From contig NC_083347.1 of NCBI RefSeq assembly GCF_019175385.1, forward strand, positions 120,846,124 to 120,910,123: a DNA stretch of 64,000 nucleotides. Direction: 5' to 3'. The notes below the pieces were generated by a model. That model saw only the letters and a program-made list of their open reading frames with translations, ran no database searches and had not been told where the DNA came from. Below are positions 1 through 64,000 of this stretch, in pieces. Each line of letters starts with the position of its first letter. Position 1 is the first letter of the stretch. The stretch is from Lycium barbarum (lineage: Eukaryota; Streptophyta; Magnoliopsida; Solanales; Solanaceae). The translations under genes and the position numbers were made by a program.

Positions 1-7
1 GTTATAA

Positions 8-616
8 ATGATAATACCATTCATTGTAGATCGTAATTGGTATGATCGGAATACAATAGTAAACCTAAAGTTTATTTACAATAAAGATGGTTATCATATT
101 GAGACGATAAATGATTGGAAAATTGAATATCTCCAAGTTACCATGGGCAAGAAAGACATATGTGAAAAGTTACCCAAGCATGAGGGGATCACATGCCACA
201 ATAAACCAGAAGTTTATTGACATAAAATCTCATGCAATAGTAAACCTGAAGTTTACTAAAACAAATAGCACTCGTCATGGTAAACTTGAAGTTTACTAGT
301 ACAGATAATTTTATCAGTTGATATGACCGTTTTGGCCATCTTGATTTAAACTTGATGTGTTGATTATTCAGAATATATTGAAGAGCTAGAAGATTCTTCA
401 AGAATTTGTTTGTGTTGCTTGTTCTCATGATAAGTTGATTACACCAACTAATATTGGGATTGAATCCCCTAAATTTTAGAAAATATAAAAACTGAGTATG
501 GGCCCGTTCATCTGCGACGTGATGACTTAAATGGATGCATCGATGAGACGGTCACATGCGCATTTATTATCAACTGGCAGTTTGACATTTATGCAGTTGC
601 TTGCTCAAAATAATTG
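8..616 (+). pseudogene. Ty1/copia pol remnant: GAG-pre-integrase and start of integrase
   Basis: Decayed coding sequence of a Ty1/copia retrotransposon. An open stretch from base 8 reads NKDGYHIETINDWKIEYLQV, the style of the segment before copia GAG-pre-integrase. At about 323-440, across frameshifts, it reads DRFGHLDLNLM, then VCVACSHDKLITP, matching the H..H and C..C knuckle of that domain. Around 500-600 it gives a degenerate start of the integrase core. The frame LLKIIEL at 600-621 stops at the AGTTG target site. It resumes as KAQFSDYIIKNVYLDNAG at 11040, after the inserted element is removed. Many stops and shifts show it is dead. The lineage within copia was not settled. Confidence 0.8.
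55..300 (+). repeat. Short palindromic repeats inside the copia remnant
   Basis: Four near-copies of a palindromic unit of the form TAAACCTGAAGTTTA occur at about 59-78, 203-221, 238-257 and 280-298. In one frame they encode a repeated V/I-N-x-K-F peptide (for example IVNLKF). The unit appears to have amplified locally within the coding remnant. Confidence 0.6.
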
Positions 617-621
617 AGTTG

Positions 622-1278
622 CGATAAGATTTGATTTGGGATAAACACCAAATTAACAACGAAATGCGAAAAATTAAGATAGATAGAAATAAAGGGATGA
701 GAGGTAAAGAAAGGAGATGCGAAAAGAGGGATAGAAGCTAGACCCTCTTAATAATGAATCTATGGACAAACCTAGATATATCAAACCTAAATCCTTCCAA
801 TTGGATTCAATCAAGGAACCTAAGCTATTTGAAATCCAATCAAGAGTTACAAACTTGAAACCCACAAATAAGCAACTCTCATATGAATATCAATGGAAAA
901 TGGTTCATAAGCCAACAGTGGAATCACACTCCATCAACTAAGTCTAAACGAAGGATACTAAGCGAAACAAACTATGATACTAAAATCAATTCTCAATTTA
1001 TCATAATTCATAAACTAAGTAATGAAATAAACTAAGGCTAGTATTTATACTACTAGGCTAAAGAAGACTAGACCAACTATTACAAAAATACCTTAATGAA
1101 GTAAGGGCCTTGTTTGGTAGTCTTCTTTAAGGATAATGACTTGAATTGCAAAAATAGCCCTCTTGCATAGCTAGCCACCATCATGTCGCATCTTCTTATC
1201 TTCGCTCCACACGACCAAGCAATCATCCATACATCATATGATCAATTTGACCCATGTGTACTCCTTGGGATCGTATCA
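622..1278 (-). repeat. LTR 1 (3' LTR of the LARD-like element)
   Basis: 657 bp, ending GATCGTATCA. It is preceded by AGTTG and followed by a tract that is purine-rich on the minus strand. It is nearly collinear with 5462-6118 and 10379-11034. In the first ~140 bp I count about nine differences from LTR 2. Confidence 0.85.
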
Positions 1279-1291
1279 TCCTCCCCTTTTT
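1279..1291 (-). other. Polypurine tract
   Basis: On the minus strand this reads AAAAAGGGGAGGA, directly upstream of the 3' LTR, where plus-strand DNA synthesis of an LTR element is primed. The same tract is present at 6119-6131 next to LTR 2. Confidence 0.75.
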
Positions 1292-1512
1292 CAAAAGGAT
1301 TCATCCCCGAATCCGTACCTTGCAAAATGTAGAAGAGAATGAGTACATACCCTCTCACAAAACAAACAAGGTAATCATTATAAGAAAAATGATAATACCT
1401 AAAGTATACATAGCATGCAACCAACACACTAAATGGCTCACTCTTATGATATAACCAAGCATCATATGGATCTCAAAAAAACATGTATCCAAATAATGCC
1501 AAAGACACTTGG

Positions 1513-2001
1513 CTAGTCAATTGAACAAAAGGGTAAATCAAAGGAACCAATGCACCTAGGAAAACAATCATGCAAGTTCTCATTGGCCCTAACAATCAAA
1601 AGGCACATATCTCCCCATAAGTCCAGAAGCAAGTGAAATCCCTCATGGCTAAGTGCAATATCACAAATAAGTCCCTCCCAAGTCAAAGGTCTAACCATCA
1701 CACTAGCCCACCTCAATAAAAGACTCACTACCAAGTCAACACCGGGGTCAAATACAAAGGTATCACCCACACTATTTTGCTCACATTCCCCATGCAAGCC
1801 CAATATGAAATCAAGTATTAACATTATAAAACAATCACACGAATGGATAGAAGCGCTACTACTATACTCATCACATAAAGAAGTTACCTCCACGGGTTTA
1901 GAAAGCCTAAGAATAAGCATGAGCCACGAATACATACCATCCTTGAAGGAAGTACAAGATGTGACTTCATACCCAAGTGTAGTCCAATGAGATCTCCTCA
2001 A
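1513..2001 (-). pseudogene. Downstream open region of the LARD-like element, unit 1
   Basis: A 162-residue open frame on the minus strand near the 3' end of the internal region. It is hydrophobic in the middle (motifs SLCDEYSSSASIHSCDCF and FVFDPGVDLVV). The homologous unit 2 frame at about 6371-6826 keeps the same residues but has a stop after SHEGFH. I recognise no domain. The two copies share sequence because of the tandem duplication, so conservation between them says little about function. It could be the C-terminal part of one long polyprotein now split by stops; the open pieces at 2055-2276 and 2308-2541 would lie just upstream of it. Confidence 0.45.
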
Positions 2002-2586
2002 ATGGTCTTCATTTTAAAGACTTCTCTTTTGATAAAACTTCATAAGCAAGTTAGTCAAATAGTCAAGTTCATCAAGCGAGTCAAATAATCAAGTTCATCA
2101 AGCAAAAGAGTTTTACCCTTATGCTCATTCAACTTATGCCAAGCTAAGAGTAGCATCTCCTCACCCCTTAGGATAGAAAATCTAGCATAGTCCTTCCAAT
2201 ATGTAATCTCCGTTTCTTTCACATTGCTCCCCTTCTTAAGAAAGCATTCTTCATTTTCGGAAGAATTTTCAAACACGATGTTGGTCCATCAAATGGGTCA
2301 CAAACCCTCAAGAAGGACTTCTCGTCATCGGGGACGTTGTCGAGAACTCTATCCGCCCCGCGATTATCATCAAAACCAAGTTCACCATCATCCCATAATG
2401 GATTACAAACACATTATAGCCTCTAAAGGTGGCTACATGTTCAACATTGTAATACAATCCACTAGGCATATCACTTTCACTAGTCATGTTATCATAGAAT
2501 ATGACATTATCTTTTAAGAGAGAAGAATCTATGAACAACAAAGAGTCAAAGCATGCAATTCCACTCTCATAAAGAAAAAGGTTATT

Positions 2587-4261
2587 TTACAAAACATTTT
2601 CATGCACACGACTAGATAAATGATCAATTATACCAACATCATCACTAAATTGAGGTTCATTAAGCACATCACAAGGTTCCTCAACTAGTGGACTACCATA
2701 GCAATCAAATTTATCAACACAAGTATCTACACTAGTTGGATGCAAATCGATCTTGCAAGAAGAATCAACTCGGTCATCGCTAGGATCAACTAGCGGGTAA
2801 GCTATCATATCACATGGCAATGTACTATCATGCAAATCACAAGGGTCAACACGAGGTGGACACAAATTCATCTCACAAGAAGAATTAAGATAGTCATCAA
2901 TAGGATCGGTTAGTGTGGGATCATCCATATTAACTACATTGTCAATCATCATTGAAGATTCAATATAAGCTCAATTAAGGACAGACCATCATTCACACTC
3001 ACTTTAAGAACATGGTCACTCACATCACTTGGAGTATTAATATTAGCTATTTTACCTTGAAGTTTGCACACAACATCCTCTTTACCATGGTTTTCAATTT
3101 TGGAGCCCATTTTCTCCTTCGAGAAGCCTTCAACTACCTCATGAATTTTCAAAGTTTGAGGTTCATTATTTGGTTTGCTTCCAAGAATACTTGCACTATC
3201 ATTAGGATAACTAAAGAAGAAAGAAAAGCTACAAGAGTTAGAATGGGGTTGTGACAACTCCCTCAAATCACTCCTCACATCCTCTCCTTTTTCCACTCCA
3301 GAGTTATCACTTTTCACTCCCTTATTCCTTTCAATATTTTCTCTCTCAATTTCATCGGAGTTGGGACAGTGCCAAGTACTCCTTTAGAAGGGTTAGGGAA
3401 ACCCTCCACTTTATTCTTCTCTTTCGCTTCACAAGGGTTGGGTTTCTTTTCCCTCATTTGTTCGTTCTTGAGTAATTGTTCTTTCAATAGGAGTACTTGC
3501 TCTATCAACACTTTGAGACATTCACTTGTGCTTGTGTCTCCTTTAGGGTCATTTCTCACTTGAGACCTTGCATTTCTCCTACTTCCATCACCTATCAATA
3601 CTTCTCTCCTACTTCGTTCCACATCATAACCATATTGAGAACATGGCCCATTCGTATTAGGATAAGAAAAATGACTGATTCTATTTCGTGAAGTAGGAAA
3701 TGTGTTCTCTTTTCTTCTTCTAGGTCAACTTCGACTTTGTCCAACACACACACTTATACCATTTTGCTTGGAATAGGAAGTATCCCAATTCAATGTACGC
3801 GAATATCTACTAAAAGATTCCTCACAAGAATCATGTTCAAATTCACTATCTTCACGAGCATATTCACCACAAAGTGCATAGCCATAAGGTTCATGTTCAT
3901 AACAACTTCCTAATTCATGCAAATCTTCACCAATTGATTCATAACGTATGTGTGAGGAAGGAATATACCTCAAGTTGCCTCCATATCCATGGTGTGTAGG
4001 TTGAGAATCGTCATCGCCTTCATCTTCACCATAGGATTCTTCATAAAACTCTTCTACTCATTCGTTATCTTCATAAGCCCTATGAGATCCACTCATCTCA
4101 TATTCACCTCCGGAGTAGTATTCTTCACCACTACATCGACCATGGTCATAAGTCACATCATCTCCCCCATAGCCTCCTTTACTATCGTAGTCATACCCTC
4201 CATTGTTAGAGGCATAACTCTCCAACTCATCATCACAAACATCCGAGTTTATTGATGACAT
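2587..4261 (-). pseudogene. Gag-like/unknown ORF of the LARD-like element, unit 1 (broken)
   Basis: Broken copy of the ORF at 7344-8993. The start ATG at 4259-4261 opens MSSINSDVCDDELESY. After about 67 codons there is a TGA stop that unit 2 shares, so it predates the duplication. Reading continues as EEFYEESYGEDEGDDDS, then RYIPSSHIRYESIGEDLHEL. A second stop at 3725-3727 (CGA to TGA compared with unit 2) and later indels split the rest into pieces at 3314-3622, 2949-3317 and 2587-2952. This copy has a 20-30 bp insertion near 4190-4210 and lacks the segment found at 7770-7805. No function is assigned. Confidence 0.6.
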
Positions 4262-4839
4262 GATTCCTTGTATCTCCTCTCCTAATGACTTCCCTTTTTG
4301 TACCTACAAAATGAGCAAACAAGATTAGTAGTAAAGTTCCTCACATCCATCATATTTGCACTCACCTTACCCCACTCAAGTGTCCTTCCAAACTTGGCCA
4401 CGAACCACGCATCCAAATCAATTCACAAGGTTGCAATATTTTTGGAAGAATAGATTCTTGTTAATTGAAAGATGGACGGCTCGATTAAACTAAAGGACAT
4501 GAGCCAAAGAAGTTTCAACGAGTTAAAATGAGAAAAGCTTGAAAAAGAATTAGCAAAAAAAGAAATAGGACTCAAGAACTAATCAACAACTAAGTAAGGT
4601 CAATTACTAGTTTTAATTAGCTTGGAAGATCAAGAAAGGATGAACAATTACCTAACGAAACACAGAACCGAAAATGAAGTGAAATCGGGTTGAAGAACAA
4701 ACTTGCAATGCAATTTCGGGTAAATGAAGGTACAAATAGAGGTTGCGGCTTTGCATACAGGTTGTTTATGGCATGTTATATGATCCTGCAAAGGGCTGTT
4801 GCGGGCCCACAAGCATAAGCTTAAAATGCATTTGAGGAG

Positions 4840-5075
4840 TGCACTTTACGGTCCATATTTTGTGACCGTAAAATCAGCAACAATAGACAACTTTTTTGGG
4901 TCAATTTGACGGTCAAGATTGATGGGCAGTCTTTGAGCTATGGTACGTACAAGCAGAAGAATAAAATGCATTTGAGGATTACATTTTACGGTCCGTATTT
5001 TGTGACCGTAAAACCATCACAGTGAGCTCAAATTTTGGAACCAATTTACGCCCCAATTTACGGTCCGTAAATTGC
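4840..5075. repeat. TTTACGGTCCGTA palindromic motifs in the leader, unit 1
   Basis: Three stem-like motifs of the type TTTACGGTCCGTA...ACCGTAAAA occur at about 4846-4874, 4985-5014 and 5058-5075, in the leader between LTR and ORF. The equivalent set is at about 9576-9800. Each can pair with itself. Confidence 0.6.
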
Positions 5076-5444
5076 CTTTATAAAAATCCTTTAGTGATGA
5101 CGTATTGTATTTCGTACCTCGATTTTTGGGCTTGATTTTTCTGAATATTCCTTGTATTTGAGGTACCTTGGGCCCACTATATCATATGTTTTGCTAAATT
5201 TGGCCAAACAAATACTTTTTTAGTTTTTGTACTTGAAATTTTGGATCAAAAAGCTTTTTTGGTCATCTTCTTCCTTATGAATTTATGAAGAAGCACAAAA
5301 ACACTATGAAAATTCAAATTATCAACTCCTTCAATTGATCCCAAATTTCGGATCTAGCCTCCCCTCAACCTAAAGAACAAAGCCCACTCCAAATTGAGAC
5401 CAATTGAAGACCCATTTGCTTGTTCTTCCAGTTCTTCAAAAGCT

Positions 5445-5461
5445 TCAAAATAATTGAGTTG
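5445..5461. other. Junction of the internal tandem duplication
   Basis: TCAAA at 5445-5449 is the breakpoint. To its left the sequence matches the internal region at 10131-10146; to its right it matches the outer 5' host flank (605-621), including the AGTTG target site. The microhomology TCAAA is present at both parent sites (605-609 and 10142-10146). Strand-independent structural feature. Confidence 0.8.
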
Positions 5462-6118
5462 CGATAAGATTTGATTTGGGATAAACACCAGATTAACAAC
5501 GAAATGTGGAAAATTAAGATAAATAGAAATAAAAGGATGAGAGTTAAAGAAAGGAGATGAGAAAAGAGGGATAGAAGCTAGACCATCTTGATAATGAATC
5601 TATGGACAAACCTAGATATATTAAACCTATACCCTTCCAATTGGATTCAATCAAGGAACCTAAGATATTTGAAATCCAATCAAAAGTTACAAACTTGAAA
5701 TCCACAAATAAGTAACGCTCATATGAATATCAATGGAAAATGGTTCATAAGCCAACAATGGAATCACACTCGATCAACTAAGTCTAAATAAGGCTAGTAA
5801 GCCAAACAAACTATGATACTAAAATCAACTCTCAATTCATCATAATTCATAAACTAAGTAATGAAATAAACTAAGGTTAGTATTTATACTACTAGGCTAA
5901 AGAAGACTAAACCAACTATTACAAAAATACCCTTAATGAAGCAAGGTCCTTGTTTGGTAGTCTTTTTTAAGGATAATGGCTTGAATTGCGAAAATAGCCC
6001 TCTTGCATAGCTAGCCATCATCGTGTCCCATCTTCTTATCTTCGCTCCACACGACCAAGCAATCATACATACGTCATATGCTCAACTTGACCCATGTATG
6101 CTCCATGGGATCGTATCA
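5462..6118 (-). repeat. LTR 2 (internal LTR of the duplicated element)
   Basis: 657 bp copy of LTR 1. It carries the same mutated first base (CGATA instead of TGATA) and is preceded by the same host flank and AGTTG, so it is a duplicate of LTR 1 rather than an independent insertion. Confidence 0.85.
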
Positions 6119-6370
6119 TCCTCCCCTTTTTCAAAAAGATTCGTCCTCGAATTTGTACCTTGCAAAATGTAGAAGAGAATAAGTGCATACCCTCTTACAA
6201 AACAAACAAGGTAATCATCATAAGGCAAATGATAATACCTAAAGTAAGCAGAGCATGCAACCAACACACTAAATGGCTCACTCTTATGATATAACCAAGC
6301 ATCATATGGATCTCAAAATAACATGTATCCAAATAATGCCAAAGACACTTGGCTAGTCGATAGAACAAAG

Positions 6371-6826
6371 GGGTAAATCAAATGAACCAATGCACCCAGG
6401 AAAACAATCATGCAAGTTCTCATTGGCCCTAACAATCAAAAGGCACATATCTCCCCTTAAGTCTAGAAGCTAGTGAAATCCCTCATGGCTAAGTGTAATA
6501 TCACAAATAAGTCCTACCAAAGTCAAAGGTCTAACCATCACACTAGCCCACCTCAATAAAGGACTCACTACCAAGTCAACATCAGGGTCAAATACAAAGG
6601 TATCACCCACACTATTTTGCTCACATTCCCTATGCAAACCCAATATGAAATCAAGTATTAACACTAGAAAACAATCACACGAATGGATAGAAGTGCTACT
6701 ACTATACTCATCACATAAAGAAGTTACCTCCATGGCTTTAGAACGCCCAAGAATAAGCATGAGCCACAAATACATACCGTCCTTGAAGGAAGTACAAGAT
6801 GTGACTTCATACCCAAGTGTAGTCCA
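6371..6826 (-). pseudogene. Downstream open region of the LARD-like element, unit 2
   Basis: Counterpart of 1513-2001. The part from 6470 to 6775 is open (starts MYLWLMLILGRSKAMEV). A stop follows SHEGFH and the rest (LLDLRGDMCLLIVRANENLHDCF) continues in frame. The neighbouring open pieces 6854-7126 (LLLAWHKFNEHKGKTLSL) and 7123-7422 lie between it and the main ORF. They probably once belonged to the same translation product or to a long 3' region. No known domain was recognised. Confidence 0.4.
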
Positions 6827-7343
6827 AAGAGGTCTCCTGAAATGGTCTTCGTCTTAAAGACTCCTCTTTTGATAAAACTTCCTAAGCAAGTTAGTCAAAT
6901 AATCAAGTTCATCAAGCGAGAGAGTTTTACCCTTATGCTCATTAAACTTATGCCAAGCTAAGAGTAGCATCTCCTCACCCCTTAGGTTAGAAAATCTAGC
7001 ACAGTCTTTCCAACATGTAATCTCCGTTTCTTTCACATTGCTCCCCTTCTTAAGAAAGCATTCTTCATTTTGGGAAGAATTTTTCAAATACGATGTTGGT
7101 CCATCAAGTGGGTCACAAACCCTCAAGAAGGACTTCTCGTCATCGAGGACGCTGTCGAGAACTCCATCCGCCTCGCGCTTGTCATCGAAACCAAGATCAT
7201 CATCATCCCATAGTAGATTACAAACACATTATAGCCTCCAAAGGTGGCTACATGCTCAACATTGCAATACAATCCACTATGCATATCACCTTCACTGGTT
7301 ATGTCATCATCGAATAGGACATTACCTTTTAAGAGAGAAGAAT

Positions 7344-8993
7344 CTATGAACAACGAAGAGTCAAAACATGCAATTCCACTCTCATAAAGACAAAGGTTAT
7401 TTTCCAAAACATTTTCATGCACAATAAATGATCAATTATACTAACATCATCACTAAATTGAGGGTCATAAAACACATCACAGGGTTCCTCAATTAGTGGA
7501 CTACTATAGAAATCAAATTGATCAATACAAGTATCCACACTAGTTGGACGCAAATTGATCTTGCAAGAAGAATCAACTCGATCATCGCTAGGATCAACTG
7601 GCCGGTAAGCTATCATGTCACATGGCAATGTATTATCATGCAAATAACAAGGGTCAACACTAGGTGGACATAAATCGATCTCACAAGAAGAATTAAGATG
7701 GTCTTTAATAGGATCAACTAGTGTGGGATGTCCCATATTAACTACATTATCAATCATCATTGAAGATTCACTAGGCTCAACATAAGGTAAAGACTCATTA
7801 AGCTCAATTAAGGACTCGCACACAACATAGTCTTTACCATGGTTTTCAATTTTGGAGCCAATTTTCTCCTTCGAGGCGCCTTCAACTACCTCATGAATTT
7901 TCAAAGTTTGAGGTTCATCATTTGGTTTGCTTCCCAGAATACTTGCACCATCATTAGGATAACTAGAAAAGAAAGAAAAGTTACAAGAGTTAGAATAGGG
8001 TTGTGACAACTCCCTCAAATCACTCCTCACATCCTCTACTTTTTCCACTCTAGAGTTGTCACTTTTCACTCCCTTATTCCTCTCAATATTTTCTCTCTCA
8101 ATTTCATCGGAGTTGGGACAAGTGCCAAGTACTCTTTTAGAAGTGTTAAGGAAACCCTCCACTTTAATTTTCTCTTTCGCTTCACAGGGGTTGGCTTTCT
8201 TTTCCCTCATTTGTTCGTTCTTGAGTAATTGTTCTTTCAATAGGAGTACTTGCTCTATCAACACTTTGAGACATTCACTTGTGCTTGTGTCTCCTTTAGG
8301 GTCATTTCTCACTTGAGACTTTGCATTTATCCTACTTCCATCACCTATCAATACTTCTCTCCTACTTCCTTCTACATCATAACTATATTGAGAACATGAC
8401 CCATTCGTATTAGGATAAGAAACATGATTGATTTTATTTCGTGAAGTAGGAAATATGTTCTCTTTTCTTCTTCTAGATCGACTTCGACTTTGTCCAACCC
8501 ACACACTTATACCATTTTGCTTGGAATAGGAAATATCATAATTCAATGTACGAGAATATCTACTAGAAGATTCCTCACAAGGGTCATGTTCAAATTCACT
8601 ATCTTCACGAGCATATTCACCACAAAGCGCATAGCCATAAGGTTCATGTTCATCACAACTTCCAAATTCATGGAAGTCTTCACCAATTGGTTCATAACGT
8701 ATGTGTGAGGAAGGAATATACCTCAAGTTTCCTCCATATTCATGGTGTGTAGGATGAGAATCATCATCGCCTTCATCTTTACCGTAGAATTCTTCATAGA
8801 ACTCTTTTACTCATTTGTCATCTTCATAATCCCTATAAGATCCACTCGTCTGATATTCACCTCCGGAGTAGTACTCTTCACCATTACATAGACCATGGTA
8901 ATAAGTCACATCATCTCCCCCATGGCGTCCTTTACTATCGTAGTCATAACTCTCTAACTCATCGTCACAAACATCCGAGGCTATTGATGACAT
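7344..8993 (-). pseudogene. Gag-like/unknown ORF of the LARD-like element, unit 2 (one internal stop, otherwise open)
   Basis: About 550 codons from ATG 8991-8993 to 7344, interrupted only by a TGA at about 8811-8813 that unit 1 shares. From 8726 down it is open for 460 residues. The product would be acidic and serine-rich: an N-terminal D/E/Y/G-rich stretch (MSSIASDVCDDELESY), a middle segment with a basic patch (RSRSRRRKENIF) and a possible coiled coil (KVLIEQVLLLKEQLLKNEQM), then an acidic C-terminal half with repeated D-P-x-D and V-D-P motifs. It has no zinc knuckle, protease or polymerase motif. Its place after the primer site fits a gag-like protein of a non-autonomous element, but this is inference from position. 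Family not recognised. Confidence 0.55.
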
Positions 8994-9575
8994 GATTCCT
9001 TGTATCTCCTCTCCTTATGACTTCCCTTCTTGTACCTACAAAATGAGCAAACAAGATTAGTAGTAAAGTTCCTCACATCCCTCGTATTTGCACTCACTTT
9101 ACCCCACTCAAGTGTCCTTCCAAACTTGGCCACGAACCACGCATCCAAATCAATTCACAAGATTGCAATATTTTTGGAAGAATAGATTCTTGTTAATTGA
9201 AAGATGGACGACTCGATTAAACTAAAGGACTTGAGCCAAAGAAGTTTCAATGAGTTAAAACAAGAAAAGCTTGAAAAAGAATTAGCACAAAAAGAAATGG
9301 GACTCAAGAACTAATCAACAACTAAGTAAGGTCAATTACTAATTTTAATTAGCTTTGAAGATCAAGAAAGGATGAACAAATACCTAACGAAACGTAGAAC
9401 TGAAAATGAAGTGAAATCGTGTTGAAGAATAAACTTGCAATGCCATTTCGGGCATGTGCAGGTAGAAATAGAGGTTGAGGCTTTGCATACAGGTTGTTTA
9501 TGGCATGTTATATGATCCTGCAAAGGGATGTTGCGGGACCACAAGCGTAAGCATAAAATGCATTTGAGGAGTGCA

Positions 9576-9800
9576 CTTTACGGTCCATATTTTGTGACCG
9601 TAAAATCAGCAACAATAGACAACTTTTTTGGGTCAATTTGATGGTCAAGATTGACGGGCCGTCTTTGAGCTATGGTCTGTACAAGCAGAAGCATAAAATG
9701 CATTTGAGGATTACATTTTACGGTCCGTATTTTGTGATCGTAAAACCATAATAGTGAGCTCGAATTTTGGAACCAATTTACGCCCCAATTTACGGTTCGT
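9576..9800. repeat. TTTACGGTCCGTA palindromic motifs in the leader, unit 2
   Basis: Counterpart of 4840-5075: self-complementary TACGGTCCGTA-type motifs at about 9576-9604, 9716-9745 and 9788-9803. Some are degraded compared with unit 1. Confidence 0.6.
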
Positions 9801-10360
9801 AAATTGCCTTTATAAAAATCCTTTAGTGATGACGTATTGTATTTCGTACCTCGATTTTTGGGCTTGATTTTTCTGAATATTCCTTGTATTTGAGGTATCT
9901 TGGGCCCACTATATCATATGTTTTGCTAAATTTGGCCAAACAAATACTTTTTTAGTTTTTGTACTTGAAATTTTGGATCAAAAAGCTTCTTTGGTCATCT
10001 TCTTCCTTATGAATTTATGAAGAAGCACAAAAACACTATGAAAATTCAAATTATCAACTCCTTAACCTAAAGAACAAAGCCCACTCCAAATTCAGACCAA
10101 TTGAAGACTCATTTGCTTGTTCTTCAAGATCTTCAAAAGCTTCAAACTCAACAATGGTGAATGACCCAAAATACCTACAAATGCTCCAAAACTTTATATC
10201 TAAGTAGATTTAATATCAAGAAACTCAAATCTACACTCAATTTTGCACAAATCCAACAACAAACCAAATTTTCAGATTTTTTGGGAATTTTCAGATTTGT
10301 TTTTTGAATTTTCGAAATAAGATGAACCTAGGATTGAGGATTGTAGAAAACCACTCTAGT

Positions 10361-10376
10361 TTAAGCTCTGATACTA
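10361..10376 (-). other. Primer binding site (initiator-Met tRNA type)
   Basis: On the minus strand TAGTATCAGAGCT begins two bases after the end of the right LTR. Plant LTR elements usually have TGGTATCAGAGC here, complementary to the 3' end of initiator methionine tRNA; one base differs. It is present only once, because the tandem duplication did not include it. Confidence 0.8.
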
Positions 10377-10378
10377 AA

Positions 10379-11034
10379 TGATATGATTCGACTTTGGATA
10401 AACATCAAATCAATAACGAAACGCGAAAAATTAAGATAGATAGAAATAAATGGATGAGAATTGAAGAAAGGGATGAGAAAAGAGGGATAGAAGATAGACA
10501 CTCTTGATAATGAATCTATGGACAAACCTAAATATATCAAGCCTTGACTCTTTCAATTGGATTCAATCCAAGAACTTGAGCTATTTGAAATCCAATCAAG
10601 AGTTACAAACTTGAAATCCACAAATAAGCAACTCTCATATGAATATCAATGGAAAATGGTTCATAAGCCAATAATGGAATCACACTCCATCAACTAAGTC
10701 TAAACTAAGGCTAGTGAGCCAAACAAACTATGATACTAATATCAACTCTCAATTCGTCATAATTCATAAACTAAGTAATGCAATAAACTAAGTCTAGTAT
10801 TTACACTACTAGTCTAAAAAAGACTAGACTAACTATTACAAAAATCCCTTAATGAAGTACGGGCCTTGTTTGGTAGTCTTCTTTAAGGATAATGGCTTGA
10901 ATTGTGAAAATATCCCTCTTGCATAGCTAGTCACCATCGTGTCCCATCTTCTTATCTTTGCTCCACATGACCAAGCAATCATCCATACGTCATATGCTCG
11001 ATTTGACCCATGTGTGCTCCTCGGGATCGTATCA
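10379..11034 (-). repeat. LTR 3 (5' LTR of the LARD-like element)
   Basis: 656 bp, begins TGATATGATTCG and ends GATCGTATCA, immediately followed by AGTTG. It is more different from LTRs 1 and 2 than they are from each other at the start of the LTR, as expected if LTR 2 was copied from LTR 1. Confidence 0.85.
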
Positions 11035-11039
11035 AGTTG

Positions 11040-11165
11040 AAAGCACAATTTTCAGATTATATAATAAAGAATGTTTATCTTGATAATGCTGGTTTATATT
11101 CGAGCTAGTTTTGCGTTGAATGCCTCCGTTAAATAGCTAAACCATTGCTTATGATAACAACGCTT
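11040..11165 (+). pseudogene. Ty1/copia integrase core remnant
   Basis: Continuation of the remnant at 8-616. It reads KAQFSDYIIKNVYLDNAG, where LDNAG is the catalytic Asp motif of copia integrase (normally LDNAGEF). After a frameshift it reads IAKPLLMITTLYV, the segment usually found some 50 residues later. The next insertion starts here. Confidence 0.75.
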
Positions 11166-11173
11166 TATGTTGT

Positions 11174-11262
11174 GAGGACCCACAGCAGGTGTTAACACAT
11201 ACATGCAACTGTGAACCCTTGTGCCAGCCCCTTGCGACTGGACACCATGACTTGTCATGACA
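11174..11262 (+). repeat. Left 89 bp arm of the foldback element
   Basis: Exact reverse complement of 11670-11758. Also a direct repeat of 11592-11680 with about three mismatches. Confidence 0.85.
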
Positions 11263-11384
11263 TACTCAGGTATTGTAGCAGTGAAATCACAACAGTTCGC
11301 TGCGTGCTGCAGCACTTCGAACCCGTGACCTCAGGCCTTTTGTTCTCCCGAAGGAAACGACTTTCACCAATTGAGCTGCAGCTC
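11263..11384 (-). other. tRNA-like SINE head, minus strand
   Basis: Reading leftwards from GAGCTGCAGCTC, the strand shows an A-box-like CAGCTCAATTGGTG and a B box GGGTTCGAAG (11315-11324). The spacing is that of a tRNA-derived RNA polymerase III promoter. It continues into the left arm, which acts as the tail of this unit. It is not a functional tRNA: the body does not close into a cloverleaf. Confidence 0.6.
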
Positions 11385-11590
11385 AAATGGTAAGAGGCGT
11401 CTCCTTAGGGAGGACAAAAGTGACTGCAAGGTCGCGGGTTCGAAGCTCTGCAGAGTGTGCGAACTGGCTAAGCACCCTTTCACATACAATGGCTGAGTGT
11501 TACATGTCATGTACGCATGTTCATGGAGGGCAACCCGCAGCATGCATGGGTAACACCTGCGGATCCTCAAACATAAGTCGCCTTTTTTGT
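11373..11590 (+). other. tRNA-like SINE unit, plus strand
   Basis: Begins at the same palindrome with an A-box-like CAGCTCAAATGGTAAGAGG and a B box GGGTTCGAAGCTC at 11436-11447. It ends CACCTGCGGATCCTCA..., related to the arm end CACCTGCTGTGGGTCCTCA, followed by a T run at 11580-11588. It is diverged from the minus-strand unit, so the pair is not a simple recent inversion. Confidence 0.6.
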
Positions 11591-11591
11591 G

Positions 11592-11758
11592 AGGACCCAC
11601 AATAGGTGTTAACACATACATGCAACTGTGAACCCTTGTGCCAGCCCCTTGCCACTGGACACCATGACTTGTCATGACAAGTCATGGTGTCCAGTCGCAA
11701 GGGGCTGGCACAAGGGTTCACAGTTGCATGTATGTGTTAACACCTGCTGTGGGTCCTC
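11592..11758. repeat. 167 bp loopless palindrome
   Basis: Two arm copies (11592-11680 and 11670-11758) meet head to head at TGTCATGACA, with about three mismatches over the stem. Transcribed, it would form one long hairpin. Confidence 0.85.
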
Positions 11759-11766
11759 CCATATGT

Positions 11767-12303
11767 ATTGGTCTGAGATCTGATATATTGCTACAACGAC
11801 ACTTTTATGCTTCAGACTAATAAATTATGATAAATTCTCCCCTCATAATTGGTTCAGGTTCAGGAGCCAAATATTTCTATCTAATAGTTTTTCTGTGTGG
11901 TATATGATTAATGGATCTACCATGATGCACACAAATGGATTCCCTAAATAAGGAGGGGATATATGTTAGTTTTTCTAACATAAGGGGGAGAGAATGAGCA
12001 GCTAAGAAATATGTTGTGAATTATCATTAGTATGATCCTCAGATAATTCAAGTCAAATGCTGAAAGCATTTTCTGACCCTACTATTTCATATTTCATCTG
12101 CAAAATACTCCTAATGTCCCTGAAGGACAGAGTCTACAGCATGCATGGAGCTTAGTAGAACAATCATTTCCAAATGTAATCATCCTTGGAAAAAAGGAGA
12201 AGTGAATGATCATAATAAAGAGGCAATGTGATCTTGAATAGCCTACGACATAACACTTCATAAAACCTTATGAGAGGTTCATGTACCTGTACCTAAAAAT
12301 AAT
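11767..12303 (+). pseudogene. Ty1/copia pol remnant downstream of the integrase core
   Basis: Continuation of the same copia gene. It reads WSEI.YIATTTLLCFR, NYDKFSPHNW and, after shifts, QEPNIS, the usual post-core integrase region. Around 12120-12145 the translation VPEGQSLQHAWSL and later GVNDHNKEAM-like text match the linker before copia reverse transcriptase. No RT domain follows, because the gypsy LTR begins at 12304. Confidence 0.7.
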
Positions 12304-14235
12304 TGTAACGACCCGCTAGGTCGTTATGGGGGTGACTTAGAAAACTAGACCTCCGTTGGGAATTCTGAGGCCACGGATGAGTCTGTAGCGTGTTTTTATG
12401 CTTATATCATGTTTGGTTGAGTTTGTACGGCCTCAGATTGGAGTTGGTATTTTTTAGTAAAAACTGGTGCAAATATCTGAGCTACTGGTCAAAATGGACC
12501 GCTGCAGCAGGTTAGGGACCGTAGCAGCGGGTCCGTCGTAGCGGGTATAGGCTCACCACCGTGAGGAGTCGAGAATTTAATGAGGTCCACCATCGTGGGA
12601 TTTATCCGCTATAGTGAGACCGCTGTAGCGAGACATTAACTGCTGCAGTGGTCGATGGGAGGCAAAACTTGTGTTCTATATTCTTTATTTCGAACCTAGT
12701 CCCCACACAACTCCAAAACAGTTTCAAAGAACTCTTGTGGCGAAATTCTAAGGCTAGGGCTAAAGTACTCTTGAGTGGTAAGTCTGAACCCTTCACTTTG
12801 TTCATTCCATCATACTGTTAAGTTCCACAATTAGTTAAAGGGTCTCTAATGATGAATGAAAGGGTAGAACCCTAGAAACTAAAAACCCTGGAATAAATGG
12901 ATGGGTTATTTATTTTATTGTCGTTTAATCATCAAGTATAGATTATCACTTTCTGAGATGAGAATTTGATTGTTAAATGATGAGAATGATGTTTTGAGAC
13001 TTAAGGTTTCATAAAAATGGAAGCTTTAGCTTAAAAATTGCTGCAAAGGGGTTGAATTTATTAGAAAACTCATGAATGGATAGAATAGAATTATTGGGAT
13101 TAATATTAGGATGAATTCATGCTTAGTGATGGTTCACCCATTTGAAAAGGGTAGAAGTAGTTGGGTTCTCTTCCCCAATTATTGTTTGTTTGAGTAGATG
13201 TTTCAAATACTCATGTAGCGCTATATTTCTAGACTTTGAACGTTCGGAAGCTTTGCGAAAGGGGAAAGCTATCGCGGAGTGATTGCATTGTCCCAGTTCT
13301 GCTTTGAGGTAGGTTACGATCTACTTGAGTTAGACTTTGATTAGTTAATTGTATATGTTATGGAATTGATAGAAGAAGCATGATTAGAGCTTCGAACATA
13401 AATTACGGTTGGAAATTCCTTATTTGATATTGGCTGATTGATTATGTGATTAACTATTATGATATGATAAAGAAGAAGTTAATGAATTCTCTTCTTGTTG
13501 ACTTGAAGAAACCCTTATTCATGCTATTGATGAAATGATTGTTGAGTCCTGATATGACTTGGGATATGGTGACTTGGATTCCCTGATATTGATCTATTGA
13601 TTGTTCACATTCCTTAATCGATTGTGGAACAAAAATACATTATGATGAGAAAGAACATATAAATATGAAAAGACACATTTGACAGGGGGTGAGGATGTGG
13701 CCTAGTTATGGACTCGTGATCCAAGGTCAGTTCCGGAGCGAGTGGTACATGACCACCATGTGTCCCCTGCAGGTCATGGCTATTTGGTAAAACATTGCCA
13801 CTTAGCATGTCTGTACAGATATATGACAGAGTTGAGATATTCGTGACTTATAGTTGTGTCTGTAATGACACGGGTTGAGTTACTTCTATTGATTACTATT
13901 TGTGTGGGCTTATCTTATTTCGGTATTGGATGATTTCTCGTTGATAGTTTCATGTGGTTACGTGTTGTTGTGCCAATTTGTCTTTTCTGTTGATTTTGTG
14001 ATGTTATGCATGATACTAATCTTAGTTGGCCGATGATATCTACCAATACATAGTGTTTGTACTGATACTACCTTGATGCATTCTTTTGAGTGCAGATTGT
14101 GATCCAGAGACGTCTACCAGACCTTATATTTAGCGAGAGGCCAGTTTTCGACAGATTCGAGGGTGAAATTCTACTATGCCAGACCACCTGAAAATCTTTC
14201 TTATTTTAGATGTCTTTCTTATTTTAGATGTCTAT
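12304..14235 (+). repeat. Truncated Ty3/gypsy LTR
   Basis: Starts TGTAACGACCCGCTAGGTCG, the start of a common gypsy LTR family in this plant group. It runs about 1.9 kb without coding potential and stops abruptly where homology to the cysteine protease begins (about 14236); the usual ...CA end is absent. A doubled CTTATTTTAGATGTCT lies at about 14198-14229. No internal domain is attached, so it is a broken solo LTR or LTR end. Confidence 0.65.
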
Positions 14236-14238
14236 TTC

Positions 14239-14386
14239 ATTTTTACGGCTGAGTCGTTCGTCCCTTGGTTGCTCTTGCACGAATCTTGATATTCCTCGTA
14301 CGAGTAGTCAGATTCTGCCGCTTTTCCACCATTTTTTTACGATGAAATCGTAGGCGGTTGTTATTAAACCCCCATTACAACCGTTT
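14239..14386 (-). pseudogene. Cysteine protease pseudogene, fragment A
   Basis: About 148 bp matching protease gene 1 at about 16114-16262: the exon 2 part that encodes GCYGGLITTAYDFIVKNGG... to about the VKMSRYET region. Frame is lost and several bases differ. It lies on the left of fragment B, although in the intact gene the matching segment lies to its right. Confidence 0.75.
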
Positions 14387-14829
14387 AGCCTTCTTAGCCC
14401 TGCTCCGTCCAGCCCCTATTTATACATGTTTTTTTACTTTTGTTGTCAAAATTATGTGCTTTTAATATCATCTTCAATTTCTTTTTCTAATTTGTAATTT
14501 ATTAGTTGTTGATTATTTTGTAATGGTACTGTTATTATTTATAATACATTTTGATTATGTAACCATTCTCACATGGCAAAATTGACATTGACTTGGCCTC
14601 TCACAACTTGGGCCACATCTCATATCCATGGGCTAGATTAGCTAGATTCTGTGCAGAAATAGCATTATATAACCCTTTTTCGGCCCTTGTATTGTTAATG
14701 AGACATTTAGTCGGTTTTTCCATTGGAAATTAGCGATTTTCTGGTAGTGGATCAATATTTTTAAATAAAGTTATTTGCATATATAATTGCATGTTAAGGG
14801 GCATAATTATATAAATACTTTTTACACCA
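14387..14829. other. AT-rich spacer between pseudogene fragments
   Basis: About 440 bp without a coding frame or recognised repeat. It separates the two protease fragments and may be an insertion or the remains of a rearrangement. Confidence 0.4.
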
Positions 14830-15127
14830 TCAATGCATATAAGTAAATTCTTCGTGAATTCATCATGCAATAATTCAACGACCTTTAATTTGCATGGACA
14901 AAAGCAAGCTAGCACCAAAGGTGCTAAATTTAGGCCAAATTCTAAACAACATGGTAAGAAGCAAAAGTGGTTATACCAAAAAGACCACCTTCGCGCAATA
15001 TTCATGTACCCATTTTTGCCCACTTTGGTACATGTGGAAATCCTTGGTCACGGCAATACAGATCGAGAAGGGTCGTCGCGTTATGACTTTTAATGGTGTT
15101 GATTCACTAGATGATAAAATTTTGTAA
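14830..15127 (-). pseudogene. Cysteine protease pseudogene, fragment B
   Basis: Matches gene 1 from its 3' untranslated region (about 15645) through the C-terminal codons and on to about 16113. An internal deletion corresponds to about 15886-16004 of the gene. Minus-strand text GKNGYMNIAR equals GENGYMKLAR of gene 1. The deletion removes the catalytic His and Asn (NHAV and KNSWG) region. It has frameshifts and cannot encode a protease. Confidence 0.8.
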
Positions 15128-15790
15128 TGAGGTTTACTCATCCTCGTTTATAGATTATTCATACTAGTGACACGTTATTATTCGGTTAAAGTTTAAATGA
15201 CTTATTTGTAAAAAGATTTTGCGCAAAGGAGAAAAAAATATTCGATTTTGTGCTTGAACTGGACGAATGGTCTGAATTTTCCCTTTAGATGCTGTCGTCG
15301 GCCGTAATGGGTAAACTCGAGCCACTTTGGTAAAGACAGATGTAAGAATGATTTTTTTTTTAATGGAATTGTTCCATTTCGCATTGTTCAGGGGAATTTC
15401 CACCCAGTGCTCTTCTTTTTGAAAAATAACATATATAACACAATTTAAATTGTATACGATTTCGGTTATATATAGTACAATAATTTTTCACACTATTTAG
15501 TGAAATTTAACTTGTTATAGCAAATATCTTTATTATTTATTCCAAATTATTAATCAATATAATTATTAAAGAGAGTTAACTTATAATATAACTACCTATT
15601 GAGCAGTCTAATTTTGTAAATACAATCTGAGATTGCTAGTACATATATAAGTTAAATTCTTCTTTAATTCATCATGTAATACAAGGACCTTTAACTTGCA
15701 AGAACAAAAGCTCTTGCACTAGCAAGTACAACATAACACTTTAAAAAGTAAACAAACTAGCACTAAAGGTGTGCTATTTAGACCAAATTT
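15128..15790. other. 3' flank of protease gene 1
   Basis: No gene seen. The right part (about 15640-15790) is the 3' untranslated region of gene 1, recognisable because fragment B repeats it. The left part is AT-rich and unassigned. Confidence 0.5.
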
Positions 15791-17501
15791 CTAAACGATG
15801 GGGTAGGAAGCCAAAGTGGTTATCCCACAAAGACCACCTTCAATTCCAGTATCCCTTGCAAGTTTCATGTAACCATTTTCGCCCCAACTTGTACCCCAAG
15901 AATTCTTAATTAGCCAATATTTTGTGCCATCTTCATTTGTCCCATAGCCAATTATAGTAACTGCATGATTAAGTTGATCATCGCAACTTCCATCGTAAAT
16001 GCCACTTTGGTACATATGAAACTCTTCGGTTACAGCGATACCGATAGAGACGGGTTGTTGCGATGCGACTTTTAATAATGCTGATTCGCTCGATGGTAAA
16101 GTTTCGTAACGACTCATTTTTACGGTCGAGTCCATCCCCTCTTGGGCGCTCCTGCACGAATCTTGATATTCCTCGTAAGGGTAGTTGGATTCCAGCGCGA
16201 TTCCGCCATTTTTTACGATGAAATCATAGGCTGTTGTTATCAAACCGCCATAACAACCGTTGTTTTCGGTTGTGCAATCTAATAGCTCTTGCTCGGATAG
16301 TGAAATTAACTTGCCTGTTGAGAGTTTATTTGCTCCTTCCAAGGCTCCAACCGCCGCAAATGCCCAGCAACATCCTATATTTATAGGATCAGGTGACTAA
16401 TAAGTAATTAGAGATAGATTTGTATGATAAGCAGTAGTGTTTCTGTTCTAATTTTATGTGGCACTATTTCCTTATTAGCTTATCCCAAAAAGATTAACGG
16501 TTTTTCTAAATTTGAAAACAATTTCAATTTTACCTTTAATGACATGTTTTTATAGCTACAAAATCTCATGGCATATTTAAGACAACAAATTTCAAAAATC
16601 ATCTTAAACTCCATATGTAATCAAACAACACTGAATAATTGTAATGGATCAAATATTTTATAACCTTATAACAACTGTAACTAACCTACTCTAATAGGCT
16701 AAACCATATTGATAATGTCCTTAGATTCTTTGTCGATATTACTCCCTCCATCCCGTGATGCACTTTGATTGTGCACGAAACTAATTAAAGAAAGAAACAT
16801 TTTTTAAATTTGTGGTTTAAAAAAAGTCATAAATATTTGTGCAGCTATAAATCATCAAATGAAGAGTAAACTGAGAAGTTCGAACTTCAAAATTAAGTTA
16901 TTTTAAAAAATAGAAAAATATCATTTTTCTTATAACAAACTCTATGCGCATAAAGCCGCATAGAGGGAGTACTTGACAAGAAGAGAAAAAGTAAGAGTAC
17001 AACTAGTTAAACATTTTCATGAATGGGAAATTTTGACTTACCACATTGACCTTGATGTTTGACGTTAGTGACAGCATCACTCTTTCTCCAATCCATGATA
17101 GATGGAACATCACTCCTATTTTCATACTTGAATGATGAAAATATAGCTGGAGATGATTGCTGAGATTTTGAAGAAAACTTATTAAGTCCATGAGTAGTGT
17201 AGTACTTTATGAATTCCTCAGAAGTAAGATCAGCAAATTCGTTGATGCCTAATTTGTATGGCTTAGTCCCATTTTTGTTAAAAGACTCAATAAATTTCAC
17301 ATTCTCCTTAAATATATTCAATCTTTTCGCCTTTTCTGCATCATTTTCGTAAGTTCTTCCATGGCGCGCCATCCACAACTCATGTTTTTCCAACATGGAT
17401 GATGATTCTTGAAGGTTTCGAGAAGTGACTTCAGAAACATACATCCCAAAAATCACAAAAAGAACCACAAATAGCATCTTCCATTCAAGAACCAAAGCCA
17501 T
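15791..17501 (-). CDS. Papain-like cysteine protease, SAG12 group (gene 1)
   Basis: Two exons, 17501-17042 and 16374-15791, join across a phase-1 intron (donor GTAAGT, acceptor TATAG) inside the Gly codon before the active site. The product is 347 residues: a signal peptide (MALVLEWKMLFVVLFVIFG), an I29 prodomain with ERFNIN-type spacing (KRLNIFKENVKFIESFN) and GINEFADLT, then mature C1A protease starting near VPSIMDWR. The catalytic site is QGQCGCCWAF with Cys156; His290 in LNHAV; Asn311 in KNSWG; all are present. The GCCWAF form is typical of SAG12 relatives. There is no C-terminal granulin domain. The secreted or vacuolar thiol proteases of this group are linked to senescence and defence; that role is inferred from family. 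The ATG at 17501 was chosen because it starts the signal peptide about 90 bp downstream of a TATA box. Confidence 0.88.
16742..16969. mobile_element. Stowaway-like MITE in the intron of gene 1
   Basis: 228 bp flanked by TA on both sides (16740-16741 and 16970-16971). The terminal inverted repeats begin CTCCCTC at the left and end GAGGGAG at the right. It has no coding capacity. TIR and TA target duplication fit Tc1/mariner-derived Stowaway MITEs. Confidence 0.75.
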
Positions 17502-17591
17502 TGTAAAGAAAAAGAATTTTTTTTGTTGTATGTTGTAATATGATACTTTGATTGATAGGCTCACAATGATGTCCTTTGATATATGGGAGGG

Positions 17592-17600
17592 TATTTATAG
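17592..17600 (-). promoter_or_regulatory. TATA box of protease gene 1
   Basis: The minus strand reads CTATAAATACC about 91 bp upstream of the ATG at 17501, a normal distance for a plant RNA polymerase II promoter. Confidence 0.65.
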
Positions 17601-17601
17601 G

Positions 17602-18164
17602 GATGTTAGGAAGGCTGAGTTACGCAAACATCTCCTTTTTACTCACTATTTAGATTTGTTCCTACTTCTAAAAGTTGTGCAAATATAGCCTTTAGACTAA
17701 TAAAATATTAGGCAGTCGTCTAATGTTTATAATATTTTAAACTTTGATTTAATGTTTTCTTATGAGATTTTCAGTTTGTTCAAAAGAGGTCTTTAAACCA
17801 TGGTATAAAAAGCCTATAAGTTGCAAAATAAAAATAAAAATAAGGTCATTTACTAAAAAGTTATGTATCACAAAAAGGAATAACCAATGAAAATTTCTCG
17901 GAATATTACTTTTAGAAAATTTCCAAGAAAATGGGTCCTGAATTGATGTTGACACATAGTTGAAGGATGAATATTTAACCACCTTTGCAGCATCAAATAG
18001 GAAAAGTTGATTTTCTTTATGTTGAGAGAAATATTTGCCTATGGTCCACTTTAACCCCTTTTTTGTCATGAATTTTAAATTTTTAACTCAATATTGTTTC
18101 ATCTGGAACAAAGAATTCTATTCGATTTAACTTCTCCACGATGACGTGACGAGCTATTGTTATC
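17602..18164. other. Upstream region of protease gene 1
   Basis: No gene is supported. A 106-codon open frame on the minus strand (17749-18069) looks like chance. The promoter of gene 1 should be in the left part, before the copia LTR begins. Confidence 0.4.
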
Positions 18165-18742
18165 CATGTGTGTTCAAAGCAGTAATTTACTACTGAAATC
18201 AATAATTTACTAGTAATTTACTGAACCCAGTAAATTTACAAAAATCAGTAGCTTTCTAGTAATTTCCTAAAATCAGTTTCAGTTTTGTAAAAAGAAACCA
18301 AAAACGTTAAATATAGAAATTAGATGAAACAGAAAATTTCCGAGCCCACAAGTTTATTGTGTGTCCTTAAGAATCTAATCCCCTTACGGTTGTCAAGGTT
18401 AATGGATTAATTCCTCCCAGGATAGAACAGAAAACTATTCTGCGATAGCGGCAATGCAAGTTGCAGAACTTTAGCGCGGTGGCAGCAAATCACATGACTC
18501 TATAATATTTTTATTTTGAAAACAAATGCAGCAAATAGGTTTTGAGGGGAGAGAAAATTCTGATTTTCGGTATTTTTATGCTTCAGTGAATTGAAAAAAC
18601 TGAAGCAAAACTTTAACCTATATACCCATCTAATGGGTGTTGGGAAAAAGTGTGGTGACTTTACAGAAAAGTCACACCCTTTCCTACCAGTGCCTTTTCG
18701 GGAAAATCACTAATTTTCCATTCACACCACAAAAACCCAACA
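18165..18742 (-). repeat. 3' LTR of the copia element
   Basis: Similar to 22835-23399 over most of its length. On the minus strand it begins TGTTGGGT, just after GTGGCGGAT, which occupies the place of the polypurine tract. The left end is approximate. Confidence 0.65.
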
Positions 18743-19302
18743 ATCCGCCACATGAATGGGAATGAGTATATGATGAAAACATGCATGGAAAAACTGTGTG
18801 ATTTGCAAGCAAGGATTAATCGCATTTGGATATGTACGTCTCCCTTTGAACTCTTCGTAGTGAAAAAATGTCGAATATACTCAGTCAATTGGTAGATTTG
18901 GTATACTTGAACCGTCGAGCTTTGGTGTATACCTAGACAACCACATGTCACACAATTAACCCTTTAACCGTATTTGATTTTCATTGTTTGGTTCGTTTCA
19001 GCCATGAACACCGCCTGGTCTCATAAGTGCGCACAGAATTGGCCTTACAAAATTCTTCTTGAAGCGGCTTACACTTCACACTTACATAGGTGATTCCTAA
19101 ACGTGTCATCCTGCAGATATAAACTACTTGATATACCCCGTATCAAACTTAGAAACCATTAAAAAGCCTTAATGCTTTATCTTTGTTATTGAACATTGGC
19201 TTCATCATGAGAATGGACTAAAAAATTTGTTTGACAATGTTCAACCATCAATCATAACTTTGTTTGATCTCCTTGAACCTAGATCTTTGAATCTGTAGTC
19301 TT

Positions 19303-19769
19303 CTAGGTAGAGTTACCGCCATGTTGACTTGTCCTCGGCCATAGTCCCATTCCCTTAGATGATTTCTCAACCGCCTCTCTAGTTAGGCCTTTTGTAAGTG
19401 GATTCGACACATTATCCTTTGACCTTAAATAGTCAATTATGATAATTCCACTAGAGAATAACGACATTATGTCTTCGTCATGTGTTACGATATTTTCCGT
19501 TATACATAATATGCTCCCAGCCCTTCCTATTGCCGCTAGGATATTGCAATTTATGCATATAGAAGCCAAAGTTTGGTCCATAATGGAACACCTTCCAAGA
19601 AATTCCGAAGCCATTCAACTTGTTCACCGATCTTGTCTAAAGCTATGAACTTAAACTCTATTGTGAAGCAGGCGATACATGTCTGTTTGGACGATTTCCA
19701 AGACAGTGCTCCTTCCATCAATTGTAAAAACGTATCAATTTGTGGATTTAATTTCATTTGACCGGTCAT
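19303..19769 (-). pseudogene. Copia RNase H remnant
   Basis: Two overlapping open pieces (19551-19769 and 19303-19614) together give LSWKSSKQTCIACFT, FIALDKIGEQVEWLRNFLE, then IIDYLRSKDNVSNPLTKGL and MGLWPRTSQHGG. This is the C-terminal RNase H end of copia pol. A frameshift lies near 19560-19610, so no intact protein is possible. Confidence 0.85.
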
Positions 19770-20312
19770 TCAATTTGCATCAACATAGCATTTGAATTGT
19801 GAGATATTTATTATAAAGCAAAGTGCAGCTTAGAAAATAGGATATATCATAGATCATAATATATGTGGATGGTTGGCATCAGTTGTGGCCGCAACCTTTT
19901 AACAATATGTATATTTCTCAACCATTCCACTTCTTATAAGTCTACTTCTTTGAATATCCAAGTAATTGCACATTCACTGATATGAAGATCCAAGCTATTG
20001 TCGATTCCTATCATTATCGTCAATTGGTTCTTTGATTTATAAATGAATGAACTTATATGTTCTATGAACCATCTCATCTTTTCAAGGAGTTATCTTTCAA
20101 CAAACACATTTTATCACGAAAAGTCACAACCTTTCAAGTGACATCTGTACATGAAAGAACATAACATTATATTTCAAGTGACATCTCTTCACGAAATTAA
20201 AGAACACAACTTTTAATGAAAAGACATCTGATCAACTATCAAATGAGTAGTTCGATCAACTAGTCCTCACCAAGAAAGAATAAGTTCTGTCAAAATTTCA
20301 CTAACTACCATA

Positions 20313-20513
20313 TCAATATCCACAAAGGACATATACCGTCGGTTTGACATAATACAATAATGTCAATAAATCAATGTTTTCTGATTCTATCACAGTATCA
20401 AGTCGATATTCTTTACTATTGGTGGCATATTCTATAAAAACACAATCAACATTATTCGGACCTATTTTAACCTTTTTGACTTTAGGAATTTGCACTTTAG
20501 TCATACACCCCAC
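20313..20513 (-). pseudogene. Copia integrase C-terminal remnant
   Basis: 66 codons: MGCMTKVQIPKVKKVKIGPN followed by VDCVFIEYATNSKEYRL. This matches the conserved copia stretch after the integrase core (normally GCLAKVQIPKPKKVKIGPKT). It is truncated and followed by stops. Confidence 0.8.
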
Positions 20514-21509
20514 ACTTTGAAGTAATTCAAGTTGGACTTTTTTCCTTCCTATTTCTCATACGTAATAGATTGTGTTTTTCCTATGGGGTACTCAATTGAG
20601 TATTTGGCTAACCATAAGATAGCGTTCCCCCACATTCTGGAATAAACGAGAACTTATTAACACGACATTCACCATCTATGTTAATCGTTCCTTCACGTGC
20701 AACATCATCATAAACACGAATGCACTTAGTTCCCATGAACCGTTACTAGTACGTACTAGTCACACATTAGTGATCGGAGGAGAACTAAAGAACCAGCCCG
20801 CAATAATTTTTTACAAGAAATCATTAGCGTTAGTGTCAATTGTCTCTATAATTTCCGTGTAACATATACAAAAATATATGTATATCATTTGCTGCTAATC
20901 CTCGCATCATAACCACTTTATCAACACTTAATTTATCAATAAAAGATTGTTGGCCTAAAACTCTTTGAGACTGTTAGAAAAATAAGGAAGGGAACTGATG
21001 ATGAAGGCTTTGCCGTGAACATAGATAACAGAGATAGATTTAATGTCAAGCAATTAGTATGACTCTTTTCTTATAAATTCTTAGCCACTGAATTTTATAA
21101 TCAGAAGGAGAATCACCGGGAGTTATAGAAAAAATGTGTCCGTTCACACTTTAATAACTCCAATTAGAATGTTCCTTTAATTTTCAGCTCTATAAGCCAT
21201 TCGTACCACATGATGCAATGAACATCCTCATGGTCATAATCTTTCTCTTCTTTTAACTAGAGAATAAAACAAAAATTTTATATCTTCAAACCGAATAAGT
21301 TCTGACAAAAATAGATTTAATGAATTAGTGAAGTTTTTATCTCTTCAAACCGAATAAACAACCAACGAAGATTTTATATCTTCAAACTAATGAACGTTAC
21401 TAATTCGATAAAGTTTTTATATTCTTTGAATCGAGTAGTAACTTGGAGTAGAAAATCACGCAGATTTTAATCTCCAAACAATGAAGTAGAAAATCACAAA
21501 GGTTTTAGT

Positions 21510-21640
21510 CTCCAAAAAGAGTGCTTTATATTTCTGAAAAGAGTAATTTTTTTTTTAATCTTTGAAAAGAGTAAGTTTCTTCTCTTGAAAAAGTAACTTT
21601 CTTCTCTCTGAAAAGAGTAACATTCTTCTCTAATTTTGAT
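21510..21640 (+). repeat. Imperfect repeats of TTTGAAAAGAGTAA
   Basis: Four to five degenerate copies of CTTTGAAAAGAGTAAxTTTCTTCT in tandem, in the leader of the copia element. A looser set of TTTTATATCTTCAAACCGAAT repeats precedes it at about 21270-21440. Confidence 0.55.
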
Positions 21641-22834
21641 ATCTCTAATTTTTCCAAATTAAATTAGACACCACATCTAACATTGACTTCATCATAAGCC
21701 AAAAAACCCCCCACATTTTAAATATTCAAGTACCATGCATATTCATGGGCAACTCAAAATTAAAGTGCAGATGAAAAATTTCTCTTCATAACATCAAATC
21801 AAAATGCACATTAACGATCCCAAGTTAACATTTATATAAAAACAAAAAAATCCTCACGCACTGTCACAGGATTACAAAGTACTAATATTTTCATCCAACA
21901 ACTTTTTTTTCACAATTTTCTCAAATAGTTTTTTGAAAATAATTTCAATTAAATTTTAAGAAAGTTATCTTCCTTTCGTGATCCATTTCTTTGATGATCA
22001 AAATCAAAGTCGCTGCCTCCAATTGGAACCAATTAGAATATCCTTTATCTAACTTGGATCAATGACACAATTGCAAACTCAAGATTAGATGTGCCTTAAT
22101 TATTATATCAAAGAAGGCAACAAGTTGAAAGACATGAAGCGTGAAACTTGGCTTGCGCTAAAACCGGTTTAGCATCAAATAGAACAACCGAGATCTTCTA
22201 ACACTATTTTTCCTCTATTCACCACCATAACAGTACAAACAATTTTATGGCAAGCAAATAGGATATACTTTGAGATCATAACATAATGAACATCTACCCT
22301 AACATTTATAAAACCGAATTTCATAAATCATAAAGAGTAGAAAATTAAAGTAGAGAACGAATTTTCACCACTTCCTTGTTGATCCGTTTCTTTGATTTGA
22401 TCACCGTTTCCACACCAAAATCAAAAGTGTTTCCTTGTAAAGAGAACACTTTATGGTTTTCTGATAAGACATCTTTACATTGTACCCTTTTACATTATAT
22501 GAGAAGATGTGAAGGATTTGTTTTTCTTTTCCGTTTCCGTGTTCATACCGCAACTGATGGAATGTATCATACAAAAGCTACTATAGTCTCATCCATACCA
22601 ATATCTGCAGTAACATTGCACAAGTTCAAATATTTTAATCTCTCTTTCTCGTATGATCTCCACCAAACAAATGTTAAAACTTTCAAATCCAGAATTGTTT
22701 TTCATTTTTCCACGTTACGTTCCACGACTGTGCAGATAAATATTTCTATTTCTTGTTTTGTCTCCAACAAAGGAGACCACAGAAAACTAATACAAGAAAA
22801 ATTAGATTTCTTAAGCTTGTTATCTATAATTTTT

Positions 22835-23399
22835 CAAAGCTGTAACTTACTACTGAAACCAGTAATTTACTAAAACCACTAAATTACGAAAATCAATAAC
22901 TTTCCAGTAATTTCTTAAAATCAGCTTTTGTTTTGTAAAAAGAAACCAAAAACGTTAAAGACAGAAATTACATGAAACAAAAAATTTCTGAGCCAACAAA
23001 TTTCTTGTGTGTTCTTAAGAAATCTAACACCCTCATAGTTGCCAAGGTTAATGGATTAGTTCTTCCCAGGTTAGAACGGAAAATTATTCTGCGATAGTGG
23101 CGATGTAAATTGCAGAACTTCAGCGAACTCAAATGGCGGCAGCAAATCACATGACTCCATAATATTTTTGTTTTGAAAACAAATGCAGAGAACAGGTTTT
23201 GAGGGGAGTGAAAATTCTGATTTTCAGTGTTTTATGCTTCAGTGACTTAAAAATTCCCAAGCAAAACTTCAACTTATATAGTCATCTAATGGGTGTTATG
23301 AAAAGGCGTGGTGACTTTACAAAAAAATCACACCCTTTGCTACTGGTGCCTTTTCGGGGAAATCACTAATTTCCCATTCAAACCACATAAAACCCAACA
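22835..23399 (-). repeat. 5' LTR of the copia element
   Basis: Partner of 18165-18742. It ends (plus strand) in AAAACCCAACA, followed by GATAT, the possible target duplication. No clear primer binding site was seen at its left edge, so the left end is approximate. Confidence 0.65.
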
Positions 23400-23404
23400 G
23401 ATAT

Positions 23405-24163
23405 CACGTTCCATATATACCATTTTTTTTATAAATGCATAAATATCAAGCTCTTTATACATACACGCGTATTTAAACAAAACATGATTCTCTTGTTAAA
23501 AAAAAAAAAAAATCGTAGGAAATGCGAAATATTACACAAACAGGGCCAAGACAACTACAGAAAAATGTTAGGGGCATTAATTTAGAAAAAAAAAAATGTT
23601 TCGACGACTAAAGAATTTCAATTGATATTTTGTAATATTAAACACCATTCCTTTTAATAATATTTTCCTCTCGACTTTCACAATATCCTATTCATTTACT
23701 ATGAAACTTTAAACTTTACTTCAACATTAAACGGATTTTCAACAATTCACGATAATAATTTGGTTCAGAATCGCTATTTAATAAATGAAGTTGGCATCTT
23801 AAGCTTTGTGTTTAGTAAATACTGTCATATAAAATAGAAAGATTATCAAGGTTGAGATGAGATGGATATGATTCATTCACCCTTCACAAGAGGTCTCAGG
23901 TTCAAGCCCTAAGAATGAATTAAATCATGAGAAAGTGACATAAATAACCACCGATCAAAATAATAGCCAACAAATATATATATATTTGACTGGCAAATGC
24001 AATTATTTTTGGCCAACCTGCCAAATGTGTAACTTGTCCTTAAATCATGCAAGGGAAGCTTACCCTTTTAATGAGCCTTACAAAATACGAATCAGTATTA
24101 GTCGAGTCTCCAAAACTGATACTAGACATCGTATGGAAAACCAGAAAAATATAAATTGAAAGC
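23405..24163. other. Intergenic AT-rich DNA
   Basis: No gene found. It contains poly(A) runs near 23500 and 23590 and a short (TA)n near 23973-23986. Confidence 0.4.
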
Positions 24164-24373
24164 GGAAAAGGGCCGAAATTGCCCCTGTATATACGCTGAG
24201 GGGTACTTTTGCCTTCTGCCAATAGTTGAGCTGCTTTTTGCCCTCGCCATTATCAAAAGGTGTGATTTTCCCTATCAGCTAATGGAATCTTAAAAAAGAA
24301 ATCCAAAAATCTATATAGAAAAAGGACAAAAGTGTTCTATCGGTATAGCTTAGGGGCAATATTGACCCTTTCC
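24164..24373. mobile_element. MITE with about 30 bp inverted ends
   Basis: The left end GGAAAAGGGCCGAAATTGCC and the reverse complement of the right end, GGAAAGGGTCAATATTGCC, agree over about 30 bp with a few differences, extending through GCCCCTxxxxxATAC. 210 bp, non-coding. The superfamily was not determined. Confidence 0.65.
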
Positions 24374-24536
24374 AGTTGTCTCGACCTACTCCTTTAGCTT
24401 TTAGTTTTTCCTTCTCTTTTTCTTCGCAATTTTCCTTAGAAGAATATGGCCTAGAATATTATTAACTTTGAAAGGGTAATTGTTATGTCGGAAAACCATT
24501 AGCTTTTTTCTCTCTTATATTGGTAGCTATTATAAT

Positions 24537-25107
24537 TGTATATGGGTAAAACCGAGGACAAGGATACCTTCGGTTTCCCGACATGGGAGTTGAGTTCGGT
24601 TCGGTTTCCCTCGGGTTTTTGAGTTCGGTTGGGGTCAGACACTGAGGTACGATTAGAGGGAAGTTGATCACCATAATGGGAAGAACGAAATATCCGCCAT
24701 CAACCGGATATTTCGGCACCAATCTCACCTATCAGATAACGGCAGATTGTGTGCCTTATTTAGACTTGTTATAGGGTTAGGACTCCTCTATTATATAAAG
24801 AGGAGGCCCCCCTTTAGTTTTGGCAGTTTTTTTTATATACGCACAAGTACATAAGAAATACAATTGTTAGCAAAGTGTTCATTCACCGTTCCCAAAGTGT
24901 TTCACCACTGTTCATTGTTTATTACCCAACCATCATGGCTCGATCTCAGCTCCAGGACCTGAGGCCGATCATTACCCACTGTGGTCAGATCTTTTACATT
25001 TGTATTTACTTTATTTTTTATCACATAATACTCAATCATGTTAAATCAAACCGCATATCCTTAGCACCGCGTACAAATTTAGTTGTTATCCATTTTTAGG
25101 GTAAACA
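24537..25107 (+). repeat. 5' LTR of the Tat element
   Basis: 571 bp from TGTATATGGG to ...GGGTAAACA. Contains the sequence TATTATATAAAGAGGAGG (about 24790-24807), a likely promoter TATA region. Near-identical in layout to the 3' LTR. Confidence 0.85.
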
Positions 25108-25130
25108 GTTTAGCGCCCACCGTAGGGCCT
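25108..25130 (+). other. Primer binding site region
   Basis: GTTTAGCGCCCACCGTAGGG follows the LTR directly. It resembles the TTGGCGCCCACCGTGGGG primer site found in this type of gypsy element. The tRNA was not assigned. Confidence 0.6.
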
Positions 25131-25219
25131 AGGATAATAATGGTGGTTTAACACGAGTTTTGATAACGCTCTATATTTTTGCACTTATTCTTTGAATTTT
25201 GATTTCAGTTCTACCTGAT

Positions 25220-26516
25220 ATGTCAGACTCTCATTCTGTCAAGTTTCACGCTGAATCAAGCCACCAAGAGGAAAACGACAATGGGGTACCTAACAACAAC
25301 GTGCCCCTAGTCGATTCTGACTAGATCGGGTCATCAATAGGTGATGTGTCAGTAGATGGGAATAATGGAGCCATGTTGCAACAGCTCCGGAACCAGTTGG
25401 ACATGGCTATGGCTCAATTGCAACCCCAGTAGGCGGTTATAGCGCAATTGCAAGAATCAAAATCGAGCACCCAACGCTACTCCATCTGAACAGACAAAGG
25501 AAACTGAAGATAGGCATATTACTAGGAACAACGGGAACAAATCCGGACAAAATGTCGAGCTAAAAAGAATATTTGAGGAACTGATGAAACAAGTAGAGTC
25601 CGGGCAAAATAAGATAGAGGCGAACGACAAAAAGGTGAAAAACTATAACGAAAGGGTTGATTAAATTCCTGGAGCGCCCCCCGTATTGAAAGGACCGGAC
25701 TCGAAGAAGTTTGTTCAGATGCGTTTCCCGTCTAGTGCTGCACTAAAATCGATCCCAAAAAGGTTCCGCATGCCCAACATCCCGAAGTATAACGGGACCA
25801 CTGACCCAAATGAGCACGTGACCACATACACATGTTCCATTAAAGGAAACTACCTTTCTAAAGACGAGAGGGAGTCAGTGCTACTTAAGAAGTTCGGAGA
25901 AACCCTGTCGAAGGGTGCAATGATATGGTGTCACGATTTACCCGAGCATTTAATTGACTAGTTCTCTATGCTCGCAGATGCTTTTGTTAAAGCTCATGCA
26001 GGTGCCATCAAGGTTGAAACCAGGAAATCGGACTTATTTAACGTAAAACAGCGAGATGATGAAACCCTCCGTGAGTTTGTGGCCCGGTTTCAAATGGAGC
26101 GTGTGGATCTGCCACCGTTGTTCAAGCTTTTACCTAGGGGCTCAACCCAAGAAGCTCGATCACATCTCTGGAGTTAAAGCAAAATCTAGTGGAATATCCA
26201 GCGATCGCTTGGGTCGACGTGCACAATTGGTACCAATCAAAGATCAGGGTTGAGGATGATAAGATTTTGAGAACTGCATCAGGGTCGTGGCGTCCCAGCA
26301 GAGTGAACGATCGATCGAGGAGAACGGCGAATTGGGAATCAAGACCATCACACGATAGATATCAGCCTTATCTACCAGATCGAAGGGGTAATATGCATAA
26401 CGGTGAATTAGGCAAAAATGATAGGAGAAATGATCGAGGCTTGATGAATAGGAATGCTATCGATAGATTATCGGGAAATAAAGAAGCCCTGAGATTGTCC
26501 GAGTATAATTTCTGAG
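25220..26516 (+). pseudogene. Tat element gag
   Basis: A start at 25220 opens MSDSHSVKFHAESS and meets a stop after about 34 codons. The gag core is at 25686-26177: MRFPSSAALKSIPKRFRMPN, IPKYNGTTDPNEHVTTYTC, then KSDLFNVKQRDDETLREFVA, the capsid-type retrotransposon gag domain. A stop splits it at 25959-25961 and another frame takes over at 26189-26515 with a basic RNA-binding-like tail. The normal product forms the virus-like particle; this copy cannot. Confidence 0.8.
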
Positions 26517-26635
26517 TCGATGTGGTGACATAGCTGCAATCGTCATCCACATCAGGGAAATAAAGCATCTGAGGCCAATCCAGTCCGACTCGAAAAAAAG
26601 CGATAAGAGCCTAATTTGCAAGTATCATCACGCCC

Positions 26636-27427
26636 ATGGTCATCATAACCGAAGATTGTCGACAGCTAAGAGAGGAGGTAGCTCATCTGTTTAATCTAGG
26701 CCATCTTCGAGAATTCCTAAGTGAACGGGCCAAAACTCACTTCAAGAACATGGACGCCAACACGCAAGATAGACCTGAAGAGCCTCACCAGGTGATCTAC
26801 ATGATTATGGGGGGAGCTGACATTCCCCAAGTGCCGGTAATGAAGCATACCAAAGTTTCCATAACAAATGAGAAGTGTATTCAGAGTTATGACCCCAATG
26901 GTCCCATCTCGTTCAATGACGAGGATATAGAAGGTATTGTTCAGCCTCATAACGATGCACTGGTAATATCTGTCCTTGTTAATAAATTTCGAAATAAACA
27001 TGTGTTGATTGATCCAGGTAGCCAGGCTAACATCATCTGAAGAGTCATTGAACAGCTAGGACTACTAAACCAGATCATGCCACCAGTCCGCATCATCAAC
27101 GGATTTAACATGGCCTGCAAAATGACGAAAGATTAGATAACTTTGTTAACCAACACAACTGGGACCACGCAGCAGACCAAATTTTATATGATAAAGGGAG
27201 ACATGGGATACAATGCATTATTTGGAAAACTATGGATTCACAATATGAGAGCAGTGCCCTCAACTCTGCACCAAGCGCTAAAGTTCCCGACCCCGGAGGG
27301 GATCAAAACCGTTCATGGTGAGCAACAAGCCACAAAGGAAATGTTCACGGTCGAAGAAACTATTGTGACGGCCAAGGATCCAGTATTGAAGGACGGAAAG
27401 TCGAACAAAGGGGAAGAAACCAAATAG
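26636..27427 (+). pseudogene. Tat element aspartic protease region
   Basis: In 26636-27040, VITEDCRQLREEVAHLFNLG is followed by the retropepsin-like NKHVLIDPGSQANII. The active site in intact relatives is usually D-G/S-G-S; here it is DPGS, so the second residue is changed. A stop follows at once. The frame at 27143-27427 (DMGYNALFGKLWIHNMRAVP) is the end of the protease domain. Confidence 0.75.
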
Positions 27428-27517
27428 CAATCGCAAGCCCCGATCCTTGTGTCCTCGGAAGACTAGGATCGGAACACGCCAGATAAAGAGGTCGACTTTG
27501 GAGTCCCAAGGTGTTTC

Positions 27518-28512
27518 GTGGTACCCGATAATTCAGATGCTACTAAATCCATGGTCGAAGAACTTGAGCAAGTCATACTGTACGTTCATCTACCCAATAG
27601 GAAGGTATACTTGGGCACAGGGTTGATCCCTGAGCTCAGGAAATTTTTTATTAAATTTCTTAAAAATAACTCAGATTTTTTTGCCTGGTCCCATTTAGAC
27701 ATTACAGGTATCCCACCGGAGGTGACAATGCACAAGCTGAGTCTGGACCCTAGTTTCTCTCCAGTTAAACAAAAGAGAAGGCTGCAGCCCGAGGTCAAGC
27801 ATGCGTTCATCAAAGACGAGGTATCTAGACCCTTAAAATAGGATCCATTCAGGAGGTTAAATACCCGGACTGGTTAGCTAATGTTGTAGTAGTACCTAAA
27901 AAGGGAAACAAATTTAGAATGTACATAGACTACAAATATTTAAATAAGGCATGCCCGAAGGATTCATTTCCTTTGCCTAGCATCGATCACATGATCGACG
28001 CTACGGCAGGCCACGAGGCACTGAGTTTCCTCGATGCCTACTCCGGCTACAATCAAATATGGATGGACCCGGAGGACTAAGGAAAAACCTCTTTTGTGAC
28101 CAGGTTTGGCACATATATTGCTATAATGTAATGCCCTTCGGCCTAAAAAAATACTTGTTCCACCTATCAGCGGCTAGTCAACCGCATGTTCGAATACCAA
28201 ATAGGAAAATCAATGCAAATTTATATAGATGACATAGTTGTTAAGCCTCTGCGAGCCGAGGATCATTTAAAGTATTTGAAGGAAACTTTCGACATGCTAA
28301 GGAAGTACAACATAAAGCTGAACCCGAAAAAATGTGCCTTCGGTGTCGGCTCAGGTAAGTTTCTCAGATTCATGGTATCGAATCGAGGGATTGAGATCAA
28401 CCCAGACAAGATAAAGGTAATTGAAGATATCACCATGATAAACAACATTAAGGAGGTGCAAAGGTTAACCAGGCGGATAGCTGCCCTGAGCCGATTCATT
28501 TCCAGATCCTAA
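27518..28512 (+). pseudogene. Tat element reverse transcriptase
   Basis: N-terminal part at 27518-27838 (DITGIPPEVTMHKLSLDP). After a TAG the next frame gives YPDWLANVVVVPKKGNKFRM, YIDYKYLNKACPKDSFPLP and FLDAYSGYNQIWM. A break near 28079-28140 follows. It resumes at 28186 with MQIYIDDIVVK, the catalytic Y-x-D-D motif in its IDD form, and KCAFGVGSGKFLRFMVSNRG. At least two stops and one frameshift disable it. Confidence 0.88.
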
Positions 28513-28536
28513 GACAAAAGTCATCAATTTTTCTCA

Positions 28537-29303
28537 TTGTTGAACAAAAATACCGACTTCGCTTGGACCCCCAAGTGTCAGAAGGGTTTATCAGAACTTA
28601 AGAAGTACTTATCGAGCCCACTTTTGCTACACACACCAAAGACAAAAGAGCAGTTGTATCTATACCTGGCGGTGTCCAAGATAGCGGTAAGTGGTATCCT
28701 TGTTCGAGAAGAAGAAAGTACTTAATACCCAGTTTATTATATGAGCAGGACCTTAGATGACGCGAAAACCCGATACCCACACTTAGAAAAACTAGCTTTG
28801 ACTTTATTGAGTGCATCTAGAAAATTAAAGCCTTACTTTCAGTGTTATCCTATATGTGTCGTAACACTATACCCCTTAAGGAATGTCATGCATAAACCCG
28901 AACTCTCAGACCGGTTAGCAAACTGGGTTGTCGATATTAGTGGGTACGATATTGAATATAGACCTCGAACTGCTATCAAATCCCAAATACTCGCAGACTT
29001 TGTGGCCGATTTCACACCGGCCATGATCCCTAAAGTCAATAAAGAATTACTCCTTACCTTGGGGACTAGGTCGGGGATCTAGACCTTATACACGAACATT
29101 ACTTCCAATGTGAAGGGGTCCGGGTTAGGGATCATTCTCAAACCACCCTTTGGTGACGTAATAAGACAATCTATTAAATATGTTAATTTGACAAACAATA
29201 AAGCCGAGTATGAGGCTATGATTGCAGGTTTAGAAATAGCTAAGGGCTTGGAAGCCGAAATCATTGAGGCCAAGTGCGATTCCCTCCTAGTGTCAATCAA
29301 GTG
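28537..29303 (+). pseudogene. Tat element RNase H
   Basis: Starts FAWTPKCQKGLSELKKYLSS (the RT-connection part). It continues through YPHLEKLALTLLSASRKLKP and PLRNVMHKPELSDRLANWVV to ILADFVADF. A second RNase H-like part at 29110-29304 reads NNKAEYEAMIAGLEIAKGLE, the archaeal/plant-type RNase H motif found in Tat elements. Stops at 28723-28725 and 29080-29082 split it. Confidence 0.82.
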
Positions 29304-29700
29304 AACGACACATTCGAGGTCAAGGACGACCGAATGCGGAGGTATTTAGAAAAACTATAGGTGGTCCTTCGTCGATTCAAGGAATGGCTATTGGAATACC
29401 AGCCTCAGGACCAAAATAATGAGGTTGATGCCCTGGCGAACTTGAGATCATCGGTAGAATCGGAAGGGTTCAATTCCAGAGCTGTAGTGTAGTTGATGAG
29501 TTCTGTCATCGAGACTGGCCACGCTGAGATAAATTTAACCAGGCTCACTTAGGATTGGAGAAACAAATACATGGATTATCTTGAAACAAGGAAACTACTA
29601 TCCAATGCCAAAGAATCGAGGGCCCTTCGAACTAAAGCAGCCATATTTTGTTTGGTCGATGGCCAGTTATACCGAAGGTCGTTCTATAGACCCTTGACTA

Positions 29701-30473
29701 GATGTTGAGGACCAGGGGAAACCGACTATGCTATAAGAAAAATTCACGAGGGGACTTCTGGAAATCACTCAGGAGCCGATTCACTGGTGCGCAAACTCAT
29801 CAGAGCCGGTTATTACTGGAATGAGATGGATAAGGATGCAAAAGCCTTCGTTCAAAAATGCAATGAATACCAAAGGCACGCTCCATCGATACATCAACCG
29901 GGTGAGGAACTTCATCCGCTCCTTTCTCCATGGCCATTCTTGAAATTAGGAATGGACATAGTAGGGTCTTTGCCCTGGGCTCCAGGTAAGGTGCAATTTA
30001 TTTTACTTATGACTGATTATTTCTCTAAATGGGTTGAAGCACAGGCACTCGAGAAGGTCAAGGAAAAGGAAGTCATTGACTTCATATCTGACTATATAAT
30101 CTGTCGGTTCAGGATACCTGCGGAAATTGCATGTGATAACGGAAAGCAATTCATAGGCAGCAAAGTCAGCAAATTCTTTAAAGAATACAAGATCAAAAAG
30201 ATCTTGTCCACCCCGTATCACCCAAGCCTGAATGGCCAAGCTGAATCAACAAACAAGATTATACTGCAGAACTTAAAGAAAAGGTTGGCCAGCTCGAAGC
30301 ACCGATGGAAGAAGATTCTACCCGAGGTCTTATAGGCCTACCGCACAACAGTAAGATCGAGTACCGAGAAAACCCCGTTCTCCCTATTATATGGAACCGA
30401 GACACTAATACCAGTTGAAGTTGGTAAACTAAGTTTAAGATTTTAACATGCTACGGAAGACTCGAACCGCAAA
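29701..30473 (+). pseudogene. Tat element integrase, main part
   Basis: A zinc-binding region (HEGTSGNHSGADSL and, later, VQKCNEYQRHAP, where the second Cys of C..C is replaced by Tyr). The core has Asp in LGMDIVGSLPW, Asp in IACDNGKQF and Glu in NGQAESTNK, so the D,D,E triad is still readable in 29787-30335. The frame stops at 30333-30335, and the coding sequence is then cut by the nested solo LTR at 30479. Confidence 0.85.
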
Positions 30474-30478
30474 GCAAT

Positions 30479-33425
30479 TGTTATATCCCGCATTTTGTAC
30501 ATTCGGATAATTCAAGACAATTGCAAGAAGTTAAGAGCAAGGCTATATTTTCGACCTTTTTTAGCACACAAGTTGCTTATGAAAATTTTGATGTGGAAAT
30601 ATTAAGAAAGGCTAGGGGTAAAAAAGGAATTTCACAAGGTGGTTCATGGTAATATTGAGGAAGGCTAAGGGCAAATTTGGAATTTGGAGAATGATTTTTC
30701 ATGAATTACAAAAAAAAAATGGGCTTAAGTGAATGGGCCAAGTGGCCGGCCATGTTGGAGTGGGCCAAGGCCCACATGGGAGCTTAATGAATAAGATAAA
30801 AGATGACTAAGTCATCACATTTTTCATCTTTATCCCTAGAAATTTCAAGAAACTTGGAGGAAGAGAAAAGTAAGAGGCCATTCGGCCATGACCAACCAAA
30901 CAAGAACCTTGGAAAAAACATTGATCAAAAATTATTTTCTTCTAGCTAAACAACCAATTGGAAGGTCCCTAGCAAAGTGAAGTGGTCATTGGAGCAAGTA
31001 AAACGTCTACTCTTGCAAGCTACAAATCCTAGCCAAGTGAGAAGTTAAGGGAAAAAGGTAAGGTTTAATCTTTTTCTTATATGTTATGGATGGTTATGTA
31101 TGTTGTAGTATGTATAAGTGGATGAAATTCATGAAAATATGGATGTTATATGTGGCCGTGTATATGTCGTGTGTGGCCGTGTAGATATGGTATGGTGTGG
31201 AAGAGAATGAATCAATTTTACTTAGTATTTTGGTTGTTATTGTAATGTAATCTATGATGGAAATGAAAGTTTAATGATTCTAGTTGAAGTTGTAAATGTT
31301 TGAGAGTTGTTTAGAAGCTAATGTGATGTTAAAAATCATTTCTTGTATTTATGGAAAATGATGTTGTTAGTATGTAAATTGTTGGTATGGTTCATGAACT
31401 GGAAGGAAGGAAATGTGTCGTTATCGTTCTTGTTGCATTTGGAAGGTTTCGGGTGGAATGGCATATTGGTTAGATTATTTTGAATATTGTTTGAATGGTT
31501 TTGGATTAGTATTTGAATATGCAAGCAATTATGAATTGAACATAAATGAAACGCCGTCGAAGTTTGTAGAAAGAAATTGTTAACGTTGGAATGCGCTTTG
31601 AATTGATTGTTGATATTGTTAGAATGATTGTTGGTATTGTTGCTAATAATTTGGCCGAGTTGAATTCTCAGATTTTTTGTTGACAATTTGGCCGAGTTGG
31701 ATTCTCGGGGTTAGTTGTATTTACAGGGGAAATGCTGTCGAAATTTCTGTAAATAAAGTGTTGATTGAGGATTGGACTTCTAAGTAGCTATAGCTAATGT
31801 TTGGTATATACTAATATTGTTGTAGATCTTGCGAAGCCAAGGATTTAAATTCGGATTAGCTTAGGAAGCGGGCAAGGTATGTAAGGCTTACCCTTTCTTT
31901 CTTTTGGCATGATCTTTATGAAACGAGCGAATGACGTATATGTATGATTTCAAAGAAATTCCTATTCTTAGAGCCACTAGGATGGCTAATATTCTTGACT
32001 TCCATAAGCTGTTTCATATGGTTTTGATGCGTATTTATGATGTCCGAAGTCCTGTTTGATATGTTTCCGAATGACATTCGAAAGATAATTGATATGACTA
32101 AAGTTTTGATCTTCAAATGTTAGCACGTCCGATTATTCCATTGAGTCTTTGATATATTTTGATATGTACATATGGTTCCAAAAGCTATATTTGATTTGAT
32201 TCATAACGATATCCGAAAGGTACTTGATATGATTGTTGCTTTGATTTTCCAACAAATAGCTTCTGAAACGCTTGTAGAAGGTTTTGTACTTCAAGCGCTC
32301 ATAACTTTCTCATGCTGAATCGGATTGATCCGAAACTTGTTTCTGAGCCTTCAGGTGTCGGTAAGTATACTTGTCCATTGATTCTTCCATAATATATTCG
32401 GAGGTTACCGACCTTACGTCACTCCGATAGGGACACAACATTCTTTGGGCTCTCCTGCATGCTGCTTACATGATATATGTATATGATACATGAGCATGAT
32501 ATATGCCTATGTAAATGGGGAAAATGGGAAAAAGGTGAGGCGCTATAGACGCATTACCCCCTGATCAGTGGGTATCGGAGCCGGTGGTGGGGCAAACCCA
32601 ATGGTGGGGCAAACCTCAGCAAGAACGCTGAGTCCCAAAGTGGGGGGGGGGGGGGGGTGAGTGTAAGGCTTGTCTTAGGCAAATCCCACATTGGTTTAGA
32701 CAAATCCCACATCGGTTAATATTGTCCCGGACGCCGGATATATTTGGTTACATGAATGGGAGCCGATATTGCTCGGCAATACAATATGTTCTATTTTCTA
32801 TGTATATGAAAAAGAAATGTTTTTAAAGGAAAGATAAGCATGCATGGCATCCGACCTATGAGGCACTCGAATGTACAGGTTGCTCTTCTATCTTATGATA
32901 TGCTCTATATTTCCTTTATGTCATTATTCATGCTATGTATCTCTCGTATGTTATTATTCATGTCTTACATACTCGGTACATTACTCGTACTGACGTCCCT
33001 TCTTGTGGACGCTGCGTTTCATGCCACGCAGGTAAGCAGGTAGACGCGTTCGATCCCTAGGAGCTCCACCAGCGGTACATTGAGAGCGCTCCAGTTGTTC
33101 CGGAGCTTCAGTTATCGGTACTACTTTTGTGTATATATTTGGGCACGGCAGAACCCGGCCCTCCTTGTAAATATATGTATCTTGTTTAGAGGCTCGTAGA
33201 CAGATATGTACAGTTAGATGTTTCACACCCTTGTTCGTCCTTGTCGCTGTATAATATGTTAGTAAAGTTTATTGACACTTGTTTACTAGTATGCTATTAA
33301 TGATGGTGTTGAGTAAAGCAATGACGGTATCGTCCATAGGCCCACTCAGTAGTAAGATGCGAGTTAAGAGGTGCTCGGTATAGTAGTATCGGGTACCCGT
33401 CATGACTTCTAGTGGGGTCGTGATA
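30479..33425 (+). repeat. Nested solo LTR (2947 bp) of another gypsy family
   Basis: Begins TGTTATATCCCGCATTTTG and ends GGGTCGTGATA (CA mutated to TA). The 5 bp target duplication GCAAT is at 30474-30478 and 33426-33430. Removing it restores the integrase reading ...RKAI then TTSLNLVDEKREAAY. There is no internal region, so it is the product of LTR-LTR recombination. Contains a run of 16 G at 32642-32657 and GTGGTGGGGCAAACC repeats near 32580-32610. The length fits chromovirus LTRs. Confidence 0.85.
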
Positions 33426-33430
33426 GCAAT

Positions 33431-33741
33431 AACTACTAGTCTGAATCTAGTGGATGAGAAGAGGGAAGCTGCATATATCAAGTTAGCAGCTCAAAAGCCA
33501 AGGATGCAAAGATATTATAAACGAAGGGCCACCTTAGACACTTTCAGACTGGGGACTTGGTCTTGAGGAAGGTCACACTTCACACCAAGAACCCCGACGA
33601 AGGAAAATTAGGCCAGAACTAAAAAGGGCCATACAGAGTCACCGGCATTAACGGAAAAGGTTCCTATCAGCTCGAGAGTGAAAATGGAAAACAACTTCTA
33701 AACAACTGGAACGTGGCACACCTAAAACGATACTATTATTA
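33431..33741 (+). pseudogene. Tat element integrase, C-terminal part
   Basis: Continuation after the nested LTR: LVDEKREAAYIKLAAQKPRM, RYYKRRATLDTFRLGDLVLR, then GPYRVTGINGKGSYQLE and WNVAHLKRYYY. This is the integrase tail (GPF/Y-type module, here GPYRV). One stop (GQN*KGP) lies inside. Confidence 0.8.
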
Positions 33742-34821
33742 AAAGTACAAGTAACCTTTTATTTTTCTGTTCCTTTTGGTCTAACCATGCAGGCATACAT
33801 TGAAGTGGACAACAGCACAATGGAAGCCGATAAGTCATAGACTTAGGATTGAAAGCACGTGCTGCACTCTTTTTTCCTTCGATCGATTTTGTCCTGAAGT
33901 GGTTTTTCCGGCAAGGTTTTTAATGAGGCAGTGTTGTACAGCGTGCTACTAAAATATAGAAAACCGGTCAAGAATCGGGGACTGGAGACTGCCCACATCG
34001 GGTCAATAGTACCTGAGCCCTCATACTTCGGATTCAAGTACTAGAGGACTATCATACCCTGGGCTAGTCAATACCTGTGTAAAGCCAAGGCTTGAATGAT
34101 TAGGATTTTATGTAAGGGCCAAACGATCGATTGAATCGTGTCTGATTAGCTTGTTCTTTTCACGACAATGATTGTAATTTAATCTCTGGTTCCATCAATA
34201 AAATGAGGAAATTCCTCTAAGTATCATCTTGGCTGAGATTGTCCTCCGCATTAATATTGCATTTCACAGGACCCCCAAATATACGAAATGTGTAAACGTA
34301 AAGACTACAGTTTAAATAGTTAAAGACTAGGTTTTAAAAAACCCGAAAAATGAAAGACTACGGTTTAAATAGTTCAAGACTAGGGTTTAAAAAATCCGAA
34401 AAATGACAACTCGGCTTATCTAGCTAATTATGGACGAAACGATGACTGAAGTCATTTTGGATTTTGATCCGATCATGCTGTGCAACTCGGAGACGTCTAA
34501 GTTCGCAAACTAAGCCTTTTGTATGCCACATACTCATTAACTTGTTAACGGTTGATATCGCGATGGTAACACTCGAGAACGAGTCACTACCACTTTAAAT
34601 TTTATTTTTCCTAAAGCAGTGATACATGCAAAGGCAATAACACATATTGGGCAAACATTAAACCAAGTCAATGGGTATTCTAATTCTTAAGCACAAAATA
34701 TAAGGAAATGGAAAACGGTGAATAAGTCAGGCAAAAATCTTCTTATATATATATCTCAAGGATTTACAAAGGCTCGAACAAACAGCCTTAAGTTCAAAAG
34801 GCAAAAAGAAATCTAAGATGC

Positions 34822-37706
34822 CTAAGCTTGGTCTTCGCTCGAGCTCTGGACATCACCCTCCGTCGACTTGAGGTCGCTCTCTGACTCCTTGGAACCATAC
34901 ACGGCCTTCGCTTCTGCCTCGAACCTCTTCGCCTCCTCGATCAGGTCCGATAAATCCACTCCATTGGCCTGAATATCTTCGAGGATCTCCTTTCGGGATA
35001 GACGCCGCATATACTCAGCCCGAGTATCGCCAATCCTCTCAGTCGCGGTCACATTGGCTCTATACTGAGCTAACATCCCATCGTAACTCGAGATTTAGCC
35101 CAGGGCTTCATTATATTTAGCCTGCAGATCGGCAAAGTCTCGGCCAAGGTTGTCTCTCTTCGACTCGGCCAAATCAAGTTTCGACCGAAGTTCGTCAGTC
35201 TGCTCCGCCATCACACGAAGCTGATCCTTGAGAACGTCCCGTTCGGCAACAACACCAATTATTTTTTCCTTGAAGACCTCGACGCGGGTTTGATCTCATC
35301 AAGCTCTGACAGAAGTTGGTCAATCTGGGTCACATAATCTCGGGCCTGGGAAGGATTAGCGTCAGCATCAGCTATTAACGGCTTATTTTGAACTTCAGAA
35401 GCCTTTACCTTCTTTGCTAACCAGTCATGCTCCCGTTTGGCCTCGATGGCCTTATTTCAAGCCTTCGCCAGATCCAATTGAAGAGTGGAGGGGTCGAGAA
35501 AGCTCGAGATATACTCCAGGTTCTGCTCGTAGAGCTCCCTGAGCGCTTCCATCTCTTGAGTTTCTTCTTGAGCTGCTCCTTGAGACAGTCCACCCCCAAC
35601 CTAAATTGGTGGAAGCTTTCGTGATGAAGAATGGAGGCCTAGTAGAAAGAAGGAGCGATTGTTAGAATGAGACAAGAAAAAAAAATTAAGTGTGGGAAAA
35701 AAAGGAACAAAACATACCCGGTTCAAGGCCTGTTGAGCCTCATTAAAAAGGCAGGATTCACTGACCTCCTTCATTTTCTTCCGATCCTCTTTTGTCACAA
35801 GAGGGTACAGATAACTGGCTATCCCGACCGGCCCAGATAACATGTTCGTATCTGCCGGCACCATAAACAAGACCAACCTTTTTCGATTCAGGTCTACGCT
35901 TAGGGCTGAAAAAGTTTTCTCCGATCGAGGGCCGGAATTAACCCCGAAACGATTGGCTACAGAGATGGATAGATGTTCAAAACCTGAATAGGCCATAACC
36001 AGGGCATCGTCTTTCTCGAGCAGATGACCAGTTGCCTCCTCTGGCGCTACAGATCCCTCGGCCATTTTGCCTTTGGCCCTAAAGCTTTCGGAAGGAACAG
36101 CCATCGCTCGAGGCGGCGAGTCCTGTATGCAAATAATAATCTCAGCTGAAGCCACAGCTTGTATTATAAGGATGGATCCTATATCATATAAGGGTGGAAT
36201 GTAAGGTACCTTCGAGCTTGAGGCAGAAGGTGCCGCCCTCGATCTGGCTGCTGCGGCTGTATCTCTCTCCGAACCTTGAGTGGATGAAGGCTCGATGACA
36301 GTATCTCTAAGCACCCCGGCTCTCGACCCGATAATTTTTAAACCCGCTAGTCTCTGGGCATCATCTTTCAAGCCGGTTAGCTCTTGATTTGTACTTTCCG
36401 CCAACGGTGGAATTGTGTCTGTCGAGCTTCTCAGCTATGGTTGGTGTTTTTCTTAGAAAGCCGGTTCCTGACTAACGGTGTGCCCGCATCATTGGAGTGG
36501 TTCTTGAGCAGGTTAATGGCCTCGAACCCCAGAACACGGGATTGGGAATCTTCCTTAAAGGCCTCTTTATTAGTAGGCCTCGATCTCTTTCTGCCCTCGG
36601 AAGGAACACCAGAAGATTTGGAGGGTTGCCTTTTCCTCTTCTTGCTCCTATCTTTATCGGTGACCTCGACCCCGGTTCGCAGATAGGTAGGGGGTTTAGA
36701 AGGGCCCTCAGTGTCGGCTTTATCATCTGAGGCCCCTTCTTCATCCTGCACCCAGATCTTGGTGGCCTTTGAAAGGCCTGCAAAGAAGGAAGAACAAAAC
36801 ATGTGAATAAAGTATGCTCTAGTGAAACAGAAAAGTTAGGAACCCCGGTCAGAAACTCACCATGATTTTCGACCTCCTATCAGCCCTTGGATAACGAACG
36901 CCAATTGCGCCCAGTGTAGGTGATTTGAGAACAGATTTTTCCTGATCCACTCCTCCAAGTTGGCAACTACGTTGAGGGTTTGGGTAATTACTACAAACAC
37001 ATGAATAAAGTTAAAAATTATCGCAAATAAAACGTAAGCAATGCCACTGGGCTGTCTAAAAATATAAGCAGCTTACGAGTCGGGTTCCACTTCTCGGTGA
37101 ACAGCATCTTATCGACAGGGATCAGATCCCCGGTCCTGACCCGGACAAATCTTCCCTGCCAGCCTTCGTCCCTATCCTCATCAAGGCTAAAAAAGGAGCT
37201 TTTCTTGCTAGTTTCGTGAGCTTGATCATGTCCTCCCCCCTCCCTTTCCCCCCAAAAAACTTGGGTACTATACAACCGGAGGAGGTGGTAGATCGTGAAG
37301 GGCTCGTTCACGTTATTTATAAAATAACGAAAGAGTACAACAATCCTCCAAAATGAAGGGTGGATCTGACCAAGGCATATCTCGTACCACTTGCAAAAGT
37401 CCATAACCACTGGGTCGAATGGACCAAATGTGAAGAGGTATGTATAGACACTCAGGTAGCCCTCCGCATAGTTCGTTATGGCTTCAGTGTAGTCGGGGAT
37501 AACGACCTCCTTCCCTTCCCAACCGTAGTCCTTCTTGACTTGCTCTAGTGTATTTGGGGGAATTGTGCACATATAGTCTGATATCAGCACCTCGATCCTC
37601 TTAATGAGAAGGCCTCTTGACCTTTCATTGCGTAGTCAGATGGGACAAAATCTGACAACTTCGGTTCCGGTTTGGGAGCCGAAGATGTCTCACCAGTTAT
37701 GGCTTT
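34822..37706 (-). pseudogene. Antisense ORF 1 of the Tat element (Transposase_28-like), spliced
   Basis: Reads against the retrotransposon. Exon 1 (about 37706-37077) gives MKAITGETSSAPKPEPKLSD, a frameshift, then AITNYAEGYLSVYTYLFTFG and CLGQIHPSFWRIVVLFRYF: the 'putative plant transposon protein' domain. The donor at 37076 is GTAAGC. A short exon 2 (36990-36861) is followed by donor GTGAGT. Exon 3 starts at 36777 after TTTGCAG with a Lys/Arg-rich stretch (DKDRSKKRKRQPSKSSG). Later exons down to 34822 form a long coiled-coil-like region ending DVQSSSEDQA. Several frameshifts are present. Function unknown; antisense ORFs of this kind are known in the Tat lineage. Confidence 0.7.
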
Positions 37707-38699
37707 CAAAGGTTTGGTATGAAGGTTTGAAGGTATGGGAAGATCTGTTGAAGCTATGAAGTTGGGAAGATGAATTTATGAACTTATGAACGTATGAAGG
37801 CAGACGTATGCAAAGGCACGGTGGTAAAATTTTGGGAGTGAAATTTCTAAAAGTAAAAAGTCAAAGGAAAAGTTTGGCTTTTATAGAGAGAGGCCGAGAC
37901 AGTTGACATTCCGTAACTGACTTCTCACCCAACTGGGTCGTGACGCATGGTTGGTGTCAGAGCGACGTGACGGATGGGACTCTGATCTTATCCGTTTATA
38001 TAAAACTTACACGGGAAAGAACCGGACATGCATCCGCTTTTCATCGCCTCGTGCTATCTAGCCACGACGATGCTAATTCAACCATGACCGAAGGTGATCA
38101 AGTATCGATTATAGCCAGTTATGGCATGAACGAACTAGAAACACCAAGACGGAACGAGAAGCAGTTGAACATGGAGGTCGTTAATGAGACGTTTTGATTT
38201 TTCCAGCGTTAATATAAAACTTACAAGTTGATTTTTTCCAACATTAATTCAAAACTTACAAGTCAAAATAACCATGGTTCTAACATTGCAAAAGCATAAA
38301 CGAAGGTAAAAGTTCAAACGGAAGATAGAAATCGTATGCATTCAATAAAGCCCAGTACAAGAAAGGTCAACAGAGTTCTAGTAATTTGCTTCATATAATG
38401 AGTTCTCGATTTCCTCGGATACATCAGTCCAACAAAAGAAAAATGTCCTAACCTACGGCCCTAAACTAAGAACAAAAGAGAATCCCAAGCCGGTATAGTG
38501 GGCTAAAGGTTGAAAACTTTGGCCTATACCTTAGGGCACTAAAATAGTAGGAAATATCGACTAAATGATCCCAAGACTATCCTCGGGAACATCCAAACCG
38601 AGGATATTTGGGTCTGGAAAGTCATCCCCTACCGTCGAGGGTGGTCCACCACAAGGTATCTCCCCCAAGTCTCCATGATATGGCGCGTTCTTACCTGAG

Positions 38700-39755
38700 A
38701 ATCAATCCCTAAAGGAATTGTCGACATGTTTGTAGTGACTCGTCGACTGGGCGTCCTCACAGAAGTAGACGATGTCTTTCTTCCCTGAACGGCATCGTCA
38801 ACGCCCTATTCGACAATGGTTTTTGCTTTTGAAGATCTTTTTGTCCGAAGTCCTGAAAATTGGAGAATCGGGGTGGGAATACGATATGGAAAGCTATAAA
38901 GTCCCACAAAATAGGCTGAAAATTATCGTGTTTTTTGCCCTTCCACCCTTTGGGCGCCATTCTCCTCCAAGAACGGCCTGAGTTACAAGAAGATCCTAAA
39001 AGTGCGACTATCCATTCAAAGATAGTGATGACAAGCTCAAATTCGATCGGATTCGGCGTAAGGTTCCATATTTCCAAGAAATCTGCGGATAAAGGGCGGT
39101 AAAGTTAGGCCGTGCGTATCATCACAAACCGATGTAGCCATCCCCCGGTCATAATCATCTTCCGGGTCTATGAGGCCTCGAGTTCCTCGAGGAAGCAGAT
39201 GAACTATCCCTCCCGGATTACTCGGGGTATGTATATGTGTAACAAATGATCAAGGGTGAAAGGAACCTCGGCTAGGTTAGCCAATATTTCGAAGCAATAC
39301 ACAAGCCTCCAAATTTGTGGGGCGATTTGGCAAATACAAACACGATATCGACGACAAAAATCCTTGATCACTTAAGGAAAGAAAAGAGAAAAACCTGACA
39401 GTGAAAGGATAGGTATAGATCATCGAATAACTGACCATGTGATGATTGATCCTCATCCCTCTTTCAACAGGGCGGACATCGACATCCGTACCAAGGTTGC
39501 AATCTTTCCTAATCACGAGGATGGTAGTCTCGTCGTAAAGGATTCGAATTTGTCTACAGGGTCAAGGTGGAAAGATACTTTGCAATCATTCTCGTATCTG
39601 AAGTCGGCTGGAAGGATATCCACAGCAAGGAATTCTAGTTCCTTTACAGAACCGGTGTCCCCCGTCGCGGATGAGGGGTGTGAGTATGGTGGAGACGCAG
39701 AATGATCCTCGCCTTGAGTTAACAGTCGTAGAGAAGCCATGGCTAAGATTAACAT
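38700..39755 (-). pseudogene. Antisense ORF 2 of the Tat element, truncated relative of ORF 1
   Basis: Open pieces at 39513-39755 (ILPADFRYENDCKVSFHLDP, FESFTTRLPSS), 39277-39516 (VIRKDCNLGTDVDVRP, YTYPFTV) and 38757-39077. The order matches the first exon of antisense ORF 1: a Q/RKD start, YTYPFT matching YTYLFT, then DPEDDYDRG matching DEDRDEGW near 39150. The middle (the CLGQIHP region) is missing and frames shift. It is therefore a second, degraded copy of the same gene module, upstream of ORF 1 on its strand. Confidence 0.55.
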
Positions 39756-40165
39756 GTGATGTCGAGCGGAGGAAGATAATGTTTCAAGGAAAAGGATTCA
39801 GAACAGAAAAGATACGGAACTTGGCAGAAGCAAGCAAAAAATTTTCAAGAGAAAATAAGGTTTAGGGTTTAGAGTCAAAGTGCATAGCAAGAAGGAGACT
39901 TATAGGCTTTATATAAGAGGAGGATGCAAAAGTTTTTTTAGGGATTCAAGGATTCTGACAATTGGCGGATTCCCAAGAATGATTAGGCAGCTGAAATAAT
40001 GATGGAATGGATTCCCAAGAAAGATTAGGCGGCTGAAATAATGATGAAGCTAATATCAGGCAGAATGCAAGGATTTGATGGGAACGACTTCTCCTAGGCA
40101 GATAAGCATGGCCTACTCGGTTCTATCCAGATCCATTTCCGGCAGTTAATACTTTTCCTCGAAAA

Positions 40166-40179
40166 ATGGGGGGACTATC
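40166..40179 (+). other. Polypurine tract of the Tat element
   Basis: AATGGGGGGACTATC lies directly before the 3' LTR, the usual place for priming of plus-strand DNA. Confidence 0.65.
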
Positions 40180-40751
40180 TATATACGGGTAAAACTGAGG
40201 ACAAAGATACCCTCGGTTTCCCGACATGGGAATTGAGTTCGGTTTGGTTGGCCTCGGGTTATTGAGTTCGGTTAGGGTCAGACACCGAGGTACGATGAGA
40301 GAGCAGTTGATCACCATAATGGGAAGACTGAAATATCCGCTACCAGCCCGATATTCCAGCACCGATCTCGCCTATCAGATAACAGAAGATTGTGTGCCTT
40401 ATTTAGACTTGTACTAGGATTAGGACTCCTCTACTATATAAAAAGGAGGTCCCCTTTAGTTTTGACAGTTTTTTTAATATACGCACAAGTCCATAAGCAA
40501 TACAATTGTTAGCAAAGTGTTTATTCACCTTTCTAAGTGTTTCACCACTGTTCATTATTTATTACCCAGCCATCGTGACTCGATCTTGGTTCCAGGACCC
40601 GACGCCGATCATTGTCCACTGTGGTCAGATCTTTTACATTTGTATTTATTTACTTTATTGTTTATCACATAATACTCAATCATGTTAAATCAAACCGCAT
40701 ATCCTTAGCATCGCGAACAAATTTAATTGTTATCCATTTTTAGGATAAATA
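40180..40751 (+). repeat. 3' LTR of the Tat element
   Basis: 572 bp, same layout as 24537-25107, starting TATATACGGG (TG mutated to TA) and ending GGATAAATA (CA mutated to TA), followed by ATAAT. Confidence 0.85.
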
Positions 40752-41153
40752 ATAATATTTATGATGTTGTTGAAGTATTAAGAAACCAAATCTTTATTTA
40801 TACAGTAACTTTTTTCATCCCAAAAAAAAAAAAAAAAACTATCAACGTAAAATACACGAGCCATTTTGGCCCTTTTCAGAGGAGAAAGGGCTAGTACTTT
40901 ATTTGTCTATACAATTTCCTGGCATTGCCGTATGTTAATCTATTTTTTCCTTTTTGCGTGTAACTTGGTGATTCTATCTGTCCAAAGTCCACAAAGAAGT
41001 GTAAACGAGTCAGTGCCTTCGTGTTGATCTAATCAACATGAATGTGAAAAAACTTACTCTTGTCAAGTCTAGAGACCTTTATTTTTCCTCACTTTTTTTT
41101 TTCCTTTAGTAAATTATACAAAAGTTCATTTTATTAGCTGTAACTAAAAAATA

Positions 41154-41385
41154 TTCCTTTCGTCCTAATTTATGTGAAAGTGTTTGACTGCGCATAGAGT
41201 GTAAAAATAAAAAAATGACTTTTGAAACTTTTGTAAAAGAAATATAGATATTTATGTGGCTATAAATCATCTCATGGGTAAAATAGAAAGTTTTAAGTTA
41301 AATTGTTACTAAATATTGAAAGGTGTTATTCTTTTCAGACTGATTAAAGAGGAAAGAGTGTCACAAAAATTGAGTCTAAGGGATA
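41154..41385. mobile_element. MITE, Stowaway-like and degraded
   Basis: The left end TTCCTTTCGTCCTAATTTATG and the right end ...TGTCACAAAAATTGAGTCTAAGGGA are imperfect inverted repeats of the CTCCCTCCGTCCCAATTTATGTG family. Non-coding. The ends are worn. Confidence 0.5.
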
Positions 41386-41904
41386 TACAGCTTTAAGGCA
41401 TTGCAGGTTGAATATATCAAGTTACTCCATTATTCTAAGAGTTTGAATTTTATATATCATTTGTGCAAATAATTTTTACACCATCAAATCATTCAAAGAA
41501 TAGCTATAGTTATACCGGGCAATAAGCTAGAAAAAGTTATATGATGTTGTAATCAACTTAACATGATAGTGCAAAAAAAGTTTATACACAACCAATAGAA
41601 CTTAAAATGTTGCTTAGAAGAAACTATATGCCAATTTAGTGGATGCTTTCATTGAGCAAATTGCGGCAAATGTGAAAAGAGTGAAAAAGATGATCCAATT
41701 TCTAAAAGCTGAAGGGACGTGTTTTGGAAATTGTGTAGAAAATTTTATTCTTATATTATAATACCTTTTTTTAACAACCTTTTGAGGTTACTAAAAAAGA
41801 TACACAACTATCATTATAGAATTATTGAAGATATGATATGAATTCGATTCTGATTAGAAATAAGTTTCTTTTTTGATGGCTCAAACAAGTTGGAACGGAT
41901 TAAT

Positions 41905-42297
41905 TAAAGGGAAAAGGGTAAAAAATGCACCTTTATTTTGAGAAAAAAGCTAAAAATATCATCCGTTATAAGTTTGGATCAAAAGCACCCTGTCATTATT
42001 AAAGTTTTCAAATATACCCTATTTTAACAGAGCTCCCTAACTTGTTCTCGAGTCCTACATCTAGAGCCACTAGGCACAGGAGCGGGTAACCCATATGGGT
42101 TTTTTATTTAGTTAGATTTGGTTTAAATAGAGCGGATTTAAAAATGAAATTGGATTATTTTGGGGATTTCGGTTAAGATATGGGTATATTTAAAAACTTT
42201 AATGACGGGAGGGATATTTTTTACCCAAATTTGCAACGGGAGATATTTTTAGCCCTTTTCCCAAAGTAGAGGGATATTTTTGACCTTTTTCCCTTGA
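41905..42297. mobile_element. MITE of about 390 bp
   Basis: The left end AAAGGGAAAAGGGTAAAAAA and the reverse complement of the right end AAGGGAAAAAGGTCAAAAAT agree. A second inner pair (ATATTTTTAGCCCTTTTCCC near 42243) repeats the motif. It has TTAA-like flanks and no coding capacity. Confidence 0.6.
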
Positions 42298-42564
42298 TTA
42301 AAAAATAGCGCTCAAACAAATTGGAACAAATAAATCATCAGCAGCTTCGTTCTTGATATGCAACATCTTCAAATTTGACGAGATAAGGCAAAGAAATTTG
42401 ACATAAGAAATGGGGCCTCGTAAATAGGGATCGAGGAGTATAATTTTAGTGATTTTTACACATAAATTTATGGTCTGTATCAAAAGTACTGTGCTCAGAT
42501 GAATCCGGAAATATCAGCAATGGTTAGGACTCTTCCATATCTTCATTAGTAAGAAAATAATCTA

Positions 42565-42803
42565 CTCCCTCCGCCCCAATTTATGTGATATATATATATA
42601 GTTTGAAACACGAGTTTAAGAAAGAAAAAAAAGTCTTTTGAAAATTGTGATATATAACAAGTCATACATATTTGTGTAGTTATAAAATCATTTCATTAAA
42701 GGTAAAAGGGAAGTTTTAAGTTAATTTATTTCTAAATATAAAAATATATCATTTTTTGGGACAGACTAAAAGAAGTATATCACATAAATTGGAACACACG
42801 GAG
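42565..42803. mobile_element. Stowaway-like MITE
   Basis: Flanked by TA (42563-42564 and 42804-42805). The ends CTCCCTCCGCCCCAATTTAT and, reverse-complemented, CTCCGTGTGTTCCAATTTAT extend to ...GTGATAT. 239 bp, non-coding. Confidence 0.75.
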
Positions 42804-43106
42804 TAGTAGAAATTCAAGTAGTTATTCTTCCAATGTTGTTAGTCAGATATGTTGTTAATTCGAGTGAGGACTCCTTTTCTACTTGTCATCTGAGTTTCTA
42901 TATAGGAGCCGCGCTGTAATTATAGCTGAATTTGTCAATAGAACTACTAGCTTCCCTCTTTTGTTCCCTCTTTTACATGTGAATTCCCCTGTATTCTCCA
43001 CCGTCCTGTGTGGATTGTTATCCCTTGTATCATTAGTTAATCTTGATTGTCAAGTAATTTATTTCAAAAATTTCAATCTCATTGGCATAGTTAAAGTGTT
43101 TATTTG

Positions 43107-43143
43107 GTGACATAGCGAGAGCTTAGTGCACCGGGCTGCCCTA

Positions 43144-43175
<32 letters not shown>

Positions 43176-43176
43176 G
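43107..43176 (+). mobile_element. SINE 3' tail with (ATT)n
   Basis: GAGCTTAGTGCACCGGGCTG followed by T7 and about nine ATT units. This matches the end of an Au-type plant SINE (reverse orientation of ...CAGCCCGGTGCACTAAGC). Only the tail is recognisable; the head is absent. Confidence 0.55.
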
Positions 43177-43378
43177 GAGCTACCTATACATTTCGCCAAA
43201 AAAAAATGCATTTCACTTCTCAGTATTGAGTCCTCTTTAGATTGAACAAGATCGCATTATATTGCATATAAATGATAACAATAGTCAGAATCAAACCACA
43301 TACATCATATATTAATTAAGGATGAAACAATGCTCTCCTAGCTCAGGCATTGTAGCCCCGTTATACTTGTAAAATAAT

Positions 43379-44856
43379 TTAAGCGATTGGGTAAGAAGCT
43401 TTCTTGGCAATTCCACAAAGTCCTCCTTTAGCATTGACATCTCTTTGCATTCTAATGTATCCTCTTTCTCCCCAACTAGTTCCCCACGAATTCTTCACGA
43501 TCCAATATTTCATACCACCTACAGTTTGTCCATAACCAACCGCTGTAACACCATGATCCAATTCAATTCCACAATGTCCTGTGAACACGCCACTAGAATA
43601 AAATTGAAAATCCGATCCACTAGCATCAATGGCAACGGATACAGGTTGGCTAGCAACGGCTTTAAGCAAAGCTGATTCGCTATTAGCTGGAACGTCTTCA
43701 TAGCCAGAAATCTTGGCAACATGGTTGAAAATTTTGTTTTTTTGGCAAGTGCTATTGATTCCCTTGTAAGGATAATTATATTCTGAAGTAATTCCATGAT
43801 TTTTAATGAACTTAAAAGCGTAATCCATGAAGCCTCCTTCACAACCTTCATTTGAACCTGTGTCACAGTCAACGAGTTCTTGCTCGGATAATGAAATCAA
43901 TCTACCAGTTTTGATCTTGTTAATTCCTTCTATAGCAGCCACAGTAGAAAATGCCCAGCAAGATCCTGCATTTTTACAATTTTGTATATATAATAAAAGG
44001 GAGTTTCAACGTGTGTGCTTGGCGGAATTTAAAATAATAACTGAGGGCATTTTGGTAATCTTACTGTTTGCTCAAGTAGTCTAAAATACTGTAGCTGAGC
44101 TTAGAGGTGGCTTTCATTCATGTTGCCAACATGTTTCAGCTTCTTACATTTCATATTTTCCCCAATTCTATGCTTTGCAATTCGGGAGTCGTTATAACAC
44201 ACAAAATTTGCTAAAAACAGATAAAGTAGGAACTACTTTTGCTAAAAACAATTCGGCTAGTATGTGTGATAATTTGGTTAGGCTTGATAACACAAGTCTC
44301 CCAGAGGATACTCCTATGAATTTTGTGATGACTTTATCTAGTATTGATACAATATTATCGACTTACTACGAAAAAATAGAAAGTAAAGCGCTAAAAGATT
44401 TGAAATTAAATTGTTTGACTCACCACATCGCCCTTGGTCTTTAATCATAGTAACCGCGCCTTTTCTCCTCCAATCCATGGTATATGGAACTGACACATTT
44501 TCATACCGAAAACATGTAGGTTTTATTCGTTGCTGAGATGATATTCTATATCCATTACGAATGCTCTTGAATTCCTCATTCGTAAGATCAGCAAATCCAT
44601 TGATGCCCAATCTATAACTCCGTGTTCCATTCCTATTAATTGATTCAATATACTCAAGATTTTGTCTGAATTTCTCGCGCCTTTCTGCTTTCTCTATATC
44701 ATCTTTGTATACACGTCCATACATCGCCATCCATTGCTGGTGTTTCTCAGTAATTGATGCTTCGTACAAAGTACGAGATGTGGCTCGAGTAATCCATACT
44801 CCTAACACTAGTAGAGTTGCAAAAGTGAGCTTCCAATTGAACATAAAAGCCACCAT
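43379..44856 (-). CDS. Papain-like cysteine protease, SAG39/SAG12 group (gene 2)
   Basis: Two exons, 44856-44424 and 43965-43379, with a phase-1 intron at the same Gly codon as gene 1 (donor GTGAGT, acceptor TGCAG). The product is 339 residues: signal peptide ([20 protein letters not shown]), I29 prodomain ([29 protein letters not shown]), mature domain from about [13 protein letters not shown]. The catalytic site is GRCGSCWAF with Cys147; His282 in LDHGV; Asn303 in KNSWG; GCEGG is present; ends ASYPIA. No granulin domain. Predicted secreted or vacuolar endopeptidase. Compared with gene 1, the residue before the catalytic Cys is Ser rather than Cys. The shared intron position and motif layout show that the two are duplicates. 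The substrate is not known from sequence. Confidence 0.9.
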
Positions 44857-44928
44857 TTTAACACTTAATATTCCAGTATTTGTGAAGTACTTTAGTTTTG
44901 GAATGGTTAAGCTATTATATTTCTTGGG

Positions 44929-44937
44929 TATTTATAT
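44929..44937 (-). promoter_or_regulatory. TATA box of protease gene 2
   Basis: The minus strand reads CATATAAATACCC about 73 bp upstream of the ATG at 44856. Confidence 0.65.
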
Positions 44938-45828
44938 GGTTCCTGGAAGGGGTCCTTTCACATTCATCTCCGCCTAAAATTGCGTTTGCGAAGACAAATT
45001 AAATTCATGTAAATACACATAATTGGCTTTAGAAAGAGCTGTCAAACTGGACTATTGAATCTTTTAATTTTAGTATTATTTTGTGTTTTAAATCATATCC
45101 ACACATTACAACACAAACAAATCAAGTATATAGATGCGAATATTTCTTCAAACCGAAATGAACGCACTACAAACTGGAAATCAAAACAAAGGATAAATGG
45201 TGACCACACAACTTATTTAATGTAACAAAAGCTGAATATAGTTTGCCCTAAAGCTACGTAGAAGATCATTTTCTATGTAGAAAACTGATTCTTCACATTA
45301 CAGTTACTCGACACGTGTGCTGTGCGTGTAAGCTGGCACTAGAAATTTTAGTTTATTTGCACTTTTTTCAAACGAGGTAGGTGCTAGCTAAGCGCACATC
45401 GTATCGATATCGGCCTTTTCCACCCAAATTTGATTCATTAGGCCGTCTAGCCATTATACATAAATATCCATGATAATACGTAAAATCAATACAAAACACA
45501 AATTAGTGCAATAACCATCCAAAATAAATGTAAAAGGCACTAGCACCGTACCACGAAGATATACAATTAAATCATTAAATACCATAAACTCATGGGGACA
45601 AATACGCTCATCACATTGTCTAACCATCTTATCTTGACAAAAATGCATCGATATGCATAATGAGATACAAATGACTTAACGTGCTTATTCAAATGGCGAT
45701 TGTCAATTGAATTTCAGACCCCGAAATATCAACCAAGATAATAAAAATTACACATTTCCTTATCCAACTTCAAATGTGTGTGTGTATAAGAAACATCTCA
45801 TTGTTAGACATATTTTAGGAGAACATGC
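44938..45828. other. Upstream region of protease gene 2
   Basis: About 890 bp of AT-rich DNA between the TATA box and the CACTA transposon, probably the natural promoter of gene 2. No other feature was recognised. Confidence 0.4.
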
Positions 45829-45839
45829 CACTACAAGAA

Positions 45840-46600
45840 AAATCCGAATTGCCAACGGATTTTACCAACAACCCAAATTCGTTAGCAAATTAGCAACAAA
45901 TTACTAAAAATTAATAACCAAATTGTTTTTTAGAATTTAGCAAGAGATTTCTAACGGATTACCAACCAAAATTTTACTAACTAAATACTTTAGTTGGTAA
46001 ATAAGGCGGGAAAAAATGGCGCCTAATTTAGCAACTTCCTACAAACGGTTTACCAACCGAAATATTACCAACAAACACCTTTCATTGGTAATATTACCAA
46101 CGGAGTATATATCGGTTGGTAAATATGATAGTAAAAAATAGAGTACAGTTTATTAACAGATTACCAACAAATTACGATCCAACCATTTACCAACGACGGA
46201 ATTTTGTTGCTAATTTTACCAACCAATTAAAAATACGTTGGTAAATTACCAACGGATTGTTATTTGTTGGTAAAGTGGCTAACTAATACTCAATCGGTTG
46301 GAAATTGTTACCAACAGATTAAGATTTTGGTTTGTAAATTACTAACATATTAGAATTAGTTAGTAATATACCAACCGATAGATAAACCATTGGTAAAATT
46401 TACCAACCGATACGTCTTTAGTTGGTAGTATTACATACAAATGATAAATCAGTTAGTAATTGCTACCAACTGGGATCAAATTCATTAGTAAATTACCAAC
46501 TGGTATTGAAACAGTTGGTAAATTTACCAAACGGGAAGTTAAATTGGTTGGTAAATCACCAATTGGTGTTGAAACGTAAATATAAGGATGGTGCTAAATC
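45840..46600 (+). repeat. Left subterminal repeat array of the CACTA element
   Basis: Many short copies of ACCAACGGATT and GGTTGGTAAATT in both orientations, spaced at roughly 20-40 bp. CACTA elements bind their TnpA protein at such subterminal repeats. The reverse array is at 55880-56545. Confidence 0.8.
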
Positions 46601-47084
46601 AATTGATATTTTTCGACGAATTTAACATTAAACAATAAATTTAGTGATGGATTCTACATCAATTGATATTGTTTTATGAATCTAGCATTTAGTGGTAAAT
46701 CTATCTTTCTTTATATATTTAATTGTTTAATATTACGTTCACGGAAAATATTACTAGTTTTGTCAGCTCGAATGGTTACCATGATTCATTCTTAATTGTT
46801 TTTTGACATTAAAAAAATAGTACTTACAGTAGAAAGACTACTAGTTATTTGTTGTATTGCTCCAATTATGCCAATATTGGCATTAATAGTACGTAAATAT
46901 TGAAACTCGTTGTTCAAACAACTATTTAGATCTAGAGTTCCTATAGTTTCTCGTAAGGCTTGTTTGGAAGCTTGTTCTCAGACTTGATTAAATGTCCTTT
47001 GTTGTTCAAACTGAATCATTTTGTTTTCGTGGTTTTCTAATCGCTTTGAATCTCTTAGCCTTATCTGATCTCTTTTTATGCTTT

Positions 47085-47201
47085 TTTTATTGAGCCGAGG
47101 GTCTTTCGGAAACAGCCGTCCTACCTTGATAGGAGTAAGGTCTGCGTACACTCTACCCTCTCCAGACTCCACGTTGTGGGATTTCACTGGGTTGTTGTTG
47201 T
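47085..47201 (+). mobile_element. TS-type SINE, 3' part
   Basis: GAGCCGAGGGTCTTTCGGAA through GGTCTGCGTACACTCTACCC to GGGATTTCACTGGG and (TTG)n is the typical 3' body and tail of the TS SINE of Solanaceae. The tRNA-like head was not found, so it is 5'-truncated or nested. Confidence 0.7.
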
Positions 47202-47647
47202 TGTCTAATTTTTTTAAAGTCTTACAAACTGAATTAATCAAATTCGTTTTTTGTCAATCTATCTCATAATATCCATTCACTAGCTCAAGACTGCTAAAAT
47301 TTTGTATCTCCTTTTTGTAAGCGAGAACGAGTTTCTTATAACTTAACATCTTTGGCTAGATGCGTCTCATCCACAATTGCATAGTTGTAGAGAAGAATTA
47401 ATTGGTGCCTCCACTTGGGATCCACGAGTACAGAGAGACTATTTGGAGCATCCCTTTCTTAAGCTGGCGGATTTGGCAAAAGATTCCCCCTTGTAGTTTG
47501 TGGCTTCTGTAAAGGATCAGTTTATTCATTTACCCTTAAGATTTTGCATATGTATTTTTCACAAAATTCCTTCTCTTGTAACAATAATAGGTGTCGTCGT
47601 AAGGCCAACAGAGGGACATCATAAGAAGAGGATAGAAAAATACATAT

Positions 47648-47971
47648 ATCAAGAAGCCTTCATTGTTGGCGGTGATCTGAAAGTCTTCCGTATATCAAGA
47701 GATCTTTTTCTTCGGTGACGATCCATAAGTCTTCCCTATATCAAGAAGCCTTCCCCACAGGTGGTGATCAAGAAGTCTTCCATATATTAATAGAAGTCTT
47801 CATCTCTGTCAGTGATCCAAAAGTCTTCCGTATATCAAGAAATCTTCCTCTCCGGTGGTGATTCATTAGTCTTTTATATATCAAGAAGTCTTCCTCTCAA
47901 GTGGTGATAAAAAGTCTTCATAAATCAAGAAGCCTTTCTCTCAAGTGGTGAGTCGCAAGTGTTCCATACTT
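47648..47971 (+). repeat. 46 bp minisatellite, about 7 copies
   Basis: Tandem units of about 46 bp of the form ATCAAGAAGxCTTCxxxx, then GGTGGTGATxxxxAAGTCTTC and CxTAT, starting at 47648, 47694, 47740 and so on. Units differ by point changes and small indels. No coding frame persists through all units. Confidence 0.75.
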
Positions 47972-48159
47972 CACGTTCGTGATCAAAGCCTAACTCCACA
48001 TTCATGGTCAAATTCAAGAAACAAGTTTAGTCCATCAATTCAAGATTGAGTCGACGGTCGTGAGTAGAAGAATCAGAGGACTACTTCTTTTGATTTAAGA
48101 AAGTCTAAATATTGTTATCTGCATAATTTATTGAAATACAAATATTATTGTTTGCTATA

Positions 48160-48353
48160 CCCCCTGCATCTCAATTTATGTGATACAGTTTGACTCGACA
48201 CAGAGTTTAAGAAAGAAAAACTTCTCAAACTTGTGGTCTAACAAGCCATAGATATTAAAAGGGGAAATTTTAAGTTAACTTATTTCTAAATATAGAAATG
48301 TATCATCATTTTTAAGAAAAACTAAAAAAAAAAAAAGTATATCACATAGGGAG
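48160..48353. mobile_element. Stowaway-like MITE, degraded right end
   Basis: Left end CCCCCTGCATCTCAATTTAT after TA; right end ...ATATCACATAGGGAG before TA, missing part of the inverted repeat. Same family as 42565-42803. Confidence 0.55.
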
Positions 48354-48536
48354 TACTATTCTTATTATCTTTAATTTTCAAATGCAAAATTTAGTTCTAC
48401 ACTCATTAATCGGGACATACGAATTGTGCCGAAAATAATTCATGCAAACAAAAGTGTGTTCAATCAGAAAGTACATTAAAATAGTTGATATATATCATGT
48501 GAAAATTAAAATATGATGTGTAGCATTAGTGTTTTC

Positions 48537-48700
48537 AGAGACGTATTCCGGGCGAGCCCCGGGGCGGGTGTATCAAAAATGCTCCAGGGCGCAAATAAAA
48601 GGCGTAGATCCATAGGGCCTACTCCCCAGGATTTGGGGAGTAAGTCCCGGGCGCAAAAGCGTAAGCCCCGGGCTTAAAGGCATATGCCCCCGGCGTTAAC
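48537..48700 (+). repeat. GC-rich repeat of GGGCGCAAA/AGCCCCGGGC units
   Basis: A GC-rich island in AT-rich DNA built from units such as CCCCGGGCGCAAAAGCGTAA and GGGCTTAAAGGCATATGCCC. It contains partial palindromes. No gene; an unidentified repeat. Confidence 0.45.
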
Positions 48701-49024
48701 TTTGATTTTTATTGTTTTAAAATTATTTTTGCTATAAATTATGATCTTTATCATTGGTATAATGATAATTATATTTTATGTTATCATGTTTTCATGTTGT
48801 AGTGATTTTTCTAAAATATACAAATAAAGAAGTTATTTTTCGGGGTTTTTACAATGCAAATTCAAAAACTTCATTGTGATTTTGCTTGGATTATCAGGTG
48901 GTGCTCGTAAAATGACATTTTTCAATTTGCGAACCAAACACCTCAAATATTAAAAAAAGCACTTTTGGCCTCAAGACCGCTAGGCCAAACAGGCTCTAAG
49001 TCATGTGATTAGCTACTAGTAACA

Positions 49025-49286
49025 CTCCCTCCGTTCACTTTTACTTGTCCACTTTGAACTTTTCACGCTATTTAAGAACTAATAAATGAAGTGCATAATT
49101 TACCAATGTGCCCATATTAATTAGTGCATATTCTTATTGGATTTGAATAATAATTTGAAGTGAGTAATTAATACTATGGGTAAAACAGGAAAAATAAAAT
49201 TATCTTCTCTTGATATGCTAAAAGTGACAAGTAAAAGTGAAAATATATTTTTAGAATATTGGACAAATAAAAGTGAACGGAGGGAG
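49025..49286. mobile_element. MITE with 26 bp inverted ends
   Basis: The left end CTCCCTCCGTTCACTTTTAC and the right end GTGAACGGAGGGAG agree over 26 bp with one mismatch. TA follows the right end; the left flank is CA. 262 bp, inside the CACTA element and just upstream of its transposase. Confidence 0.8.
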
Positions 49287-49384
49287 TATAATATAAGAAT
49301 TAAAAAAAAATGCAAAAATACCACATATCAAAAACGAAAGAAGTCATTTAAATTCTACAGTGTCCAAAGAAAAAAGGAAAAGTT

Positions 49385-49592
49385 ACAACGATGCGCCAAA
49401 ACCCTCAACCCCAATTAGATAGACTCCGCGCCATTATTTCAGTTTCAACCCACGATCACAGTTCACAATTCCATTACTGATATGTAAATCCTTTCCATGG
49501 TTTTTCTCAATTAAAACATAATCTCAAGCTAGGGTCTCCCCAAATTCATCTGTGCTCTTGGATTCTCAATTGCACAATCTATTTGGCTAAGT
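49385..49592 (+). other. Possible 5' untranslated exon of the CACTA transposase
   Basis: Ends CTAAGTG|GTAAGTATTC, a good donor site. A matching acceptor TTTACAG lies at about 50131-50137, just before the transposase ATG. Inferred from splice sites only. Confidence 0.4.
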
Positions 49593-49924
49593 GGTAAGTA
49601 TTCTTTATCAATCTTACTTTTCCCTTGTTTGTTTGATTCGATCAATCCTCTGCTGATATGCTACATTTTTTTGGCTAATTATATAGGTTGTAGTTTATGG
49701 GTTAGGTTGTGTTTTCAAATCCCCTTGATAAAGGTAAATTATCTAAGATAGTTGTGAAGTGGGCTCAAGAGTTCTTTTAGGTCTACTGTTTTCGAACCCC
49801 CTGTTGCATAACACTTCATTTTGAAGCTTGTGCTCATAATAACTGGATTTGTTGTTGAACATTTACTCTGATCTTTGGTTACCAAATCAAAATAGGTTCT
49901 ACACTAACTTACTTATTTAGATAC

Positions 49925-49950
49925 ATTATATATATATATATATATATATC
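49925..49950. repeat. (TA)n microsatellite
   Basis: About 12 TA units in the putative intron before the transposase. Confidence 0.8.
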
Positions 49951-50157
49951 GTCGTAGAATAAAACTTTTGATTCATAGTATGTCCCAATAGGAGTTATTT
50001 TATGAAGTTTTGATTAAACTAAGCTACATAAAGAAAAAGAAAAGAAGCAAGATACTACTGCAAAAGAAAAGAAGTCTTGATACTTAGTTGTAAATTTGTA
50101 TAAATTATAATACTCTTTACTCTTCTTATATTTACAGAAAGAAGGATTGTAAGGAAA

Positions 50158-51245
50158 ATGAGTTCAAATTGTCAATGGATGTACAAAAGGTTATCTGGAG
50201 GTCTATATCATCCAGAATTTGTAACGGGTGTACAACAATTTATTAAGTTTGCCATGAATCATCCGGAAGGGAGGGATGGTGAGAGACTAAGGTGCCCATG
50301 TAACTGAAAGAAATGTTAGAATAGAAACTTTGAAAATGTTCATACAATCCATGCACATTTATTGAGCGATGGTTTTAAACCGGACTATCATGTATGGTAC
50401 TTGCATGGAGAAAATGAGGTTAGAGGAAATATAGATCAACATGAAAGGATGCACAACTGGGATCATATAATGAATAACCCACCGGTGAATGTTGGTGCAT
50501 TTGATGAGCCTGGACCATCTACTTCACATCATAAAATGGTCCATGAGGCTGCTGGTACCTCATTCGATCAGCAAAACCATACACTGGTTATAATGTCAAT
50601 GGCTATAAATTTCACACTAAAACCGCAGTTCTTCTAGAGCATCTAATAACAGCGGCGTATGCATAAAAGGAACCAACTACAGTGCAGATGACTATGACTA
50701 CTATAGTGTGCTTACTGATATCCTTGAATTGGAGTACAAGGGTAGTACTCGATAAAGAGAACTGTTTTATTAAGTGTGAATGGTTTGATCCCACACCAAA
50801 AGTAGGAATGAAGATTCACCCGCAATATAAACTTGTGGATGTCTACCATCGAAGGAAATTAAAAAAGTATGAACCATTTGTTTTGGCAATGCAAGCGGCT
50901 CAAGTTTATTATGCCACTTATCCTAGCTTACGATGTGATAAGACTGACTGGTGGGGTGTGTGCAAAACAAAATCTCGGGGTATTGTGGATATGCCCCCAT
51001 CTTCTTCACAATCACCTCCGGCTGATGTTGTAGAGCCATTCCAATTTGATGAAGATGGTTTAACATTTGATGTGGTACCCGACAATGAAACTATTGTGCG
51101 GAATGATCCAAATGGCGAATTCATAAACTTAAGAGACGATGATGATGATTTAGATGATGAGGTAGAAATTCATGATGAATCTGAATTAGATGAAGATGGT
51201 GATAATGAGGATGAAGAGGCATATGATGCAAGTGGCAGTGAATAG
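50158..51245 (+). pseudogene. CACTA transposase, internally deleted (Transpos_assoc plus DUF4216)
   Basis: ATG 50158 starts MSSNCQWMYKRLSGGLYHPE, the transposase-associated domain of TnpD/TNP2 proteins. Two stops (TGA and TAG) fall in RCPCN*KKC*NRNF, normally RCPCxxC. The reading continues VHTIHAHLLSDGFKPDYHVW to about 50480. Near 50585 it passes directly to NVNGYKFHT and GTNYSADDYDYYSVLTDI, then FIKCEWFDPTPKVGM and PFVLAMQAAQVYYATYPSL, which is DUF4216. It ends in an acidic tail (DDDDDLDDEVEIHD). The central catalytic Transposase_21 domain (several hundred residues in full-length proteins) is absent, and there are two frame changes. It cannot be an active transposase. Confidence 0.85.
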
Positions 51246-51677
51246 AGTCAAAATGCTCCAATCTCTTCAAATAAGAGTTAGAGTGATTGAAACATAGTCT
51301 GTAAGTTATATCTATTACTATTGGATTTTATATTTCTTGCCGGTAAAGTTCTTGTATTTTAGATCTCGCCGCTTTTATATTTCGTTGTGACCAACTTAAG
51401 TATTTGTATTTAATAGTTTTCAGGTTGTCTGTTTGAAAAGTCATCCCTCACTCTCATCTTTATCAGAGAAGTAGTTGATTCTAGAACTACATTTAGAAAT
51501 AGTGTTTATATATTTATCTTCCATGTCTGGATTAACACATGAATTCCTTTAGTTTTTAGAGCCACCTTGTTATTTGGGTGATATATTAATTAATTACTTA
51601 CTCGTTATAATTAGACCAGATCATGATTCATTAATTATGTTATTTCTTCATCTACTTGTAGCTTTGAAGTTGCAGAT

Positions 51678-51947
51678 ATGGCACCTAGGAGAGGTGGACC
51701 AGGTAGATATTTTAAAAAAGAGGAATGCAAATCCACTGACATCTCCTCCTATGTGGAGTCCGCACCTAATCAAGCACCACTATAACCTGAATCGTTGGAC
51801 TAGAAACGCCACAATCAGTCGCAACAGTCAATAGATTTGTACCATCATCATCTTCCGGGCTTGATACACATGAAGATGAAATTAGATCAAGAAGTTCTTC
51901 AAAAACAAATGATGGTACTTGTATCCTAATTGAATTCATCCTTGGAG
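51678..51947 (+). pseudogene. TnpA-like gene, first recognisable exon
   Basis: ATG 51678 opens MAPRRGGPGRYFKKEECKST and, after a frameshift near 51785, VNRFVPSSSSGLDTHEDEIR. It ends at a GTAAGAG donor at 51948. In CACTA elements the second gene commonly starts MAPRRG and encodes the subterminal-repeat-binding protein. A coiled-coil exon at 55453-55723 would complete it, with FIE exons lying between. Confidence 0.5.
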
Positions 51948-53166
51948 GGTAAGAGTACAAGTACCATGCCATTTACATTTTTTTAGTTCATTTTTGTTTC
52001 ATGCTTATATTATGAGTATCATTGCATCTTTGGAGGGAACTTCTTATTTTTTTTTCAATATGGTAGAACACTGTTTTGCAGATCAATATATGCTCATGAA
52101 GTGGTCTCGTATAGGGGATACCTTTTTATTATATTTTATATGAAGTAAGGTTGGTAGGTGTTCAAAGAATGAGGTTCTGATATGAAATTTACGATTAAGT
52201 TTGAAAATGTGATACTAGTTTCTTTTTGAACTCTAACATGAAGAAATCCATAGTAGAAATCCATATTCTCATCCCAGATCATTTTTTGTTAGGCGACTTC
52301 ACGTACCCTTTGTCATTAAATGAGCAAGGGCTTCGACTAAAATATCCTAAACTCGCACCCCATTGACATATTTTGATTTTTTTTTTCAGTTTGTCATAAT
52401 CATTATTTCACCAACTAAATCCTAGTTCATAGCAGCATCTGGTAACTTATTGGTTTTCCGGTATCCTCTTTCTGAATAGGAAAAGATGCGCAAAAAGTTG
52501 ATGGATTTAACTTATATGTAATGACGTCCACTATCATTGTGTTTTAACTTGTTGTAGCAAGTAACTTGCCTTAATATTTTGCTTATTGTGTTATCTTTTA
52601 CATGATTTGATAGTAAAAATTATTATGTTCATTACTTATTGAAGCCTGGAGCCAAGTAATAAAGTAGCTTGGGCAGTCACAAAAATCTTAGATGAGAAAC
52701 TGGACCACGGTCATAATTAGTCCATTAATCCAGAGACAAAGGACTTCTAATGGGAGGATATTAAGGTGATACTAATTATTATTTCGTGGTTTCTTCTAGC
52801 AAACTTGAATTTACTATTATATAACTGTCCATGCCAAAGATAATAATTTTCAGAATTGGGTATAAACTGTAAATCTTGTACCATCTCTTCACATTGCGGA
52901 GTTATGCTATTATATATCTTGTCGCATTTCTTATCAAACCTGAGAGTTATGCATGATGGTAAATTTTTATTGGTGAAGTTTAAATTTAGAATTTGGACAG
53001 GTGCATGCTCCTGTAAATGTGGTGTCTTTTCTTGGTCTAGATATGTCATCTGAGAGTTGTTAAAAAATACAGAACTGAAAAAAGATGACAGTAACAGAAG
53101 AATCAGACTGCTAGCATCAGTATACATTTCTACTTATAAGTTTTTAACTTTTTGCTGGTTTGTCAG

Positions 53167-55288
53167 GTTACTGTATACCAATGTCTCGAAGATGGTGTTA
53201 TTGCTGTGCTGCAGTCTTATATCGATGAAGACGTAAGAAGTTGCAAGTACTCAGTTGTTGCATTTGAACTTTACATATGTCATCTCGTATGCTTAAAAAG
53301 CTTTTGGCCTTTTCCATGTGCTTTGTTGATCAGAAAGATGAATCATTTGACACTGTAAGTTGGGCTTGCAATATTGATGGGAGTCTATTAGTAGTGGCTG
53401 GATAAAGAAATCGAATTCTTCGCGTTATTGATGCTGGCAATGAGAAGATACACAAGGTCTTGTACATGAAATCTTTCATTCACACTTTACATGGTTAAAC
53501 AAAAGTAACTGCTTCTTTAGTTATAAAAAATGAATATCTGCAAATGAGTTCGTAACATCCATCTAATTAATCTTTATCTGAACACTAAAGTATTTCCTTT
53601 ATTCCATGATCTGGTCCATCTTAGTTCCTCATGATATGCGCACGTTAAGTTTCCCGTAGTGATTCGTTCCATGTTAAGTTGTATTAACAATACAAACTTG
53701 AAAGATAAAGGTGCTCTTAAAACTAGTTACATGTTAACTTAATAGCATTTGTCTATTCACCTTCGTTAATCTACTTGTTTATGATTGAACAGAGCTTTGT
53801 TGGGCATGGAGACTCAATAAACGAAATTAGGACGCAAGCCTTGAAACCATCTCTTGTAGTATCTGCCAGCAAAGTATGTTCCTTAAGTATCCTTCTCTTT
53901 CTTTCTTAACCCTTCCTCAAAAGGGAAAATTGCATTTTCCTCTAAAATGTGAAGAAATTTTTTCAACTGTTGCAAGATGTATGTAGAGCATCAATCAATT
54001 TTGCATCTATTTCACATGGCATATTTTAATTATCACGAATATTCCAGGATGAATCCGTTCGCTTGTGGAATGTCCATACTGGAATATGCATTTTGGTATG
54101 TGCTGGTGCTGGGGGTCACCAAAATGAATTACTTAGTGTGGTAAGTTACTCTGTTAGCTGTGGCGGCCTACTCTAACGATGGAGCTGGTGTTGTCAACAA
54201 TACTGGGAACTAGGATTTTGAGCTTATCCGCTGGTCTGTGATGGTTGTAGGACTTCCATCCTTCTGATATATATCACAGTGCTAGCTGTGGAATGGATAA
54301 CACTATGAAGATCTGGTCAATGAAAGGTAAAATTCGTAACACTTTCCGTTTTACATAGATTGTTGAAGACATATGATATACAACTAACTGACTATGTATC
54401 ATCATCTACTAAAACTTTGGAGAAGAGAAAAAAGGGTGTGATCTCTATAGGAGCAACTTGTAATTGCTCATGTTCTCAAGGCTTCTCCAGAACCTTTGGG
54501 ATGATGTTAATGTTGTGCTTACTATATGACTTTACCTTTTTGGATTTGGTGACTTGTCACCTATATACAGTGAACCTGAGACGACTACCTGGACGTGTTG
54601 AAACTAATGACTTGCACCCAATCTACTACATGGAATACATTAATGTATTAGCAAATATTGCTATGAGGATATCTTTGTCCTCGGTTACGAGTTTTGAAAT
54701 GAAGCCAATAAAGACAAAGATCCAATTGCAGTTATAAATGCACCAACTACCGAGAAGGAAATATGAGCCAGCATGCAGTTATATAGACATTCACATATTC
54801 TGGTGTTGACAATGCTTGTTATCTAGACTGCTTTACTACCCTATTTATAGTCACGCATATCAGCAAATATTGTACTGTTATTACTGGTAGGAGGATGTAG
54901 TGTTGGCTGTGGATCATATTTCTATTGTATCATCTATTCCATTGGTGCTCAGTGGTTACACAAGTTTGAAAAAATAAGATGAAGTAACATCAATTTGAGC
55001 TGACATTTCTTTTCTGATGAACTTCTTGTGTTGCAGAGTTCTGGACATATGTAGAGAAATCATTTACTTGGATGGACCTTCCTTCCAAGTTCGCCACAAA
55101 ATATGTTCAGTTTCCAGTGAGTATTGTCTTGTTGCTTCTCTCCTTCCCTGCCTTTTTCCTTCTGAAACTTCGGTTGGAAATTTTTCCTTGCTGTAAAATC
55201 CTTTTCACCCTTTCAGATATTCATAGCTTCAGTCCATAACAACTACGTTGACTGTAACAGATGGCCTGGTGATTTCATCTTGTCCAAG
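53167..55288 (+). pseudogene. FIE: Captured FIE (Polycomb ESC homolog) gene fragment, 7 exons
   Basis: Seven exons with intact GT/AG sites: 53167-53232, 53334-53456, 53793-53873, 54048-54140, 54251-54326, 55037-55116 and 55217-55288. Joined, they stay in one frame: YQCLEDGVIAVLQSYIDED; KDESFDTVSWAC; IHKSFVGHGDSINEIRTQAL; SKDESVRLWNVHTGICILV; DFHPSDIYHSASCGMDNTMK; EFWTYVEKSFTWMDLPSKF; HNNYVDCNRWPGDFILSK. These are the WD40 blades of FERTILIZATION-INDEPENDENT ENDOSPERM, the plant ESC/EED homolog of the PRC2 complex that deposits H3K27 methylation. One nonsense codon, TAA at 53403-53405, interrupts exon 2 of the set (VVAG*RNRILRVID). The first and last exons of FIE are missing. Retained introns mean DNA-level capture. 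It lies in sense orientation in the TnpA-like intron. Confidence 0.85.
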
Positions 55289-55452
55289 GTGAATGGATTG
55301 ACGTGCTTACTACTAAGTTATTTCTTTTTTCCAATTGTTCTGCTATGTGAACCTATCAAAAAACTGTTCTGCTGTATGAATTCTTGGTTGGCATTAGTTC
55401 CTTTCCTTGGAGATATGTACTATTCTGAATTCGGAGAGGGGGATTCAGACTA

Positions 55453-55723
55453 ACATCTAGACTTTGATGCTCGAGTGCAAGAATCTGTTGGACATCGTTT
55501 TCAAGAAATGAAGCATGAGATAAGAGAAGATATCAGACAAGAAATAAGGGAAAAAATGCGACAAGTATTGCATGTAGAAATGAGACATGAAGTGCAACAA
55601 GAGGTGCAAGAGCAAGTTAATCAGATACTTCAAGCACATTGTTCGGGCATCATAGTTCGCTTACCTTCACCTCCTTCTGGTAGACCTGACACGTCCTCGA
55701 ATAATGAAACAAGTCATATTTAG
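55453..55723 (+). pseudogene. TnpA-like gene, C-terminal coiled-coil exon
   Basis: Reads DFDARVQESVGHRFQEMKHE, then IREDIRQEIREKMRQVLHVE and HEVQQEVQEQVNQILQAHC, a highly charged heptad-like helix, ending in a Pro/Ser tail and TAG at 55721-55723. Typical of the C-terminal helix of CACTA TnpA-like proteins. Whether it is still spliced to 51678-51947 cannot be told. Confidence 0.55.
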
Positions 55724-55879
55724 ATTAATTTTAGATTGTTTTATGTTAGACACACTTTGGATTGTTTCTTCAACTCTATGATAGATGTTATTATTCATGA
55801 AATAAGTAAATGTTTTTTTTTTGGATTTGTTTTACTGCTTTCAGATTTTTCAAAGCTTTATATTAATATAAATATTAAT

Positions 55880-56545
55880 CCTTTGGTTAGTAATATTTAC
55901 CAACAAATTAACGATCAGTTAATAAATTTGCTGACGGTTAGTAACAAAAAAATTTGTTGTTACTAATATTACTAACCAATTACTAACGTAATTTAGAAAA
56001 CTAAATAATCGTTCTTGCTAACGTTTCGAAAATTCGTTGGTAAATTACCAACATAACTTTTCTGTAACTAAAATTTCTAACCAATTATCAATGTGTCTTG
56101 AAAATTTTACTATCGGACTTGCCAACCAAATTATTATCCATTAGTACAGTTGCTAACGGAATACCAACAACATTTCTTTTTTGTTACTATAGTTACCAAC
56201 AAATTACCTACGCAATTGAATGATGAAAAATCAAATTTACTAACTCCATTTCTATTAGTTAGTAAAGGTACTAACGATATACCAACCGAAAAATGGTTAG
56301 TGAATTTACCAACGAAAATTTCAGGGCCAAGCTTCAAAAATTAGCAACAACATCTTTGGGTGTTTACCAACCAATTTTTAGTTGGTAATTTTACTAACAA
56401 ATTAAAATTGGTTGGCAAAATTTACCATCGAGCCTTTTAGCAACGGATCAATATCAGTTGGTATTCAGTTGGTAACTCAATTTGCCAACCGATTTGATCA
56501 ATTTACCAACGGAATTTTTTGTTGGTAATCAGGGTTTCTTTTGTA
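55880..56545 (-). repeat. Right subterminal repeat array of the CACTA element
   Basis: Dense TTACCAACxAA and GTTGGTAATTT copies in both orientations, mirroring 45840-46600, up to the terminal TTTGTAGTG. Confidence 0.8.
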
Positions 56546-56548
56546 GTG

Positions 56549-56981
56549 ATGAAAACCATAGTAAATGCTTTGTTTATAAATAGTTTATTGAAAATATTTG
56601 ACTTTTCAAAATGATAGAGCATTCATGGATTTCTACCCCTTTTCTTAAGTCTAACCATCATAGATCGTTAAGTATTTGAAGAGACTAAAAGTGTTGATTT
56701 CGACAAGCTTAGATAACTAAAATTGCTTAGAATTATATTTAAGGGAATGTTTTAAACTTATGCCCAAAGAAAAAGGACAACATTTAGGGTGTGTTTGATA
56801 TAATGGAAAATGTTTTCTTGTGTTTGGTACGCAAGTTGGAAATGTCATTTTAAGAGCATTTGCATATATTCAAAGCCAAACCACTGTGAAGTTTTCGAAT
56901 TCAGAGTACAACTTTTGGTGGCGGGGTATATGGGTTGGGAAGTGGGGTATGCTGCCGGGTTTGTTGGGGGGAGGAGGAGTG
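56549..56981. other. Spacer right of the CACTA element
   Basis: No gene. It contains the start of a repeat of the type GTGTGTTTGATATAATGGAAAATG (about 56790-56813), whose mirror-like partner GGAAAACGTTTTCCAG lies at about 57743-57760. Confidence 0.4.
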
Positions 56982-57250
56982 GTGTTGGAGTAAGAAAAAA
57001 TTTCATTTTTATAAAAATAAAAAATATATAAAATAGAAAATTCGTGGGGTGTGTAAAAAACCCAAAAGATAATAAATTTTAAATACTTTTTTAAAAAAAA
57101 ATGAACTTTTTGGAGGGTGGAGGGGGTCGCGGGACGGGGGTGGGGCGTGGGTTGGGTGGTGGTAGTGGGGGTAAGAATTTTTTCCATGGTTTATAAAATT
57201 TTATAAAAGTAAAATAAAATATATAGAAAAAATAATTAGAGGGAACGGGG
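56982..57250 (+). repeat. G-rich block, copy 1
   Basis: About 270 bp repeated at 58244-58515: AGTAAGAAAA...TTTCAT, AT-rich text, then many G tracts (GGGTGGAGGGGGTCGCGGGA), then TTTATAAAATTTTATAAAAG. The plus strand has enough G3+ runs for several G-quadruplexes. Confidence 0.75.
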
Positions 57251-58243
57251 TGGGGTAAGGTAGGATGGGTGGTTTGGGGTGGTGGGTGGAGTTTTAGATA
57301 TTTTACAATATTTGGAGGTCTTAAATTGAATATACACATCTGTTCATGAAAAGGCATGACTATTCTGAAAAGTCATTTCTCAAATCTATAAATATAAGGA
57401 CACTGCAAAAGTAGCATATAAAAAAATCTGCAGGTATAATACGGGCTTTGTTTTATCCTAAAGGAAATTGTTTGTATCTATATATATATATGGACAATAT
57501 CTGTTTAAGAAAGGTCGATTTTTCACGTCTTAAAGTCATTATCTTCTTTGGTTATATTTACCTATTTTTCTAACATGGACTGGGAGTGGTGGGGGGAGAC
57601 GTTAGGTGGTGGGGAGGGTAGGTTGGGTTTGTGGGTGTGGGTGTGGGGGGAGGAGTTGGAGGTGGTGGTGGGGCGTATAGGGGTGGGTTGGAGAATGCGT
57701 TAATGTGTTTTTATTAATCCGGAAAATGTCTCAAAAATTTTGTGGAAAACGTTTTCCAGAGAAGCAAAAGATAGGGGACCACAAAAAAGGGGGGGGGGGG
57801 GAGCAAAGGGTCATATATACCCCTATACTATCCCGAAATAATTGTGCATATCTCGCGTTTGCTTTTTTGATGATATATACCCCCGTCGTTAGCGTTTTGA
57901 TCATATATATATATCCCTCCGTTTAAATGGCTCCGTTCCCTCGGACATGTGGCCCCATCTTAAATGCCCAACCATATTTTTTTTTTAATTTAATCTGATT
58001 TCCAAACACAAAACAAAACAAAACCAAAAAAAATGAAAATTAGAAAGTCTAATCTCTAGCGAAGCTCCACCACCGGCATCCGACGCCTCTAACGGTATAT
58101 CCATGGATCCAAAATTAAACCCACTTTGAAATCTGCCCCATCTTATCAACCCTACAAGGTTCAGTCCATTCTCACCATAGTCAACAAAATGATGGCCAAA
58201 AAAAAAAGCAAAATGGTGAAAATTTTGTTAGAATCAATTTTGT
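57251..58243. other. Spacer between G-rich blocks
   Basis: No gene supported. It holds another G-rich stretch (57581-57692) with GGTGGTGGGG and GTGGGTGTGGG repeats, a run of about 12 G at 57790-57801, and a repeat related to the GGGTCATATATACCCC family (57805-57930). Confidence 0.5.
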
Positions 58244-58515
58244 TGGAGTAAGAAAAGATTTCATTTTTTATAAAAATAAAAAATATATAAAATAGAAAAT
58301 TGTGGGGGCGGGGGTGTAATAAACCCAAAATATAATAAATTTTAAAGACTTTTTTAAAAAATAAATAAATTTTTTGGAGGGTGGAGGGGGTCACGGGACG
58401 AGGGGTGGTGCGTGGGTTGGGTGGTGATAGTGGGGGTAAAAAAAAATTCCATTGTTTATAAAATTTTATAAAAGTAAAATAAAATATATGAAAAAAATAA
58501 TTGGAGGGGAGGGGT
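58244..58515 (+). repeat. G-rich block, copy 2
   Basis: Second copy of 56982-57250 in direct orientation, ending a few bases before the LTR at 58519. It differs by scattered substitutions and small indels. Confidence 0.75.
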
Positions 58516-58518
58516 TGG

Positions 58519-60646
58519 TGTCACGCCCCGAACCATGGCCTGGGCGTAACACGGCTCTCGGGCCTTGCTTGCATGTGTCCGAGCGAACCTCATGGCTTGC
58601 TTGTCAACATGGGCATCAAAATAATATAATCTATATGATGCAATTTAAATAAATCATGAAAATATAATTTGCGGAATAAGTCTTGAAATTATCTCATAGC
58701 ATGAAATATCATGGAAACACAATAGTTTGCAAACATAAAAGCATAACTGACTCTGTGAACTAACATATGTCTATGAAACCTCTAAAACATGTCTGAATAC
58801 TAACTACCAGGACATGGCCCTGGACTACCATAAACTGAATGCTAATGCAGACTCCATGTTGAACCCCGAGAGAAGTGGGGCTCACCAATAAGCTGATATC
58901 TGAAGTGATCCTACTGCGCAGATGTATGCTCCTGAAAACCGGTATCTGCACCGTGAAGTGCAGGCCCCGGGCAAAAGGGACATTAGTACATGGTGAATAG
59001 TACTAGTATGTAAAACCTGCTGAAATGAAGAACATGGCACAACATAGATATAGGATATGAACTGAAACTGAATGTAACTTGAACATGAGCATGAAACGTG
59101 AGTAAAGTCTTAAAACAGTAAATCAATAGAAATACTTGTATGTAAAACTACTTGTAACGTGGGGAATGCTATAGTATAACAGACAACATGGTCTGGTACT
59201 TGCGTCCTACCAGCGGAACACTCACAACCTTGCCAGGGATATGAGATTTAAGTAATAATAAGCATGTAAGGATCCAAACTGCATAATGAAGGTATTGCCT
59301 CCTTGCTGACAACCCTTATCCTACGGTGGCAACGTAGTTTCAGGCTATCTGAGCCTTCTCGGTTAACTAAGCAATTCCCAAAAACATGAACATGATATAA
59401 TTGGCTAAGAAGCCCATGATTTTCGTGAAATAACTTGTAATCATGATTTCACGAAATAACTTGTAACATGGTTTCATGAAATATCTTGTAATATGGTTTC
59501 ATGAGATAACTTGTCATAGTCTTGCAAACATATTCTTGATTCATGAGTAATTACAATAGTTCATATATATATATAATTGACTTGAAAACATGCTTGCAAC
59601 TTGCTACATAAAATAATAAAGTTTCATATAAACATAATGAGAACACATGAGGAAGAATTCATGATTCATGGATTAAGCTAGGGTTCCTAATAACCGTAAT
59701 GGAAGATTAGGAATACAATAACGAATATAGATACAAAATTCATGTACATAAATACATAAATATGGGCTACCAATATGTTGGGTTTAATGCCCTAGGGTTT
59801 GAACTTTATGGATATCAAGAAATGGAGCATGGGGAAGAACGTAGAGATTCCCACATGTGGATGGAAGTTCTACATACCTTAATTGCTCCAAAACTTGAAT
59901 TAAAGACTTGAGCTTTGAAGAAGATTTCCAAAATCTTGAATTCTTGAACCTTGAGATGGGTTTTCTTGAAAACCTTAATTTTAGAATGATAATTTCTTGT
60001 TTAGATTACAAGGATAGGTATTAGAATTGAGTTGGAATAATTATGGTAGGCTTACCTTGGTGTTCTTGATGATGGAAGAGGGTAGGAAGTCGTTCTAGGG
60101 CTTGAAGGAATGAAAAATAATGACTTGAACTGGTATGGACGAATATATACTGTCCTGTGAAATTGCAATTTATGTCCAGCACAGTGCTGGCCGTATTTCA
60201 GTTTACGGGTCGTAAACTGAAATACGATCCGTATTTTGCAATACGGACTGCACTGTGTCTCTTCAGTAAAATGGCCATAACGCCTTGTACAGATGTCCAT
60301 TTGACCCCCATAATATACCGTTGGAAAGGTATTTCAAAGCTATACAACTTTCATCAAGGAAGTTTTCCCAAATTCCAAATACGTGTTGAAATACGGGCCG
60401 TAAATCGAAATACGGTCCGTATTTAACCATGTGACATCAAAATGCCAAATTCCAGAATGTTCAGAAATTCTTGGTTTTGGTTTGCGATCACTGTTCATGG
60501 GCATAAACTGAAATACGGTCACTGTTCATGGGCGTAAACCACCATCTTGCAACTGAACAGAGAAATTCTAACTCTCACATTTTTTATCTGATTTTCTAAG
60601 TCTAGGATCATGATCAAAGTTCAAGTTAAAGGTACGGGGTGTTACA
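58519..60646 (-). repeat. 3' LTR of the chromovirus
   Basis: 2128 bp. On the minus strand it begins TGTAACACCCCGTACC and ends GGGGCGTGACA. It contains TACGGTCCGTA-type palindromes at about 60190-60430. The left boundary follows from the TG...CA rule; the target duplication cannot be checked because the other LTR is outside. Confidence 0.8.
60190..60430. repeat. AAATACGGxCCGTATTT palindromes in the chromovirus LTR
   Basis: Several self-complementary motifs (GTTTACGGGTCGTAAAC, ATACGATCCGTATT, AATACGGGCCGTAAAT, AATACGGTCCGTATTT). The same core TACGGTCCGTA occurs in the leader of the LARD-like element. Confidence 0.65.
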
Positions 60647-60661
60647 ATATCTCCCCCTTGG
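60647..60661 (-). other. Polypurine tract of the chromovirus
   Basis: The minus strand reads CAAGGGGGAGATAT directly before the LTR. Confidence 0.7.
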
Positions 60662-60908
60662 GATCATTCGTCCCCGAATGATGGGTCATGGTTAAGAATA
60701 TGGCTGGACATGGCTTGAATACATGAACACAAATGAAACATGACATAAAACATAAGAGCTTGACATGGTTACGTGGGAGCATGATCATGGATCATGAGAA
60801 CTGAATGCCGCGATTACATGGAAACATGGATACTGAAGCATGAGACATGAAACATGAGCGTTGGATACATGACAGGAGCGTGAAACATGAGACATAACAT
60901 GACATGGA

Positions 60909-63900
60909 CTACGGAAAGTTATCTTGAAAGTTCTCTGCTTGCTGTTCAAACAAAAATGGGTACTTGGATTTCATATCCTCCTCGACTTCCCATGTAGCTT
61001 CCTCAACCTTCTGGCTCCTCCACAAGACTTTCACTGAGGCTACTTCCTTAGTTCTCAACTTGCGAACTTGACGGTCAAGAATGGCTACGGGGTTCTCCTC
61101 ATAAGTCAACAAATCCTTAACTGTTATAGTATCAGCCGGAATAACCAACGACGGGTCTCCAACACACTTCCTCAACATGGACACATGAAACACGGGATGT
61201 ACAGCAGCCAAATCTTGTGGCAACTCAAGTTCATAAGCTACTAGACCAACCTTTCGTAGAATTCTGTAAGGTCCAATATATCTGGGACTTAGCTTCCATT
61301 TCTTGCCAAATCTCATAACACCCTTCATGGGTGAGACTTTAAGGAACACCCAATCATCAACTGAAAATTCTAAGTCCCTTCGCCTCACATCTGTATAAGA
61401 CTTCTGGCTACTCTGAGCCGTTTTCAAATGCTCTTGTATTAACTTGACTTTCTCCATAGCCTGATAAACCAAATCTGGTCCTAACAACTCTACTTCACCA
61501 ACTTCGAACCAACCAATTGGTGATCTACACCTTCGCCCATACAGAGCTTCAAACAGTGTCATCCCAATGCTAGCATGATAACTGTTATTATAAGAAATCT
61601 CGATAAGAGGCAAGTGATCATCCCAATTACCTTTGAAATCCAAGACGCATGCTCTCAACATGTCCTCCAAATTCTGAATAATACGCTCTGCCTGGCCATC
61701 GGTCTGCGGATGAAAAGCTGTGCTAAGGTTCACCTTGGTACCCAATCCTTTCTGAAAAGATTTCCAGAAGTTCGCTGTAAACTGAGCACCACGATCTGAA
61801 ATAATGGACACTGGTGTCCCATGCAATCTGACGATCTCATTAACATACAGCTTGGCATAATCTTCTACTGAATGTGTGGTCTTTACTGGCAGGAAGTGCG
61901 CCGACTTAGTAAGCCTGTCAACGATCACCCAAATAGAGTCATGTCTCCTGGCTGAGCGAGGTAGACCTGATACAAAATCCATATTGATCATTTCCCATTT
62001 CCAGACAGGAATATCAATATTCTGAGCCAAACCACCAGGTCTCTGGTGTTCGGCTTTCACTTGCTGACAATTCGGACACTTAGCTACAAAATCCGCCACA
62101 TTCTTCTTCATATCGTTCCACCAGTAAATCTCCTTAAGATCATGATACATCTTAGTGGAACCTGGGTGGATGGAATACCTGGAATTGTGAGCTTCTGACA
62201 TGATTCGCTCTCTGAGCCCATCTACATCTGGAACACACAATCTACCTCGGTACCTCAAGGTACCATCATCTCCCCCTTGTTCGAAAGCCATCGTCTTATG
62301 CTTGTGAATCCCCTTTTTCAGCTGCAACAAGTAGGGATCATTAAACTGTTTCTCCTTGACTTCAACTACTAAAGAGGAAAGAGCCCTACTCTGAACAACC
62401 ACACCACCATCCTCGGAGTCCAAAAGTCGAACTCCAAGATTGGCCAAACGATGAACTTCCTTTGTCATAACTCTCTTATCCACGTCCACGTGGGCTAAAC
62501 TTCCCATGTACCGCCGACTAAGAGCATCAGCTACAACATTCGCTTTCCCCGGATGATAAAGAATATCCACATCATAATCCTTAAGCAATTCGAGCCATCT
62601 CCTTTTCCTAAGATTCAGCTCCCTTTGTTTGAAGATATACTGCAGGCTTTTATGATCTGTGAAGATATCAACATGCACTCCATACAAATAATGACGCCAT
62701 ATCTTAAGTGCAAAAACTACAGCTGCTAACTCTAGGTCATGAGTCGGATAATTCTTTTCGTGAACCTTGAACTGACGAGATGCATAAGCTACAACCTTAT
62801 CATGCTGCATTAAGACACATCCGAGACCAACTCCCGAAGCATCACAATAAACCATGAACCCTTCGGTTCCCTCTGGTAAAGTCAAAACTGGCGCAGAAGT
62901 TAGTCTCGTTTTTAATTCCTCGAAACTACGCTCACAGGCATCTGACCACTGAAATTTAACTTCCTTCTTCATCAGCTTGGTCAATGGTGCTGAAATAGAC
63001 GAAAACCCCACTACGAAACGTCAATAATAGCCTGCTAGACCCAAGAAACTGCGGATATCTGAAACTGATGCGGGTCTGGGCCAATTCTTAACGGCCTTAA
63101 TCATCTGAGAGTCAACCTGAACACCCTCACCAGAAATCACATGACCTAAGAAGGCTACTGATTTGAGCTAAAATTCACACTTAGAGAATTTTGCATACAA
63201 CTTGAGGTCCTTAAGAATCTGAAGAACTATACAAAGGTGTTCTGCGTGCTCGGCCTCACTACGGGAGTAAATGAGGATATCATCTATGAATACAATGACA
63301 AAGAGGTCGAGGTATGGCTTGAAGACTCTGTTCATGAGGTCCATAAATGCTGCTGGGGCATTGGTCAAACCGAAGGACATGACACAGAATTCGAAATGAC
63401 CATATCTGGTTCTAAAGACTGTTTTAGGAATATCTTGTCCCTTAACCTTAAGCTGATGGTAACCTGATCGGAGATCTATTTTGGAGTAACATTGGGCACC
63501 CTGAAGCTGATCAAATAAGTCATCTATTCGTGGAAGAGGGTATTTGTTCCTGACCGTGACTTTATTGAGCTGGCGATAGTCAATGCACATGCGCAAAGAA
63601 CCATCTTTCTTGCGAACGAAAAGGACTGGGGCACCCCATGGAGAGACACTGGGTCGGATAAAACCCTTGTCTAAAATATCTTTAAGTTGAGCCTTAAGCT
63701 CGCGTAATTCAGCTAGAGCCATCCTATAAGGTGGAATAGATATAGGTTTCGTACCTGGGAGTAGGCCAATTGCGAAATCAATTTCCCTATCAGGAGGGAT
63801 TCCGGGAAGATCCTTGGGAAAAACTTCTGGGAACTCATTAACAACAGAGACTGACTGAAGAGTTGGGGTCTAGGAAGATGAATCCCTAACCCGAACGAGA

Positions 63901-64000
63901 TGATAGATATAACCCTTAGACACCATCTTTCTTGCCTTGAGGTAAGAAATAAACCTACCCTTAGGACTCACTGAATCACCCTTCCACTCTAAGACTGGCT
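60909..64000 (-). pseudogene. Chromovirus pol (RT, RNase H, integrase, chromodomain), three nonsense codons
   Basis: One reading frame from the window edge to 60909. The protease-RT linker ([19 protein letters not shown]) is followed by RT with [20 protein letters not shown] and the catalytic [10 protein letters not shown]; RNase H with [15 protein letters not shown] and [11 protein letters not shown]; a zinc finger with [11 protein letters not shown]; integrase with [17 protein letters not shown] and [12 protein letters not shown] (D,D,E); and a C-terminal chromodomain ([20 protein letters not shown]). In-frame stops at 63870-63872 (TAG), 63168-63170 (TAG, where relatives have Trp in EFWLKS) and 63021-63023 (TGA, in GYYxRFV). 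From 63020 down, 700 codons are open. Gag is outside the window. Confidence 0.88.

Follow-up and report, generated by a model that had tools for sequence, protein, structure and literature searches.

The DNA analysed here, referred to as the window, is a stretch of 64 kb (C11:120846124-120910123), and the genome searched comprises 1.67 Gb in 164 contigs. The window harbours an element that belongs to the CACTA (En/Spm) transposons, with TIRs beginning with CACTA (45829 and 56548) and subterminal repeats at both ends, and this element carries a multi-exon piece of the gene for FIE, a chromatin repressor subunit. In the following, the element in the window is called the window copy and a second FIE-bearing element, at C1:3694347-3710483, the C1 copy. 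The features of the window copy, all on the plus strand, are as follows (positions in the window).

45829..46722, plus: 5' terminal region with the TIR CACTACAAGAAAAATCCGAATTGCCAAC (end at 45829, CACTACAAG...) and subterminal ACCAAC/GTTGGT repeats; the closest family 5' ends elsewhere match at 92-95%
50161..50563, plus: remnant of the start of the transposase gene (Transpos_assoc, PF13963), with stops; Pfam
50564..50569, plus: breakpoint of a deletion of about 2.6 kb of the Transposase_21 core, six bases matching both sides; comparison with C1:3701876-3704477
50682..51242, plus: 3' part of the transposase (DUF4216, PF13952); Pfam
51679..51946, plus: tnpA-like exon starting MAPRRGG, disrupted by stops, followed by a possible donor GTAAGA
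about 52643..52765, plus: tnpA-like exon (...NPETKDF*WEDIK) with two stops and donor GTGATA, directly upstream of the insert; homologous C1 exon
52811..55453, plus: FIE sequence captured by the element, starting in the intron ahead of exon VTVYQ and ending in the one behind GDFILSK; limits of homology to the C6, C4 and C11 FIE copies and junction alignments
53167..53232, plus: FIE exon VTVYQCLEDGVIAVLQSYIDED; this and the other FIE exons by scripted exon location
53334..53456, plus: FIE exon KDESFDTVSW..., with the stop at 53403-53405 that is also in the C1 copy
53793..53873, plus: FIE exon SFVGHGDSINEIRTQALKPSLVVSASK
54048..54140, plus: FIE exon DESVRLWNVHTGICILVCAGAGGHQNELLSV
54251..54326, plus: FIE exon DFHPSDIYHSASCGMDNTMKIWSMK
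54848..54948, plus: stretch of FIE intron also found, without the rest, in six relatives; genome search
55037..55116, plus: FIE exon EFWTYVEKSFTWMDLPSKFATKYVQFP
55217..55288, plus: FIE exon IFIASVHNNYVDCNRWPGDFILSK
55453..55723, plus: last exon of the tnpA-like gene, encoding a coiled coil (LDFDARVQESVGHRF...), resuming at the 3' junction of the insert; junction alignment
55880..56548, plus: 3' subterminal repeats and 3' TIR ...TTTCTTTTGTAGTG (end at 56548, ...TTTGTAGTG)

A FIE segment in place of a tnpA body

The seven FIE exons (53167-55288) join to 591 bases, 197 codons in a single frame with one stop only, at 53403-53405, and all 14 exon borders are intact, AG preceding and GT following each exon; this had been described from the letters alone in an earlier sequence-only reading, as had the sense orientation of the exons with tnpA, and both descriptions hold. 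The FIE peptide, with X at the stop, aligned end to end with EED when compared with solved structures (E 1.9e-41), its best matches among 204 proteins compared were P0113 (173 of 196 residues identical) and P0106 from Solanum stenotomum (172 of 196), and Pfam returned WD40 and beta-propeller models, with PF00400 (WD40) alone above the cut-off. The captured exons thus contain the WD40 propeller match expected of the FIE/ESC/EED family, but not a complete open gene, comprising the exons from VTVYQ to GDFILSK only and including one stop; further FIE exons, the first and the last among them, were not found in the 64 kb window. Chance resemblance to FIE can be rejected. In tblastn, the seven real FIE pieces scored 51-67 bits versus a best score of 23.9 bits for 200 dinucleotide shuffles of 52811-55453 searched with one FIE protein, 155 of which gave any match.

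Elsewhere in the genome at least five other FIE exon sets are located, a lower bound obtained by comparing fetched stretches with two FIE proteins and counted as exon sets, not as whole gene models. Protein search placed them, together with one fragment, as follows.

C6:14982806-14988889: FIE exon set (C6)
C4:15214235-15220041: FIE exon set (C4)
C11:4380827-4387152, 4397164-4403494 and 4427980-4433735: three FIE exon sets in an array (C11a, C11b and C11c)
C11:4390582-4391382: FIE fragment in the C11 array (stretch C11:4376001-4436000)

Over the seven captured exons the C4, C11a and C11b copies keep an open frame and AG/GT borders; C11c shows a gap of one base. In C6, to which the captured piece is closest, the donor after the exon VTVYQ...IDED reads AT for GT, which may reflect different splicing or a failing copy. 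The C6, C4, C11a and C11b copies display two alternative first exons, SKVPIGCEPVVGSLTPSKKKEYRV... and SKIPIGCEPMVGSLTPTN... (each with variants), separated by about 0.9-1.5 kb; in C6 these are located at C6:14988883-14988710 and 14987317-14987108, with the same layout in C4 and two C11 copies, and the Capsicum protein P0108 contains both kinds of first exon in a row. A FIE-like protein of Lycium ferocissimum is close to one of the C11 copies.

Alignment with these loci including their introns, which the sequence-only reading had proposed as a check, extends the captured piece beyond the exons. While the identity as FIE stands, the piece is not confined to 53167-55288 as had been assumed and reaches from 52811 to about 55453, outer intron stretches included: homology begins at 52811 (C6, C4, C11c) or 52823 (C11a, C11b) and ends at 55454 (C6, C11a, C11b), 55453 (C11c) or 55441 (C4). 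As the homology includes introns, genomic DNA was what got captured, and the proposal of a capture of FIE by a CACTA element at the DNA level is thereby, and by the five other exon sets, supported.

On the 5' side, tnpA homology continues through the exon ending at 52765 into its intron, and on the 3' side the FIE-like sequence runs into the tnpA coiled-coil exon, with AAC at 55452-55454 fitting both sides. The homologue of exon 52643-52765 in the 5' tnpA of the C1 element reads PETKDFYWEEFK, and the next exon of that gene bears the start of the Transposase_24 domain (E 5.5e-8), from which it follows that the FIE segment stands in for the Transposase_24 body of a tnpA-type gene; measured on the same gene, about 1.3 kb of tnpA body is missing between the borders of the insert. 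The exons therefore do not simply lie inside an intact TnpA intron, contrary to what was originally written, since they replace the body of the gene and are preceded by a further tnpA exon (52643-52765). A search with window 55440-56548 gave 48 matches, of which those in the window and C1 copies alone reach back to 55440; 12 full-length relatives (88-93%) begin at 55452/55453, and the remaining 34 matches are partial or weaker.

The position of the FIE exons between transposase gene and coiled-coil exon was read correctly at the outset, but the gene itself is a remnant: Pfam detects Transpos_assoc and DUF4216 only, about 2.6 kb with Transposase_21 being gone in comparison with C1. Lacking the catalytic core, the window copy could move at most by means of the transposase of a relative. 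Its ACCAAC/GTTGGT words form two clusters, one at about 45.9-46.6 kb and one at about 55.9-56.5 kb, and occur only singly in other places; the ends at 45829 and 56548 are of one CACTA family with many members, not of two kinds of element. A dispersed short repeat at 47059-47204 inside the element, which occurs at nine further places in the fetched C11 and C4 stretches, has a look that we take to be SINE-like.

A second carrier and the probable mosaic history of the elements

When the other copies of the CACTA family were searched for the insert, as had equally been proposed, one more carrier was found, which brings the FIE-bearing elements detected in the genome to two. The C1 copy extends over 16.1 kb with both TIRs (the 5' TIR at C1:3694347) and the same FIE-tnpA junctions; a direct repeat CAC/CAC borders it, but the flank is rich in CAC and the repeat might be due to chance. 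From window 50564-56548 versus C1:3704478-3710483, up to the 3' TIR, the two elements are 97.2% identical. The C1 copy keeps a long open transposase frame of 784 residues from stop to stop, which contains Transpos_assoc, Transposase_21 (E 1.2e-79) and the beginning of DUF4218; the frames behind it hold the end of DUF4218 and DUF4216, so that all four domains of a tnp2 transposase are present. The C1 element contains two tnpA-type genes, a 5' one with Transposase_24 (C1:3697027-3697378) and the FIE-bearing one at the 3' side, and similar second tnpA pieces are seen upstream of relatives at C11:28.21, C3:129.49 and C9:102.64 Mb.

Divergence between the window and C1 copies is uneven along the elements. 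In the front, the 5' end differs by 5.5% and 48822-50564 by 5.0%; in the rear, the values are 2.6% for 50564-52811, 1.7% for the FIE segment and 2.0% for the 3' end. The 5' end of the window copy shows no special closeness to C1, other members lying at 4.4% (C8), 4.6% (C11:10.2) and 5.8% (C6:12.2), and its 3' end is nearest to C1, at 2.0% versus 6.3-6.9% for six other members. This pattern points to one rear half having been joined to two different front halves; with front halves much less alike than rear halves, recombination or conversion between family members would have brought this about, in either direction. A breakpoint of the mosaic at the transposase deletion was considered and rejected in favour of about 50.6-51.3 kb, because C1:3703285-3705217, with 1.4-1.9 kb of comparable transposase region, is 98.6-98.9% identical to the relatives at C9:102.65 and C11:28.22 Mb and the difference between the window and C1 copies steps from 4.2% at 50564-51063 to 2.2% thereafter.

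The flanks of the window copy, TGC before and ATG after, would make a target repeat ATG/ATG only with one extra C; a duplicated C next to such a repeat, or recombination between elements, is possible. The C8 relative has the three bases CTG on either side. As to the expectation that both ends belong to one element, common family membership is established, yet the window copy is without a clean target repeat and the pair of elements is mosaic. At C9:116479135-116479579, a match of 445 bases is 97% identical to the last 445 3' bases of the element, closer than the 12 full-length relatives, and the genome search reported no FIE match there.

Age and decay of the captured exons

Between the window and C1 copies the captured exons differ by 2.0% and the introns by 1.7%. 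Among the host copies C6, C4, C11a and C11b, divergence is 2.7-4.2% in exons and 7.1-10.5% in introns, and C11c is separated from the other host copies by 5.1-6.3% in exons and 11.7-12.8% in introns. Assigning changes to branches by comparing the captured copies with five agreeing host copies (seven rows, gapped columns dropped) gave 21 of 590 exon and 64 of 1900 intron positions for changes common to both captured copies (Fisher P 0.80), 10/590 and 24/1900 for changes in one captured copy only (P 0.42), and 3/590 and 50/1900 for the nearest host copy, C6 (P 0.0009). Protein-altering changes made up 13 of the 21 common exon changes, with 79% expected under neutrality (P 0.06), and 21 of 31 on all captured branches (P 0.12), a slight non-synonymous shortfall that is not significant and does not establish purifying selection on the captured exons. 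Pairwise dN/dS was 0.52 for window-C1 (8 and 4 changes), 0.27 for window-C6 and 0.03-0.11 among C6, C4, C11a and C11b. The stop in FIE is common to both captured copies, and the C1 copy has additionally lost one splice donor. Judged from its sequence, the captured FIE is a decaying fragment, the exons of which have drifted like non-coding DNA, and the weak constraint suspected before agrees with an exon rate equal to the intron rate after capture. Youth is the best explanation for how intact the exons look; some early constraint, for example before capture, may also have played a part.

How recent the capture is depends on the comparison chosen. The inserts of the two elements, 1.7% apart, fit the notion of a fairly recent event; the nearest host copy, about 10% off in introns, does not. 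At an assumed rate of about 7e-9 substitutions per site per year, the intron distance between the window and C1 inserts (JC 0.017) would date their separation to roughly 1 million years ago, and the distance from C6 (JC 0.105) would put the parting of the captured lineage from that of C6 at about 7-8 million years. In an unrooted tree the captured copies are placed beside C6 (support 97/96) on a long stem, which makes C6 their neighbour without marking it as the donor.

A trace of FIE occurs in CACTA relatives that are free of the insert. The intron stretch at window 54848-54948 was recovered in 6 of 12 such relatives, with a length of about 100 bases in five and 60 in the C7 copy, and in the C8 copy this piece adjoins the tnpA body. 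Either an earlier capture followed by different deletions or two events can account for it. That the capture predates the two full copies, one ancestral event having been succeeded by different deletions that left the intron piece in six relatives, is a plausible view to which slightly less than an even chance is given. All six relatives are of the same CACTA family, the sequence flanking the piece agrees on either side in five of them, a derived base (C in ATTTCTATTG) sets five relatives, window and C1 apart from the host copies, and the genome search found the trace, outside the FIE loci, at no sites beyond CACTA family members. The piece is nevertheless short, at its other positions the relatives side with the host copies, and the sequence after the piece differs between branches. 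Left of the 100-base FIE piece, a zf-RVT frame on the minus strand (C8:87560463-87560912) lies inside the C8 relative and is presumably of LINE type.

Route of capture, possible use and related systems

It is very probable that a CACTA element lost the middle of its tnpA gene and that the gap was filled by about 2.64 kb copied from a host FIE locus, the exons having drifted since. A break inside tnpA of a CACTA (En/Spm) element might have been repaired by copying the FIE stretch, the three bases AAC matching at the 3' junction. The rear half with FIE is present in two elements, probably through exchange of halves by recombination or conversion between family members. As the FIE exons have drifted and bear the common stop, most likely no FIE protein is made, and the captured piece might at most be transcribed as spliceable non-coding exons of tnpA-type transcripts.

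An alternative route is offered by the Pack-CACTA model from Arabidopsis, in which two CACTA elements flanking a FIE gene would have been mobilised as one with loss of the facing ends. Such a process has been described for CACTA elements (PMC13317346; PMC8903248), and the apparent exchange of front and rear halves in the family would be in line with it. The fit is weaker, since the borders of the insert sit at colinear places of a single tnpA with about 1.3 kb of body missing between them, a position that two independent deletions would have reached by luck only, and no CACTA sequence was detected beside the FIE loci in the fetched stretches (E 1e-10); this route is considered improbable. That the window is the original home of FIE, into or around which a CACTA element has inserted, or that two different elements supplied the ends, can practically be dismissed, the absence of first and last exons from the 64 kb, the fuller exon sets on C6, C4 and C11, identical FIE-tnpA junctions in a second element and ends of one family outweighing the missing target repeat and the unequal front (5.0-5.5%) and rear (1.7-2.6%) divergence from C1, so that the sole FIE gene at its ancestral position, named as a refutation of the sequence-only reading, is not what the window holds, though the ends may have a mosaic history.

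A codon border marks both the end of the tnpA exon at 52765 and the start of the first FIE exon. A translated TnpA-FIE fusion appears unlikely, because stops occur in both element copies in FIE as well as in the tnpA exon upstream of the insert, where the same two are found. In the protein collection no chimeric junction was found, the only one of 23 candidates to pass E 10 (P0096) reading through an ordinary FIE locus. The captured segment contains 2622 21-mers, of which 429 have an exact counterpart in C6, 297 in C4 and 505 in the C11 array; for the 451 wholly exonic ones the figures are 117, 56 and 122, respectively. Small RNAs made from it might therefore, at least in theory, target host FIE.

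A use of the captured piece, with tnpA-type transcripts including FIE exons giving rise to small RNAs or decoys that lower host FIE (PRC2) and relieve silencing of the element, would be compatible with the sense orientation, the 14 AG/GT borders, the matching codon borders and the exact 21-mers, and a soybean CACTA element makes spliced chimeric transcripts from captured fragments (PMC1947982). Considering, however, that exons and introns change at the same rate with no clear selection signal, that a stop is common to both copies and one donor is lost in C1, and that only two FIE-bearing elements were detected, such a use is judged very unlikely. Slightly less credence still is given to an elaborate version, according to which a transposon with an open transposase frame would have swapped its tnpA body for phase-compatible PRC2 exons, the spliced non-coding or small RNAs of which might dampen FIE and loosen Polycomb control where the element could move, FIE having meanwhile multiplied to at least five exon sets.

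Comparable systems have been described. Jozin, a CACTA element of Chenopodium (PMC8978399), likewise combines a tnp2-type coding region with host gene fragments, including those of flower-development genes; its AP2 pieces are located outside the coding sequence in the 5' region, unlike the 2.6 kb multi-exon fragment that replaces the tnpA body here. Tgm-Express1 of soybean (PMC1947982) is similar in its CACTA ends and its captured exons and introns with usable splice sites, which there lead to chimeric transcripts; with 5.7 kb it contains fragments of five genes, resides in intron 2 of F3H and has demonstrated expression, in contrast to the one gene, known from sequence, in the present elements. 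Pack-CACTA elements (PMC8903248; PMC13317346) equally move host coding DNA between CACTA ends, and captured coding DNA is found in this position here. Pack-TYPE elements are, however, scored as devoid of a transposase match; the long open frame in the C1 copy and the clear remnant in the window copy both contain transposase domains, so that by the packFinder criterion (PMC8903248), as examined with Pfam, neither FIE-bearing element would count as a Pack-CACTA. Animal Pack-TIRs (PMC8277862) resemble the present case in that filler DNA was copied into TIR elements and short matches (median 2 bp) mark the junctions; they differ, besides the host, in a median gap of 4.6%, the exchange of about 1.3 kb of tnpA for 2.6 kb representing a larger share of the element. 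A maize Helitron carries a fragment of fertilization-independent endosperm protein 1 (FIE1) (PMC2575219) and is thus a plant transposon with a FIE fragment as well, although of another transposon class and species and with one element listed.

While a literature search found no published report of this FIE insert, which does not exclude the existence of one, CACTA gene capture, chimeric splicing and FIE1 in a Helitron are already in print, and FIE in these CACTA elements constitutes a well-resolved further example. With donor family, both junctions, insert-free relatives and a second carrier in one genome, the steps of capture, namely replacement of the tnpA body, exchange of element halves and decay of the captured exons, can be directly read. 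Furthermore, the captured gene encoding a chromatin repressor subunit provides a concrete place to ask whether captured exons feed back on transposon silencing, to which the answer here is most likely no.

Outside the element, the window contains two genes in pieces on the minus strand (15791-17564 and 43379-44856), presumably of papain-type cysteine proteases, and, also on the minus strand, retrotransposon polyprotein frames at 60909-63722 with reverse transcriptase, RNase H and integrase recognised by eye.
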